64,000 bases of DNA from Lyophyllum atratum. Lineage: Eukaryota > Basidiomycota > Agaricomycetes > Agaricales > Lyophyllaceae. The DNA lies in the NCBI GenBank assembly GCA_014905825.1, contig JACGCN010000065.1, positions 1-64,000 on the forward strand, written 5' to 3'. The notes under the pieces were generated by a model that worked only from the letters and a program-made list of their open reading frames with translations, did not search any database and was not told the origin of the DNA. Made by a program: the position numbers and the translations under genes. Shown here piece after piece: positions 1-64,000 of the stretch (position 1 is its first letter; every line of letters starts with the position of its first letter).

Positions 1-1243
1 GTGGTGGAGGTGGTCGGTAGGGGAACTGTGTCTGGCTCTGCAAGCGCATGTGTGGGCTCGAGGACGGGAGCTGTGATAAAAGGGGGGACGCTGTTGGGTA
101 AGACTTGGGCTGCTGCGGTCAGCGGAGTGTTGCTTTCCTCCGGCCCTAGGGATGATGTGATGTCGGAGGATGTCTTTTCCGTTTCTTGGGACGGTGCGGT
201 GGCTGTGGTTGCCGGTGCGGAAGGGTAATCGGCCACAGCCACGTCGGTGCCCGCAGTATCATCTAAGACCTCCCATTGATTTCCATTCGGCCCTTCCGAC
301 TTGTAGAGGACGGAAAGATGCGAGCTCCTGAATAGTGCGACGAGGGCTCCAGCAGGTAGGGTCGAAGCAAGGTGGAAGAGCCCGTGGTAGGTCAGCTGCG
401 ACTGGGTCTGTTCGAGGAACTGGCGAATGGTCAATGCTAAATAAGATAGATGAGATACGGAATATTAAGGTGTGATGAACACTCACCATTACGTATCTTC
501 CTCTGTTCTACTTCCGTCCATTCTCTCTCGCGTCGTCCTGAAGCGCTGCCAACATGGTCACTTTCGCCTACGTCGATGGGAACAAGAAGTCCGCCTGCGA
601 TGTGGTCCGCTTCAGCAATGAGCCCTACTGCGCTATCGTAGTCCTCAGCGTTCTCCTCGCGCATGGCCATGGCTTCGGGTGACTCGGGTCCGCAAGCCAG
701 CCATGCACGAGATCGATCCCCACTTGCGAGAATAGTTTAAGCTCTCCACCTGCGGTCTGAGTAGCAGCAAGGAATGAAGTAGATGATGTGAACAAGGGAT
801 TCAGGTCGAGACCCTCTATGACGTGTTGTTAGAACGGGTCAGGATAATGCGAAGTGACGCGTACTTTGAGTATGGGGCATGATAGAGAGGGCATCCGATA
901 TGTCGACATTCGGAGAATGCTTGAGCAGGTACTCAGCAACGAGCTGGGAGAGAAACTCGTAGGAAACGGTGGTCCGCGTTGGTGGTTCAATGAGTATATT
1001 TCCTCGTATAATCAAGATATTGCCTGTGTGACACAAGGGCAATCGATGTAAGGCTTGTTAGATATCCACCACCTTCGGATGAAGGCTTCTAGACGAACAT
1101 ATCGCGATAAATGAACATGGACTTCGAGTACTGTGTAAGTGGTGACCGTTGCTAAGTAGCCAGCACATACCCATTGAAATTTTGAGTGATAATTGGTAGA
1201 GGTCTGCCCTTGAATACAACTTGCTTTAAATACCAAACGTCTT
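1..1243 (-). pseudogene. MINDY/FAM63-type deubiquitinase, probably broken, cut by left window edge
   Basis: MINDY proteases are cysteine deubiquitinases that trim Lys48-linked ubiquitin chains. On the minus strand the conserved blocks appear in order across exons: KGRPLPIITQNFNG (exon ending 1171), GPCSFIAI with the catalytic Cys (exon 1121-1099), the CNILIIRGNI..PP.RTTVSYEFLSQLVAEYLL block (1023-865), a DLNPLF..ELKLFSQVGIDLVHGWLADP block (about 825-690), then QLTYHGLFHLAS and ALVALFRSSHLSVLYK with the catalytic His (about 430-290). Two defects are visible. A one-base shift separates HGWLADP from the following PEAMAMREENAEDYDSAVGL near 685-692. The usual segment between LYK and the WE(x)LDD stretch is missing, about 15 residues short. 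A Ser/Thr/Pro-rich tail runs off the edge. Any first exon upstream of 1243 was not resolved. The assignment is firm; whether the gene is dead or the shift is a sequence error is open. Confidence 0.75.
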
Positions 1244-2062
1244 CCTGTGAAGATCGGAGGGTTGGTGAAGGCAGATTTGACATCGTTGTCAACCAGTTCT
1301 AGGAACAACGTGCCAGTTCGGGGAGAACGGAAATCGAGGGCCGGTTGTTTGCCCGTGTGTATTCTACAGAGCGACAGCCTTTGCACCGCTTCGAAGCCAG
1401 ATTCCCTCTCGACTCGGACCTCCACTATTTCAGGCAGTTCTTGAGCCCTAGAACCGGCATAGTGATATAGAAGTATCTCAATCCGGTATAGGTTCGATAA
1501 TCCTACCTTTCAGTCGGTCCCAATGCTCATCCTGAGCATTTGCCAAGTCTGACTGCTTTCAAAAAAAATTCCACCCCCGGCTGAGGTCGACGTTGGCACA
1601 GGCGGACCCAATCTAAGGTATAGTATACAGAGGATGATGATTGACACTTCTATCTCAATTCAATGGCATGTAATTCCGGACATTGACTAAAGCTGGCGAT
1701 ATCCGAGCTGACAATGACAAAGGCCTAAGCGTTGCTTCTCGATGGAACGTCGCCATTCTACTAAGCGAATCAACATCAGGCCCGCTCAAAGACGCTCACA
1801 GTACTGGGCATTATAGGTTGCTTCCGATGTCTTCGGAAATTGCTTAGCACATGGCCTTTCAAGATTCCAAAATTAGTACCAGCTTACAATGGGAGGACAA
1901 TGCATAATGCAGTGGCGCATGCTGGCCATAACCATTTTGGGATTTCCTGGCCTGGTCAGACCCACTAACGCGGGGCTTTGACACCAGTATAAAGAGCTGC
2001 GATGAATACGGGCTGAACTACCACCCACTCACTTAGCTTGACCCCTTATCTGCTTTCCAGTC
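1244..2062. other. intergenic, no convincing gene
   Basis: Between the deubiquitinase fragment and the gene starting at 2063. An open stretch on the minus strand to about 1425 may hold the missing N-terminal exon of the deubiquitinase, but I see no conserved motif in it. An A-run lies near 1560. Confidence 0.5.
1988..1993 (+). promoter_or_regulatory. TATA-like box
   Basis: TATAAA lies 70 bases upstream of the ATG at 2063, a plausible core promoter element for that gene. Position and motif are the only evidence. Confidence 0.4.
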
Positions 2063-4273
2063 ATGGCGGGAAACCAATCAAACACCACTCAGATCGTTCT
2101 TCCTCCATGCCGCCTCCTTCTCGACGAGGTGGATTCCGCGGAAAGCAAGGCTCCTAAGGTAAGTCTGCCAGATTTACGTGCGATCCTGCCGACTAATATA
2201 TGCTGTCGCGTTAGCTCACACTTCGAATCCCGCAAGTGTTCCCGCTTCGCCAAAGACCTGAAGGGCATCCCGTACGTTTCTCTGCATGCTTTCCTTGTCA
2301 CCTAGACCCACACTCTTGCTTCTGATAGCCATATACCCGCGCGGAGGATGCGTACTCGATTCCGGACCTGGACTCTTACCATGCTGATGATGAGATCAGC
2401 GATAGCGAAGACGCGTCTCCCGGTGCTTTGACCGACGATGACAGCGACAGTTCTGGGCGCTCGTCTGGTGATTCTCTTCAGACCCCTCAAACTGAGTCCG
2501 CGGTCTTCACGAAGCAGTGGTCAACGACGGCCAAACAGTATCGTCGATCCAGACAAGCAGTAAGGGTATCGACCAATGTAAGAATTTGCCGCATACCACT
2601 ATGGCCTGTTCTGATGCTTCCAATTACAGTCGACCCAGGCATCCTTTATCCCTTTTTCTCAGTCTCCCATGGAGCTCAGCCCGATCGACATTCCCTTCAC
2701 CGCTTTGACGCGTCAGAGGGATTCCGATATTCCCCTCAATCAACATAATTCCAATTCCCCTTCTTATTTTCCTGAATTTCATTTTTCACCCCCCTCCCCC
2801 GTCGAATCGAACCCCACTCCTGCTTACGCCCCCTCCTCGCCAGAATCGCAGAAGGAAGTTCCAGCCCTCGAGGATGCGCCCAGTGCACCATCAGTCGATA
2901 AGGGCAAGCGTCGCGCCACGGAGGAGTCTCAGGCCCAAGAGCAGGACACCCCAGCGGAAGCTCCGGCATCCCCTCCAATTTGTGAAGGCGAGAATTGCCT
3001 CAAAGCCCAGTATATAAAGGCTTTATTTGATCAGTCTCATCGTCTACCTTCTCCCCGAACCGCTCCTTCTCCTCCGACTCCCTCGCAGGATCCTCCCACC
3101 CAGAGCGCCTCCGGCAGCAATAACTCCTCTGCCCGGCCTCCCTACCGAAGTAACACCGCTTCCAAGCCCACACCTGCTGATGGCGCCCGCTCCCTGGACT
3201 CCACTGGAAACAGCTCTACTAGTGCTAACGATGCGTCCACCGTGGAGTACACCTTCTTCAAGCAGATACCTCCTCGTCGTGCCCATATGGCTTTCGACAT
3301 CGTCAAACCTGAGATAGCCTTCAGGGCTTCGAAGGGCCGTGGTGTCCCGCTGTCCGATATCATTGAATATGAGGGAATTTACATGGTTCGTGCCGCTGAC
3401 ACGCTCGCTTTATGGGAGGACGCTGCTCCTGGAACATCCATCGATCTTGTGATCCATGTAAGCAATTAAAGTCCCCGGCTCTACGAACCGCGAAGCTCAC
3501 TGAACGATTGTATCTCTTTCCACAGTGGAAAGGTCACCAAGAGGAAAAGGTCTACCCTATCCTCGTCAAGTGTGCCTGCGGCTTCGTCATCAGGCGCGGC
3601 CAGCTCGGATTGGCGCTCGCCAAAGCCCAGATCTCATACTTCAAGGTTCGTACCTCCCCCTCTCCCCCCATTCTCGTAACCCTATAACGAAAGCCACCCT
3701 CAGACAAGCAAGCTAGACCCATCATACATCACACCCCCAGACAACATCGATCTTTTCCACCGCTCCCACTTCATCGTCAAAGACCCCAGCACCCTCCACC
3801 TCCGCTCGCTCTTCACCCCCGACAGCGGCGTAACGTGGCGCACGCACCACACCATCGTCGAGGACCCAAGCATTTTGACCGTCGATCCCGAGCCGCCTCG
3901 CGACCCCTCTGATGGCCAGCTGTTGTACCCCAATGCTAGGATCCTCCTTGCGTACGTACGACCTACCTGTTCCGTTGATGGGAGTAGGCTGATTTGGAGC
4001 CGCAGTGTTCATAGGTTCCATAAACAGCGGGATGAGAATGAGAGACTGAGGGCGGAGGAGGAAGTTCGAGCCCAGGAAGAGTATAAAGCTAAGCAGGAGG
4101 CGAAGGCACTGAAGAAGCTCGAGGCGCTGGAGATGGCGAAGGCCAAGAAGGAGGCGAAGGCTAGGAAGTACGACGCGCTCGCCTTGGGCTTCGTGTCGTG
4201 CAGGATGGGGTCGATTGAGAGTAATTGTAAGTGCAAGTCTCATGGGACTGCGAATCAGGCAACGAACAAGTAG
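2063..4273 (+). CDS. unrecognised 615-residue protein with low-complexity N-half and C-terminal coiled coil
   Basis: Seven exons join in frame: 2063-2158, 2215-2271, 2329-2559, 2630-3457, 3526-3645, 3704-3951 and 4006-4273, all with GT/AG borders. The first half is Ser/Pro/Asp-rich and looks disordered, with an acidic stretch around DDEISDSEDASPG and a KGKRRA basic patch. A compact, better-ordered region follows in which charged and aromatic residues are spaced as in a folded domain (PPRRAHMAFDIVKPEIAF, then WKGHQEEKVYPILVKCACG, which carries CxC). The last ~70 residues are a Glu/Lys/Ala-rich heptad-like helix, then a short Cys-containing tail. I do not recognise the family. The first ATG after a 70-base leader gives continuous coding, so the start is likely. 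Its 3' flank (4303-4463) is repeated at 18773. Confidence 0.7.
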
Positions 4274-4302
4274 GCCACCAAACATCAATGATATAGAGTA
4301 GC

Positions 4303-4463
4303 GTTCCGCATTGTACAAACCTTCAAAATAAAACGTGTATTAGTATTCCCGGGCCCACTGCCGGCCTTTTGTCCCAAGGCAGGGTTTCCTGCCTTTGACG
4401 TAACAAGGTGACTGCATTGAGATACTGTAACATGATGACTATAGCTGGGTACAAAGTTTGACA
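4303..4463 (+). repeat. direct repeat, left copy (left flank of transposon)
   Basis: This segment matches 18773-18922 in the same orientation at roughly 85% identity by eye, with shared words such as GTACAAACCTTCAAAAT and GACGTAACAAGGTGACTG. It ends exactly at the transposon border, where the match resumes on the far side at 16522. Confidence 0.8.
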
Positions 4464-4920
4464 CACTGCGGGCATGGGCTTATATATCCCACGCTTTTAG
4501 TTAGAATATATTTTGATGATATTTAAAATAAGTACACCCATTAATCTGCAGGGAAAATAAGGAATATATTTTCGATATCTTCAGACACATGTCCAAGGTA
4601 AAATCGACGTCTTTATCAGAAATATATTTATGATATCATCAGCTTTTAGCCCTTGATAAAATTCTGATTAAATTCCTAATTTTATTCCGTTAAAGCGACA
4701 GATGATACATTGAACGCATTGTGATCGAAAGATCGAAGAATCTATCTCTAATATTAGTGATGTTGAAGCATCGGATGTATGATGATCTTATTCAAAATAC
4801 AATCCAACGTGTTCTTGAACGTTGAGCAGGGTCGGGTCTGTTTCTGGTAATTCTGTCGAGCATTGTGGCCGGGGTCCCTGGCGCCCTGTGTAAGATCTGT
4901 GACCGTGACCCCTGCCCATG
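4464..4920 (+). repeat. left terminal inverted repeat of the 12-kb transposon
   Basis: It matches the reverse complement of 16067-16521 with about four differences: one substitution near 4491, one near 4620, one near 4891, and a one-base indel near 4904. The outer 400 bases are AT-rich with repeated AATATATTT and GATATC motifs that could be transposase-binding sites. The inner 60 bases are GC-rich. Confidence 0.9.
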
Positions 4921-4924
4921 ACTG

Positions 4925-5756
4925 CTCCAGCGCTCCGTACCCAGTCATCAACTTGAACATGGGTTTGTCCGACATTGCAGACGGCCGCGAGCACCGTATC
5001 CTCAGCCTGATCTGGCGGACCGCGGTCGACGCATAAAAGAGCGTGCAGGGCTTTGGAACAGGTAGGTTGCTTACTATGCGTGACATTTTGTTGGCTTTAA
5101 TCTTCTCTCACACTCTCTCTCAGATTCCCTGACGAGATCGTCGTCGATGGTGTCGAAACTGCACCGTCTGCGTCAAAGGAAAACTTTAGCTCCTAATCGA
5201 AGCCCTTCACACCCAAAACCTCTGCGCCTGGCACTTCACCAGTTTCAACCCCGCCCATTCCAGGCCTGACCAACAGCGCCATGAGTGGTATACTTCCACC
5301 GCCCTCAACCTAAGCCTCAATGTACTCTCACGTCCCCTTTCCTTCCAGACAATACCCGTAAGCGAGCGCCCTCGTTGCCAAGCCCACTCCACTTCTCTGA
5401 TCCATCGCGCCTGACATGCAGGGTGGCTTATTCGACGATTAACGGTCCGTGCGCCTTTTCCTCTGCCCCTCTTGTGCAGATTTCTCTGCACCTCTTGTCC
5501 ACACGCTCCGGTTGGCTGACTGAGAGCCCCATCCCATCGCGACAGGCTATCCGGCTTCCTCACTGCAAGTTTCTTTCTGGACAGCCAATGGAAGAGGACA
5601 AGCACGGTCACGAAGGGCTCGCTTACGAGCATAAATATCGAGTTCACGACCTTCATCTCCTCCGTCTGCGTCGTCGATGAGTTTGGCGAGGATCCCGTTA
5701 TCCGGGCTGCGCAGGCGCGTGAGGAGGCGGGCTACGACATGCCCCTCGTCACGTAG
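4925..5756 (+). pseudogene. captured fragment of an unidentified gene
   Basis: Coding-like stretches on the plus strand are separated by intron-like borders and broken by stops. They include MGLSDIADGREHRILSLIW just inside the TIR, an IVVDGVETAPSASKENF stretch at about 5130-5180, an AWHFTSFNPAHSRPDQQ stretch at about 5225-5275, and a clean C-terminal-like exon ending at a TAG at 5754-5756 (INIEFTTFISSVCVVDEFGE..). I could not assign a family, and the pieces may come from more than one gene. Its position between the TIR and the G-alpha fragment fits capture by the element. Confidence 0.45.
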
Positions 5757-6416
5757 TGACGACATTGCAGCTCTAGCTTTACTTAGGTCTTCTTGGTGTA
5801 TCGATAATCGTACTAGGCATGCGAATTTTGGGAAAACATGGGATGTACGTCTGCAACAGGGCTGGCGGGAACAATATGCGAATGATATGACTAAAATACT
5901 TTTAATGTGAGCGCCCGCGGCCTGGGTAGTACTCGAGCACAGAAATGAGTCAATGGATCTGCCAAAAGCGACCCGAAAGAAAAGAAATAGAAGTCAAAGT
6001 GGGATGTACTTGAAGATGGGTCCTACATACGTGGTGCCGATGATGATGATAGATGGGGTATATGTAAACAAATGACGAAGAAGGAGATGAGGATAGTACG
6101 ACGAAAAAAATAAGGAGAATGTAAGCAAGTAAGTAATCCAGTACGCGTATCTATTGAAATGAACTCCTTCAAAGTAGGCCCTTCTCATCCCCCTCCGCGA
6201 CGTCTACCATTCGCGGGGTGCCGGCGTCTCAGACCACACCAGCGGAGCACATAGCTCACAATATCTACAAGCCAAACGCCCAACCAACCAACCAAAGCAG
6301 CCACCCGACGCAACGCAAGAAAGCATAGGCGGAGGCGGAGAGATGGAGAGAGGGGGAGAGAGGGATGGGGCGAAAAGTCAGCGGGGGGGATAGGGGCACG
6401 ACGAGCAGCGGGGGGT
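5757..6416. other. spacer inside the transposon, no gene seen
   Basis: Mixed sequence with a purine-rich stretch at 6330-6365. The short frames have no recognisable coding character. Confidence 0.5.
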
Positions 6417-7690
6417 TCATACGAAGTCTGCGTTCTTGAGGTGTTCGCGGAGGATGCTGTCGCGTACTGTCCTCAGCGTCGTTGCGGTTGCCTTCGTGCC
6501 CTGCGGGTCGAAGAATAGTTTAGGAAGGATGTGGGGAATGAGAAGGAGGGAGAAGGGCTCACGGTAACTGAGGTGGCATAGAAGTAGCTCACGCGCGGCT
6601 CGGGCGACTGCTGCCGGAGTATATCCTTGAACTTCTCCTTCAGATCTACGCACCATACTTAGCCAATAGCATAGGATGCACAAAAGCAGCACGCACATTT
6701 AACTACCGCAAGCGGATCATTCGGGCGTTCCCCGTAACTTGGCAAGAACGTCTTCACCTGCGCTCCGCTCCTCAGCTTCCTCTTGAGGAGGTCGCATTTG
6801 TTGAGGAAGAGGATGATGGTGCTCTTGGCAAGGATCTTGGAGCCGCAGACAGCACGCCAGAGGAGGAAGGAATCTTCGAGGCGGTTGACAGAGTGATCTT
6901 CTAGCAGGCGCTCATCGAAGCAGGATATCGCTGGTGCGTGTCAGGTCTTTCCGCATGATAAATCACAGAACCAGGAGACGTACGTGCGACTGTGGATTGG
7001 GGTCAATATAGGAAGTGAGGAGTGAGGGGAGAAAAGGACATACGGAAGATGATGGCGTTAACGCCTTCAAAGTAGGGTAGCCACGCGTTTCGCTAATTGC
7101 GCACCTGTCAGATAAGGCGAAGTTTGACGAAAAGGATAACATACCGCTGTTCGCGACCCCCCAACATCGTAGATTAGCCACTCCTGCCCAAAGTTGCCAC
7201 CGATGCCCACGTCTACGACCACAACATCGTCAATACACCGGAAGAAAAAGAAGAGAAATGGGCGCACTACCCAAGAAGTTCGTCGAATTTTGGTCGAACT
7301 GGATTTTATACTCTTGGATCCCAAGCGTTCGCAACCTCGCCCTGACGATATCGTCATCCGACGGCTCATACGTCCGCGTCGCAATTCTATCCAGATCGTT
7401 CAAGAAGCTGCCCAACAAATCAGCTACCCCTCCTCACGAATCACAAAACAGAAAATACACGCACAACCCCGCCGAATCCTCAATCCTCAACCTCCTCCTC
7501 TTCAACACATCCCTAACCGTCGCATCCGTCCACAGCGCCTTCATATCCTCCCTACAACTCGCAATCACCTCCGTCGCCTCATCCACCACCTCACCCTGGG
7601 CCTGCCCACGCTCATGTCCCTTGCCCGCCACGCCTGTCACCCCCCGCACCATCACCTCTTCCGCCGCGGCCTGTCACGTCCGACGCGGGA
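6417..7690 (-). pseudogene. heterotrimeric G-protein alpha subunit, 5'-truncated copy without P-loop
   Basis: G-alpha subunits bind GTP and relay receptor signals. On the minus strand the C-terminal two thirds are clear, in order: an EATEVIASCREDMKALW helical-domain block (~7590-7545), the switch I region SDDDIVRARLRTLGIQEY (~7370-7315), switch II YDVGGSRT (~7165), RNAWLPYFEGVNAIIF, LAPISCFDERLLEDHSVNRL spanning a 6-base exon at 6984-6989, LEDSFLLWRAVCGSKIL, the guanine-specificity motif NKCDLLKRKL (NKxD), a YFYATSVT block for the TCAT loop, and a C-terminal LRTVRDSILREHLKNADFV. The GxGESGKS P-loop and N-terminal helix are absent upstream, where frames degrade beyond 7690. The 3' part remains spliceable and open. 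This and its place inside the transposon suggest a captured fragment, not the resident gene. Confidence 0.8.
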
Positions 7691-8673
7691 GTGGTACCAC
7701 GCCTCTCAACTCCGCATCCTCGGCGTCTTCTGCGAGCACCACCCTCCCCAAGAAGGGGTTTCTCAAAACACCCTCAGAAACCCTGGGTTTCCGACGGAAA
7801 GGGGGTTTCTGAATAGTTTTACCCTGGTAGGTATGTTTAGTGATCTGCTATCTGGTGGGGTGATTGGCTGATTATGATCAGTGTAGCTTTCGGATTACCT
7901 GGCGCAGATGTCTGAGCGATGTGAGTGACAGGCATGCGTGGATAGATGGCTCTTAGTTATGGGCTATGATTGTTGCTCGAGTTTTTTATGGGTGGTGGTT
8001 GCGGCTTCGAATTGACTTCCTTTCCTTTTATATGATGGCGTTCCACCTCTCATTCTGAACAAGGTTCAACCCGATATAAGAGGAAGTTGTCCCCTCCATC
8101 ATAATTTTCTTTTTTCTTTTCCAGAGATACGCTAGCTACAAGCCACCCGAGATGGGTCCAAGACTCCGATGATCATGAAGCCTGCCCACCCTGGTGGTTG
8201 GCTCCTGGCGCCAACAACATCGACACCATTGAACTTAACGTGATTCTCGCTTGCCATGTTCACAGGAGTCTTCCGACACCTGCTCTGACTCAACATCGTG
8301 TTCCATCCAGAGTCACGTTTTACATATCTTCCGCTTAACCTTCGGCAAGTTTTACCCTCGCAAGCCAAGGGGCTTGATTGACCTCATCCCGCTGGTATGT
8401 AGGTTTCCTCCGCATTCCGAAAACTTGGGTCAATTCTGCTCGCTGTTGCGCGATACCTAGAAGTGAATCCAACAGAATCTAATGTCTGATAGGGATGGAC
8501 TTCAACCAGCTTAGTCGAGACAAGCTTTTGTCGTATCGCACATTGCAGAGACATCGTCTCAGAATATCGAACCAGTGAAGACAATATTGTTGACCATCGA
8601 TTGACTTGGCGAAGGTGAACGGACAGAAACTGAGCATGCTTGAACTTTCGCTTTGTTTTTCGTAAACGATGTT
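7691..8673. other. transposon interior, possible faint gene remnants
   Basis: It contains repeated GGGTTTC-type words at about 7755-7810. A plus-strand stretch at about 8130-8340 has coding-like flavour (SHPRWVQDSDDHEACPPWWLA) but is broken by stops. No family recognised. The copia element is inserted at its right edge. Confidence 0.35.
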
Positions 8674-8996
8674 TGTTGGAGCGAGGATCGCGCCTCGCAC
8701 CACACGCGTCTGGGATCACGGCGTGACGCGACGTGACGCGTCGCCCAGTCGCGCTATCGCGCCTCGGACAGAAAAGGAAAAGGAAAGACGGAAGCATTTT
8801 GGTACTGTACAGTACCACCCTAGATAGACGAATCCCCATCTCCCTATACCTCAGTCGTTCCCTACACCGACTGAGGTATGTCGCTACATTACTTACACCC
8901 AGTCACACCACTTACGTCTAGTTTAGTTTACATTGCAACAGGTATATACCATCAATACAAGTCGTTCCCTACACCGACTGAGTTTACATTGCAACA
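8674..8996 (+). repeat. 5' LTR of the copia element
   Basis: It begins TGTTGGAGCGAGG and ends GCAACA. Inside are two copies of a GTCGTTCCCTACACCGACTGAG word. The first is embedded in a CAGTCG/CGACTG palindrome able to form a hairpin. Confidence 0.95.
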
Positions 8997-9008
8997 GGTT
9001 ATGGGCCC
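8997..9008 (+). other. primer binding site of the copia element
   Basis: GGTTATGGGCCC directly follows the 5' LTR. Its complement resembles the anticodon region of initiator methionine tRNA (..CCATAACC). This suggests priming by an internal, half-tRNA fragment as in Drosophila copia, not by the tRNA 3' end. Inferred from the motif only. Confidence 0.6.
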
Positions 9009-9146
9009 CGTTTGCACTTAAAGAAAATCTCAGTCACATAAAACACCTGGAATTGCTGCTACTACCCGACTGCGACTATATTAAAATTTTAGACCATCCC
9101 TGTCTCATCCACCCGACTGCCGACTATCTACCCAAAACCGACCACT

Positions 9147-12100
9147 ATGTCTAACCCCGCCTTATTTCTGTTACCCGCCGACGAAAAGTTCAATGGCGAC
9201 AACTGGCTCGCGTTCAAAACGACGATCATGGATGCCGCTGAAGCTCGCGGCGTCCTCGGCTACCTGAACGGGGAAATCACGCCGCCCCCGATCCCATCCC
9301 CTCTCGAGATCCCCTTGCCCCCTGCTACCAGCTACTGGGGCTCGCCCACACCTACCCCCGACGAGTGGGCGCAGCGTAACGCCTACGCGAAGGGTATGGT
9401 CACCCTGAACGTCATCAACCCTGTGGGTCAAGGTGTTAAAAGAGATGGTACTGCCGCCGAGACGTGGGCATCGCTTACCTCCATCCACGACATTAAATCC
9501 GACCTCGCGCTCATCAACGCCGAGGAGGCTCTTAGCGCGATCAAGTTCACTGAGGGCGGCAATATTGGCGCCCATTTCGCGGAGTTGCGGACGGCGTGGG
9601 GGAAGGCGAACGCCCAGGGTGCTGATATCTCTGACACCAAGTTCAGGATGTACGTCTTGAAATCCATGCCGAAGACGGCTAACTGGGTCGCACTGCTGGG
9701 GTCTCTAGTCAGCGAGACGACCTCAGCGACAGTCATCGCTCGCCTTACCATGCATGCTATCCTTACCGAGTCGGACTCCGGTAGCAATATCACTCTCGCA
9801 AAATCAGCTCACGCCCTCTCCGCCCAGGCCGGCGGGAGACGTCCAGTGCGTAACCCGGAGCTCCTATGCACGAATCTCCCTGCGTGTGGTCGCAGAGGAC
9901 ACACCGCCGACAAGTGTTTCCGTCCTGGTGGCGGAATGGAAGGTCAATACCCGGAATGGTGGAAGGGACCTCGTACTCACGCATCGAATACCCCTGCCCC
10001 GCCCAAGGCGCCCCAGCCTACTGCGAACTCTGCTGTCGCACCTGCGACGAACTCGGCCACATCACGCTGCCTGGCCTTCTCCGCCACCACCATCGCGCTC
10101 GCTCGGGGAAGCCCCGCTCCCAGCTATGCTGATTCCGCTGCTAGTCGACACTTCTTCGTGGATAGGGCGGACTTCGTGACCTACGAGGCGTCGGCGGAGA
10201 ATGTTGGGAGGACGGCGAGTGGGGGGGAATTCACGATCCTAGGGAAAGGTCGTGTTAGAAAGTTTGTGGCGTATGAAGGGGAAACCATCGAGCTTACCTT
10301 TGACGATGCACTGCACACCCCGGACCTCGACCATAATTTGATCTCCATTGGGTGCCTCGATCGGAAGGGGTGCGTCGTCGTCTTCGGAGGAGGCTGTGCG
10401 ACGTTCTACGGACCGGATAGCAAACCGTTCATGCGTGGTGCAGCCCACAACGCCACAATGTACCGCCTGGACTTCATATCTCCTCCCTCCGCGCTGTCAG
10501 CTCGCTCCCTGAAACACCCTGCCGACTTTGAGACGTGGCACCGCCGCCTGGGCCATGTGGGGGAGAGCGTACTCCGTGGGATGCTACATGGCCAAGTCGT
10601 CGAAGGGTTAGACGTGACGAAGACATCCTCCAAAGGTCGCTGCGAGGATTGTATCATGGGCAAGCACGCTCGCCGCCCATTCGATACCGAAGTTGTACCA
10701 GAATGCGCCCCCAACGAACGAGTCGCTTTCGATCTGTGGGGCCCTGCGCGTGTGAAGACAACAGGAGGGAAACTATACATGATGTTAGCATGCGATCAGG
10801 GAGGAGCAGGAACGGAGGGCTACTTCCTCGCTGATAAAATGAAGGAGACGACAGTGGAGGCGCTGGCTGCGTACCATGTAACCTCAGAGCGACAGACGGG
10901 GGTAGTGCTGAAAGTGGTGCGCACCGATGGTGGAGGGGAGTTTGTCAACGCGTTGTGGAAGGAATACTGCCAAAGGTTCGGCATCGTTCACGAGACGGTC
11001 GCCCCTCACTCCTCTGCTGCGAATGGTGTTGTTGAGCGAATGAATCGCACCGTCCTCGACCGTGGGCGCAGCATGCTCGTGGACTCCGGTTTGCCTGCAA
11101 CATACTGGGGAGAAGCCATGGCGACCGCCATTTACCTGTCAAACTTCATCCCTTCCTCACGCCACCCTGGGAAGTCACCACACGAGATCAGAACAGGGGA
11201 GAAACCACATATCGCTCACCTCAGACCATTTGGGTGCGTCGCGTATGCCAAGGTACCCCAGGAGGACGGCGGAAGCAAACTGGATCCCCGGTCGGTCAAA
11301 TGTGTCCTCCTCGGCTATTTCGGCCGCGGTGATTACAAACTGCTCGATCGATCAACTGGGCGTACCTTTCGTTCTTGTGACGTCATCTTCGAGGAAGGCC
11401 CCCCTAACCGCACCCTGGTCGCGGAGGAGGACGAGCCCATCGACGATCTACCTGAGCTCACCATTGTCGACGACCTCCTACCACCTGACCACACTGCCAT
11501 CGAGCCTCCCGTAGCGGAAGGACCACCCGTCGCCGCTGTCGAACCTGAATTGCGTCGATCAGCGCGCATAAAGTCAGCGTCAGCAGCCGCCCTTGACGCA
11601 GCTGCCACGGAAGCTGATATCGCCGCCGCCGCTGGACGCGGGCTCGATTGGGCAAAGGCGAACAAAATCCCTACAGGCACAGCGCTCTCTGCGACCACTA
11701 CAGACATCGACACATGGATTCCCAAGTCCTATTCGGAAGCGATGAAGAGGCCAGACCTTTGGAAGGGTCCGATGGATGAGGAGATGGAAAGGATGAAGGA
11801 GAGGAAGGTTTGGACGTTAGTGGAGAGGCCGCCAGGGGCGAGGACGATGAAGAATCGTTGGACCTTCGCGCTGAAGTACGACACGGATGGAAAGGTTAGC
11901 GGACGGAAGGCGCGACTGGTCGCGAAGGGGTTCTCACAGATCCCTGGGGTGGATTTCTTTGCCAGCTACGCATCCGTCGTACGTTACGAGTCTTTGCGCA
12001 TCAACCTCGCGCTGGGAGCCGTCGAGGACCTCGAGATCTGGCAGATAGACTATACCAGCGCCTACCTCAACGCACCGAACCAAGTACCAGTTCTCATGGA

Positions 12101-13346
12101 ACAGCCGGAGGGATACGAGATGACGGTCAGCCAAATCCTTCAAATAACGCCGTCGTCGGGAGTCACTATTAGGGATGGAGAACGGGCGGAGGACACGAGG
12201 GAGCTAGTGGCGCTGGTGGATAAGGCGATTTATGGGACTATGGATGGAGCTCACAACTGGTGGAAGGCGTTGGATGGGGACATGGCGAGGCTAGGGTTTA
12301 CTAGGTCGAGGGCAGACCAATCGGTCAGGACGAGGGTAGATGGCGAGGAGAAGACGGTCACCAGTACCTATACCGACGACACCACCGGCATGTCGACGTC
12401 GACCGCCGAATGGCACCGCGCGGTCCGCGAACTCGGGGGGAACTACAAGATTAAAGACCTCGGCACCATCAAGTTCGTCCTCGGTATTCGCGTCATCCGT
12501 GATAGGGAAACGCGCCTCCTCACGATGGACCAGGAGGAGTACTTGAAACGAGTTCTCGACCGCCACGGGATGTCCGACTGCATGCCGAAATACACGCCGC
12601 TACCGCCAGGAGTCGTCCTCAACAAATCACAGGCGCCCGCAACCGACGAGGACCGACACTTCATGAAGGATAAACCATACAGTGAGATCCTCGGCGCCGT
12701 CATGTATGCGCAGATAGGGACCCGCCCCGACCTCTCGTTCGCCGTCGCGTCGTTGAGCCGCTACTCATCAAACCCTGGTCGAGCGCACTGGCAGGCACTT
12801 ACTCACGTCCTCCAGTACATCAAAGCGACGCTCCATTACAAACTACGCTATGGGGGCACTGGCTACGACAATTACACCCCTTACGGTTATGTCGATTCTT
12901 ACTTCGCCGCCGACACAGACACTCGTCGCTCAGTATCAGGCCACATCTTCTTCCAGGCAGGTGGCCCCACCTGCTGGGGAGCGAAATACCAGTCTACAGT
13001 CGCTACCTCGACGACCGAGGCGGAGTACATGGCCATGGGTCGAGCCGTCGAGCAGGTATTGTGGATGTACTCGTCACTTGCCGAAATCACCTATCCCCAA
13101 CCTCGTCCTGCCATCCTTCGCGCGGATAACAACGGCGCCATATCGATTGCCGAAAACAAAAGAAACCATAACCGAGTCAAGCACATCGACGTGCGACACC
13201 ACTTCCTCCGTGAACGCGTCGAAGCCGGGGACATCGAGCTCCAGTATATCCCCAGCACCGAAAACATCGCAGATCTATTCACTAAGGCATTACCTCGCCC
13301 CGCGCACCACCAGTTCTGTGTTGCACTGCGACTTTGCGATCCCTAG
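9147..13346 (+). CDS. copia gag-pol polyprotein, 1399 residues, uninterrupted
   Basis: Gag, protease, integrase, reverse transcriptase and RNase H lie in the copia order in one frame. Gag starts with FNGDNWLAFKTTI and carries a zinc-knuckle variant CTNLPACGRRGHTADKC at about residues 241-257, with wider spacing than CX2CX4HX4C. The protease has DSA at about 329. A GAG-pre-integrase HHCC region (WHRRLGHV..CEDCIMGKH) lies at about 460-515. The integrase core has D at ~529 (FDLWGP), D at ~594 (RTDGGGEF) and E at ~630 (VVERMNRT). The RT domain starts near 855 with the catalytic box YTDD (~1075), replacing the usual YVDD. RNase H has VDS, TEAEY and ADNNGA and ends LFTKALPRP near the C-terminus. 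All catalytic acids are present and the length is normal, so it is probably functional. Confidence 0.95.
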   Translation: MSNPALFLLPADEKFNGDNWLAFKTTIMDAAEARGVLGYLNGEITPPPIPSPLEIPLPPATSYWGSPTPTPDEWAQRNAYAKGMVTLNVINPVGQGVKRDGTAAETWASLTSIHDIKSDLALINAEEALSAIKFTEGGNIGAHFAELRTAWGKANAQGADISDTKFRMYVLKSMPKTANWVALLGSLVSETTSATVIARLTMHAILTESDSGSNITLAKSAHALSAQAGGRRPVRNPELLCTNLPACGRRGHTADKCFRPGGGMEGQYPEWWKGPRTHASNTPAPPKAPQPTANSAVAPATNSATSRCLAFSATTIALARGSPAPSYADSAASRHFFVDRADFVTYEASAENVGRTASGGEFTILGKGRVRKFVAYEGETIELTFDDALHTPDLDHNLISIGCLDRKGCVVVFGGGCATFYGPDSKPFMRGAAHNATMYRLDFISPPSALSARSLKHPADFETWHRRLGHVGESVLRGMLHGQVVEGLDVTKTSSKGRCEDCIMGKHARRPFDTEVVPECAPNERVAFDLWGPARVKTTGGKLYMMLACDQGGAGTEGYFLADKMKETTVEALAAYHVTSERQTGVVLKVVRTDGGGEFVNALWKEYCQRFGIVHETVAPHSSAANGVVERMNRTVLDRGRSMLVDSGLPATYWGEAMATAIYLSNFIPSSRHPGKSPHEIRTGEKPHIAHLRPFGCVAYAKVPQEDGGSKLDPRSVKCVLLGYFGRGDYKLLDRSTGRTFRSCDVIFEEGPPNRTLVAEEDEPIDDLPELTIVDDLLPPDHTAIEPPVAEGPPVAAVEPELRRSARIKSASAAALDAAATEADIAAAAGRGLDWAKANKIPTGTALSATTTDIDTWIPKSYSEAMKRPDLWKGPMDEEMERMKERKVWTLVERPPGARTMKNRWTFALKYDTDGKVSGRKARLVAKGFSQIPGVDFFASYASVVRYESLRINLALGAVEDLEIWQIDYTSAYLNAPNQVPVLMEQPEGYEMTVSQILQITPSSGVTIRDGERAEDTRELVALVDKAIYGTMDGAHNWWKALDGDMARLGFTRSRADQSVRTRVDGEEKTVTSTYTDDTTGMSTSTAEWHRAVRELGGNYKIKDLGTIKFVLGIRVIRDRETRLLTMDQEEYLKRVLDRHGMSDCMPKYTPLPPGVVLNKSQAPATDEDRHFMKDKPYSEILGAVMYAQIGTRPDLSFAVASLSRYSSNPGRAHWQALTHVLQYIKATLHYKLRYGGTGYDNYTPYGYVDSYFAADTDTRRSVSGHIFFQAGGPTCWGAKYQSTVATSTTEAEYMAMGRAVEQVLWMYSSLAEITYPQPRPAILRADNNGAISIAENKRNHNRVKHIDVRHHFLRERVEAGDIELQYIPSTENIADLFTKALPRPAHHQFCVALRLCDP

Positions 13347-13360
13347 CGTGTCGCGCGAGT

Positions 13361-13369
13361 CCGGGGGAG
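13361..13369 (+). other. polypurine tract of the copia element
   Basis: CCGGGGGAG immediately precedes the 3' LTR, the position from which plus-strand DNA synthesis is primed. Confidence 0.6.
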
Positions 13370-13691
13370 TGTTGGAGCGAGGATCGCGCCTCGCACCACA
13401 CGCGTCTGGGATCACGGCGTGACGCGACGTGACGCGTCGCCCAGTCGCGCTATCGCGCCTCGGACAGAAAAGGAAAAGGAAAGACGGAAGCATTTTGGTA
13501 CTGTACAGTACCACCCTAGATAACGAATCCCCATCTCCCTATACCTCAGTCGTTCCCTACACCGACTGAGGTATGTCGCTACATTACTTACACCCAGTCA
13601 CACCACTTACGTCTAGTTTAGTTTACATTGCAACAGGTATATACCATCAATACAAGTCGTTCCCTACACCGACTGAGTTTACATTGCAACA
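13370..13691 (+). repeat. 3' LTR of the copia element
   Basis: Near-identical to 8674-8996, differing by a one-base deletion near 13520. It is followed by the target duplication ATGTT. Confidence 0.95.
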
Positions 13692-14189
13692 ATGTTCCCA
13701 TTGCCACGCGCCTTGGTGTGTCGCTCGTTGGATATCTCTTTGACCACATTCCGCACGGTGATGGTGAACAGAGTACTCAGTCTCAGTAAGCTACTACGGA
13801 CAACTTGCCAGATTATTGCCGGCGGCTTTGTTACCTCCTTGACACTATTTACGATAAGGTCTGCCGTCGCTTGGTTGAGCTTGGGAACACAACCTTAGAC
13901 GCAGTTTCGCCGGTGAGCCTTGATTCGGATCGGGATTAGTTATATTGGAGCAATGTGTTACATGCCAACGTCGCGCCCACATAAAGTGCCGGCCGCCCAT
14001 TGCTCAGTAGCTATACTCTAACTACCGCGAACATCATCGAATCCGCTGTACACACGTCACTTCAGTCAGAAACCTCCCAGAAGACTTAACACAAAAATCT
14101 AATCTACTCACAGCCCTTAACCACGTCCCGCAAAACACACCCATCAACTCGAACATCGCACACCGATATCAAGTGCCCTTCCCTTCAAA
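13692..14189. other. transposon interior right of the copia element, no gene seen
   Basis: Continues the host sequence interrupted at 8673. Short open frames only; no recognisable domain. Confidence 0.5.
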
Positions 14190-16110
14190 TCAACCCCCAT
14201 CTCTAGATCTCCTTCCACTTAGCGCTGGATATGGTAGGGTTAGATTAAACCGTAAGATGGGGAAAGGGGTGGGGTCACGGAGGAAGTCGAGGGGATCAAG
14301 GTAACTGTATCCTGCCTCTGCGTCCTCTCCAGCTTCATCGTCCCCCCCACTCCCTGCTTCAGTGTCGTCGGCTATCCGGAAGATACCCGTCCCCATCCTC
14401 CTTGACCGCCTTACCCAACACCCTCACCGTCCCCTCCCCCGCCACCCCCGCATCCAAAAACGAACTCCCCCTCTTTTTCCTCCTACTCAGGACCCTCAGC
14501 TTTGGCCGCTCCCTCACCAGACTCGGCAAACTCTCCTCCCTCCTCCCTCCCCCCCCTCCACCCTCCTCGTCCACCACCCCTCCTGTGCCCGCGTACTCGT
14601 GCAGCCAACCATCGCGAACTACTCCCTCAGCGCCTACCCTACCTCCTTCTCGCGACATCTGCATCATCGCAGAGTTCCCCTGCAGCTCAAACGCCTCCTC
14701 ATGCGGGGGCACGCTCCCCCTCACCCCTCGCCCCTTCCCCGGCGACTCCCCACCCCACTGACCTCTCCCCACCCCCTCATCAGCTCCCCCTCTTCGCAAC
14801 GTTGCCCGGGGGGAAAGAACATCCGGACTCGAATCGTCCCCGCGCTCCGAGCTGATCACCCACCCCCGTGTTTTAACAATGTCCCAGGGGAGCCAGTACC
14901 TCCCTCGCACTCATCATCCCACTCTCCTCACTCTCCCAACTCCATCTCCCCCGCCCCGTGCACTCCCCACCCTACTCCGAACACTGCTCTCGGCCTCTAT
15001 ACGTAGAGTAGAAGAGTTTTTGCTAGTGGGAGGGAGGGTGGAGAGAGGAGGGGGAAGGGAGGAGGGAGGAGGCGTACATGGGGAAATCCTGCTCTCGAGG
15101 ACGAGCCACCGGGTTTTGTACCGCTTTGTGATGTTCGTGTACTTATTGGAGTATGTCTTCGGGACGTGCGGGTCGTATCATGGTTCGGCACTGTTTTGGG
15201 ATAGGGTAAGGTAGAAAGAAAGGAAGAGGAGGGGGACAAGTCACGCACGTTGAAGAAGAGACACATTTACCCGCTCATCCTGCCCCGCGCTCCCCTTCCC
15301 CGCCATCTTGCCCTTCCTATTTCTCACAGCACTCCCCTTCCCGCCATCTTGCCCATGTTATTCCACAAAAACGCGTCCGCGCCCGCTCTCCCTGCGAGCT
15401 CAAGAGTCAAAGGTCCTTCCGGCGGGCCGCATCGTGGAGGAGGGCGTGCCCAGAGCCGTTGTCGAGGTAGAAGGGGTTGACAAAGCTGATGTGGGGGACT
15501 CGAGGAGGGACAGGCAGTCCTGGGCGGGTGTGGCTGCGGGTGGGGAGAGGAAGCAGCAGCGGTAGGAGGCGCCGAGGAAGGAATGCGAGTCTGGGAGGGG
15601 TGATGTCGGTGGTGGTTGGAGGAGTAGGCAAGGGAGGTAGGGTTACGTACCTTCGATAGCCTTGATGACGTCGCGTCCGGGGGCTACGTCGCGGAATGTG
15701 AGTTCTTACGCGTCTCTGAGCGTGCCATTGACGCAGTCCTGCTCCAGTAGTAAGTTGACAACATTCACGCGGCCGAGTTGAGGCTGCGAGGTGGAGGGGT
15801 GTGGTCCCCGAGGCCGGAGGAGGATTCGCAATGCGAGAGCAGGAGGGCGACAGTGTCCACCGCGATATTCGGACTCAACAACCACCGTGTTGAGGGGAAG
15901 GAGGGTGCGGTGATGTTATTTGGTTGAGAGATGGAGGTAGAATATGGACCTGTTGAAGTAAAAGAGCTCGATTAGTACAGTTATATGAAAAAACAGATAA
16001 GGAAAACGCGTCAAGGATGCTTACTTTGAACGATCCGGGCACGCCAGCGTTGAGCGGATGCAGTCGATGAGCAGGGGTCACGTCACAGATCTTGCACAGG
16101 GCGCCAGGGA
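14190..16110 (-). pseudogene. oxysterol-binding protein (Osh1-like) fragment: ankyrin and PH parts
   Basis: OSBP/Osh proteins move sterols between membranes at contact sites. The long forms carry ankyrin repeats and a PH domain before the lipid-binding domain. Minus-strand pieces in order: a GALCKICDVTPAHRLHPL piece running out of the TIR (~16125-16050), an ankyrin-like stretch with TPLHLAAST and GRVNVVNLLLEQDCVNGTL (~15800-15720), then ..FRDVAPGRDVIKAIE, a HISFVNPFYLDNGSGHALLH + DAARRKDL stretch (~15500-15410), a PH-domain core KYTNITKRYKTRWLVLE (~15150-15100), and PPHEEAFELQGN (~14700). Stops and frame changes break it repeatedly, and the ORD lipid-binding domain is missing. It is therefore a decayed partial copy, consistent with capture by the transposon. 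Confidence 0.7.
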
Positions 16111-16521
16111 CCCCGGCCACAATGCTCGACAGAATTACCAGAAACAGACCCGACCCTGCTCAACGTTCAAGAACACGTTGGATTGTATTTTGAATAAGAT
16201 CATCATACATCCGATGCTTCAACATCACTAATATTAGAGATAGATTCTTCGATCTTTCGATCACAATGCGTTCAATGTATCATCTGTCGCTTTAACGGAA
16301 TAAAATTAGGAATTTAATCAGAATTTTATCAAGGGCTAAAAGCTGATGATATCATAAATATATTCCTGATAAAGACGTCGATTTTACCTTGGACATGTGT
16401 CTGAAGATATCGAAAATATATTCCTTATTTTCCCTGCAGATTAATGGGTGTACTTATTTTAAATATCATCAAAATATATTCTAACTAAAAGCGGGGGATA
16501 TATAAGCCCATGCCCGCAGTG
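16067..16521 (-). repeat. right terminal inverted repeat of the 12-kb transposon
   Basis: Reverse complement of 4464-4920. Its outer end GCCCGCAGTG is followed by the ACA target duplication. Inner bases overlap the start of the OSBP-like fragment, so TIR and cargo share a border of a few dozen bases. Confidence 0.9.
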
Positions 16522-16589
16522 ACAGAACACATTCGATAACAGGACAAAAGCGGGGAAAGCGCGACGAGAGAGTCCAAGTAAAAGTACAC

Positions 16590-17827
16590 TCAAAGATGGG
16601 ACCCTTGGTATGCATATGTAAACAAGGAATGAAGGTGTTTCCGCTCCTCAGACTCAGCCGGCACGCTCAGCACCGCCTCCCGAACATCCTGTTCTTCAGC
16701 CTCATGCGCCGACTTGTTTCCAGCCTCCCGAATCGTATTGTTGGTTTGCAAACACCACCGTATTGCATCTTCCGTTGGACGATGGTGACTCCGCAGGTTG
16801 TCGATCACATACTCTTCGACCGGTCTGTTCCTTGAGAGTTCGGGCCACGTGTTGAACTGGAGATCCTGGAGGAAGCGGTCTCGGGTTTTGTCAAGGAGAA
16901 TGCGAAGACGAAGGGGACGGATGATCTAGAAAGCGAGAATAAGCGCACGAGCGGTATGAGGGAGGTTACGACAAACCTTGAAGAGTTCCTCATCCCCACG
17001 TCTCCGATCCTCTTTCTCCCGTTCAAGCTCGACTTTAACCTGTTCAAGCTCGACTTTGCCCTGTTTAAGCTCGACTCTAACATTTGAGAGTTGTGATTCC
17101 CATTCTTCATCCCGACGTTTCATCATCGTCTCAATCTCAGCAAGAAGCTGGGCCTTTTCAGAAGGCAGCGGCTGGGTGGCTGCGGAGAGCAAGCGTGTAA
17201 GAGGGACAAAAAGCGTCCAGTAGCGAGGCCTACCTTTCTGCTTTGTTTTTTTCTCCACATTTTCTCCCAGAGCGATATCGAGCCGGAGACCTTGAGCCGT
17301 CATTTCCTTCTTCGTGAAATCAAGTTCAGTCCGCGTCGTGGCGAGCTCGGAGTCTAGGAGAACCTGTGCTTCGCGCTGCTGCCTTTCACTTCGAGTTTCA
17401 ATTATTCGAGCTGGATGCGGCGAAAAATGGACGGTAACGTGGTCCTTGTCGGGGAACAACTCGCCCACTGAGCGAGCCTGGTAGTCGTCAGGCAAGCCTA
17501 TTCCACTTATGTCAGCAACAATCCTGTTCAATTGAGCGCCACTATAGTTACGCACTGTGCCCCACATACACCACACGTCGCTCATTCCCAGTGACTGGCA
17601 GATCCTCCTGCGTCAGTTCACTGCCAAAGACACTGTTGATTTTCTTCAACACCACACGCCTCATCTCCTCGTCCAAATCCTTCATAGGTTCATTGGGCTT
17701 GGCGTCGACACTGAAGCCTGGGACGAAGATTTTGGACCGGATCTCTATTTTCTTGTTGGAGTTCGAACTCGAGGCTGCAGGAGACGAACGACCTTTGGCC
17801 TGGGCAGTTTTGCGGGGGGGGTGCCAT
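16590..17827 (-). CDS. unrecognised coiled-coil protein, apparent one-base shift near its start
   Basis: Four minus-strand exons read well. The first covers ~17827-17573 and contains KKIEIRSKIFVPGFSVDAK..LDEEMRRVVLKKINSVFGSELTQEDLPV. The second starts IVADISGIGLPDDYQ and ends in a TKQK stretch. The third is a strong heptad-type coiled coil (TQPLPSEKAQLLAEIE through a repeated VELEQVKVELE motif). The last starts IIRPLRLRILLDKTRDRFL and ends at the TGA at 16590-16592. A good ATG in context ACCATGG at 17827 is out of frame with the rest by one base. The run of eight C right after it would need to be seven, so an indel in the homopolymer is likely. Family unknown. It lies just outside the right TIR. 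Confidence 0.65.
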
Positions 17828-18772
17828 GGTAAGATGATCTGATACACGAGGCGCGGTTTGGGCGATGCTTGGTCCTTTATCTATCGATGCCACTGATGCC
17901 ACGAGGCAGTCGACGCTCTGCTGCCTAACCTGCCGAGAACCCGTCACTGCAGACTCAGACCAGTCTCGAATGGACAGAAAAACAAAGCAACGTCGCTTAT
18001 ATTTTCTAGCACCTCGGCGCCAACTCGTCCAAACGCTGCAGAAAAGACGTACAAGACCCATCAGCTCACCCACTTCCTCCTTTCTCCGTCCTCAACGCCG
18101 TCGTCCGAGACACATCTGTTCCGTGAGGGGGTAGCGCCCCGGTCCAGGCCACATACAATTCCATCGTCCGTCTTAATCCTCGCAGGCATTGCAGTCTCCT
18201 CCAGCTTGGGCGTAGCGGCCAGTCTACCAATATTAATCATCATTCCCGAGTACATCGAGCAGCCCGTAAACCGACCGTAATCCCACCTTCACGTTCAAAC
18301 AGGTGGCCGTGTCCCTCCCCGAGGGCACCGCTATAAGTATGAGTGGATCCACCTTCTCCGTAGGACTGGACCGCATTTCGACCATCCCACGATACTGATA
18401 GTACGTACCACTCCATTCCTTCATCGTCCTTCATCGTCTGTTCATACCCCATCGGGGCCGGGGTGAGCTTGGATCCCCGAGATCGCTACCACCTTTCCCT
18501 CCGATGCTGGGGTAGCCCTCCCTCCTCGCCTCGTGGGGGGTGCGCTGCGCATTGCGCAAGCAAGAACAACGTGTGGGTCCCGTCCTGGCCGAATAAATTC
18601 ACAGGCACCCACCCCGTGTTCGTTAGATCTGGCGATGGAGACGGTTCGCAGGTTCTGCTCTGTCACTGCGTACCCGCCCCTGTTTCTGTTTCTGCTTCTG
18701 TTTCTACTTCTACTTCCACGCACGCCCCCGGCATGGGAGACCGGAGGAATACATCATCCTTGCATCTATGTT
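17828..18772. other. no clear gene; weak coding remnant on plus strand
   Basis: A plus-strand stretch at about 18160-18415 reads like protein (SVLIAGIAVSSSLGVAASLP, then VAVSLPEGTAISMSGSTF) but is interrupted and matches no family I recognise. T/C-rich simple sequence occurs at 18670-18720. Confidence 0.35.
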
Positions 18773-18957
18773 CCGCGTTGTACAAACCTTCAAAATGAAA
18801 CATGTATTAGTAGTATTCCCACTGTCGGCCTTCTGTCTCAAGGAAGAGTTTCCTGTCTTCGACGTAACAAGGTGACTGAATTCATGTAACATAATGACTA
18901 TAGCCGGGGACAAAGGTCTACAGAACACACGCTGTAACACATAACAGAACAAATGCG
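18773..18957 (+). repeat. direct repeat, right copy: unoccupied paralogue of the transposon insertion site
   Basis: Matches 4303-4463 (left flank) and continues without interruption into sequence matching 16522-16560 (right flank, ATAACAGrACAAAnGCG). The junction at 18920-18922 is a single ACA where the occupied site has ACA, 12 kb of element, then ACA. Confidence 0.8.
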
Positions 18958-18975
18958 AGTGACGATCACAGCAGT

Positions 18976-20850
18976 CTACTCTCCCTCATCCACCCCATGG
19001 ATCATATCCCTAACCAACATATCCATTCGTCGCATCTCCAACAGCGTGCGCAGCCTCTCCGCCATCTCCACCTTCCCACCCCCGGCAACTATATCCGGGT
19101 TCTTCATCGCATGCACCGCAAGGTTGCGCTGCAGTGCCGCGGCCGACAGGTGCATGCATGCATGTGGTTCCTTGATAAGTGGCGGACGTGGATCGAGCTC
19201 GTATTTCTTGTCCATATCTACGTATCCGTTAGCAAATTATGCGCATATAGTCACATTGTAAGGGAAAGCGCCTACTTTCGACGTACTCCTCGCACGCGGT
19301 GGGGATCTCGATGTCGATGATGCGGTCTTGGTCGTAAATAGTTCTGGCGAGGCGGCGGAGGCCTGGCATGTAAACGCTGGTGTCGAGGATGGACAGGAAT
19401 GAGAGCTTGGAGAGGAGGAGGAGAGCGGGGACGGCGTCGTCGTCGATAGCAGGGTTCGATCGGATGGAAAGCTGGGTTAGGGAGCGCTTGAGGGGCACAA
19501 GAAGAAAGATCCTAGGGTGTGATCAGCCAGGGACCTGAAGGAAGACGGTCGCACAGGGACATACGCTTCGTTCGAGATGGAAGTGTTGTCCAACAGCAAT
19601 GTCGAGAGTTTGGGCAGGTGGTGGAGATATGTAAGGTCGAAATCGTGAACGTGGATGTCGCGGAGCGAGAGCTCAGTTAGAAAAAGAAAGCTATTGGGTT
19701 GGCGGAAGACTTGATTATAGGACGGTATCAGCTAACGAGGCAAGATTTAGGGAAGCCCTCACTTGGCAAGATGTCTCCGCAAAGGTTTAACCCGTTCGCG
19801 TCTGAAAGAGTCTCGGTGAGCGTAATCCAGCGAATCTCCGAGCTCCTGAACACGGCTAGGATGCGGGAGTTGAGGTAGCCTGCGCAGTCATGAGCGTCGT
19901 TCGAGGCCGAATGTTTGGAAAAGTACCATTGATGCCTAGAAAATCGATGATAGACTGATGAGTAAGGTCGCATAGCTGCGCAAGGCGCTCCTTGAGTCTG
20001 ATGCCTGGGAGAATGCGAGCGAGGAGCTCGATGAAGGAATTGATGCCGCGAGGGGACTCAGTTCCGACCGGAAGTCCATACATTTGATCTGACGCAGGAA
20101 TCGCATATACATTAGATCTCCTCGATTATGAGATGTCGCACCTTCGAGATCACGGATTCTGACAGCCAGGCCGGCCTTGTCCTCCTTGATCCCGGAATCC
20201 AGTTCTTGTGAAACGGCCGCATGTTTGGCTTTGACAAGAGAACCAGGTCCAGCAGAGTAGCGAAGCCTCTCGTTTTTTACGCTGACATCGAAGGAGCTAT
20301 CATGCACGGATTGGATGGACCTTGCGTATTTGGGTGGGCCTTGAATTTCGCTGAAACTTTCTCGTCTTCGCTTCAGGTCTGTTGGCCGTCCATCGGAATC
20401 GAAATTTGCTTCGACACTGTTCCAAGAGTCATAATCATCTTCAAGCTCCCAGGCAGGAACAGGATAGAAAAGGTAGGGCGGATTCTCTTCACTTGAGGTC
20501 GAGCTTGTGCGGCGCCGGCCGTTAGCATCGTCCTTGCGGTTGAAAATGGGCTTCAAAGTGGGTTTTTCATGGAAATCGTCGTCAGAAGAGTCGTAAGCAT
20601 CCGTAAGAAGAGCATTTTCGAGTAAGCCAGCAAAAGATTTCAGAAGACGGTCATTCCGGCGAAATTTTGTCCTGCGATGAAGGGGATGCCGAAGCGATCG
20701 AAGATACGACGTTGCAGAGACAGCTGGACAGTATAAGGGATTATTCTCGTCGACAGAAGGGACTGTGAAGTGTAGCATTGCGGTTATGTGAGGATCGAGC
20801 GGAGAAGGTTGTGGTGGTGGTGGTGGTGGAGAGACGAGAACACGTGCCAC
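18976..20850 (-). CDS. unrecognised protein with leucine-rich segments
   Basis: The first exon starts at 20850 ([13 protein letters not shown], then [18 protein letters not shown]) and has a Ser/Asp-rich middle (YDSSDDD, SSTSSEE) and a basic KRRRESF patch. After several short introns the C-terminal half shows leucine-rich units such as [31 protein letters not shown] and [20 protein letters not shown], spaced as in LRR proteins. The last exon (19215-18976) contains [21 protein letters not shown], which resembles the second helix of a SAP-type DNA-binding motif, though weakly. No F-box was seen. Function unknown. Intron borders are GT/AG where checked. An internal ATG at the MLHF position is an alternative start. 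Confidence 0.6.
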
Positions 20851-21162
20851 CCCATGAACGACCGGACTCGTTGAAGTTGTTGTATTTAGGTGATTTGTAC
20901 GGACATGCCGACGCGCCGCATAGACCGACCCTTAGTTACCAGTGTTGAACGTTGAATGCCCCAGTGCCAGGGTGCTTTAAACGAGAAGCGAGATACTTAG
21001 GCAGGGAGACAAGACCACGGTGGAACAGGGAACCAAAAAGCACGAATAGAAACAATGTCAGTTCAGATTTACGTATTATTAGGGTCCAGTAAGAGGTATT
21101 ATATAGTTATCCAAACGAATGCCTGTCCTCAGCATAAGCTGTCCGATATGGCCCAACCGCAA

Positions 21163-22956
21163 TTACATCGGTGTTGCGCCCGGGAATGCGGGGGCCAACC
21201 GCCTTTTGTAGCTTAGCGCCCTTTTCGACGGGGTGACGCTGATGGTGGGGAGGGGCTGGCAGTTCGAGGACGACGCAGCGGGGTGCGGGGGCGGGGTGGG
21301 CGAGACGCCTTGGTACCATGTGCTGGTCCCGTATACACCCATAGGCAGACTGAGATGGAGTCAGTATGGTGAGATGGAGATTGGTAGAGATGAGAACGCA
21401 CTCGTTATCAGCGTCGCAAGTCTCGAAGACACCTGCATCATAGTTCGCGGGGATGTTCTGATAACGCAGTCAGCTATTGGAAGGATGGTGATACAAAGAG
21501 GAAGGATGACGGACCCAGTAGCAGCCCATGAGGTCGTAGATGTGATTGCAGTTCGCGGTAGCATCACCACCGGTGCAGGCGCGGAAGCAGAACTCTCCGT
21601 CAGAGATGAAATTGGTCCACTCATGGTACTGGGTCCCGTTGCCAAAGGTATTTCCGTATACCAAGCCGCCAGCTGAATCAAAAGGTGGTCAACGCATATG
21701 GTATATGAATCATCGAAGCACGCTTACATGGATTACCACGACCTATAAAGAGCACCGTCAGCTACAATGGTACCCCACTGGTAGTTTTACAACGCACCAT
21801 CAGCTCCTCTGTTGTCCAACTCTCCACCGGAATCTCCCTTGCGGATGTTCAGTTTCGTGAAGTCGCCTACGCCCGACACCTGCACGTAGTCGCGTGTTTT
21901 GAGGAAGTGAACACCCTGGAGCGCGCCGTTCGGGATCGTACGGGTGCCACGGCCGGACTTGGTACACCATGAAACAGCTTCCTGTTCGGTGTCGCCGATG
22001 GTGCTATCAGGGTTGGCTAACGCGATATAATCATGTCAGGCGCGTGGTGGTAGAGGTGACGAGGAAATACGTACGAGGGCCCCATAGACAGAAATCTTCC
22101 GCCGAACTGCATGACAGTGTACATCAATATGATTGAACGAGGTGAGATTAGGATACTGCATACTTGAGATAAGCGTTCTGGCAATTAGAGGTCTGGCTAG
22201 ACGTCGTCCCGCAGCTGTTAGTGCCGTACTGGCCATCCTGGGAGGTCTGCGGAAGATCATTGACATTATATCCAGCGTTCCAGATTTGGTTCTTGTTGCC
22301 ACCTCCGCAAGCCCAAAGTTGGATCTGTTCCCCTGTCAGCTATTAGGCAAAGGAAGAACTTTTGCAAGATGCTCACACGGTTCCCATTGGAATGACTCCC
22401 TGAGGTAAGGTCGACGCACTTGCCCTTGTTCGTCCATGCGAGGCGGTTGTCGCCCTGGATATCATTGGGGTTTAGCAACGTCGTGAGGAAGAGCTCACGG
22501 AACGGTCACGTACGGTATAGGAGAACATCTGACCGGGGTTATTGGTAGTACAGGTGAAGATTTGGAGCTTCGTGCCGTCGATGGTGCTACCTCCTGGCAC
22601 ATTCAGACACTTAGAGCCGAAGATCTTAACGTTCCCGCCTTCGAAAATCCATTTCTGGTTGGCGCCGTATGTGCAGGGTTCGATCGTCACAATGGCACCA
22701 TCCATGTTGGAAGCGGCGGTCATACATTTCCCTGTGGAGGATCATATTAAATTGGCTGGACCGATAATGAAATGCCAAATGGTGTACCTATCGTCACACC
22801 AGGCTCTAATGTAAGCGCGCCTTTGAACCTACGTCGCGCGTCAATGAACAGGGAGGGTTTCGTCAAACAGAGGACATACGGTGGTGTTTGTGTTTGGGCT
22901 GACGCCGCTCCGACGCCGAACGCGATGAGAAGACCCGAAGCCACGAACATGGTCAT
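21163..22956 (-). CDS. secreted ricin-B-lectin-fold protein with mushroom C-terminal domain, copy 1
   Basis: A signal peptide (MTMFVASGLLIAFGVGAASAQ) starts at 22956, with a second ATG two codons in. Two or more beta-trefoil QxW-type repeats follow: GKCMTAASNMDGAIVTIEPC..NQKWIFEGG, KCLNVPGGSTIDGTKLQIFTC, and GKCVDLTSGS..IWN, typical of ricin-B lectins that bind sugars. A second Cys-rich domain follows (AEDFCLWGP, STIGDTEQEAVSWCTKSGRG, GGLVYGNTFGN..EWTNF, CNHIYDLMGC, a DAGVFETCDAD block). I recall this domain from mushroom secreted proteins annotated as macrophage-activating glycoprotein. It ends ..GATPM at 21163. About ten short introns. It is only a lectin: no ribosome-inactivating enzyme domain is present. 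A close paralogue lies at 26723-28526 on the same strand. Confidence 0.8.
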
Positions 22957-24136
22957 GAAGGAGTGTGGAGAGTTGGGGTAATCAAGCAAGTGGAGGGGTT
23001 AAGGGAATGGACCAGGGGACCCAAAGACCCTTTTATACATCATCACATCGAGGTTAGCGCGCTATTCGGCTTCTAAACGGGTCACAAAACACGACTCCTG
23101 TCATCGTCAAATATGTATGTCCCTGATGAAATCCGAAAAGTCCGTGCTTCTTTTAAGGGTCATGCCAGTTTACGTTGTCGATTAAAAGGATGGTCATTAC
23201 CCAGGTCATGGTAAGACTTTCCCAATCACCCCTCCTCTGCACACGTAAGTTAGAAAGGGCCCATTTGGTCGATGTCCGAGAGAGCGGTGCCGAATGATCA
23301 TGAACATCTTGCATGTTCGATTTTGTTAAGGCAAGCGGATGATGCAAACTAGAAGCACGTAAAATTTTCCAAGTGATCGATTTGGGTGAATAGGTGATCT
23401 TCCATCCAGCAGTGTCGCTTAAAGGTGTATATCGCAGCTTCAGCGCTGGACGGCTTTCCCGCTACGTCCAGTGTCGAAACGTAAGGAAACAGTCGATGCA
23501 AAGGTAGCCGACCTCCATCTTTCATGTGGACCCAGGTGCAGTTTTCTTTGAACATAGGTAGGGCGAGTAGCACCCCTTAATTACCTGTCAGTGAGAATGT
23601 CTGAACCGACGAAAGGCTTTAACTGACAGTCGCTCGCTTTGAAGCCTGCCTGAAGTGAAGGGTATGGAACCAAGATACAAAGTTACTTGATCATCAGGAA
23701 CTTGGCAATCCCGCAACCTGCTTAGTCGAAGAGTCGTCTTCAGCAGCACTGACTATATATAATTTTTTGTTAAACTGTCCTTGCGTCAGGCAACGATTGG
23801 CTTCGAACAGAATGCAAGGGCACGCACCATGATTTGTGTACATACTGGTACATGTACAAAGAGTTTTCCCCGATTATTTCCGACGAACACCAAAGCTGCA
23901 ACTAGACGAGGAGCGCCAGGAAGACCTCTCGCGAGCCTCAATCATTGGTAGCTATAGGGGAAATAGAAGGTGGTGGTGGTGGTGAAGTAAGATGTTGTTT
24001 ATGGCTATTCGGATTCCGCCATCGAACGCAATCATTTGCTCACTTGCCATGGCCCAAATATGCTTTCCATGTATCCCGTCAGCGTCAGCCTCGTTTCCCT
24101 CGACCTCCATTGACTCCTGGCGGTCGCGAGCCAGTG
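22957..24136. other. intergenic, no convincing gene
   Basis: Divergent promoter region between lectin copy 1 (-) and the permease (+). Short open frames near 23150-23570 on the minus strand lack coding character. Confidence 0.5.
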
Positions 24137-26227
24137 ATGTCTCTCCGCGCAGCTCGAGAGCGGTCCGAGAACTATGGCTCGATCACGACACCGCTCCTCG
24201 ATCAAACGGCTAGCTCGAACTCTGGACCAACGAGGCAAGAGAACACGTTCGACGATGATCGTGGCATGGACACCGAAGTGAAGGTGGCAGCAGGACGGCG
24301 GCAGATTGGCGTGTTTTCTGCGGTGTTCATCATCTTCAATCGCATCATAGGGACAGGGTCAGTGGGATACGGCTCTTCAGCCTTCGGACTGCTCATGAAC
24401 CTTTCGTCACTTTTGCAGTATCTTCTCGACGCCAAGTACTATCCTTACCCATAGCGGTAGCGTTGGAATGTCGCTGTAAGCTGTGCGAAACAAATACCTG
24501 TCCTCAGCCCTAACGGATGTACAAACCAGAATTATGTGGATCGTTGGTGCTATCATCACGGCTGCTGGGATGCAAGTTTATATAACCTGGGGGACGGTAG
24601 ATAGTCTTCTGATTCGTGAGGAGATTAACATTTCAACATTTAAACCTATCTCACAGGCATTTCCCCGGAACGGAGGCGAGAAGAACTACCTCGAGTATCT
24701 CTTCAGAAAGCCGAAGTACCTCATCACGTCTGTGTACGCCGCGAACGGGGTCCTACTAGGTGAGTCGTTCCATACTTTCTCGATCGCACGCGTTCTGAAC
24801 CCCCGGCAGCCTGGACTGCCGGGAACTCTCTTGTATTTGGCGAATACATCCTCAAGGCCGTGAACCAGGAGCCTAGCCGGTGGGGGCTCCGCCTCGTGGC
24901 CCTTGGGTGCATAACGTTCGCGATGCTCATCCACGGAACCGCTTTGAAATGGGGCCTCCGGCTGCAGAACTTCCTGGGAATTTTCAAGCTCTTGGTCCTC
25001 GTCGTCGTGGTCGCCACGGGTTTCCTCGCACTGAGCGGCCGCACGAAGGTCGCAACACCTGGTACCCGTAACTTCGAAAACATGTTCGAGGGCACGAAAA
25101 CCGATGCGTCTTCGTTATGTCTCTGCTTGTATAATGTATGTCTCCTTCCTCGCAGGCGTCCGGTACCTCATTCATTGCGCCTCTCAGGTTCTCTGGTCGT
25201 ACGTTGGCTTCAGCAACGTGAACTACGCTCTCTCCGAAGTGAAGAACCCCGCACGGACTCTCCGCATCGCAGGCCCACTTGCCATCGGAGTCGTCACAGT
25301 GCTCTACATGCTTGCCAACCTCGCGTACTTTGCTGGCGCGCCCAAGGAGGAGATCACGGGATCGGGGCGACTTGTCGCGGCGCTGCTGTTCCGGAACGTG
25401 TATGGTACGCAGGCGGAACGTGCACTTGACGCGTTTGTCGCGTTGTGCGCGCTGGGGAATGTTCTGTCCGTGGTGGGTGTTTTGATAAGTCATGTCGCGG
25501 GTTTGCTGTGTCTTACTGGTGGGACAGATATTTGCGCAGGGCCGCGTCAACCAAGAGCTAGGCCGCGAAGGCGTTCTCCCTCTGAGCAAGTTATGGGGAT
25601 CAAATCGCCCGTTTGACGCGCCACTAGCTGGGCTTGCGCTTCGTGAGTAGTTTTTCTACGCGTAATTCGGATCTTTTCGTATGCTGAATCGAAAGGAAGA
25701 CTGGTTCATCTGCCTCATCGCAATGTTCGCACTTCCCCCTGGGGATGCCTACAACTTCGTCATCAACATTGTAAGAGCCTCACACTTTGAACTCTCCCCA
25801 CATCACCGTCTCATCCCGCCTCGCTTCTATGCCCGTCCGTGTTTCGCCATGACAGATATCATACCCTCTATCCGTGATTAACGCTATCATCTCCTTCGGG
25901 GTCATCTATCTATCCCACCACCGACCCTACGCAGACTGGCCTCACGTCGGTAGGAGCGCACAATTCGCCGCTGGCGCCTTTGGCATCGCCAACGTCTTCC
26001 TGTTCGTGGTGCCGTTTGTGGAACCGCCGGTGGGAGGAGAGCCATACGAGGATCTGCCGTACTGGACGCACGCGGTGGGGGGCTGGGCGATCTTCGGGCT
26101 GGGATTCCTGTATTGGTTCGTGTGGGCGGTGGTGCTTCCGTATCATGGGAGGTATGCGCTGGTGAAGGTTGAGGAAGTGGGGAGAGATGGGCTTGCAAGA
26201 CATGTGTTTAGACGGATACCCAGATAA
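24137..26227 (+). CDS. Mup1/LAT-type amino-acid permease (APC superfamily)
   Basis: A plasma-membrane permease of the high-affinity methionine permease type. The start at 24137 gives MSLRAARERSENYGSITTP, then a cytosolic tail and the first transmembrane segment RQIGVFSAVFIIFNRIIGTG/IFSTPS split by an intron, the family's first discontinuous helix. Then come IVGAIITAAGMQVYITWGT, the NGGEKNYLEYLFRKPKYL segment characteristic of Mup1 proteins, AWTAGNSLVFGEYIL, LLVLVVVVATGFLAL, the conserved VLWSYVGFSNVNYALSEVKN, FVALCALGNVLSV/IFAQGRVNQELGREGVLPLS, PPGDAYNFVINI and two last helices. It ends RRIPR at 26227. The exons join in frame with roughly ten introns, so the gene looks intact. Substrate is inferred from the family. 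It sits between the two lectin paralogues. Confidence 0.85.
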
Positions 26228-26232
26228 TGACT

Positions 26233-26302
26233 TAGAATTGATACCCACTTATCCTGTTTAGTTGACCTAGAATTGATACCCACTTATCCTGTTTAGTTGA
26301 CC
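26233..26302 (+). repeat. perfect tandem duplication, two 35-bp units
   Basis: Units 26233-26267 and 26268-26302 are identical, each starting TAGAATTGATACCC. They lie five bases after the permease stop codon, in its 3' untranslated region. Confidence 0.9.
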
Positions 26303-26722
26303 CCGCCTGTTTGCTGAAACTATCTTGACGGCATACGTTTGATACGGAGGGGATGCATGGCTGATGAGCCTCACTATTTAGGTGGGACTATGTACTCCGG
26401 ACCACATAGCATAGGAAAGGGGCGTGGCGTTAACCTTTTGCACTACCTTGGTGACGTATTCGCTGCAGTCGATGTCACCGTATGTGCTGGCTTTCCGGTT
26501 TTTGTAAACAAGCCAGTTCCTGAACGCAAATCAAAAGGACATCCAATTCGGGGCTAAACAACACTACAACAATAAAGCACAATAAAACCCGAATGAAATT
26601 ACAACATCCAAAAAAAAAGGTATCATATGTGTCCATCGAAGCTATATAGGTGTCCAAACGAGTGTGATTGTTCAACAGTCTCGACATAAGTCGTGACCGT
26701 GTCCGAGATGGGTAATCCCGAA
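26303..26722. other. intergenic, no gene seen
   Basis: Lies between the convergent ends of the permease and lectin copy 2. An A-rich stretch lies at about 26560-26620. Confidence 0.5.
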
Positions 26723-28526
26723 TTACATAGGAGTAGCGCCAGGGAAGGCAGGGGCTAAGCGGCGCTTAAGGCTCAGAGCCTTTTTCGCGGGTGAGACAGT
26801 GACGGTGGGGAGGGGTTGGCAGTTCGAGGATGACGCGGCAGGGTGGGGGGCCGGGGTGGGAGAGGTGCCTTGGTGCCAAGTGCTGGTGCCGTACACACCC
26901 ATTGGCAGGCTGCAATGAAGGAGAACGAGAACGGTCAGCTCAAGTGAGGTCAGGGTAAGAAGGGAGTTGGCTTACTCGTTGTTCGCGTCGCAAGTCTCGA
27001 AGACGCCGGCGTTGTAGTTCGCGGGGATATTCTGATATCTTGAGTTAGCCAGATGCGGTGAGATGGGAATGGAGACGTACCCAGTAGCAGCCCATGACGT
27101 CGTAGATGTGGTTGCAGTTCACGGTAGCATCACCACCGGTGCACGCGCGGAAGCAGAACTCATTATCAGAGATGAAGTTGGTCCACTCGTGGTACTGCGT
27201 TCCATTGCCGAAAGTGTTTCCGAACACAAGGCCTCCAGCTAAATCAAAAACTCGTCAGCGCATATCCACACTACGTCATCAACGCATAATTACATGGGTT
27301 ACCACGACCTGGAGGTTAGGAAGAGCTTCATCAGCTGATATCATCAGAAGAGGCAAAGTTTCGGAACGCACCATCAGCTCCCCTGTTATCAAGCTCTCCT
27401 CCAGCGTCACCCTTGCGGATGTTCAGCTTGGTGAAATCGCCAACACCGGTCACTTGTACGTAGTTGGGTGTCCGGACGAAGTGAACGCCCTTCAGCGCGC
27501 CGTTCGGGATTGTTCGCGTGCCACGACCAGACTTGGTGCACCACGACACCGCCTCGTGCTCTGTGTCACCGATAGTGCTATCGGGATTGGCTGACGAAGC
27601 GCAACCTCGTTAGGCATGTCGTGGAATTCGTGGAACGAAATGACTTACGAGGACCCCAGAGACAGAAATCGTCCGCGGAACTGCACGTTGTGGCATGTCA
27701 GTGGGATTGAACGGTGTGCAAGCAGATGCTGCCCACTTGAGGTATGCATTCTGGCAATTTGAGGTCTGGCTGGATGTGGTGCCGCACTTGTTGGTGCCGA
27801 ATTGGCCATCCTGAGAGGTGACTGGAAGGTCGTTGACGTTATAGCCCGTGTTCCAAATTTGGTTCTTGTTGTTGTCCCTGCAGGACCAGCTTTGGACCTG
27901 TCCAGCAAATGTCAGTCGGATGAATGGACTGAGGCCTAGCACAAAAGAGACTCACGCGGGTGCCAGCGGCTGTGTTTCCACCGCTGAGATCGAGACACTT
28001 GCCCTTATTCACCCACCCAATGCGGTTGTCGCCCTGATTATCATCGCGACTCAGTGGTATAAAGGGGCTGACACGACGGGCCACGTACGGTATAGCCGAA
28101 CTTCTGGTTGGCGTTGTTGGTGGAGCAGGTCCAGATTTGCATCTTGGTACCGTCGACCGTACTGCCCTCTGGCACATCCAGACACTTCGTCCCGAAGATC
28201 TTGATGGTTCCGCCAGAGAAGGTCCATTCCTGGTTGGCCGCATACGTGCAGGTCTCAATAGTGACGAACGCGCCGTCGGTGTTCGATGCCGCGGTCAAGC
28301 ATTTGCCTAATTGTCATGTTAAGCCTGATAGAATTCAAAGATAAGATTAAGTGGGGACCAACGCACCAATCGTAATGCCTGGCTCAAGAGTGAGCGCGCC
28401 TTTGAATCTGGAGCGTATGTCAACCTGTCAGCCGCAAGCGTTTTTCACCAATGGGGAAACATACGGTGGGGTCTGAGCAGAGACCGCACTGATCCCGACA
28501 ATCAGAAGACTCGCAGCCACAAGCAT
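26723..28526 (-). CDS. secreted ricin-B-lectin-fold protein with mushroom C-terminal domain, copy 2
   Basis: Paralogue of 21163-22956 with the same exon pattern and domain order. The signal peptide MLVAASLLIVGISAVSAQ starts at 28526. Trefoil repeats are MTAASNTDGAFVTIETC, KCLDVPEGSTVDGTKMQIWTC and GKCLDLSGGNTAAGTRV, with an intact QxW-like NQEW/NQIWN pattern. The C-terminal domain carries STIGDTEHEAVSWCTKSGRG, GDFTKLNIRKGDAGGELDNRG, GGLVFGNTFGN..EWTNF and CNHIYDVMGC. It ends ..GATPM at 26723. Presumed secreted and carbohydrate-binding. The copies differ most in the signal peptide and introns, as expected for coding sequence under constraint after a local duplication that left the permease between them. 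Confidence 0.8.
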
Positions 28527-29905
28527 TGTGGTGAAAAGAATGTGGGGGGTGAATAAAGGTGTTTAGGAGCACGTATCAACAGAAAAATGCTCGATGATCC
28601 CTTTATATACCGAGGCTGAGGCACGGCGGGCATGATTTGGTCGACCTGGAACACGGGACGCCCGGTACACGCGCTACATCAAGGGTCCGGATAGGGTCGG
28701 ATTGCCGAATTGCGGAAAGGCTATAAATAACACTCACGGTTTTTTCCAAGACGGTCTGCACAGTCCGTGTGGGGGATTCGCGGATTGTGATCGAGACAAT
28801 TAAGATCTACCTCTCCTTCTAGACTCGAGGACGAACATTCATGCGCTTGAGACGTGAAAAGCTTTACGAGACATTCATGCATCATGAATGATCATGGACA
28901 TGTTACAAGTCTCGGGAACTTGAGAAAGAGGATGCCACTAGCAGTCTAGGCAGTCTAGCAATGGAAGCAAAAACTCCGAATGATCGTCTCGGTAGCAGAT
29001 CCGGGTATCAGCCGTACTCATGAATGAGTCCGACAGAGAGTCTTGGTGTCCAGATGCGGATGGCAGGGCTACGAACTCAACTGCTGAGATGAACAGGGAG
29101 TCGATTGACGGTCGCTTGAGGTTGCTGCTCTCAACCGCCGATGAACAGAGAAAAAAGTGAATTAGATGCTCACACCTTGGTCTCCCTGATCACCATGAGT
29201 ATGTTGGTTGCACGATTGATATTGACTTGAAACGATGATCATTGGTCGAGAGGTCTACTGGCTCAGCTATTCAGATAAGACAGCGATGGCAGTGTAGCAA
29301 GACCGTCGTTTAGACCGTCGTTTGCTGCCACCGGTTCTGGCAATAGAAAGGACTTAAACATACCAAATATATTATGGTCCTCAGGATGTACTTTCACAAA
29401 AGCCATTTCCTTCCTGGCTCGGCCTTACTTTGTAGCACCTTTGGCATTATTGATCTACAATTCAAAAGAAGCTGGCTATTTATCATGTCTATATATCTAA
29501 AATGTATTCAGCCTACGATTCGCATGAATACAACTTGTCTCGCGTACCGTATTTATACAAAGACTTTGCTGTACATAACGTCCGATAAAGAGGTTCATGG
29601 CCGATCGAGCATGGTGGTTTGGGAACAAGCCAGGTTGATGACCAACCCGTGGCAAATTATCATCAAAGCAATCTTCCTCATCGACCACAACAGTGAGCAA
29701 ACTGTTCGCTCCACACCGGCGACCGATACCTCGGTCTAGCAGCATCTGCATCTTGTCCGTGTGACCCGGGGAAGAGTCGAAAGTAGCCTGACAGCTCACA
29801 GTGTGCCACCGCATCGCCAAGCCACCTGTCCACAATTCTTCATAACGCGATTGAAGCTCCATTCTCACTTTACTGGGGAGACAGTACCTCTCTCTGTCGA
29901 CAGTC
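28527..29905. other. intergenic, no convincing gene
   Basis: Lies between divergent lectin copy 2 (-) and the TPR gene (+). Short frames at about 29374-29739 (+) and 29497-29931 (-) overlap each other and show no domain. Confidence 0.45.
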
Positions 29906-32010
29906 ATGCCACCAAAATACTCCCATGTCAAAAAGCGCTCCGCTTCCGGGCTTCTGAAAAAGACTGGGAATACTCATATCAAGCTCAACGCACCCCACCA
30001 TCTCACACGACCACCAAATCCTCACGCAGATCGCAGTATCTCAAAGGCCATCGCCGCCGTCTCACAGCTTGAGCGTGGCATCGCCCGTATTCTGCTCATA
30101 CGCTACGAGCAGGACATTGCCCGCCTCTTCTCCGCGCGCCTCTACAGCGTCGCCCTCATCCACCTCCCCACCTTCATCATGCGCTGCATCTCCCTCGGGG
30201 GCCCCAGCTGGCTGGTGCACAACCACGACTCCGAGGAGGTCAAAGACTTCTTCCGCGCGGCGATAAGCATGGACATGCGCCAGGCGGGCGAGCGGGTCGC
30301 TACCAAGAGCGTGCTGTGGTCGTACACAGCGCTGCGTCATTTCGTATGTGCACACCCCCGTCGTGTCGCTTGACTTTTGAAAAAATAACACGCACCAGGC
30401 CATGTCCAACAATGTTCCGATCTGTTCGAAGCGTGGGCTGCATTCACTCCGTCTCTTGGAATATTACCCGGCTCTACGAGCGCATGTCGATGCGCTGGAA
30501 TCGATGCCTCCTCCATCGTTCTCGCAACCACCCCATCTGGGGTCCCTGCAGGAAGGCCAGGAAGCACTGGAAGACGCGTGTGAGTTGAAGTTTCGGCTCT
30601 CGAATGATCACGGCGTGGGAGGGTGGGATAAAGACTGGCGTGCCAAGGTTCGGCTGGGATACGAGCGGCTTGCGCAGACGCTATGGAGAGTCGCGCGAGA
30701 GTTTGACGTTCGCGGATACGGGATGATACTGCGGGAGAAGCTGACTTCGAAGTGGTGCGACTGTGGGTGCTCGACGGATCACTTGGGAGAAGTCTGTGAA
30801 CGAACGGTGCGAGAGGAGGAGGAAGAGAGCGGAGTGAGGGTTGGGAAACAGAGGGAGTGGGACGGAAGAGGCAGCGGCGTCTATGGATGGGAGACGGAGG
30901 AGGAGGAGGATATATGGGAGATTGAACTGGACTTTGGAGGCATGGATCCCGAAGGGGGCGAAGATAGCCCAGAAGCTGGCATGACGATTGGCGAAATTAT
31001 GGAGTGGAGGTTTCTGAAGGCTGAGCGAGAAAAGGAAGAAGTAGGTTTGACGACCTATCGTCCGTGATTGTATGCTGATTTATCCTACCTTCCAGGGAAA
31101 TGTCGCGTTCCGTAAAGGCGACTTCGAGAAGGCGGTGCATCACTATGAGCTGGCGCACGACATCGAGCCAGAGTTGCCGCACTACCAATTGAACCTCGCT
31201 GCTGCGCACCTCAAGCTCAGGAAGTAAGCCCTCATCTGCTTCGTCTACCTTGTCCCGTTTCTGATGTTCCTCACTTGGATGGAGGCGGAAAAGGCCTGCA
31301 CGAAGGCCCTCAGCCAGCACCGGAGTAGCAAAGGGTATTTTCGCCGAGCACGAGCGCGTAGAATGCTAAAGCGGCCAGACGAGGCTATCAAAGGTATGCG
31401 TTCAACGCCTATATTACGGATCGCCAACTCAGCCATAGCAGATCTCCGCGCCGTGCTCAAGTTACAACCTAACAACACCGAAGCCATCGCCGAGCTCGCA
31501 TCCCTCCTTCCGCCAGAACGCCCCTCTCCCAAACCCAACCTTAAGAAACCCGACATACCCAGCTCATCATCGTCGGCCCCCATGCCTCCCTCCCCGTCAT
31601 GCTCCTCCTCCTCTTCGAAGGCCAAATCTGGTTCCGGAACCGAACCTAGTAAGCGCTCGGAGCAGTCGAAGCAGCTGCCCTGGGCACGTTCCAAGGCGGA
31701 TGAGCGTCGGCTAAAGATCGTGCTGGTCCCTGCCTCCGCCGCGGAGATCGCTTTCGAGGAGTATGGCAGGCAGTACGCGCGTGAAGCAGCGGCTGCTTCG
31801 GCGTGTACAAATCCGCAGCACATGCCAAACCTGGGCGTAGGGGCCGGGAAGAACAAGAACAAGGGCAAGGCGGCCTCTGGGACAGGGAAGAGGTCGGCTG
31901 GGAAAGCGGGTCCGAAGAATGGCAGGATCAGGGAGATGGAGGAGATTATGAGGACGGAGACGGTGGTGTATCCCAGTTGGGATCGATATGTCGTGAAGAA
32001 GGTTGATTGA
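29906..32010 (+). CDS. TPR-repeat protein
   Basis: The start is MPPKYSHVKKRSASGLLKK. The first two exons (29906-30342, 30399-31040) hold a mostly helical region with an SKWCDCGCST motif and a long acidic segment (EEEESGV, ETEEEEDIWEIELDF). Three tetratricopeptide repeats follow over short exons: GNVAFRKGDFEKAVHHYELA, WMEAEKACTKALS with YFRRARARRMLKRPDEAIK, and DLRAVLKLQPNNTEAIAEL. This three-repeat block resembles co-chaperone TPR domains that hold Hsp70/Hsp90 tails, but I cannot name a partner. The C-terminus has a Ser/Pro linker, SKADERRLKIVLVP, a Gly/Lys-rich stretch and ends at 32010. The acceptor of the intron starting at 31226 is odd (see findings). Otherwise intact. Confidence 0.7.
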
Positions 32011-32740
32011 GTTCGGGGTGCGGGCTGGTTCTGTTGTATCCGCGCTGTACACTATGCTATTGGTTGAGGAGAGTTCTTTCGCGAGAACGGTTGTGGATTC
32101 ACTTACAGTGCAGGACATCCGAACATGTAATCCTCGTTCTTGGATCGGACCGGATAGCCACACGAGTGAGTGATTCCTTGTCGCCATCAGGAAGGCATAC
32201 TTGACAGTGGTAATAGGTGTTAAGCTCTTCGCTGCGCGTAGCGTTACTTCTGAGAACTGGCAATTCGAAGCGCTCTATGTCCCACCTCCGAACTAAGCTG
32301 CTTCTTGATCGTAACTTGGATCACGTTGTATTTCTACTCCTCGGACATTCCCATAACCAAGCCTTCTCTATTGGGCGACCTCATTGAGACCTCGAGGAAT
32401 AGTAATCGAAAGCGGCCCATATGTCAAGTAGCCGATACTTGTCGAGAGCACCCAAGTTCTCTGGGCTACCAACACGCCGCGTTGAATGACGCTAGTACGT
32501 TCGCCCTTCTTGCGTTAGTCTGGCAATGGAGATATGTTTCAAATTCCGAAAAGTCCTCCACCATCAGCCCACCCTTGTAAGGTACTAGATGGCGTCTACC
32601 TTACTCCGTGTTGACCCCATGACCGTTCGAGATGAGTGAGGTGCGAGATACGCACCTTCAGTTGCTTGTTCTTTCCCACGTCGAGGAGGTCTTGGGATAT
32701 AAGAATGGGCGCGGTCTGCTAATGCTTCGAACAGGTTATC
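32011..32740. other. intergenic, no gene seen
   Basis: Separates two plus-strand genes; presumably the formamidase promoter. No strong TATA box or other motif stands out. Confidence 0.5.
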
Positions 32741-35401
32741 ATGGCCACCGCAGCGAACTCTGTAGCTTACCCGACGTTAATTGAGGTACGTCAACTCGCT
32801 GTCTATTAAGGGCACTGGACTCTAATCCTTTGTCGATAGTTGGATCCTTTTGTGTGAGTGCAATAATGTCCTTAAGTCAGGTCGTTCTTCCACCTGACGT
32901 GTATACATTAAGGCTTGCTGAGAAGCAGAAGGTGGTTTTCTTTCTTTGCTTGTTGGAGTTTATCTTGCTAAAATACTTACAACGTAGGGTATACATAATC
33001 GCTGGCAGTATGTCTACATATCTCTTCGAAGCGGGAAGTGTCCTCATCATCTGTGAAGTCCAGACATCCCACCCTTTGTGACGGTCAAGCCCGGAGAGGT
33101 AAGCCCGTCGTCAGTCCCGCGAACGTTCCAACATCTCACGCCATCTCCTATGTTCAGACTTTCAAGATTCAATGCGTCGGTAAGCGAGGCCACCCTCAGT
33201 AGCCCTGTTCGTTCATAATCTGATCGGTGTTCCTTGATAGACTGGACGGGTGCTCAAATCGGCAACAACGATAGTGCGCACATAGTCCTTTCCCATGTCT
33301 TTACCAGCTGATGACAGGTAAAGATGCCGACGACGTCAGGGATGTAGACTTGTCCAAGTGCCACAATCTTTCAGGTCCAATTGCGGTTGAAGGAGCTGAG
33401 CCGGGAGATTGTCTCGTGCTTGATATCTTGGACAGTGAGTGCCCAACATGGTTGTGGAATCCCCCGTTGAGCAGATTCGTTAACAAGTCAACTATTTCGA
33501 AAAAATGCCATGGGGTTATTCGGTATGTCCCCCCACTCCTCTTATATCGTTTCTCCTGAAGACTGGTCCAGGGCATCTTCGAATTAGAAAACGGCGGAGG
33601 ACTGTTCGGTGAGCCCCATGCACCATCTCAACCGCAACGAATACACGTTCATACCCAACATAGCCCGGGAGTTCAACAGCAAAGCCGCCAAGGCCATCTG
33701 GGACCTCAAAGGTATGTCCCCCTAATCCCCACTCTCCCCCCTTTCTTCAACCCTTCCCCTTCAACCAGGCGTATACGCAACCTCCCGCCACATCCCCGGC
33801 GTGCGCTTCGCCGGCGTGACCCACCCGGGTATCGTCGGAACCGCCCCCTCCGCCGAGCTGCTCGCGAAATGGAACGAGCGTGAGACGGGCCTGATCGCGC
33901 AGCATGTCGGTGCGGTGCCCCCGGTTGCGTATCCTCCGGAGCCGAAGGGCGTGTATGTGGGCCAGGACGGTATTGCCCCGGAGGTGAGGGAGAGGGTCGA
34001 GAGGGAGGGTGCGAGGACGATTCCTGCGCGCGAGCATGGTGGGAACTGTGATGTGCGTTTCTCGGTCTTTTTTTGCTGGGATTCGGGGATTTGCTGAAGT
34101 GGTGGTGTATTTAGATAAAAAATCTCTCCAAGTATGTGGAAGAATGCTTTCACTTCTTGAGTCCTGGCTGACCGTTAGGCATTGTTCAGGGGATCGCGGT
34201 GTTATCTGCCGGTCTTCGTTCCGGGAGCTAACTTTTCCGTCGGAGACCTTCATTTCTCTCAAGGCGACGTAAGAACTTCCCCTTCACCACATAACTCTCA
34301 TACTCATCATGCTCCCCAATCTCATAGGGCGAGGTACGTTCCCAACCACAACTATGATTACACCCTACCAACCCGAGCCCAGATGTCCTTTTGCGGCGCC
34401 ATCGAGATGGTCTGTCCCTTATACTCATGGTTTCGGCAGGCTCATACACTGCTAACAAATATGATAGGCCGGGATTGTTACTTTCTCGACCAGCATTATC
34501 AAAGGCGGCATAGAGAAGTTCGCCCTCAAGCAGCCCATTTTCCTCGTACGCACTCTTCATGAAGCACCAATTCCATTAACCGAACCATCTTTAGCCCTCG
34601 CCTGTCGACCCGCAATATGCAACGCAGGTCGTATTCGAGGGTATCAGCGTCGATCTCCGTGAGTACTATCCTCCCGCGCCATCACGTATTGAGCGCCTTC
34701 TGACCATGGGACGGCGTTATGCAGACGGCGATGGGAAACAGTACAACATGGACACGCAAGTTTTACCCCCGTGTCACTTGCCGTAATCTAGCTAAGATGG
34801 ATATTTGAACAGCACCGTCGCATACAAGCAGGCTGCACTCAACTGTATCGCATACCTGCAAAAGGTCAGCCTACCTCCCCCACCCCCTTTCTTGCTTTGG
34901 CACACCCTCAACTAACCTATTCCGTTCTGCAGCTCGGCTACAGTAAGCGCTTCCCCAACCCTCCGTTTTGGCTTGCCCACAGGCTGACCACTCCACCCTA
35001 AAAAAAGCCCGCGAGCAAGCTTGTACGTATCCCCTAAACCCCCAAGAAACATCCTCCATGACACTGACACCTATCCCTCCTCCCTCCACGCAGACCTCCT
35101 ACTAACAGCCGCCCCCGTGGAAAGCCACGTCGGCGCCGTCGTCGTACGTATCCCCCTCCCTTCCCCTACCCTACTCTCCTGTCCCTACCAACCTTGACCC
35201 AATGACAACGGCAGGACTCCCCCAACGCGTGCGTGACGCTGGGCATCCCCACCGCCATCTTCGAACACGTCCGTTCAATCTCCTTCTTGCTTACCTGCGT
35301 TGCTGAGTCTTACCCGTTGATAGGACATCTTGCCGAGGCCTGAGGGGCTGACGAGGCGCGATTTTGGTCAGTGTGCGATTAGGAGCGATGGGGTGGTCTA
35401 A
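32741..35401 (+). CDS. formamidase (acetamidase/formamidase family), about 25 exons
   Basis: Hydrolyses formamide to formate and ammonia, releasing nitrogen in the cytosol. The start at 32741 gives MATAANSVAYPTLIE. Splicing by family conservation gives LDPFVLAEKQK, GIHNRWHPDIPPFVTVKPGE, TFKIQCVDWTGAQIGNND, DVRDVDLSKCHNLSGPI, VEGAEPGDCLVLDI, a FEKMPWGYSGIFE block, NGGGLF, AAKAIWDLKGVYATSRHIPG, VRFAGVTHPGIVGTAPS, EHGGNCDIKNLS, LPVFVPGANFSVGDLHFSQG, DGEMSFCGAIEMAG, DPQYATQVVFEGISVDLHGD, GYTREQAYLLLTAAPVESHV, DSPNACVTLGIPTAIFEHD and a C-terminus ending FGQCAIRSDGVV. All conserved blocks are present with no unavoidable stop. About eight exons are 6-22 bases long and one intron appears to be GC-AG (near 34758). 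Gene probably functional. Confidence 0.85.
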
Positions 35402-35517
35402 CTGGATGGATTTTGGGCATCGGGGTTGATTGGGAGAGACCTGTGTGCACTGTATGTATGTTTGTATTACAACGAAAGAAAATCATGATCCATCGAAGAA
35501 ACCAAAAGCATCAAGGC

Positions 35518-37913
35518 CTAAGCAGTACTAGTAGCAAGCCCCTCCACCCAATACGTATCCGCCTCCGCCTTAACCTCCCACTGCGCCTCCAGCACCACCT
35601 TCCCCCCCGCCCTCACCCCCGCCCTCCACTCAAACTTCCCCTCCACCACCTTCTCCCACCCCACCCTCACCCCCTCCCCATCCCCCTCCCCTTCCCCCTC
35701 CGCCTTCTTTCCCACCGTAACCATCTCCCCGTCCTTCGCATCCGCGAGCCCCTCTGGCTTTCTTAAGACGACCCGGGCGCGCTTATCGTCGCACGTGGGC
35801 AGCGCCTCGCGCACGAGCACCTCGGGGAGGGGGAACGCGTGTTTATTGTGTAAAGTGATCTTGGTGCTGTACGCGGTCGTAACCTTGGCTTCTGCGAAGG
35901 GCCCGTGCGCCTCGGGTTTGAGCACGCGCGAGGTGCGGGTGTAGGTGATTTGGGTGGCGGGGTCGTCGCCGAGGGTGCATTCGAAGGTGTCGCCTGTGCT
36001 TACGTCCTGTCATTTCCCGTACATCAGTTGATTGAAAGGGAAGGAACAGGGAGGGAGAGAGGGAGAGGGAAGGAGAGAGAGAGAGAGACATACACAAATC
36101 CCCGTCTTCGAAACATAACTCTCATCCAAAATAACACTAACCGCCCCCCCAAGCAACCTATACTCACTACTATTCCTCACCACACACCTCAAATACACCC
36201 TCGGCTCCACCCTCGGAATCGCCACGTACCCCACCACCGCCTCGAAGGGGAGGACGGCGACGCTGACCTGGTGCTCGACGCCGTCGGAGGGGACGGAGGA
36301 GGCGCCGGTGATGGAGAAGGAGATGGCGACGGGCGTTTCGGTGACGGATGTGGTGGGCTCGTGTGGGTGGGGCGGGGGGGCGGTTATTTCTTCGAAGGCG
36401 TCGGTGTCTTGGTCTGAGGGTGGGGAGGGGGCGGGGGCGGGGGCGGAGCCGAATACACTGGTTGGAGGATGGGGCTGGGGCTGGCTGCCGAAAAGACCTC
36501 CACCTCCGAACGTCTGCGCTTGCTGGGGCTGTTGCGGTTGCTGCTGCTGCTGAGAAGACCCGAACAGCCCTCCTCCACTTCCAAAGGCCTGCGATTGTTG
36601 TTGCGGTTGTTGTTGCTGCTGCTGCTGCTGCTGCTGAGATCCAAACAGCCCACCTCCACCTCCAAACGTCTGCTGCTGCTGAGTCTGAGTCTGAGCCTGC
36701 GTCCCAAAAACCGAAGACCCGGCTGCAAACGCCTGCCCGCCAAACGCACTATTGCCCCCTCCCTTCATCATCATCTCCAGTTGCCTCGACACCTCATTCA
36801 CATTCCCCACCTTCCCCTGCCCCTGCCCCCCAAACACCCCGCCCCCCCTACTCGCCATACCCGCCATACCCGTATTCCCCTTCACCCCGACCCCGAACGC
36901 AGGGCGCGGCTGCAGCTTCACCCCCACCAACTGCGGGATCTTCTTCGCAACCGTATCAGAGGAGATGGTGCTGAGTGTGAGCGCGGTGTTGGTCCAGTCT
37001 TCGCCTGTGAACTGGGTGATGCGCGCGCGGTAGTGGAGGGTGACGGAGGGGGAGGGTTTGCCGTTTTCGGTGGTGGCGTGGAGTTCGTAGGTGGGGCGCC
37101 AGGATACGGAGGATACGACTGTTGGGGCGGGGAGGTAGGTTAGATTAGTTGTGTTGGTGTTATGGGGGAGGGGGAACGTACTGTATGTGAGCTTAAGGTT
37201 GATACTAGTGGCTTCGTCGGCGCCGAGGATGATATCGACCTCCCCCCTCGCCTCCCCCTTCTTCATCGCGCTCCTATCAAACTCCCTATCGATCTGCCGA
37301 TCCAGCTCAATAATCTTCTCCGTCACCTCCGTAATCTACCAAGTACCCAATCAGCACTCGAGTAGTAGTGAGTAAGTTGAAGCACCCACCGCAATCAAAT
37401 TCTTCCTCCCCTGCTCCACGAACCCCTCCAAAAACTTCCCCATCTCCCCGGGGGGCACATGCTCCCCCGTCAGCGTCTTCGCGTACCCAACAAGTAACTC
37501 CGCCTCGTGCTCCCTCACGCGCTTCTCCCCCTCCAGTGCATTCTTCTTCACACGTAGGAGTCGTACGATCTCGGTGGGGTTGGTGGGGGAGTGGTGGGAG
37601 TGTTCTTTGGACTGGGAGAGGGTGCAGACGACGTCGAAGAGGCGGGCGGGGCCGAGAGAGGAGACGCGGATGGAGTGGGTGTCGATGGTGCTGGGGAGGC
37701 TGCGGATTTGGATCTTGTTTTGGCCGGGCTACATCAGGTTAGGTTAGGGGTTAGTTTGTTTTACGGTGTGGAGAAGCAGGGGGGGGGGAGAACCTTGAGA
37801 TCGAGAGAGAACTGGCGGACGATTTCGGCTTTGGAGGACTTGAAGACGGTGACGGATTTGATGGTGTGGTCTGGGGCGTTTATGGTGAGGGTGGGGGTGG
37901 TGTGGATGGGCAT
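35518..37913 (-). CDS. DUF4140/DUF4139 domain protein with GLFG/Q-rich insert
   Basis: The start at 37913 reads MPIHTTPTLTINAP, followed by a DUF4140-type N-domain (SVTVFKSSKAEIVRQFSLDL, IQIRSLPSTIDTHSIRV), a helical linker (KKNALEGEKRVREHEAELLVG, ITEVTEKIIELDRQID) and the DUF4139 core (SSVSWRPTYELHATTENGKP, TGEDWTNTALTLSTISS). The family is widespread in bacteria and fungi, some members being called mucoidy-inhibitor-like. Its biochemical role is unknown. At about 36790-36380 the DUF4139 core is split by ~130 residues of Gln runs and repeated GLFG/FG motifs, as in nucleoporins. The domain then resumes (VEHQVSVAVLPFEAVVGYVAIPRV, TKITLHNKHAFPLPEVLVREALP) and ends at 35518. Four or five introns join in frame. 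Divergent from POP5, with about 350 bases between starts. Confidence 0.8.
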
Positions 37914-38260
37914 GATGGGGGTTGAGAGAAGGTGCAGGGTGTTGGGGAGTTTATATAGATTGAGAAGGAGTCAAGTCATTGTTATTGATGTACGTTGGGC
38001 GGCTGTGTTGCCAGATGCGGACCCGTCGACAGTCACAGTTTAACGTTTAAATCTGATGATGGTTGGAGTGAATTGCTCGCCGCTATGTAGCTCGATACAC
38101 CTCCCAAGTCCTCGAGGACGTGAATTCATGATATTAGTCGAGCGTAGTGAGTACCTATGGGGGAGTGCCAGAATATGAATAGGCGTGGCAGTGCATTTCA
38201 CTTTGCGAGCATAACCCTAACCCCAAACATCCTCCCACTCCTACTCCCACCAGGGAGGGC

Positions 38261-38923
38261 ATGGTACGATTCAAGGTACCCCATCCAACTCTCCACCCCG
38301 TACACCCCCTCACACACATCCGCAGAACCGCTGGCTCCTCGTCGAACTCATCCCAACAGGCGAAAACACAGGGCCCCGCCCCATCGAAGGAAAACACATA
38401 TGGGCGGCAGTGAAGCAGAGCGTCCTCACTAATTTCGGGGATACGGGGTGGGGGTGCGTCGGGCTTTCTCTAACGGGTACTTATTCTTTGCTTTTCTCTG
38501 CACTGCACTAATGCATGGCGAGCAGTGAAATACTACTCCCCAACCACGAATATCTGCATCATACGCGTCGCGCGGGACCACCACCGCATCGCATGGGGCG
38601 CCGTCACGCTCTTGTCCTCTATCGAGGGGGTGCGGTACATCCCGAACGTGGTTCATCTATCTGGTGTGTCCTTCTCATCCAAGCGGATTTTGTTTTTTGT
38701 TGACGCCTTGGTAGGTACGATTAAACATGCGCAACTGGCGGCGATTACGCATAACAGAGAAGTCATAGCGCGGTATAGAGCGCTTGCGAAGACACCTGGT
38801 ATGTGCGTGCGTCTTGGGGTGGCGACGTTTTGTGCTCATGAGGGATTGGTAGCTGCGTATCAGGATTCGTATGAGACGTACCTCGAGAGGAGCACGGTTG
38901 AGATTGAGGGGTTGCAAGATTGA
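38261..38923 (+). CDS. POP5: RNase P/MRP protein subunit Pop5
   Basis: Pop5 is a core protein of the nuclear RNase P and RNase MRP complexes, which process pre-tRNA 5' ends and pre-rRNA. The model has five exons. The first is the 15-base exon 38261-38275 (MVRFK), followed by NRWLLVELIPTG, a KHIWAAVKQSVLTNFGDTGW stretch, GCVGLSLTVKYYSPTTNICI, IRVARDHHRIAWGAVTLLSS, IEGVRYIPNVVHLSGTIKHA, QLAAITHNREVIARYRALAK, and AAYQDSYETYLERSTVEIEG to the stop at 38921. The N-terminal MVRFK/LLVE, the R-x-x-R-x-x-W helix and the LSGT(I/L)-(K/R) strand are family hallmarks. The length of about 150 residues is typical. The last intron uses the acceptor near 38850; reading through it would instead insert a Cys-rich stretch. 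Confidence 0.85.
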
Positions 38924-39300
38924 GGGTGAGGATATGGCATGTCTGATCTGCGTGTCGAGGAAATCTGGGCGTCCTCTGGGTAAAGCAGCTTCCGTCACGG
39001 TGCTCCGCTTCCGTGCATCGGCGAGTGCAGCGCTGCGGTCTTGTGTGGAGAACATGAATTTACGATACACCTGAGCTGGATGTACATTCTTGTAAGAACA
39101 AGATGGGGGGTCGAGAGGCGCACATAGGTCTCGTTGTACTACTTTACTAGATGGTGGAGATACAAACCCTGCGAGCGTATACACGCTCTTCCCCGCGGAC
39201 ATCACATCTCCGAAAAACCCAAAAGATCATCCGAATCGATCACAACCCAAAAAAATTCCCCAGTCCTCACAACATGTCTCCTCCCCACCCTCATCCACCA

Positions 39301-40840
39301 TGAGCGACACCTCCCTCACGCACAAACTCCAATCCGCCCTCTCCTCCCGCGACACCCGCCTCATCCGCCGCCGCCTCCCCCCCTCCCCCCCCCACCCCAC
39401 CCCCAACAGACTTCACCTCAAACGACTACCTCTCCCTCTCCCTCTCCCCCCTCCTCCGCTCCCTCTTCCTCCGCAAACTCACCCTCTCACCCAAGATCCT
39501 CGGCGCCGGCGGCTCCCGCCTCCTCACCCCCGCCCCGGCCCACACGGCGCTCGAAGCCCGCCTGGCGCGGTTCTTCGGGGTGGAGGGGGCGGTGGTGTTT
39601 AACTCGGGGTTCGATGCGAATGTGGGGTTCTTTGCGTGTGTGCCGCAGGTGGGGGATTGGGTGGTGTATGATGAGTATATACATGCGAGTGTGCATGATG
39701 GGATGCGTGCGTCCCGGTTGGGTGCATCCCATCTCCTCCCATTTCAACACAACTCCCTCCACTCCCTCAGGTCCCTCCTCCTGACGCTCCTCCGGGACAA
39801 GGACCCCGGGCTGAGGGAGGGAAGAGGGAGCGTGTTCATCGCGGTGGAGAGCCTATACAGCATGGACGGGACGTTCGCCCCCCTCCCCGAGATCGTAGGG
39901 CTCTTAGAGGGCTTGTTCCCGCGGGGGAACGCGTACCTGGTGGTGGACGAGGCGCATGCGACGGGGGTGTTCGGCCCGCTGGGGAGGGGGCGCGTGGCGG
40001 AGCTGGGGCTGGAGGGGAAGGTGCTGGCGAGGCTGTGTACGTTTGGGAAGGCGTTGGCTGCGACGGGGGGTGAGTGCCTCTCTCTCTCTCCCCTCTTTCC
40101 TTTCTTCGTTACGTTTATGAGGTATGCTGATGATAGGGTGTGTGGAACAGCGGTGGTGCTAACGAGCATCCTAATAAAAGATTATCTACTCAACTACGCG
40201 CGGCCGTTGATATACACGACCGCGCTGAACTTTGCGAATATTATCGCTGTGGATTGTTCCTTTGATCTATTGGAAGACGGGACTGCTACCTCTGTTCGTC
40301 CCTACCCCCTCCCTCCTTCAGCCCCCCCGTGACTAACACGCACACGGACAGCTGGCGAACGACCTCCTAGCCCTCTCCACCCACTTCACATCCTACCTCC
40401 TCTCCCTCCTCACGCACGCCCGCATCCCCCCAAGCCTCCTCTCCCTCCCCCCTCACCTCCTCCAGTCAAGTTCGAGTAGTTCAAGTCCAAACACACCCCC
40501 ACCCTCCCCAATAATCCCCCTGCACACAACGCACCCCCGCCCCCTCTCCGCCTACCTCCTCTCCCTAGGGATGAACGCGCGCCCCATCACGTGGCCGACG
40601 GTGCCGAAGGGGAGGGGGAGGGTGAGGGTGTGTTTGCATGCGGGGAATACGAGGGGGGAGGTGGAGGGGCTTGCGAGGGGGGTTGTTGGGTGGGCGGAGG
40701 GGGTTGTCAGGGAGATGGCTGAGGAGGAGAGGGAAAGAGAGGAGGGGAGGGAGGGGAGGAGGGGTACGGGTGGAGGGAGAGGGGGAGGGGGAGAGAGGAT
40801 GGAGGCGGCGGGGGCGGGGTGGGTGGAGAGTAAACTCTGA
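39301..40840 (+). CDS. 8-amino-7-oxononanoate synthase-type PLP enzyme, apparent frame break in C-runs
   Basis: This alpha-oxoamine synthase family condenses an amino acid with an acyl-CoA, in biotin or related pathways. After the start MSDTSLTHKLQSALSSRDTR at 39301 the conserved blocks are DFTSNDYLSLSLSPLL, LGAGGSRLLTP, HTALEARLARFFGVEGAVVF, NSGFDANVG, DEYIHASVHDGMRAS, FIAVESLYSMDGTFAPL, the cofactor loop VVDEAHATGVFGPLGRG, TFGKALAATG with the PLP lysine, LIYTTALNFAN, and a late PLSAYLLSLGMNARPITWPT. The N-terminal frame and the DFTSNDY frame differ by one phase across 39373-39412, a region of C-runs of up to nine. A base miscount is the simplest explanation. Introns at ~40070 and ~40295 join in frame. 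The C-terminus has a Glu/Arg/Gly-rich tail of low complexity. Confidence 0.75.
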
Positions 40841-41492
40841 ATTTTGATTACAGAGTATCTAGAGGTGGGTTTACGCCTTCCGTGCTTGGACCAGGAAGAG
40901 CTGATGCCGTGTCTTGCGCAGGAGACGTCGACTAAAATGAATGTGTATCGAACAACAATAGACTAAGACTGGGGCTTAATGGCCTTTTATATGATTAGGT
41001 GTCCTAGCGAGGGTGTGGCCCTTTCGTGAGATGATCTGTTCGTTCGGTGTGGGCGCGGGCCTGGAAGCTCGAACAACGTGTGCGAATGGAGGCGGTACGG
41101 ACTCGGAGTAAAACCTGTAACCTGTAGCTGGGCGGACGAGGACCTGACCGCACTGTCTTCAAGTTCTAGGCCCTTCACCAAAGAGCACGAGACATGCACA
41201 GAATCCGCGACCCAGTTGCGGCGTGCCTTAATGCCCGCGTGAAACAAGGCTGCAATGAACCAACTTCATCCATGGCAGAGAACAGTCGCCGTAAACGATG
41301 AACCTTCATCCCATGCTAACCGACCTCCTCAACCACCAGTGAGGACCCCGGATAGCCCCGGATACGGGTATCCAATGGCTCAAGAAAGCCCTAGCCATGC
41401 AGGTGCGGCCATAACCATCAACCAGTGAATATCATGAGTCGTGACACCCCGCATTCATCAGAATCCCCCTTGATAGAGACGCGTCTACCACC
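40841..41492. other. intergenic, no gene seen
   Basis: Downstream of the PLP enzyme. No domain or RNA gene recognised. Confidence 0.5.
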
Positions 41493-43125
41493 AGATGGCC
41501 TCGTATGAACTGCAAGGCTACGACCTGGTGCTCGAACCGCGCGCGTTCGATGGCGCGGAGCAGTCTCTGGGATAAATGGGTTGCGCACTGCTGCAAAGTC
41601 GAACTTTCCTTGGCCGAGGAATACACTCATGATCATGATCAGGCAAGCCATGCTTTCTTCGAGCGCAAGGAACAACTCATACTCTCCGTACTGATGCACC
41701 CCGAAGCTAACTTATTCGAAGCTAGCGTGTGGCGACATCGGGCTGGCGCTGTACGTCCACGGACCCCCGGATCTCAACATCCCGAAGAATCTTCCAGAGC
41801 CCCCGCCAGACGTCCGGTACGACTGTCGCGACGGCGCTCGTCTGACATTCTCCCATACGTCCGGATACCCCCTGGTCTGGCTCGGGGAATCCCTACGCCT
41901 CCAGCTGGACGGCGTAAGTTCGGTCTCGTGGGCGCCTGGTGGCAGCGCGTGGAGCGCGGCCATGGGGCTGGAACTGGCTGTGAAAGGCCTGGATATGGGC
42001 GCATCTTGGTTGCGCGTGGTCGGTCTGGTTGGACAATGGTGTGGACCGCATAGTATAACGTTGGAACGGAGAGACCCTAAGACCTCCTCGTACCGCTTCA
42101 CGATGAATACGGCGAGCGCGGTGCAGAAAGTGTTATACAGGACAGTACCACATACGGGAAAGCACATTTCGTTCGTGCATTCGTTTCATCTCGGGGAAAC
42201 AGGTACGCTTCAAGTTTGCTGTCACGAGTCACTTTTGCAATTACAGATAAGTAGGCTGATTGGATGGAACACTAAAACTACAGCTCCCGCGCGGCCAACG
42301 CTCCTACAGCACCAAAGCGCCCGATCTCCGCCGGTCCGAAACGGACCTCCGCGCCCTTCTTTCCCACTTCTGCAGCGACGCGGAGGAGCGGCGCAAGTAC
42401 GGCGAACCCGATTTGTCCATCGACCGCCCAGATACCGAGTCGGAGGACCTCAGCCAAGCGACGCCCGTCCGCGCGTTGGGGGCTGCCATCGATTCAGGGG
42501 ACTACTGCCTCCTCGAATTCACGTCCGCGCGTCTGGTGGAGATGCTACGAAAGGACGACGTCTCGTCTAAAGTCTACATCGGCGAGATCCCCCCTTCGCT
42601 CAGGGACCATCTTAAGCTCGAGGTGCTCGGAACAATGGATGGCTCGAGCGGTGGTGCTCCCCGCCCTCCTTCCTTCGATTGGGAGGCTTGTCTAGCCCTT
42701 TTCGGATCCCGACTCACTGGCCAAACGACAGTCGGGATAATATATCCCTCTCATCACGACGGGCTCTCCCCTCGCTCGCCTCGTTGCTCGACGTGGTCTT
42801 GGGGCGACACGGACCCCTCCTTCTCCGCAGTGCCAGACCCGGCGACCCCGCACAATTATTTGCCGAGGCGTGCAGCGATGTATTCTATGCGTGGAATGTC
42901 TCGAGGGTGGTATGTGCGTTGATGGACTTATTGGAGTTTGGGGAGAAGGTGGTGTTGCTGGTTGCGTTTAGTCCGGACCGGTCGGTGGAGCCTGCTTTGC
43001 GAACCATGAAAAAAGGGAGTTTGGTGTTGGCGATTGGGGCGCCTCTGTTGCACACCGGCGGCCTTGTAGCTGCGCGATTGTTGTGTGTGGGACTGGTCCG
43101 TTTTCTTTATAGGATAGGGTATTAG
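41493..43125 (+). CDS. unrecognised multi-exon gene, model uncertain
   Basis: Long coding-like stretches follow each other on the plus strand: DIGLALYVHGPPDLNIPKNL at about 41725-41785, LTFSHTSGYPLVWLGESLRL near 41860, MNTASAVQKVLYRTVPHTGK near 42105, then a long open block from about 42290 (SETDLRALLSHFCSDAEERR, LLEFTSARLVEMLRKDD) and a last block ending at 43125 (LFAEACSDVFYAWNVSRVV, VLLVAFSPDRSVEPALRTMK). The linking exons and start are not settled; one candidate intron begins GTACGC at ~42201. I recognise no domain. Frames need changes that my splice choices do not all explain, so part may be decayed. Confidence 0.4.
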
Positions 43126-45331
43126 TTGGGTCCTTTGTTGTCCGTTTGATTGGGTTTTCTTGAATCATCGAACGTTTGCTAGTCCTGCTGATTTCCTTAT
43201 ACCTGTCATCTACATTATCATATGCTGAACGTAATAGTCGTGGTCCTAGATGGGCCGTCCATCAGATGCATATTCGTCTGACTTCGAGGAGACATGGGCG
43301 TCAGGCGCGTACAAGGTCCTACGTTGCGTCTCGGTGGTGGATGACCGGACAAGGACAAGATACGGTGGACTTGTTACATTTCGTATTGCAGGGACTAAGT
43401 TCCCCGTGTGTCTGTTGCTGTCGCAAGCCTCGAAATTCTTGGGATCCTCGCTCCTGGCTGCAGAATAAGATGAAGCGGTGTCCCTAGACTCAGGAAAAGT
43501 TAGCGAATAGGCCGATTTACGTATTGTCGAGCGGTGGGGCCTCATTTGATGTCAGTGACTGTTCTAATGGTCGGTAACCTGCTGTACCAAGAATTCAAGC
43601 TGCGAAGGCGATCGCGCCAAATTGGGTTGTTGGAGCGCAAGCTTGGTGCTGGAAGCCACCGACGACAAAGTTAGGTGTGTAGACATCATTCAGGTCACTC
43701 AAGTGTGTCGAGAGCTGCGCAAGAGGAGAATCTGTACAGTTACTCCAGAGAACCATAGATCCTCGACGTTCGAGTCGCCTGTGTAGTCTCTTATCAGGAT
43801 CGGAAATTCAGTGAACAGTGATGCTACATATAGCTTATGTCAACTCACACCTTCTCAGGAGTGTGGGGCCTCATGCATGCCCCCCGCTGCGCTCGCGGCG
43901 AGGCACCTGTCGATACCAGTGGCATACGTCGTGTTCCGTCCCTGCACAAGTCAAAGCGTGTTATGGCATGCCTGCGGCTGTGGGTGGGATCTTGTGATCT
44001 TCATTTGTGATGAGAAGTGGAGCGAGTGGCCGGGGGGTGAAGGATCTGTAACCTAATAATGCAGCTCAGTTTCTGTCGCTCGTTCTGCTAATCTGTGTAT
44101 TCGGGCGAGGCCCAGGACAAGGAATAAGGAAGCAGCCTTACACGAGTGAACAGAGCGTCTTTCCCGTTGTGACGCTTCAGCGCCTGACGCCAAAATAAAG
44201 CAGCACGACCTGGTACCGCCCATGTGGTAATCGAGGGAGGAGGGAGAGAGAAGGACTCCCGACAACCAACGAAGTAAGAGCCCCGCATCCACGTTGGTCC
44301 CGCCTTCGATGATCTCGTCCGAGTAAATGGTTGGGCCTGTTCGGCATGCGGGAAGTGCCGAAGTACTCTAGAATTACCTTATATAGGGTATCCTCTCTTT
44401 CGGGGTCAGGTCTGGGGCCCCTAGGGTGGTTGTCGGGGTCCTGGGTGAGAAACGACAGATGCTCAATTGCCTCCATCTTATCAGGGTAACGACTTGCAAC
44501 GAAAAAGGCGAGCGCCACATCATCGTAAGGGTTGACAGTCTGACTTTGTTCTCACCGCTGTCGTATGTTCGTCATACGCAGCACATAGGGGAGAAAACCG
44601 TCCAATGCGCCTGTAGAGGCTGTCCTATCGATGATATGAGCGATTTGGAGGAAGACTTTGGGCGGATCGACCATAAAACGGATGGAAGTCGAGTTGTATC
44701 TTGGATTGTGTGGCCGGCTTTCAGTGTGACGTTCCTGGGAGCGGGGACCTTCTCGGTATGGTCTTGGCATCTGCCACCAGCTCGAGATCCTATTCAAATT
44801 CCAAGGACTGGAGTGACGAAAGGTCTGTCTATGTTGTCATTGCAGCTCTCACATCCGGGCAGCACTCTCCGGGCAGCAGCGCGACCAGCGCCTAAACACT
44901 GATGCGAGCGAGCAGAAGCACCTCCTAAGAAAAAGTGCGCATGATCAGCAGACGCCGCAGTCATGCGTTGGTTCAAGTTGTCTCACGACAAAAGATGTTG
45001 ACAAGGAGTGACAAGGCTGCCAAACCTGCGCCGCCACGTGGCGGGGAACCCCTCTTCCCAAATCGGCCTTGTCCCGATGCTACGGGATGGACGATCCAGC
45101 GGCGAGTACATAATTTGGCGTGACATAATCCGTTCCTCTGTGGAGGCGCACGACGCCGAACAGTCCGACCCCATTCTGGGGATGATATAAGTATTCAGTC
45201 CGCCCTGGCCCCTCTGGGAATCGCATTTGCTTCCGTTTGCTCCCTCGCAGGTCAGCCTCAAGTGCCTCTGATACCCCACACTCGTTGCCTTTCGCCTTCG
45301 AGTCGAATCTGGGACTTGGAGTTATCTGGAG
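43126..45331. other. mostly gene-free; possible gene remnant on minus strand at 44230-44640
   Basis: The minus strand between about 44640 and 44230 holds coding-like stretches separated by plausible splice sites: RFMVDPPKVFLQIAHIIDRT, DVALAFFVASRYPDKMEAIE, EREDTLYKVILEYFG, then TIYSDEIIEGGTNVDAGLLL. They read like one protein but no family comes to mind and no start is visible. The rest shows only short frames. Confidence 0.35.
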
Positions 45332-47333
45332 ATGGCGTTTGAAAAGGTACTGTTTTTTTTTCTCGGAGCGTACGGGAGGCATGTGTGAGTTTCTGATGCC
45401 TTTTATAGTTCAAGTTGGCTGCTGAACAGGCGAAGCTGTCCGTCGACTTCTTGATCGTCGGTGGAGGTATCGCAGGCCTCGCATGCGGTATGAAACACTC
45501 TCCGATTCACCAAATACCTCCCACTAACAGTGGTCACTCCCAGCAGTTGCGCTGCGCCGAGTCGGACACCGTGTGACCGTACTTGAGCAAGACGATACAG
45601 ATACCTTTGACCGCGTGGGTCCACTTCCATTCCAGAGGGCGTAAATCTTAAAAGTGATACGTGATCGGCGTGATACAGCCGACTGGGGCATGCCGGATGC
45701 CCCCCAATCTGTCGAAAATCCTGTATCATTGGGGATTGGAGGACGAGGTCAGGGCGATAGCGATCAAGTCTGAATCGATCAGCTTGCTTGTTTGTACGTA
45801 CCTGCCCATATTCGGGTGATCGTCCGTGGCGTTTATTCATTTCGTTGGGATGGGATTCCTCGACAGATGAATCTGGGGAGCTTCTGGGGAGGCATCATTG
45901 GGATGAGGAGGTGATGAAGGAGACGAGAGGGGAGTTCGTGTTTACACACGTGAGTGAGACCGCTGTCCGCGTCACCGTCGACAGGCATGCTGACTGGACT
46001 TTTGGGTCGCAGCATTCGGCGCTGCGGAGACTGCTACGCGACGTCGCGCTATCGTGTGGGGCTGAGATACAGCTGGATGCGAAGGTGGTGGTTATAGATC
46101 CATACAATCGAACGGTCAGGCTAGAGTCAGGCGAGGAGTTGCGGGCGGATATCATCGTCGGGGCTGACGGGCCAGGGGGCTTGGCACGGCGGGAGCTACG
46201 TAAGCAGGAGGAGCAGCTGGAGTTGGGGGTTATGAGCATGTACAGGTGAGGAGTCAGGGTACTTTCGAATTCAGGAAAGCGCTCACTGACATCCCTTGGG
46301 TCATCAGTACGACTGTGCCGCGAGACTCCATCATCAAAGACCCAGATCTCGCATATCTGTACGACCAAACCTACGTGAGTATTTAGTCCCCCGTTAATTG
46401 TGCACTTCGCTAACGAGGCTCCGACAGACAACCATGTTCAATTGGTTCGGTAATGGGCATTCAGTTCTGGGATTCCCCGTCGTATGTGAAAACAAATCAG
46501 CTTGAGCGTTTCGTGGCTGACAGTTGATATAGGGAGATGGGTCAGAGTTTGGGATGTTCATCTATGCACCAAACGACGAGGACGAAGGGAGTTGGAACAG
46601 CATCACGCCACGGCGCGAGTTGGAGGCCGTACTTGCGACGGCTGAACCTAAGTGAGTCCCAAGATTCGCTTAACCGGTCAGATGTTATCAACGCGATTCC
46701 ATTGCTAGCCTCCAGAAACTAGGCAGCCTAGCGTCGACGGTGACACGTACCACACTCAGGACTTATCCAGACCTAGAAGACTGGGTCCACGAGAGTGGAC
46801 GTCTAGTGGTTGTCGGAGAGGCAGCACACCCCCTTCCCGTGAGTCAACCTCACGCGCCGCGATGATGCCACTGCTGGACTAACGCATTGCACCAGCCTGG
46901 CTCGGTCCAGGCAACCGCCATGACTCTCGAAGACGGCGCAGTCCTAGCCAAGCTATTTTCGCACCTGCGGACGGAAGACCAGATCTGCAGCTTCCTCTGG
47001 GCGTTCCAGGACCTGCGCCAGCCGCGCGTCGAGAACGTCATAGCCAAAGAGGTGGGCATCGTGTACTACATGACCATGCCCCCCGGCGCGCAGCAGGAGG
47101 AGCGAGACCGTACAATGCGCGCCAAACGCGATGCGGGGATCGGGATCCTGCAAGCCTCGGGCGAGTCGGCGCAGTCAAGGGAGTGGGGGGAGGTGAAGGA
47201 GGTGTTTGGGTATGATGCGGAGGACGAGGCGGATAATTGGTGGGTGCAGTGGGGGCTGTTGAGGGAGAGGGCGAAGGGCGTGGATGTGGGGTATGGACTT
47301 CCGATTCAGGTAGAACAAACAGTCTTTTGTTGA
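45332..47333 (+). CDS. FAD-dependent monooxygenase (salicylate-hydroxylase-like), copy 1
   Basis: A class A flavoprotein hydroxylase. MAFEK forms the first 15-base exon at 45332. The second starts FKLAAEQAKLSVDFLIVGGG and carries the Rossmann motif GGGIAGLACAVALRRVGHRV, then PTGACRMPPNLSKILYHWGL, ESGELLGRHHWDEEV, LRRLLRDVALSCGAEIQL, the DG motif IIVGADGPGG, FNWFGNGHSVLGFPV, the GD box GRLVVVGEAAHPLPPGS with TAMTLEDGAVLAKLF, and a C-terminal YDAEDEADNWW. About ten introns have GT/AG borders and join in frame after correct choice of donor, so the gene appears intact. Substrate unknown. A paralogue in opposite orientation lies at 52814-54723. The two share the EDGAVLAKLFSHLR and FGYDAEDEADNWW blocks exactly. 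Confidence 0.82.
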
Positions 47334-47869
47334 TTTTTTTTCCTTTTTTCTCTCGCTTGTCGTGCTTGGTGTTGCTCACGCTTTGATATAATTATTAGAA
47401 GCTGAAGATGGCTTGTTACGCCACTCGCTCGCGGACGACTGCGTCGTAGTGCCCCTCCAGTTTCCACTTCAGGATTAGAATTGTCGCCATGGGCGGGAGC
47501 GGCGCCCGCATGATCATGAGCCGAGTCGGAGCATAGAGAGAGTAGTCTTCTGCAATAGTTGTAGTACTGTGCCGCGAGAGATATACGGACTCCTTGCAAC
47601 CATGCACAAGAAAGGATGGGTAGCTGAGCGATAGACGCGCCGGAGTTTCTTTTTTCAATCCCAAGCTCAATCCCGGTGTCATGGCGGACAAGAGACGGAA
47701 GGTAGATGATGGGAGTTCGTGCAGCGTCGTTTACCAGGGTCTAGATGTTACTTGGTAGAGCCAGATGGTGCGGGGTGGGAATCCATCGAGAGAACATACT
47801 AACTTCAATAAGCAGTGAAGATGGCACAACGCGTTATTTGTGCAATACAAACATGGCTAAGTACCACCG
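47334..47869. other. intergenic, no convincing gene
   Basis: A 91-residue minus-strand frame (47416-47691) lacks recognisable features. Confidence 0.45.
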
Positions 47870-50053
47870 GCCCGGAACTTCAAAGCTTCAAAGTTCAACT
47901 CCAAATAATTCCAAGTTGGCACTCTGATTGCACCTTGGTGACCATTCCCGTCGCCACGGCCCATCGACACGGATAGCCAGAAGGCAGGGTTTTTGCTCTC
48001 CCTCAAATCAGCGCCCAACGATCGGAAATCAGCCAATATCTCGCTGGTCACTGAACTCCAAGGCAAGTCAGCGGCTGCCGCCTGAGTGTGAGGCCCGAAT
48101 TCTTGTTACTGAGTGCTTGCCACTCCATCAGCATTTCGGCACATCGGTTTTTGTCGCTGCTACTGCTTACCGTGACGAATGTCTACTATTAGTTTGGCGC
48201 AGGACCGCAACTACAATTCCGACTCTACCTCTCATTGGATAAGCTATGGTCGGCATGAAGGGCCCCGTAGGGTGGCAACAGATTCAGGCTGCATGGTGTC
48301 CATCGTCCTCGACGATTCTTCCATCGACCACTTCTCCGCTATCCGCTTCCTCATTGTATCTAAACAATCCCAAAACCTTGATCATGTCGTTCGTCCTATC
48401 CTACGAGTACTTACACCTGCGACGTAGCTTCTGATTTTTGGCATATAGTGCATAACAGACTGTCATGATCTCGACAGATGGATCTCCAGGAGCTCTGACA
48501 CACTATCGAACACGCCGCCATCGTTTTCGTGCTGCCTCCCAGGATACTGCGGTTATTCTAGCATCCCCAGCGTCTGGTCTTCCTATCTTCACTGTTGTGT
48601 TTGAGCTGGTCCATCCCAATGAGATGGGTTTGAATGGTGCTGTTCAAGTCGTCGCAATGGTGCCATGCTCCCAACTAGCCCTGGACCAGTCGCCTCTACG
48701 AGTCGCCTATGACCGTGTGCATCGCGTGAGCCCCACAAACCCGTCATTGCTCGTTTTTCTCGATAGCAACATCTGCTTCGAGCCCCTTCCATATGAGCTA
48801 CGTGATTACGTTCTCCCATCTGCAATCCCTGTACACTCTATTCGCGTCCTCCCTATCTTCGGCCGTCAGCGGTCATTTTTTCCCCTTGATCCTGCTATTA
48901 TACGCCATGTGGTCGACCTTGCGATATGTAATAGACCTCGTGGCTGGCTAAAAGCGTTGCTTACATATGGCCTCGTGTCCAAATCCTGGGAACATGTTTT
49001 GGACCTCTTTTTTGAACGGTTTTGCGGCGATCTAAGCGGTGAAGAACCAAAAGTGGATGTGCTCGACGTTGCATGCGTCCTGGAGAGAAGACCGGAGCGT
49101 GGTGCTCTAATTCATACCTTGAATTTTGCGAACTACAAAGGAATGTCCCCAGGTGACACAAAGACTGAAGATCCCTTTCACAGTGGTTCAGACGGATGGC
49201 GGGCTTTTCTCAAGATCTTGCAATTTGCAACCTCCCTCAGAACCGTATATCTGCCAACTGTACCTAAAATGTTCACGAGTTCGCTTGTCCGTGGCCTGTC
49301 CGATCTACGCGACGTACAAGGCTGCTTTTTGCTCCAGAGTGCACTGGCTATGGCCGACATTCAGTCATTCATCGCGAAGTGGGAGGATCTCGCTACGTTA
49401 GCCGTAACCTATTGGGTCGGGGAAGGCGATGTGGAGTGAGTCTATTTATATTCATACGCAGTAAACATTGACAGTTAATATAAAGACCTTCATCACGCCG
49501 ACTCACATGCAATATTGAAGAGCTCAGTCTTTACCGCGGTACTATGAGCGGCCACCAGTTCTTACAGTTTGTCGCAGCGCCAAGGCCTCGTCTCAAGGTG
49601 CTTCGGCTCCACCATGTTCAAGGCATCTCCAACGAGGAATTTCGATCATTTCTTTCTTTGGCCGCACCAACCCTTAGTCAGATCAGCATTTTTGAATGTC
49701 CTATGCCCTGTTCCTCCCCTAACGAGGAGCTCGCACTCGATGCGGTCATTCCTATGCTGGATAATATAACGTTCATAACAGCCCCTGGAACGCATGTCAG
49801 TGCCCGGATTCTGTCGCGGAAAATCTCGAGGACGCCGTCATCTGGTGACATTCGCACCAATATTAACATCAATTGTGCAGGCGCCGAAACGACTCTTGTG
49901 CAGGTCGCGGAAGCAATGAAAGTGACTGGGTGGGAGATGGTCTGGATTACGTGGCCAGAAGGGTCTATGTGGGATGAAGCACTCGTAGGAAAGGCAATCA
50001 ATACAGCAAAGGATAGAGACGTGACGTTGCAGTGTTTTATTACTGATACTTGA
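47870..50053 (+). repeat. inverted duplication, left copy
   Basis: This segment is repeated in reverse orientation at 61447-64000 (which continues past the window edge). It covers the unrecognised gene at 48465-50053 and about 600 bases upstream. Identity appears high in both coding and upstream parts. Confidence 0.85.
48465..50053 (+). CDS. unrecognised duplicated gene, LRR/F-box-like architecture, intact copy
   Basis: Two exons. The first runs to about 49436 and contains FTVVFELVHPNEMGLNG, VPCSQLALDQSPLRVAYDRV, PAIIRHVVDLAI, LLTYGLVSKSWEHVLDLFFE and FLKILQFATSLRTVYLPTV. The intron GTGAGT..TATAAAG then leads to LTCNIEELSLYRGTMSGHQF, RPRLKVLRLHHVQGISNEEF and FLSLAAPTLSQISIFECPMP, ending at 50053. 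The VSKSW motif followed by leucine-rich LxxLxL segments is common in Agaricomycete F-box/LRR expansions, but no clear F-box is seen. The start is uncertain: the frame is open from an ATG at 48465, but that ATG is not conserved in the second copy. The upstream part of the repeat (about 48180-48425) also contains coding-like frames. Confidence 0.55.
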
Positions 50054-50608
50054 TGTATGTAAGTATGCCACAGGGATGACTCGATCGGAACGTCTAAGGA
50101 AACGAGATTTCAGCATCCACGCTAGACCGAAACGCAGACTATCTCAAATTATGCCAGTGACAAAGTATGGGAGCTGGGACATACGGCCACTGGGTAACTC
50201 GATTTGGGGTGACCTCACTGCGGAAAATTCAGGAAGTCTACGTTTGTTCGGTCCACTTAAGTGGTGGGTGGAGGGAGCGCAACAACTGTATTCTACCGTA
50301 AGCTGCCGAAAGTGAACATCCGTGTGACGAGAAACGAGGCATTTGAGGAATGGGGCGGGGACAATCAATGAAAGATTGGGAGAGCAATGAAAGAGTGAGC
50401 TAGGACGATGACTCCGCTGTTACACTGCCCGTACAACTTCAAGTTGCTTTTTCCAACTTCCAAGTTCGAGATTCGGAAGCGCGTGATGCTGTTTACGCCT
50501 ATTAGGTTCAAAAGGACCCTGTGATCGAAACTGCTCACACAGCCACGAGAACTTGGAGTTTCGCGATACCCATACCCACATACCCCTTCGACCGCATCCC
50601 CGTCCAAA
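50054..50608. other. intergenic, no gene seen
   Basis: Lies between the duplicated gene and the RD/RE-rich gene; short frames only. Confidence 0.5.
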
Positions 50609-52428
50609 ATGGCCACAGAGTCACCCACAAAACGCAGTGGATTCTCATTCCCCTTCTTTCGACGGAACAAAGATAAAGAAAAGGCCTCCCCAGCTAAAAA
50701 TGCCGACGTTGCGGAAGTAAACCAGCGGAAAGCGCTCGTCCAGGACGGACACAAATACCTGTCCAAAGCGACGGATCTGATCAACAACCGCGACCACCAG
50801 CATGCCTTCGAGCGCGGTCATCTCGAACTTCTCCAAGACCGATGGGCCGAGTAGGTTGCTCATCGTCCACATCGAGTGTGCGCTGGTCTCACGCCACGAC
50901 TTGGACCTCTAGTTTGTACGGCTCTGCACCCAAGGGCAAGAAGCTAACCAAGGGCCTGCTTGGGCCGGAGGAATTCCGCGAAAAGGCCCGAATCTTGATG
51001 GAGGATGTCCAGGTGTGTCAAATCTGTGCGCGATGAGCTAGCTACTCATGGAGCGCCTTCTACGCATAGGCAGCATTTGACGGCATAAGGCTCGACCGAA
51101 GCGGCCCCTCCTCATCTCACCATCAGTCCTCATCTCATCACGACGAACCCAGGCCAGACCAACCACACGGTATCCTGGTAGCTAAACTCTTGAATCTTCC
51201 ATTCGCTCGTATCTAACAGCGCGGCGTCTCCTAGCAAAACCATCACACCTCCCTGCGCGATCCCGGACCCGTCCCGATGTCTGCTCCCGAACACTCCGGG
51301 TCGACGAGGGACGACCACCACCCTTCCAGAAAAGTCAGTCCATTCTTATCCCCACACCCCACCCGTTTCTGATACACGCCACAGAGCTCCACGCGCCACC
51401 GCTCCGAAGACCACATCCCCGACCCCGAAATGTCGCGCGAGAGCAGCAAATCCCACCGACACCGCAAGGCGAGTCATCTCACCGTCACCATCAACGACGT
51501 CCCAACAGCTCACGCCCACCCGCAGGACCGCTCCAAATACGATAAATACGGCACAGTCGACGAGGAGGAAGAGTACCGCCGCGCCCGCAGGGACAAGGAC
51601 AAGGACAAGGACCGGCCGCCGCGTGAGGAACGCCCCCGCGAGGAGCGCAAGCGGGAGGAGCGCGATAAGGACGGGAGGCGCTATCGGGATGAGCGCTACG
51701 ACGACCGGCGCAGGGATGAGCGGTACTACTACGATCGAGACGGTCGTAGGAGGGAGGAGCGCGAGCGGGATAGAGATAGAGATAAGGATAAATACAGGGA
51801 GAGGGACCGTGATCGGGACCGCGACAGGGGAGACCGAGACAGGGACCGATACCGCGAGAGGGACAAAGACCGCGACCGCGACCGCGATTACTACAAGGAC
51901 AGCAGCCGGCGGAGTGACCGGTACCGGGACGAGCGGTACTACGATGACCGGCGCCGGAGGGACGAACGCCGGCGTGGGGAGGACCGGGAGAGGGAGGAGC
52001 GGCCCCGGCGGGAGCGGAGCCACCGCGAGGAGGAGGGCGTGGAAGGGGGCGCGGCTGAGCATGAGCATCCACCCCACCCGCCGCCCGTAGCAATGTCGCC
52101 CACCTTCATCCCATACCCGAGTGGTTCCCCCAACGCCTCCGGTGACGAGGAGCCGCGACGCGAGCGCGATCGGCGCAGCCGCAAACGCGAGGACCGGGAC
52201 CGGGACCGTGGGCGGGATGGAGGGAGGGGTGGGGAGGGGCACGGACATCGAAGTCGCAGTCGAGGCCACGACCATGTGCCGGAGATAGTTGCAGGTCAGC
52301 AAGACTCAGATCAGATGGTGCCGTTAATGATACCCCCTCCCAGAGCACCCACCGAACCCCGATCACGATTCCAGGAGGATTTCTCGTCAGTTTATGGAGG
52401 ACGCGGGGGAGGAGGAGCAGTAAGGTGA
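50609..52428 (+). CDS. protein with helical N-terminus and long RD/RE/RK-rich region
   Basis: The start MATESPTKRSGFSFPFFRRNK is followed by a helical region (AEVNQRKALVQDGHKYLSKA, HLELLQDRW) continued in a second exon by LYGSAPKGKKLTKGLLGPEE and FREKARILMEDVQ. Short Ser/Pro-rich exons (about 51130-51330) appear to lead into the last long exon: SSTRHRSEDHIPDPEMSRES, then about 200 residues dominated by Arg, Asp, Glu and Lys in RD, RE and DRDRD patterns, a HEHPPHPPPVAMSP linker, a second basic stretch, and the end at 52428. RD/RE tracts occur in RNA-processing proteins, but composition alone does not prove that role. Joining the N-terminal exons to the long exon is an inference. The long exon could also be a separate gene starting at 51430. 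Confidence 0.5.
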
Positions 52429-52813
52429 TCATATTGAGAGAGTTGACGTCATGTATGTACAATATAGTCCCGAGGCCTGGTTATCAATGATTATATATGG
52501 TTGGGATATAGTATGGAATATGGATCCGCAATGAGGTAGGTATGTACAAGCGAGGTGAGAAGGAGGTGTGATAGCCGGTTGCCCGATAAACGTTTCGAGA
52601 AAAAAGGGAGAGTCCAAAGATAGTCCCACTTGATATCGACAGATCTGGTAAGCGCGTAGCCGCAAGGAGAACCTTCGATGGCACCCTAAAACTTGCCGTG
52701 CCCATAGAACCTTCTCGCCGAAAATCTCTTACGCCCCGATTCCTTAATCCGCAAAAGAAAAAAAAAAGAAAAAAAAATAAGCTCATGTTCCCTATATCCC
52801 AAAAGCTTCATGA

Positions 52814-54723
52814 TCATACACCCACCTGCGACTGCACAACTATACTACCAAACAGATGCCCCCCCTCCACCTCCCGCCCCACCGCATGCTCCTTCAGCAC
52901 CCCCCACTCCTGCCACCAATTATCCGCCTCGTCCTCCGCGTCGTACCCAAAGATATCCTTGATCTCGCTCCACTCCTGCGTCGCGTCCGACCCCTCCGCC
53001 GCGTCGAGCACATTAAGCCCGGCGTCGCGCTTCGCACGGAAGTGGTCGTCCCGCCCGCGCTGCATCTCCCCGGGGAGCACGCTCATGAAGGCGATATCCC
53101 CGTGCTCCTTCCTCTGCACGAAGGCGCAGCGCTTCTGGCGCAGGTCCTCGTACGCGTAGAGGAAGTTGCTGATCTGGTCGTCCGCGCGGAGGTGCGAGAA
53201 GAGCTTGGCGAGGACGGCGCCGTCTTCGACTGCCATGGCTGTTGTTTGGATCGCGCCGGGCTAGAATGGTGTTAGGACGGGGATGGGGGGAGGGTGGGAG
53301 GAGAGGGGTACGTACGGGCATGGGGTGGGCGGCTTCGCCAATGACGACCATGCGCCCGCTGTCGTGCACCAACTCTTCCAGGTCGGGGTACTCTGTTACG
53401 GGCACGCATACAGGCGTAGCAGCGAGCGCGCCGAGTTTGCGTAGTCTGAAGATCCGTCGAGTTAGAATCTATGACGCGCCTTGGGGGAGGGTTCGTTACC
53501 TTGGCTCTGAGGCCTCTAAAATTCGCCGCATGCCCTTGATCGGTGCCTCCTCATCCCATGTGCCTTCGTTGCCGTCGGACGGCCCGTACACGTACATCGC
53601 AAAACCTTGGTCCCCGCCCTGCTCGAAAATCTGAGTATATGCGCGTCAATCCAGAGGGAGGAGGGTACGTACGAGTGGGAAGCCAAGACTTAGCCGCCCG
53701 TGGCCGAACCACGAAAACATCGCTCGCTGTAACGCAAGTCGTCAGCGAGGACGTAGACAAGATGTATGCGCTGCAACCTACATATTTACGTTCATACAGA
53801 GGCCTTAGTTGATCGTCTGCTAATATCGCTGCCTTCGGTATCGTAGTACTTAAAAAAAGCTTTCGTTCAAAAGGCCGTCTAGAATAAAACAAACAACGTC
53901 CTGCTAACCTGTACAGAATCATGTCATGTGGAACCGGCTCCCGCGCGTCCATATGTTCGCGTGTCTTCCCATGCCGTCCGTCCGCCCCGACGACGACATC
54001 CGCTTTGAGTACTTCGCCAGATTCTAGAGTGAGTGTGCATTCGTAGGGGTCGATAGATTCTACAGGGGAGCTGAAGCGGATTTGGGCGCCTAGGGCGATG
54101 GCGGCGTCGTAGAGCAGCTGACGGAGGTCGGCGTACTGTTGCAGGTAACGGTTAGGGACTGGATATGAGTTCGGGGACGTGATGAGATACGCACAGCGGC
54201 GAAAATGAATTCCCCTCGTGTCTCCCGCATCATGTCCTCGTCCCACACATGTGTTCCCAGCAATTCGCCCGTTTCGACTATAATAAATGAGCTCGTGAGC
54301 CTCGTCGCTGCTAGGGCAAGGCGGATAAGACGTACAAATTAGGAGATCAATGGCTTGTGATTTATAGACGATCTTTTTCAGCTCCTCCTCGAGGCCCCAG
54401 TGGTACAGGATTTTGGCAAGATTAGGCGCCATACGCACACCGCCCGAGTGCTTCCAACTGGAGTAAGTGGCGGGTCAACAGAGGCTCGAGCGGGAGATCG
54501 CTCACTTCTGTGCTTATACATGGCTCCGCCTCCAGCAGTGTTACTCTATGCCCCACCCGCCGTAGCGCGACTGCACACGCGAGGCCAGCAAGGCCACCGC
54601 CAACGACTACAAAATCAATAACAAGGCTCGTCTTCTTCGGCGTTGTTTCCGTATTCTACACCACGAGGCAATTGGGTCAACGACACGGGAGGGGCGGGAG
54701 CAAACAGACTTCCATCGTACCAT
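52814..54723 (-). CDS. FAD-dependent monooxygenase, copy 2
   Basis: Paralogue of 45332-47333. The only ATG that fits is at 54723, with a donor (ATG|GTACG) directly after it, so the first coding exon is the start codon alone. The next begins NTETTPKKTSLVIDFVVVGG and holds the Rossmann motif GGGLAGLACAVALRRVGHRV. Then come SGGVRMAPNLAKILYHWGLE, ETGELLGTHVWDEDMM, the DG motif VVVGADGRHGKTREH, LVHDSGRMVVIGEAAHPMPP (GD box), AVEDGAVLAKLFSHLRADDQ and FGYDAEDEADNWWQEWGVLK, ending at 52814. Exons join in frame, so probably functional. It runs opposite to copy 1, with 5.5 kb between their 3' ends. Confidence 0.8.
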
Positions 54724-55480
54724 TATTGCAAAGAATCAATTATAACAGCGCAGGCAGCAAAGTACGAAAAAAAAACAAAGACGAATCGGGGCGGGGGAAC
54801 CGGGGGGGCGGGCGCGGATACAAAATGGCAGAAAAGTGCCAGAACACATTTGCGGGCGACAATTAAAGGAAATCTGGGCATGGGAAGGTCACGCACTCGT
54901 CGGGTACGGAAGATCCTTTTCTTCGAGTTTAGCGTCGAAGATTCAGCAGGAACTGCCCCATCCACGTGTGGAGGTCCATTAACTGCCCATCCCCACCCTA
55001 GATCGCCTCGCTGACCAACAAGATCGCCGTCGCGATCACGCCCTAATCCATCCAACCAAGTTACCGCAGATGGTTCCTCCGAATCTGATGCGACGCCCAG
55101 GACCCGCGCTAGCACGACGCCCCCTGCGACGGGCACCTGCCAGTACACCGTGTCCGGATCCCCTCGCTCCTCATCGCGCTCGTCGTCCAACACCTCGTTG
55201 TTCCAGTGGACAAGACTGTCAGGACGTTCATATTAATAAGATCGGCGACGATCGATCACGACAAGCGGACCCAAAACCAACGTGACATCAAACCCTCATC
55301 CGAAACATCCCGACCTTGTAGCGATGATCAAGATCTTCCCTCGCCCCCCCTCTGTTTACCGACCGCTCGGTTTGGCGACCACCCGCCCCTGCTTTGCCTC
55401 CCTTGCAGAATAACGGAATTAAATTTGTGATAGCCCACAATTCAATTAAGCACAACTTGGATACAGAGAGCGCCCCCGCC
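54724..55480. other. possible small gene on minus strand, unresolved
   Basis: The minus strand from about 55220 to 54880 reads HWNNEVLDDERDEERGDPDT, VYWQVPVAGGVVLARVLGVA, then changes frame to a hydrophobic VIATAILLVS and MDLHTWMGQFLLNLRR. Together these could be a small membrane protein with unresolved exons, but no start or family is visible. Confidence 0.3.
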
Positions 55481-57928
55481 CTAACATCTACGATAAATCC
55501 CCCGTCGCTTCTCTTCTTCCCTGCAGAACGTTAATCGCAGAGTGAACTGATTAGCCGTGTACGTAAGTAAGATGCGAATTCAAACGCACCGATACTCAAA
55601 CATGAGCTGCGCGCCGACAAAGAGACACCCGCACACCGCCGCAAAGAACAGCAGCCCTATCATCAATCAAAAACGAAACAACGTCAGAGCCGCGGACGTG
55701 GAAGCTTTTGGCATTCACCCCAACCTTGAGCCGTCCCGAAAACCTGGCGGGCAAAGAACTGTATCCCATCGGTGCCGATGACAAACCCGACAAGGTTCGC
55801 AGCCATCATCATGAGAATATTCACCACCGCACCCCCCGCGCACACGTGGCGATACCACCACTTCGCTCCATACTGACCATCCCAACAACGCAAGCAAAAA
55901 ACGAATCAATAGAAAAGCATCACACACAACGCAGGGGTGTCAAAAAAAGGGGTAAGGGACGCGCACATATGGGAAGAAAAACACGGAGGCATACCTTCGA
56001 CGCTGGCAGGAGGTACGTCGCCACCACCTCAGGCAGGATGAACAGGCTCACAAGCCAGCCCCACGCCAGCAGGCGGAACGTCAGGTCATGCCACAGCGCG
56101 ACGAACGTAAACACTACTGCCGTATTCACCACCAGCCGGCGCGATCCGCCAAGTGGTATATAAATATACCTAGTGATGGTAATGATCCCTCTCAGTCCCT
56201 GCACCATGAAACGCACCAAACAGACAAAGCAACGGACGCACCTAATGAGCCACAAATTATAGCTGCGGTGCCAGCTCCTCCAGAACCCCAGTGTGGAATA
56301 ATTATTAGCCATACACCGAACCATATTCTCCGGAACCTCCATTCCGTCCATAATCGCCCAAAGGCGGAAGAACCGCCACGGTATAAGGAGCTGTGGGTGT
56401 CTGTTTTACCATTTGCTGCTTTGTGCACGAACCCCTGCACAGGACAAGAAGCGGACGAACCTTCAGCCAGACGATGATGAGGTTCCAGAATCCAATCATG
56501 CTGATCTGCGCGGGTGTGTTCCCAGTCCAGGCCTTGCTGTCCTTGATGGCCACAACATACATGAAGTGGAGAATGAGCTCCATCGTGAGAAGGGACGCAA
56601 GAAGACGGATGAAGTACAGCAGCGCGACCCGTCCGTAGATGTGCATCGGGCGGCGATGCTGTAAGTATCAGAAATTCGTTCAGTTGCGCACTCACGCCCG
56701 TCACGGCACTTAGATCGTAACCAACTACAACTCACCTGCCATAGGTAGTCGTTGAAGGTCATGATGGGCCCGGCGATATAGAGCGGGGGGTATAGCACGT
56801 ACGATACGTAATTGATGAACGAGTACATGTCTGTGGGATGGCTCTCCTGACGCTCCCTGTGCGTCGTCGTCCTCTTGTGCCTGTACTGCAGAAACGCAAG
56901 CGCAACCATCATCAAAGACTGAGGTACGGCATCCTATAATTCCCACTCACCTCTTTGAAGTCCGAAGCGTTACACGCCCAATAGTAGTCCATATTGAACG
57001 ATACAAGCCGGAGCATCGTCAAGTTAAACATGATGTGCCACCGCGCGTACGCGCCTTGATACGCGTCCTGAGTATCCGTCAGTCCTCTCCACACAGGCGA
57101 CCCAAGCCCACCCGACGTACCAGCACCCCCAACGACGGCAGCACGTCCCCAAACCTATACCCGCCATACCGATCATTCGCGAACAGCACCGTACCATTAA
57201 ACACCCACGTCAGCACAGGCCCCACCCTCGATCCCCTGCAAGCCCGCGCAATAAGGTAATTGACACCCATGATCGCCAGGATCTTAAGGGTGCTCGTGCC
57301 GTGCAGACCGAGGAGGAGGAGGAGGGAGCATACGAGGTTGTAGCGGATGAGGTAGAGGTTGTTTATGGGCGGGGAGGTGGCGAGGTTCACCCAGAAGAAT
57401 TTGACGGTGAGGTAGGCGCTGGCGAGGAGTGTGAGGAGCCAGAAGTTGTTCCGGAAGCCACGGTACTGCGCGTCGCTGTTGTCCTGGGCACCCTCAGCAC
57501 ACGTACAAACCAGCGCGGGTCTGCCTTACTTACCACTTTGCGGAACGGGATCCACCCGGGGGAGAGCCGGCCCTGGAACAGCGCGTAGTTCGGATTAGAC
57601 GCTGTATATGTATATAATTGAGCTGCGCACAGATACGACATGGTCATACCCACGCACAAGAACTAAGAGAAATGGGTATCCACGCCATGATCGGCAACAC
57701 CACACACGCGACGGCGGTATACACCCTAAACTCAAGCGTCTTCCATCTTGCCTTCGGCTTCGTCTCCGGCTCACTCGCAGGGGCCTTGGAGCTGGATTCC
57801 GGGATATCGACCGTCAAGTCCGTTAGGATCATGCGGTTGCGGATGGGCGGGGCCTCGACACACCAGGGCTGGTGTTCGGGGAGCGTGGGGTCGTAGACAA
57901 ATTCAGAGGGCGGAGGGCCGGAGGTCAT
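55481..57928 (-). CDS. GUP1: Gup1-type MBOAT acyltransferase
   Basis: Gup1 is a multi-pass endoplasmic-reticulum MBOAT enzyme that remodels the lipid part of GPI anchors in yeast; it was first described as a glycerol uptake protein. The start at 57928 reads [20 protein letters not shown]. Exons then give [20 protein letters not shown], a chain of membrane helices ([40 protein letters not shown]), [60 protein letters not shown], and the MBOAT core [20 protein letters not shown] (conserved His) followed by YIYIPLGG and [16 protein letters not shown], which holds the second active-site His. The last exons give [26 protein letters not shown] and a short basic tail ending at 55481. All joins checked are in frame. 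An upstream in-frame ATG (58075) is less likely. Confidence 0.87.
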
Positions 57929-58163
57929 AAAGGGGGGTGGGGGGACTGGGCGCAGAGGGTTGAGCGCGATGGCTAAAGAACGACTTGGACGGTGGCACTG
58001 GCGGGCTTGACAGGTACACGCGTGGCGGTGCAAAAAAGGACTTGCAAACACGTGTTCTGGGGTACTGTAAATCACGGGATCAAACTCTTTGACTTCTGCG
58101 GTTGCTGTTGGAACTTGGTCTTGAGTCTTGCCATTGGCGTTGAAGTCCCTCGGATCCTGCCCA

Positions 58164-58189
58164 CCCCCCCCCCCCCCCCCCCCCCCCCC
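58164..58189 (+). repeat. poly-C homopolymer, 26 bases
   Basis: An uninterrupted run of 26 C, followed by further short C-runs to about 58200, upstream of GUP1. Its exact length is likely unreliable in the assembly. Confidence 0.9.
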
Positions 58190-58199
58190 GCCACCCCCC

Positions 58200-61100
58200 C
58201 GCGGCCGTCCTCACTTCAACAGAAGATAATGCTGGCGCTTCCAGAAAATAGCAGCGCATCTCATTCGCAAGGAGCTCAAATGCTCGACGGACCATGTTGC
58301 ATCGTGCCACGCCTAGTATTCACCATCTTTCGGTCCATCGCATGATCTGTCTCCCGCATCGAGCACGTCAAGCATAACAAAGGCTTCAGCTGACAACTAA
58401 CAAAACGTACCTTCACTGCCTTTCACCGCCCTCGCAAGCGAAACGACTAATAGCTGTCAGTGTCCACCTCCAGCACGCGGCGTCCTCATGCACCCCCTGA
58501 CAGTTGACTTAGAGAATTGGAAAAAGAAAAATTTCGCTTGCACCCTTCGCCATTCAAATATTTAGCGGGCAAGGTACGAATACAGCGAACCGTCGGCGGA
58601 GGAGCTCCCCCCGCTCCTTTACCCCTAACAGTAACACGTACCATCAACTGCGTAAGTACGGGACCGGGCGGCGGGAACCCCAGATCTTCAGTCTTCAACG
58701 GGGAGGTGAAATGCTTATCTCTTCTATGTATCTGATGATGATCGTGAGCCCATCTCCTTTGATCAGAAATCATATCTCCGTCTGATATACATACTTACAC
58801 TGACAGTGTTTATAGTATCATTAAAAAGGTCACGAATCGAATAGCCTGACTGCCTTTGCAAGTCCCCTCGATCGACGTGTTGATCATGATGCGCCATCGG
58901 AGACCCCACCGCACTTCATCAATGTGGACGGTCCGAAGGCCATTTCAAATGATGTTTCTAGCCGGTGTTCTGCACATGATGATGCCTCGGGGGGCAACAA
59001 TGATCAATCACGACTCTACACAATTCGGGAGAAATGCAGGATACCAGTTTCACCACCTGCGCGCGCCGCGAGGGGGGTGCTTCTAGCTTACGATCTGGCG
59101 TGGGCGTGTCAGACGACATGGGTTGCTGCGGTTCTCGGGATCAGCAAGCCGTGGGGGTGGACAATGTTTTCCTGATAAATATACATTGCATGGTCGGGAC
59201 TCGTACTCAGCACTCGGGACAAGTTCGTCGCCGATACCAATTGTAACAGGGTCGACGAAGCAATACCCGTAGCCTTGGTCCGGGTGGACTTGACGCTAGG
59301 ACCGCAACGCTATGACAGCGTCGATGAGTCCGTCTATGTAACTTGCCCAAGACACACCCGTGCTAATACCGCCGATCCTCCAGTGAGGTCCGTTACTTAG
59401 TTGCCGGAGATGCCTGACATCATTTGCAATAGCTTCGACATTTGGAAGACATGCATGTTCCATATTCCTTACCGACCTAAACAACGTCACGGATTGGCAC
59501 AAGCGCGGAAGATCGCGCGACATGCACCGTGAATCCCACACCGAGTCAACGAATCGAGGCTAAAAGCCAGATAACGTCGAACCCTCGATCCGCGCGCGGT
59601 GTTCCTATTAGTTGAGGTACCGGAGATGCGAACGATAGAACTGGTGCCTTGGGGTTTTTGTATGTACAACGAGTCAGATCGTGTGCTGACACCTTTGAGA
59701 AACGGCGCTCCGTGCCCCCATAACCGCACCGTCGCCAAGTTCACCGTGCCCAAATTTGATATGACAGCCATCGCAACGACGGACCCCACTTCATGACAGG
59801 CAACTCCAAAGGCCGTCCCGGATAGAGTATGCACCCAGCCATAGAAATCTTCAACTCACAACTTCACCCATCACGGACTCTCAGAATTCGCCATCATCAT
59901 CATTTTGTTCGAAGGAAGGGTTCAACTGGTCCCCCTTCAACGTCGCTTGCACCTCCTTGTTCCTTCTATAAATCAATACAAAATACGAGGTATCCATTCC
60001 ATTTGTCAAAACGTATAGGTATCTCGCCCGGACAGCGTGGCCGCTCACGATTTGACGTCGGCCCCCCGCGCCTGTGTCCGTCCCTCATCCTTCGACTGCT
60101 GGTGCGACCCAACACCCGTCGTGTTCCCCCGCTGCGCCCGACCTGACCATACATTCGTCGGGGAGCCGTACCCGCCCGAGGACGTTGCTACGGAACGTGT
60201 ACGAGTGTTCAGCTGGGGTGTAAGTAAGGGTGAGGGTGAGGAGGGGACGCACTGTCGCCTTCGGAAGGGTAATTGCGTGTATCGTAATCCGAGCTGCTCT
60301 GGCCTGCCTCGTGGCGTGCTTTTATTGAACCACAGGTTTGGACGCCTCGTTCTTTGACGGGCGGGGAGGGCATGACTTGTTTTAAGTGGACTTGGTGGTG
60401 TAGCTGCTGTGTACCGAGGTGGAGACTCACCGTCTTCGATGGATTCGTTGACGAGGGTGTTGTCGTACCCATTAGATGCGTATTCGTCGCTCATGATATC
60501 CTTGCGAGCGCGATAATAATATGGTCAATTTGTTGTGGTAGGTGGATAACTGTCCTTCTCGCCTATGTATATCCTGAGTCTGAGTGTGACGTAGTTCGGA
60601 GGGTGACGTCACTGAGGAGGTATCAGACACCACCGCTCGTTGTATCCCCAATCCGACGATGGGACCCGCCGCTCCAACTTGTGATTAGCACCTTCGTGCT
60701 CGGGATCAAAATTGGGATCGCCAAGTCTTTATAGTCTGCGGTTCGACATCAATATCAGAGAAACACGCGAAAAGATCAGCGCACTGCAGGGATCGTCCAA
60801 ACAGGGTTGGTAGGTACACTAGTCGCGGCCCCCGCGTAGGCAACGCGTAGCTGCTATCCTCGGCGCGTCTAATTTCACCCATATTCGGAAGGATACCCCC
60901 ATCAGCCTTTGATTTCTACTGGCTCACACTACTTTTTATCATGATGAGCAACACCTCCCCACACGAACATGAAACGGCACAAAAAACCTGGGCCGAATAT
61001 CGACCAGCCTGCTACTACATGCGGCTACCGGTATTGTAGATCCTCGTGGAGTACCCCTCCCACCTGGGGCTTCAGGAGTGTGAAGTACAAGGCAGAAACG

Positions 61101-61446
61101 ACCGAGACGCGACTGGAACGACTTTCGAGCATCGCGCTAGTCGTCTCGAGTCCTTGACTCTTATAAGCAGCGGATACCCATGCAGGTTGCGGGCGGGCTG
61201 GGCGAATGCTGCAGGCCCGGCAAGCCTACACTCATTATCATCGCAGGTGCGACGCGGTGGCGACTCACAGGGTGGGATGAAAGACTGGTGATGGGGGTGA
61301 TCGCGCCCCGTGACAGCAGACTAAACCATAGAAATTACCGACTCATACGTGTACATATATGCGATAGTCCTTGTTTCAGCGTAGAGGGCATGCCAACATC
61401 TCGTCCTTCGAACACTCCGACCAAGTCGTGCTCCCGGAGTACCTAA
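58200..61446. other. gene-poor stretch, no convincing gene
   Basis: Only short frames are seen. The best is a minus-strand frame 60045-60494 (MSDEYASNGYDNTLVNESIE, then Pro/Arg-rich), which looks disordered and has no known domain. A minus-strand frame at 59487-59834 is also featureless. GATGATG-like words occur at 58735-58990. Confidence 0.45.
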
Positions 61447-63400
61447 TCAAGCAAGCCGACACTGCAAATGTATGCCTCTATCCTTGGCTATATTGATTGC
61501 CGTTTCCTTGAGCGATTCGTCCCACGTAGGATCTGGCAGTGACCACGAAATCTGGACCTTCTCCCAGCCAGTCACTTTCATTGCTTCAGCAACCTCGCCA
61601 AGAGTCGTATCGGCGCCTGCACGACTGATGCTGATGTAAATAAATGTGCCAGTGCCACCAGATGGCGGCGTCCTTGAGATTTTTCGCGAGAGGATGCGGG
61701 CACTGACATGAGTACCAGGGGCGTCTATGCGTTGTATATTGTCCATTATATCAATGGCCGCATCGAGTGCGAGCTCCTCGGTAGGGGAGGAACAGGGCAT
61801 TGGGCATTCAAAAATGTCGATCTGACAAAGAGTTGGTGCGGCCAAAGAAAGAAATGACCGGAACTCCTTGTTGGAGATGCCTTGAACATCATGGAGCTGA
61901 AGCTTCTTGAGACGGGGCCTTGGCGCTGAGAGGAACTGTAATAACTGGTGGCCGCTCATATTACCACGGTGAAGACAGAGCTCTTCAACATTGCATGTGA
62001 GTCGGCGTGATGAAGGTCTGTATATTAACTGTCAATGTCTACTGCGTATGAATATGAATAAGCTCACTCCACATCGCCTTCCCCGGCCCAATAGGTTACG
62101 GTTAACGTAGCGAGATCCTCCCACTTCGCGATGAATGATTGAATGTCGGCCATAGTCAGAGTGTTGATATTCTGGACTGAAAAACAGCTTCGTATTTTAC
62201 GTAAATCAGACAAGTGACGCACAACTGAACTCCGGAACATTTCAGGTACGGACGGCAGATATATGTTTCTGGCGGACGTTGCAAATTGCAGAATCTTGAG
62301 AAAAGCATGCCATCCGTCCAAACCACTGCAAAAGGGACCGACAGTCTTTTGGTCGTCTCGGGGTTTTCCTTTATAGCCCATGAAATCCAAGGTATGCATC
62401 AGAGCACCGCGCTCCGGTCTCCTCTCGAGGGCGCGTGCGACATAACATACATCCACTTTCTGGGACTCGAAGCCGCCGTCCCACCGTTCGAAAAAGAGAT
62501 CCAGGACATGTGCCCAAGACTTGGACACGAGGCCATATGCAAGCAACGCTCTTCGCCAGCCATGAGGTTTATCACCTATCGCAAGGTCGACCACATGGCG
62601 TATGATAGCAGGATGAAGTGGAAAAAATGACCCCGGACGGTCGAAGATAGGGAGGACACGAATAGAATGTACAGTAATTGAAGACAGGAGGTGGGAATCA
62701 CGTAGCTCCTCTGGAAGGAGCTCGAAGCAGCTGTTACTATCGAGAAAAACGAGCAATGACGGGTTTCCGGGGCTCACGCGATGCACGCGGTTGTAGGCGA
62801 CTCGTAGAGGCGACTGGTCCAAGGGTAGTTGGGAGCATGGCACCATTGCGATGACTTGAAAAACACCATTCAAACCCATCTCATTGGGATGGATCAGCTC
62901 AAAGACGACAGTGAAGATAGAAAGACCAGACACTGGGGATGCTAGAATACTGTAGTCTTACGACCAAGTCTTCAAGGGGTGTTACGCGTTACGAATTTTT
63001 TGATCTCTTCACCTCTTCATGGGTCCGATTTCAGCGTTATGAAGAGGTAGACTTCTTCACGCCCATCCTGAATTTAGACAACCGGTGCCGATTTCTTAAT
63101 GTGCGGTGGCTGATCCAGGCTCATAGTGTATGTATAGAGTACCTATTGGATGTACTTTGATAGTGGAGAATTTTTCAATTTTCGACCAGAAAAAAATCGG
63201 TCCGTAACGCTCTTCAAAATGTTTTGTTATGCGTTACGAAGGTCAAGATCTCTTCTCTTCATGGCCTATGTTACGCGTTACGTGAAGACTGGGTCGTAAT
63301 ACTACAGTAACCGCAGTATCCCGGGAGGCAGCACGAAGACGATGGAGGCGTGTTCGATAGTGTGTCCGAGGTCCTGGAAAGCCACCGGATGGATTCCATC
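61447..63400 (-). pseudogene. second copy of the duplicated LRR/F-box-like gene, 5' part disrupted by a MITE
   Basis: The same two-exon structure as 48465-50053. The first exon body at 62933-62064 has FTVVFELIHPNEMGLNG and VPCSQLPLDQSPLRVAYNRV, and the second exon ends at 61447. The intron borders and the SLAAPTLCQIDIFECPMPCS region are conserved. Upstream, the reading frame of the intact copy is cut by the 358-bp element at 62950-63307, and the ATG used in the left copy reads ACG here. A shortened product could start at an internal ATG near 62933. Whether that would be functional is unknown. Confidence 0.6.
62950..63307 (+). mobile_element. 358-bp MITE with TA target duplication (Tc1/mariner-like)
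   Basis: The ends are inverted repeats CTGTAGTcTTACGACCaAGTCTTC and its partner CTGTAGTaTTACGACCcAGTCTTC. TA flanks both sides (62948-62949, 63308-63309). The left duplicate at ~48562 has the uninterrupted sequence with a single TA. It contains no gene. Two internal copies of a TTACGAA..GATCTCTTC..CTTCATGG block lie at about 62985-63030 and 63233-63267, and GTTACGCGTTACG words lie near each end. Confidence 0.88.
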
Positions 63401-64000
63401 TGTCAAGATCGTGACAGTCTGTTATGCACTATATGCAAAAATCAGAAGCCACGTCGCAGGTATACTCGTAGGATAGGACGAACGAGATGATCAAGGTTAT
63501 GGGATTGTTTAGATACAATGAGGAAGCGGATGGCAGAGAAGTGGTCGATGGAAGAATCGTCAAGGATGATGGACACCATGCAGCCTGAATTTGTTGCCAT
63601 CCTACGGGGCCCTTCATGCCGACCATAGCTTATCCAATGAGAGGTAGAGTCGGAACGGTAGTTGAGGTCCGGCGCCAAAGTAGTGGTAGACATCCGTCAC
63701 GGTAAGCACTAGCAGCGAGAAAAACCGATGTGTCGAAATGCTGATGGAGTGGCAAGCACTTAGAACCAGAATTCATGCCTCGCGCTGCGGCAGCCATTGA
63801 CTTGCCTTGGAGTTCAGTGACCAGCGAGATATTGGCTAATTTCCGATCGTTGGGCGCTGATTTGAGGCAAAGCAAAAACCCTGCCTTCTGGCTATCCGTG
63901 TCGATGGGCCGTGGCGACGGGAATGGTCACCAAGGTGCAATCAGAGTGTCAGTTTGGAATTATTTGAAGTTGAACTTCGAAGTCACGGGCCGGGTGGTAG

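Follow-up and report, generated by a model that had tools for sequence, protein, structure and literature searches.

A recent Pack-type insertion, probably of the CACTA kind, with captured host gene pieces in the mushroom Lyophyllum atratum, and ~40-kb relatives as candidate transposase sources

A 64,000-nt stretch of the Lyophyllum atratum genome (contig JACGCN010000065.1 of assembly GCA_014905825.1, positions 1 to 64,000; hereafter the window) contains, at 4464-16521, what is very probably a non-autonomous cut-and-paste transposon of the CACTA/EnSpm and Pack-TYPE kind, recently inserted and polymorphic, as part of a model in which much larger relatives ('giants') provide the transposase. The element (C114) is mobile, generates a 3-bp target duplication when it inserts, and has relatives at other sites with shared or rearranged cargo. 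At least three host genes have contributed pieces to it, introns included, by copying at the DNA level. A sequence-only reading of the window had proposed that this is a Pack-type element in which pieces of host genes were captured; an exact unoccupied site, the presence of donors or their relatives on other contigs and a genome-wide family with 3-bp duplications support the proposal.

The element is 12,058 bp long, and its termini read CACTGC...GCAGTG, with the end sequence CACTGCGGGCATGGGCTTATATA and its complement. The left (4464-4925, forward strand) and right (16060-16521, reverse strand) terminal inverted repeats (TIRs), of approximately 460 nt, were 98.7% identical over 463 aligned columns, and the element is flanked by an exact 3-bp target duplication (ACA, 4461-4463 and 16522-16524); the long near-identical TIRs, the CACTG terminus and the ACA duplication had thus been read correctly. 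When joined, the flanks of the element matched an unoccupied site (C97:286218-287017) in 800 of 800 bases, with one ACA, and the presence of this exact unoccupied site elsewhere in the genome indicates that the insertion is recent. Next to the left TIR, a subterminal block (4926-5073, forward strand) is common to one end of seven other Pack elements.

Pieces of an ArfGAP gene were located on the forward strand at 5077-5264 (76-78% to C66/C86; the C86 gene has the ArfGap domain in the preceding exon), 7640-7755 (88-89% to C66/C86; alignable from 7625 at looser settings) and 7829-8664 (73-74% to C66/C86), with a piece of ~70 nt from an unrelated dispersed repeat at 7754-7827 (forward strand; 99-100% to C76, C98 and C60). 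A 5'-truncated piece of a G-alpha gene with introns (5265-7634, reverse strand; 88% to C104 and 84-92% to C77) sits inside the ArfGAP piece, which is missing 32-44 bp at that point. One frame of the G-alpha donor scored 79.5 bits in Pfam (cut-off 48.8) and another fell just below the cut-off (47.6 bits), and the donor frames were placed on the window by tblastn. An OSBP-type gene is represented by its N-terminal part, also with introns, at 14266-16062 (reverse strand); this part matches C104:30707-32830 and C77:48782-50945 (to ~15885) and copies on C66, C86 and C89 (to 16062) at 64-82%, and is common to the C82 element at 94-96%. Pfam searches of single frames in the OSBP region of the window were negative, and the Oxysterol_BP domain directly follows in the related genes on C104 and C77. 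The G-alpha and OSBP cargo named earlier is therefore real, and what had been described as an unidentified exon set is at least partly the ArfGAP gene, a third cargo that the reading had left unnamed. Searches with the G-alpha and OSBP pieces found donors or their relatives on other contigs, and these hold parts that are absent from the element; on this ground the possibility of full-length genes resident here, one of the two refutations that the earlier reading had named, was rejected. As the OSBP piece and part of the ArfGAP piece are only 64-89% similar to the loci found, these loci may be related to the donors rather than the donors themselves. The G-alpha joins were inspected for microhomology by eye only.

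Approximately 5 kb of the 12 kb consists of a copia LTR retrotransposon (8674-13691, forward strand), with LTRs of 323 and 322 nt (0 mismatches, 1 gap), a gag-pol open frame of 1399 aa (9147-13346, forward strand; RVT_2 at 8.5e-44, gag and integrase domains) and a flanking ATGTT duplication (8669-8673 and 13692-13696). It inserted into the Pack element at a later time; the earlier description of a 12-kb Pack element held for its type, but not for the 5 kb of copia sequence, which had been overlooked.

The terminal 23-mer, with up to three mismatches, occurred 44 times in the 65-Mb genome and the reversed control pattern not at all, which argues that the shared ends (family end sequence CACTGCGGGCATGGGC) are not due to chance. 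Of the 18 examined loci with a candidate end pair, 16 had both ends flanked by a perfect 3-bp duplication (12/14, 3/3 and 1/1 in three sets), and the two that failed (C1a and C1b) are rearranged. The flanks of the 16 paired elements share no similarity with one another. Twelve of them are Pack-type elements of 4-23 kb with no detected CACTA-like transposase. Neither the transposase of the giants nor a Plavaka transposase gave a match inside any of the 12, a search in which only the best candidates were scored, and which agrees with the earlier reading of an element with no visible transposase. Several Pack elements share or reshuffle cargo: at different sites and with their own duplications, the C62 and C64 elements have 5.5 kb of cargo in common at 97.8%, and the C77c and C130 elements have cargo in common at 95-97%. 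Captured genomic host pieces with a donor or relative elsewhere were found in all three of the 12 Pack elements that were searched, namely the window element, the C46 element (ATG4 cargo, donor at 89%), which also holds an unrelated Tc5/pogo-like transposase, and the C35 element (a 3.5-kb MIOS/APH segment, donor at 94-95%). Pfam searches of cargo covered 20 chosen frames, and among these the C62, C64, C77b, C77c and C130 elements gave no named gene. The suggestion that the element may belong to a fungal family that moves and reshuffles exons is thus in line with the shared and rearranged cargo and with the duplications at the 16 loci, and the family is young enough for presence and absence to be seen in otherwise identical sequence.

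The genome also holds a candidate for the autonomous partner for which a search had been proposed. Four paired elements are giants, three of ~40 kb (C60, C63 and C67) and one of ~54 kb (C119), and they were read at the termini of all four and over ~12 kb of the C63 interior. The three ~40-kb giants lie at different sites with 3-bp duplications, each with unoccupied counterparts. All four giants carry a CACTA-like transposase gene, which is one and the same in C60, C63 and C67 (97-98%, at collinear positions) and present in a 69-80% version in C119. In C63 it consists of frames of 559 and 229 aa; no Pfam transposase domain was found in the first frame, the second matched DUF4218 below the Pfam cut-off (4.6e-4, 20.5 of 27 bits), and PF13960 was present in 5 of 120 homologues among the matches listed. 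On the basis of termini, target duplications and homologues, the gene is a candidate CACTA transposase. A 273-aa protein of the giants was considered as a TET/JBP-type dioxygenase from an HxD...H...R pattern seen by eye, but this found no support and no claim is made: the protein had no Pfam match and no credible match in PDB by sequence or profile (best E 0.18, an amylase), its AlphaFold model had a mean pLDDT of 37, and it has 10 homologues. A WD40-like frame of the C63 giant reached only sub-threshold Pfam scores and had no homologues.

We propose that a DDE transposase from the ~40-kb relatives, which have the same terminal sequence, recognises CACTG...CAGTG and would move the giants as well as, in trans, the Pack elements. 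The giants and the window element have only ~350 nt of TIR in common, at 85-86%, so that mobilisation of the latter by the former is something that we infer. A two-tier CACTA system in mushrooms, in which multi-gene giants of ~40-54 kb still move whole and provide the transposase while a set of Pack-CACTA derivatives reshuffles housekeeping-gene pieces, is a proposition to which we give even chances. Cargo would be gained through repair of breaks within an element, with sequence from elsewhere serving as the template for the fill-in, a process expected to place one captured gene inside another and to leave no internal TIR relics. Alternatively, cargo may have been acquired by fusion of neighbouring insertions whose outer ends then move as one, which is the plant Pack-CACTA model in the parts of PMC8903248 consulted, and two family members (C77b and C77c) do lie 3.8 kb apart. 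This route appears rather unlikely here, given that TIR pieces are absent from 12 of 12 Pack interiors (E <= 1e-3), although inner TIRs could have been deleted, and that the G-alpha piece lies within an ArfGAP piece that lost sequence at that very point.

It is improbable that the Pack elements are moved by a Plavaka-like transposase (of a clade on C141, C24 and C1) rather than by that of the giants. A Plavaka-like gene at C141:297620-299772 (PF18759, 32.8 bits, cut-off 26.3) lies at a distance of 7-9 kb from an exact but unpaired family end (290789), and three of the five loci of the closer Plavaka-like clade (C141, C24:595761 and C1:1635272) are within ~20 kb of family ends or relics. However, the other two (C119:1728636 and C97:2076780) are away from such ends, the C141 end matches the family over only ~39 nt and has no second end within 11.5 kb, and the other transposase is the one present in all four giants with paired ends. 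Plavaka ends, as given in the consulted part of PMC12730594, are TGT..ACA or CATCA..TGATG, unlike the CACTG..CAGTG or CACCG..CGGTG of this family, by which Plavaka membership was also rejected. Without any transposon, local inverted duplication or rearrangement of a region with resident genes could in principle leave gene fragments between long inverted arms, but is practically eliminated by the otherwise identical locus without the element and with one ACA, and by the recurrence of these ends, next to other 3-bp duplications, at 15 further sites. The identical locus without the element also contradicts the larger local inverted duplication that had been named as a possible refutation.

The ~40-kb size of the giants suggests that a plain TIR transposon is able to move blocks as large as Starships; if so, the giants would be the TIR-and-DDE-transposase counterpart of Starships in Basidiomycota. 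Gene capture by TIR transposons has so far been reported mainly from plants, and is here seen in a mushroom with donors, duplications and unoccupied sites. Plant Pack-CACTAs and fungal CACTAs are already known; no fungal Pack-CACTA set or 40-kb CACTA was found in a search of the open-access literature.

The family has the 5'-CAC..GTG-3' ends of CACTA/EnSpm elements (CMC group; CACTG in 15 of 16 paired elements, CACCG in the C119 giant) and a 3-bp target duplication (16 of 18 loci). CACTA TIRs are typically short, far below those here (385-582 nt in the 12 Pack elements), a typical rather than strictly defining feature, and the earlier remark that a ~456-bp TIR is unlike typical CACTA elements agrees with this. 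No CACTA-like or Plavaka transposase was detected in the Pack elements, their cargo has a donor or relative elsewhere (three of three searched), and it has been copied to further sites, as in Pack-TYPE elements. Helitrons, which transpose by rolling circle and are not known to have TIRs or a target duplication, were rejected on the long TIRs and 3-bp duplications.

Plant Pack-CACTA/Pack-TYPE elements, as described in the same part of PMC8903248, are likewise non-autonomous TIR elements with captured and shuffled host pieces, 3-bp duplications and CACTA-like ends; the present elements differ in their fungal host, TIRs of 385-582 nt, much longer cargo with up to 3.5 kb in a single stretch, the lack of inner TIR relics and giant autonomous candidates. 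Fungal EnSpm elements share the CAC..GTG ends, 3-bp duplications and a distant relation to Plavaka transposases, but are described as carrying TET/JBP genes, gene capture and a ~40-kb size not being among the features given in the consulted part of PMC12730594. CNIRT6 of Cryptococcus neoformans is an active basidiomycete element of the CACTA superfamily with a CACTG motif at its ends, but in the portion of PMC12139950 available it is full-length and transposase-coding, with a gene annotation of ~6.9 kb and no captured host genes. Oversized CACTA elements are described in excerpts on the red alga Chondrus (16-20 kb; PMC6431247) and soybean (20.5 kb; PMC2613891), at half the size of the ~40-kb giants and in other kingdoms. 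Transduplication of histone H3 by ascomycete hAT elements (from excerpts of PMC6710886) is another case in which a fungal TIR element captured and spread a host gene, but with 8-bp duplications, TIRs of 18-20 bp and one gene, while Pleurotus Helitrons (from excerpts of PMC4289320) carry captured gene fragments in a mushroom but are rolling-circle elements. Starships (eight in Tremella, 42-606 kb, in the consulted part of PMC13066641) similarly move tens of kilobases as one unit in a fungus, but by a tyrosine-recombinase captain, whereas the elements described here have long TIRs with CACTG ends and 3-bp duplications, and their candidate transposase is of a different type.

Within the 64.8-Mb, 151-contig assembly of L. 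atratum (G000), the window is C114:1-64000 (C-numbers denote contigs and also the family elements on them, lettered where a contig carries several). The element at 4464-16521 is 12,058 bp long in total. Its two ends (4464-4925 and 16060-16521) form inverted repeats of 98.7% identity over 463 aligned columns, the termini being CACTGCGGGCATGGGCTTATATA outermost and its complement, and ACA flanks both, as a target duplication of exactly 3 bp. Both the long near-identical terminal inverted repeats (TIRs) and the 3-bp ACA duplication proposed in the sequence-only reading were thereby borne out. When 400 bp from each flank were joined through a single ACA and searched against the whole genome, the query was recovered at C97:286218-287017 over all 800 bases (100%), so occupied and empty versions of the locus coexist in sequence that is otherwise identical. 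Such a pair would be expected of two nuclear haplotypes, or of a duplication that is very recent. A single insertion accounts for the difference between C114 and C97, an excision that restored one ACA exactly being the less simple alternative. In many searches, two similar places were returned on the contig pairs C77/C104, C66/C86, C71/C108, C127/C141 and C97/C114, as if the assembly contained both haplotypes.

The window element carries pieces of several host genes. A G-alpha piece (5265-7634, minus strand) shares 88% identity with C104 across 2.4 kb and 84-92% with C77, introns included. Tblastn with donor frames also hits it, and the N-terminal exons of the C104 gene are absent from the element, in agreement with the truncated copy claimed earlier. 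Three successive pieces (5077-5264, 7640-7755 and 7829-8664) are 73-89% identical to one gene on C86 and C66, an upstream exon of which contains a Pfam ArfGap domain (3e-18), and a dispersed-repeat piece of about 70 nt lies at 7754-7827. The G-alpha piece sits between the first two ArfGAP pieces, where 32-44 bp of ArfGAP sequence are missing, depending on the alignment, so either G-alpha was captured into a previously captured ArfGAP piece or both arrived in a single patchwork event. The remaining gene (14266-16062, minus strand) had rightly been called OSBP, with only its N-terminal part present: it matches parts of C104:30707-32830 and C77:48782-50945, loci in which Pfam Oxysterol_BP follows on the gene strand after no more than about 250 bp (C104:33077-34512 and C77:51164-52624). 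Single frames of the OSBP region in the window were negative with Pfam. As identity to the C104 and C77 loci is 64-82%, these may be relatives of the donor. The copies on C66, C86 and C89 count among the nearest non-family matches and have no Oxysterol_BP match of their own. OSBP-like DNA fragments are numerous (C66:2-57 kb, C86:4-15 kb, C89:387-391 kb, C118, C96 and C24), several of them near contig ends and lacking an Oxysterol_BP match there. A copia LTR retrotransposon (8674-13691; LTRs of 323 and 322 nt with 0 mismatches and 1 gap, ATGTT duplication, 1399-aa gag-pol frame) interrupts the captured material and was therefore inserted later. The element on C46 (loci L012-L014) also contains a relative of this copia, at about 68-71% in DNA, and a Tc5/pogo-like transposase (HTH_Tnp_Tc5, DDE_1).

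A genome search with the left TIR gave 41 matches, and the terminal 23-mer, with up to three mismatches, was found at 44 places, whereas the reversed control had none. Of 14 sequences examined, 12 (C114, C82, C107, C119a, C46, C35, C77a, C77b, C77c, C130, C64 and C62; the Pack elements) possess both ends together with a perfect 3-bp duplication; the other two, C1a and C1b, do not and are rearranged copies with a common flank. Perfect duplications also border three transposase-bearing giants on C60, C63 and C67 (40,461, 40,497 and 39,948 bp by coordinates) and a fourth of about 53.9 kb on C119, which has CACCG ends. This gives 16 of 18 loci overall, a count that omits isolated or degenerate ends on C141, C122, C68, C85, C103, C24 and others. 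The 16 flank sets showed no mutual similarity at E <= 1e-3, so the insertions are independent. In the 12 Pack elements the TIRs measure 385-582 nt, with 95.3-100% identity in 11 and 80% in C77a, and a shared subterminal block extends one end in eight (alignments reaching at least 561 columns from the end). With 650 nt trimmed per end, TIR pieces were detected in none of the 12 interiors (E <= 1e-3). The architecture looks like one of fixed ends and a replaceable middle. Similar ends (CACTGCGGGCATTGGCC and variants) also form tightly spaced inverted pairs at C24:1076814-1077076 and C71:768835-768983, possibly MITEs of the same superfamily.

Donors were searched for three of the 12 Pack elements (C114, C46 and C35). 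C46 has three frames aligning to positions 4-56, 88-185 and 230-275 of the 276-position Peptidase_C54 (ATG4) profile, the N-terminal stretch having counterparts on C141 and C127 at 89%. In C35, a 3.5-kb segment 94-95% identical to C71 and C108 spans a MIOS frame (3e-9) as well as the greater part of an APH-kinase frame (1e-8), and directly adjoins ATG4 sequence; the same segment is present in pieces in C77a (81-86%). Cargo is also shared: the OSBP cargo of C114 with C82 (94-96%), 5.5 kb between C62 and C64 (97.8%), and 2.5 kb and 2.1 kb between C77c and C130 (97.0% and 95.2%, respectively). As the latter two pairs occupy different sites, captured DNA moves along with the ends. C107 gave a weak AMP-binding trace (0.004, below the cut-off), and the C1b locus, outside the 12, a protein kinase frame (7e-17).

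A single query combining the joined flanks of C60, C63 and C67 was used to look for unoccupied sites of the giants. C67 has three unoccupied places (C73, C1 and C130), each matching the full 201 bases at 100%, and thus was inserted into repeated sequence; C60 has a single one on C89 (97% over 196 bases). For C63:355208-395704 (L063, L064), matches were obtained on C119 (158 bases, 94%) and C93 (141 bases, 93%). Joining the C63 flanks yields what looks like a tRNA-Glu(TTC) gene containing a 16-nt intron, in which the giant sits, so both matches probably represent other copies of the tRNA and not the allele. In C63 and C60, 34.3 kb separate the transposase from the left end, against 33.8 kb from the corresponding end in C67, a spacing that supports collinear units of about 40 kb. 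About 12 kb of the C63 interior was read (seven 1.5-kb samples and 1.5 kb more). Its transposase comprises frames of 559 aa (C63:388195-389871) and 229 aa (390154-390840); an open frame of 882 aa also listed for the same matches was not reproduced on reading. A 289-aa transposase query matched at 97-98% in C60, C63 and C67, at 69 and 80% in the C119 giant, and at 61 and 80% at C67:660374-661715, outside the giant, with more distant matches elsewhere; among the best candidates, none lay inside the 12 Pack elements. The first frame contains no Pfam transposase domain, and the second gave a DUF4218 trace (4.6e-4, below the cut-off), a domain that accompanies CACTA transposases. Homologues numbered 144, of which 120 were listed; PF13960 was found in at least five, and the named ones among the matches listed were from agaricomycete fungi. 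The enzyme is likely of CACTA type. The C1 copies contain relics of its gene and, being 96% identical to the first C63 sample over 521 columns, are probably deletion derivatives of giants. At C1:1653874-1662507 and C1:1707511-1725921, one end occurs in triplicate with the same flank, apparently a giant-derived insertion multiplied through larger duplications. In the C119 giant (L068) the right end, unlike the left, contains a short local repetition (GGGCTTATTGTGGGCTTATATAG). A 273-aa protein of the giants (P0001, P0002; L072:2-574) has an HxD...H...R-like pattern by eye, but searches against Pfam and PDB did not confirm that it is a dioxygenase.

The family consists of mobile units with 3-bp duplications, DNA-level capture including introns, nested capture and spread of shared cargo. 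Giants and Pack elements have the same terminal sequence and share about 350 nt of TIR with 85-86% identity, and the giants' transposase would act on the Pack ends. A rival enzyme is offered by a Plavaka-like transposase clade, three of whose five loci (C141, C24 and C1) have family ends or relics no more than about 20 kb away, whereas two do not; at C141:290789 (L060) an exact family end is 7-9 kb from such a gene, but no second end was found in a search reaching 11.5 kb. A lone exact end with the same flank occurs at both C141:290789 and C122:112136. Cargo may have been acquired where breaks inside elements were healed by copying other loci. We consider such fill-in repair more likely than the plant model (PMC8903248), in which insertions lying close together fuse and their inner TIRs are lost later, because inner TIR relics are absent and one gene was captured inside another. 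For the plant model, C77b and C77c, 3.8 kb apart, could be cited.

The Pack-type transposon suggested by the sequence-only reading is thus real and belongs to a Pack-CACTA family with donor genes and unoccupied sites, and the autonomous partner sought genome-wide has candidates of about 40 kb; this mushroom harbours both, well beyond the single element of the window. Whether they form a two-tier CACTA system, in which giants would move whole and supply transposase while Pack-CACTA derivatives shuffle gene pieces, we consider evenly balanced, our confidence being slightly reduced, given that the transposase domain scores under Pfam thresholds and that reading covered about 12 kb of a single giant. 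Neither a Pack-CACTA of fungi nor any comparable CACTA element of 40 kb turned up in a search of the open-access literature. CACTA elements of 16-20 kb are mentioned for a red alga (PMC6431247) and one of 20.5 kb for soybean (PMC2613891), histone H3 is carried by hAT elements in ascomycetes (PMC6710886), and Starships occur in a basidiomycete (PMC13066641). Fungal EnSpm elements are described with CAC..GTG ends and 3-bp duplications and Plavaka with other ends (PMC12730594), and CNIRT6, an active CACTA element of Cryptococcus, has the CACTG motif at its ends (PMC12139950).
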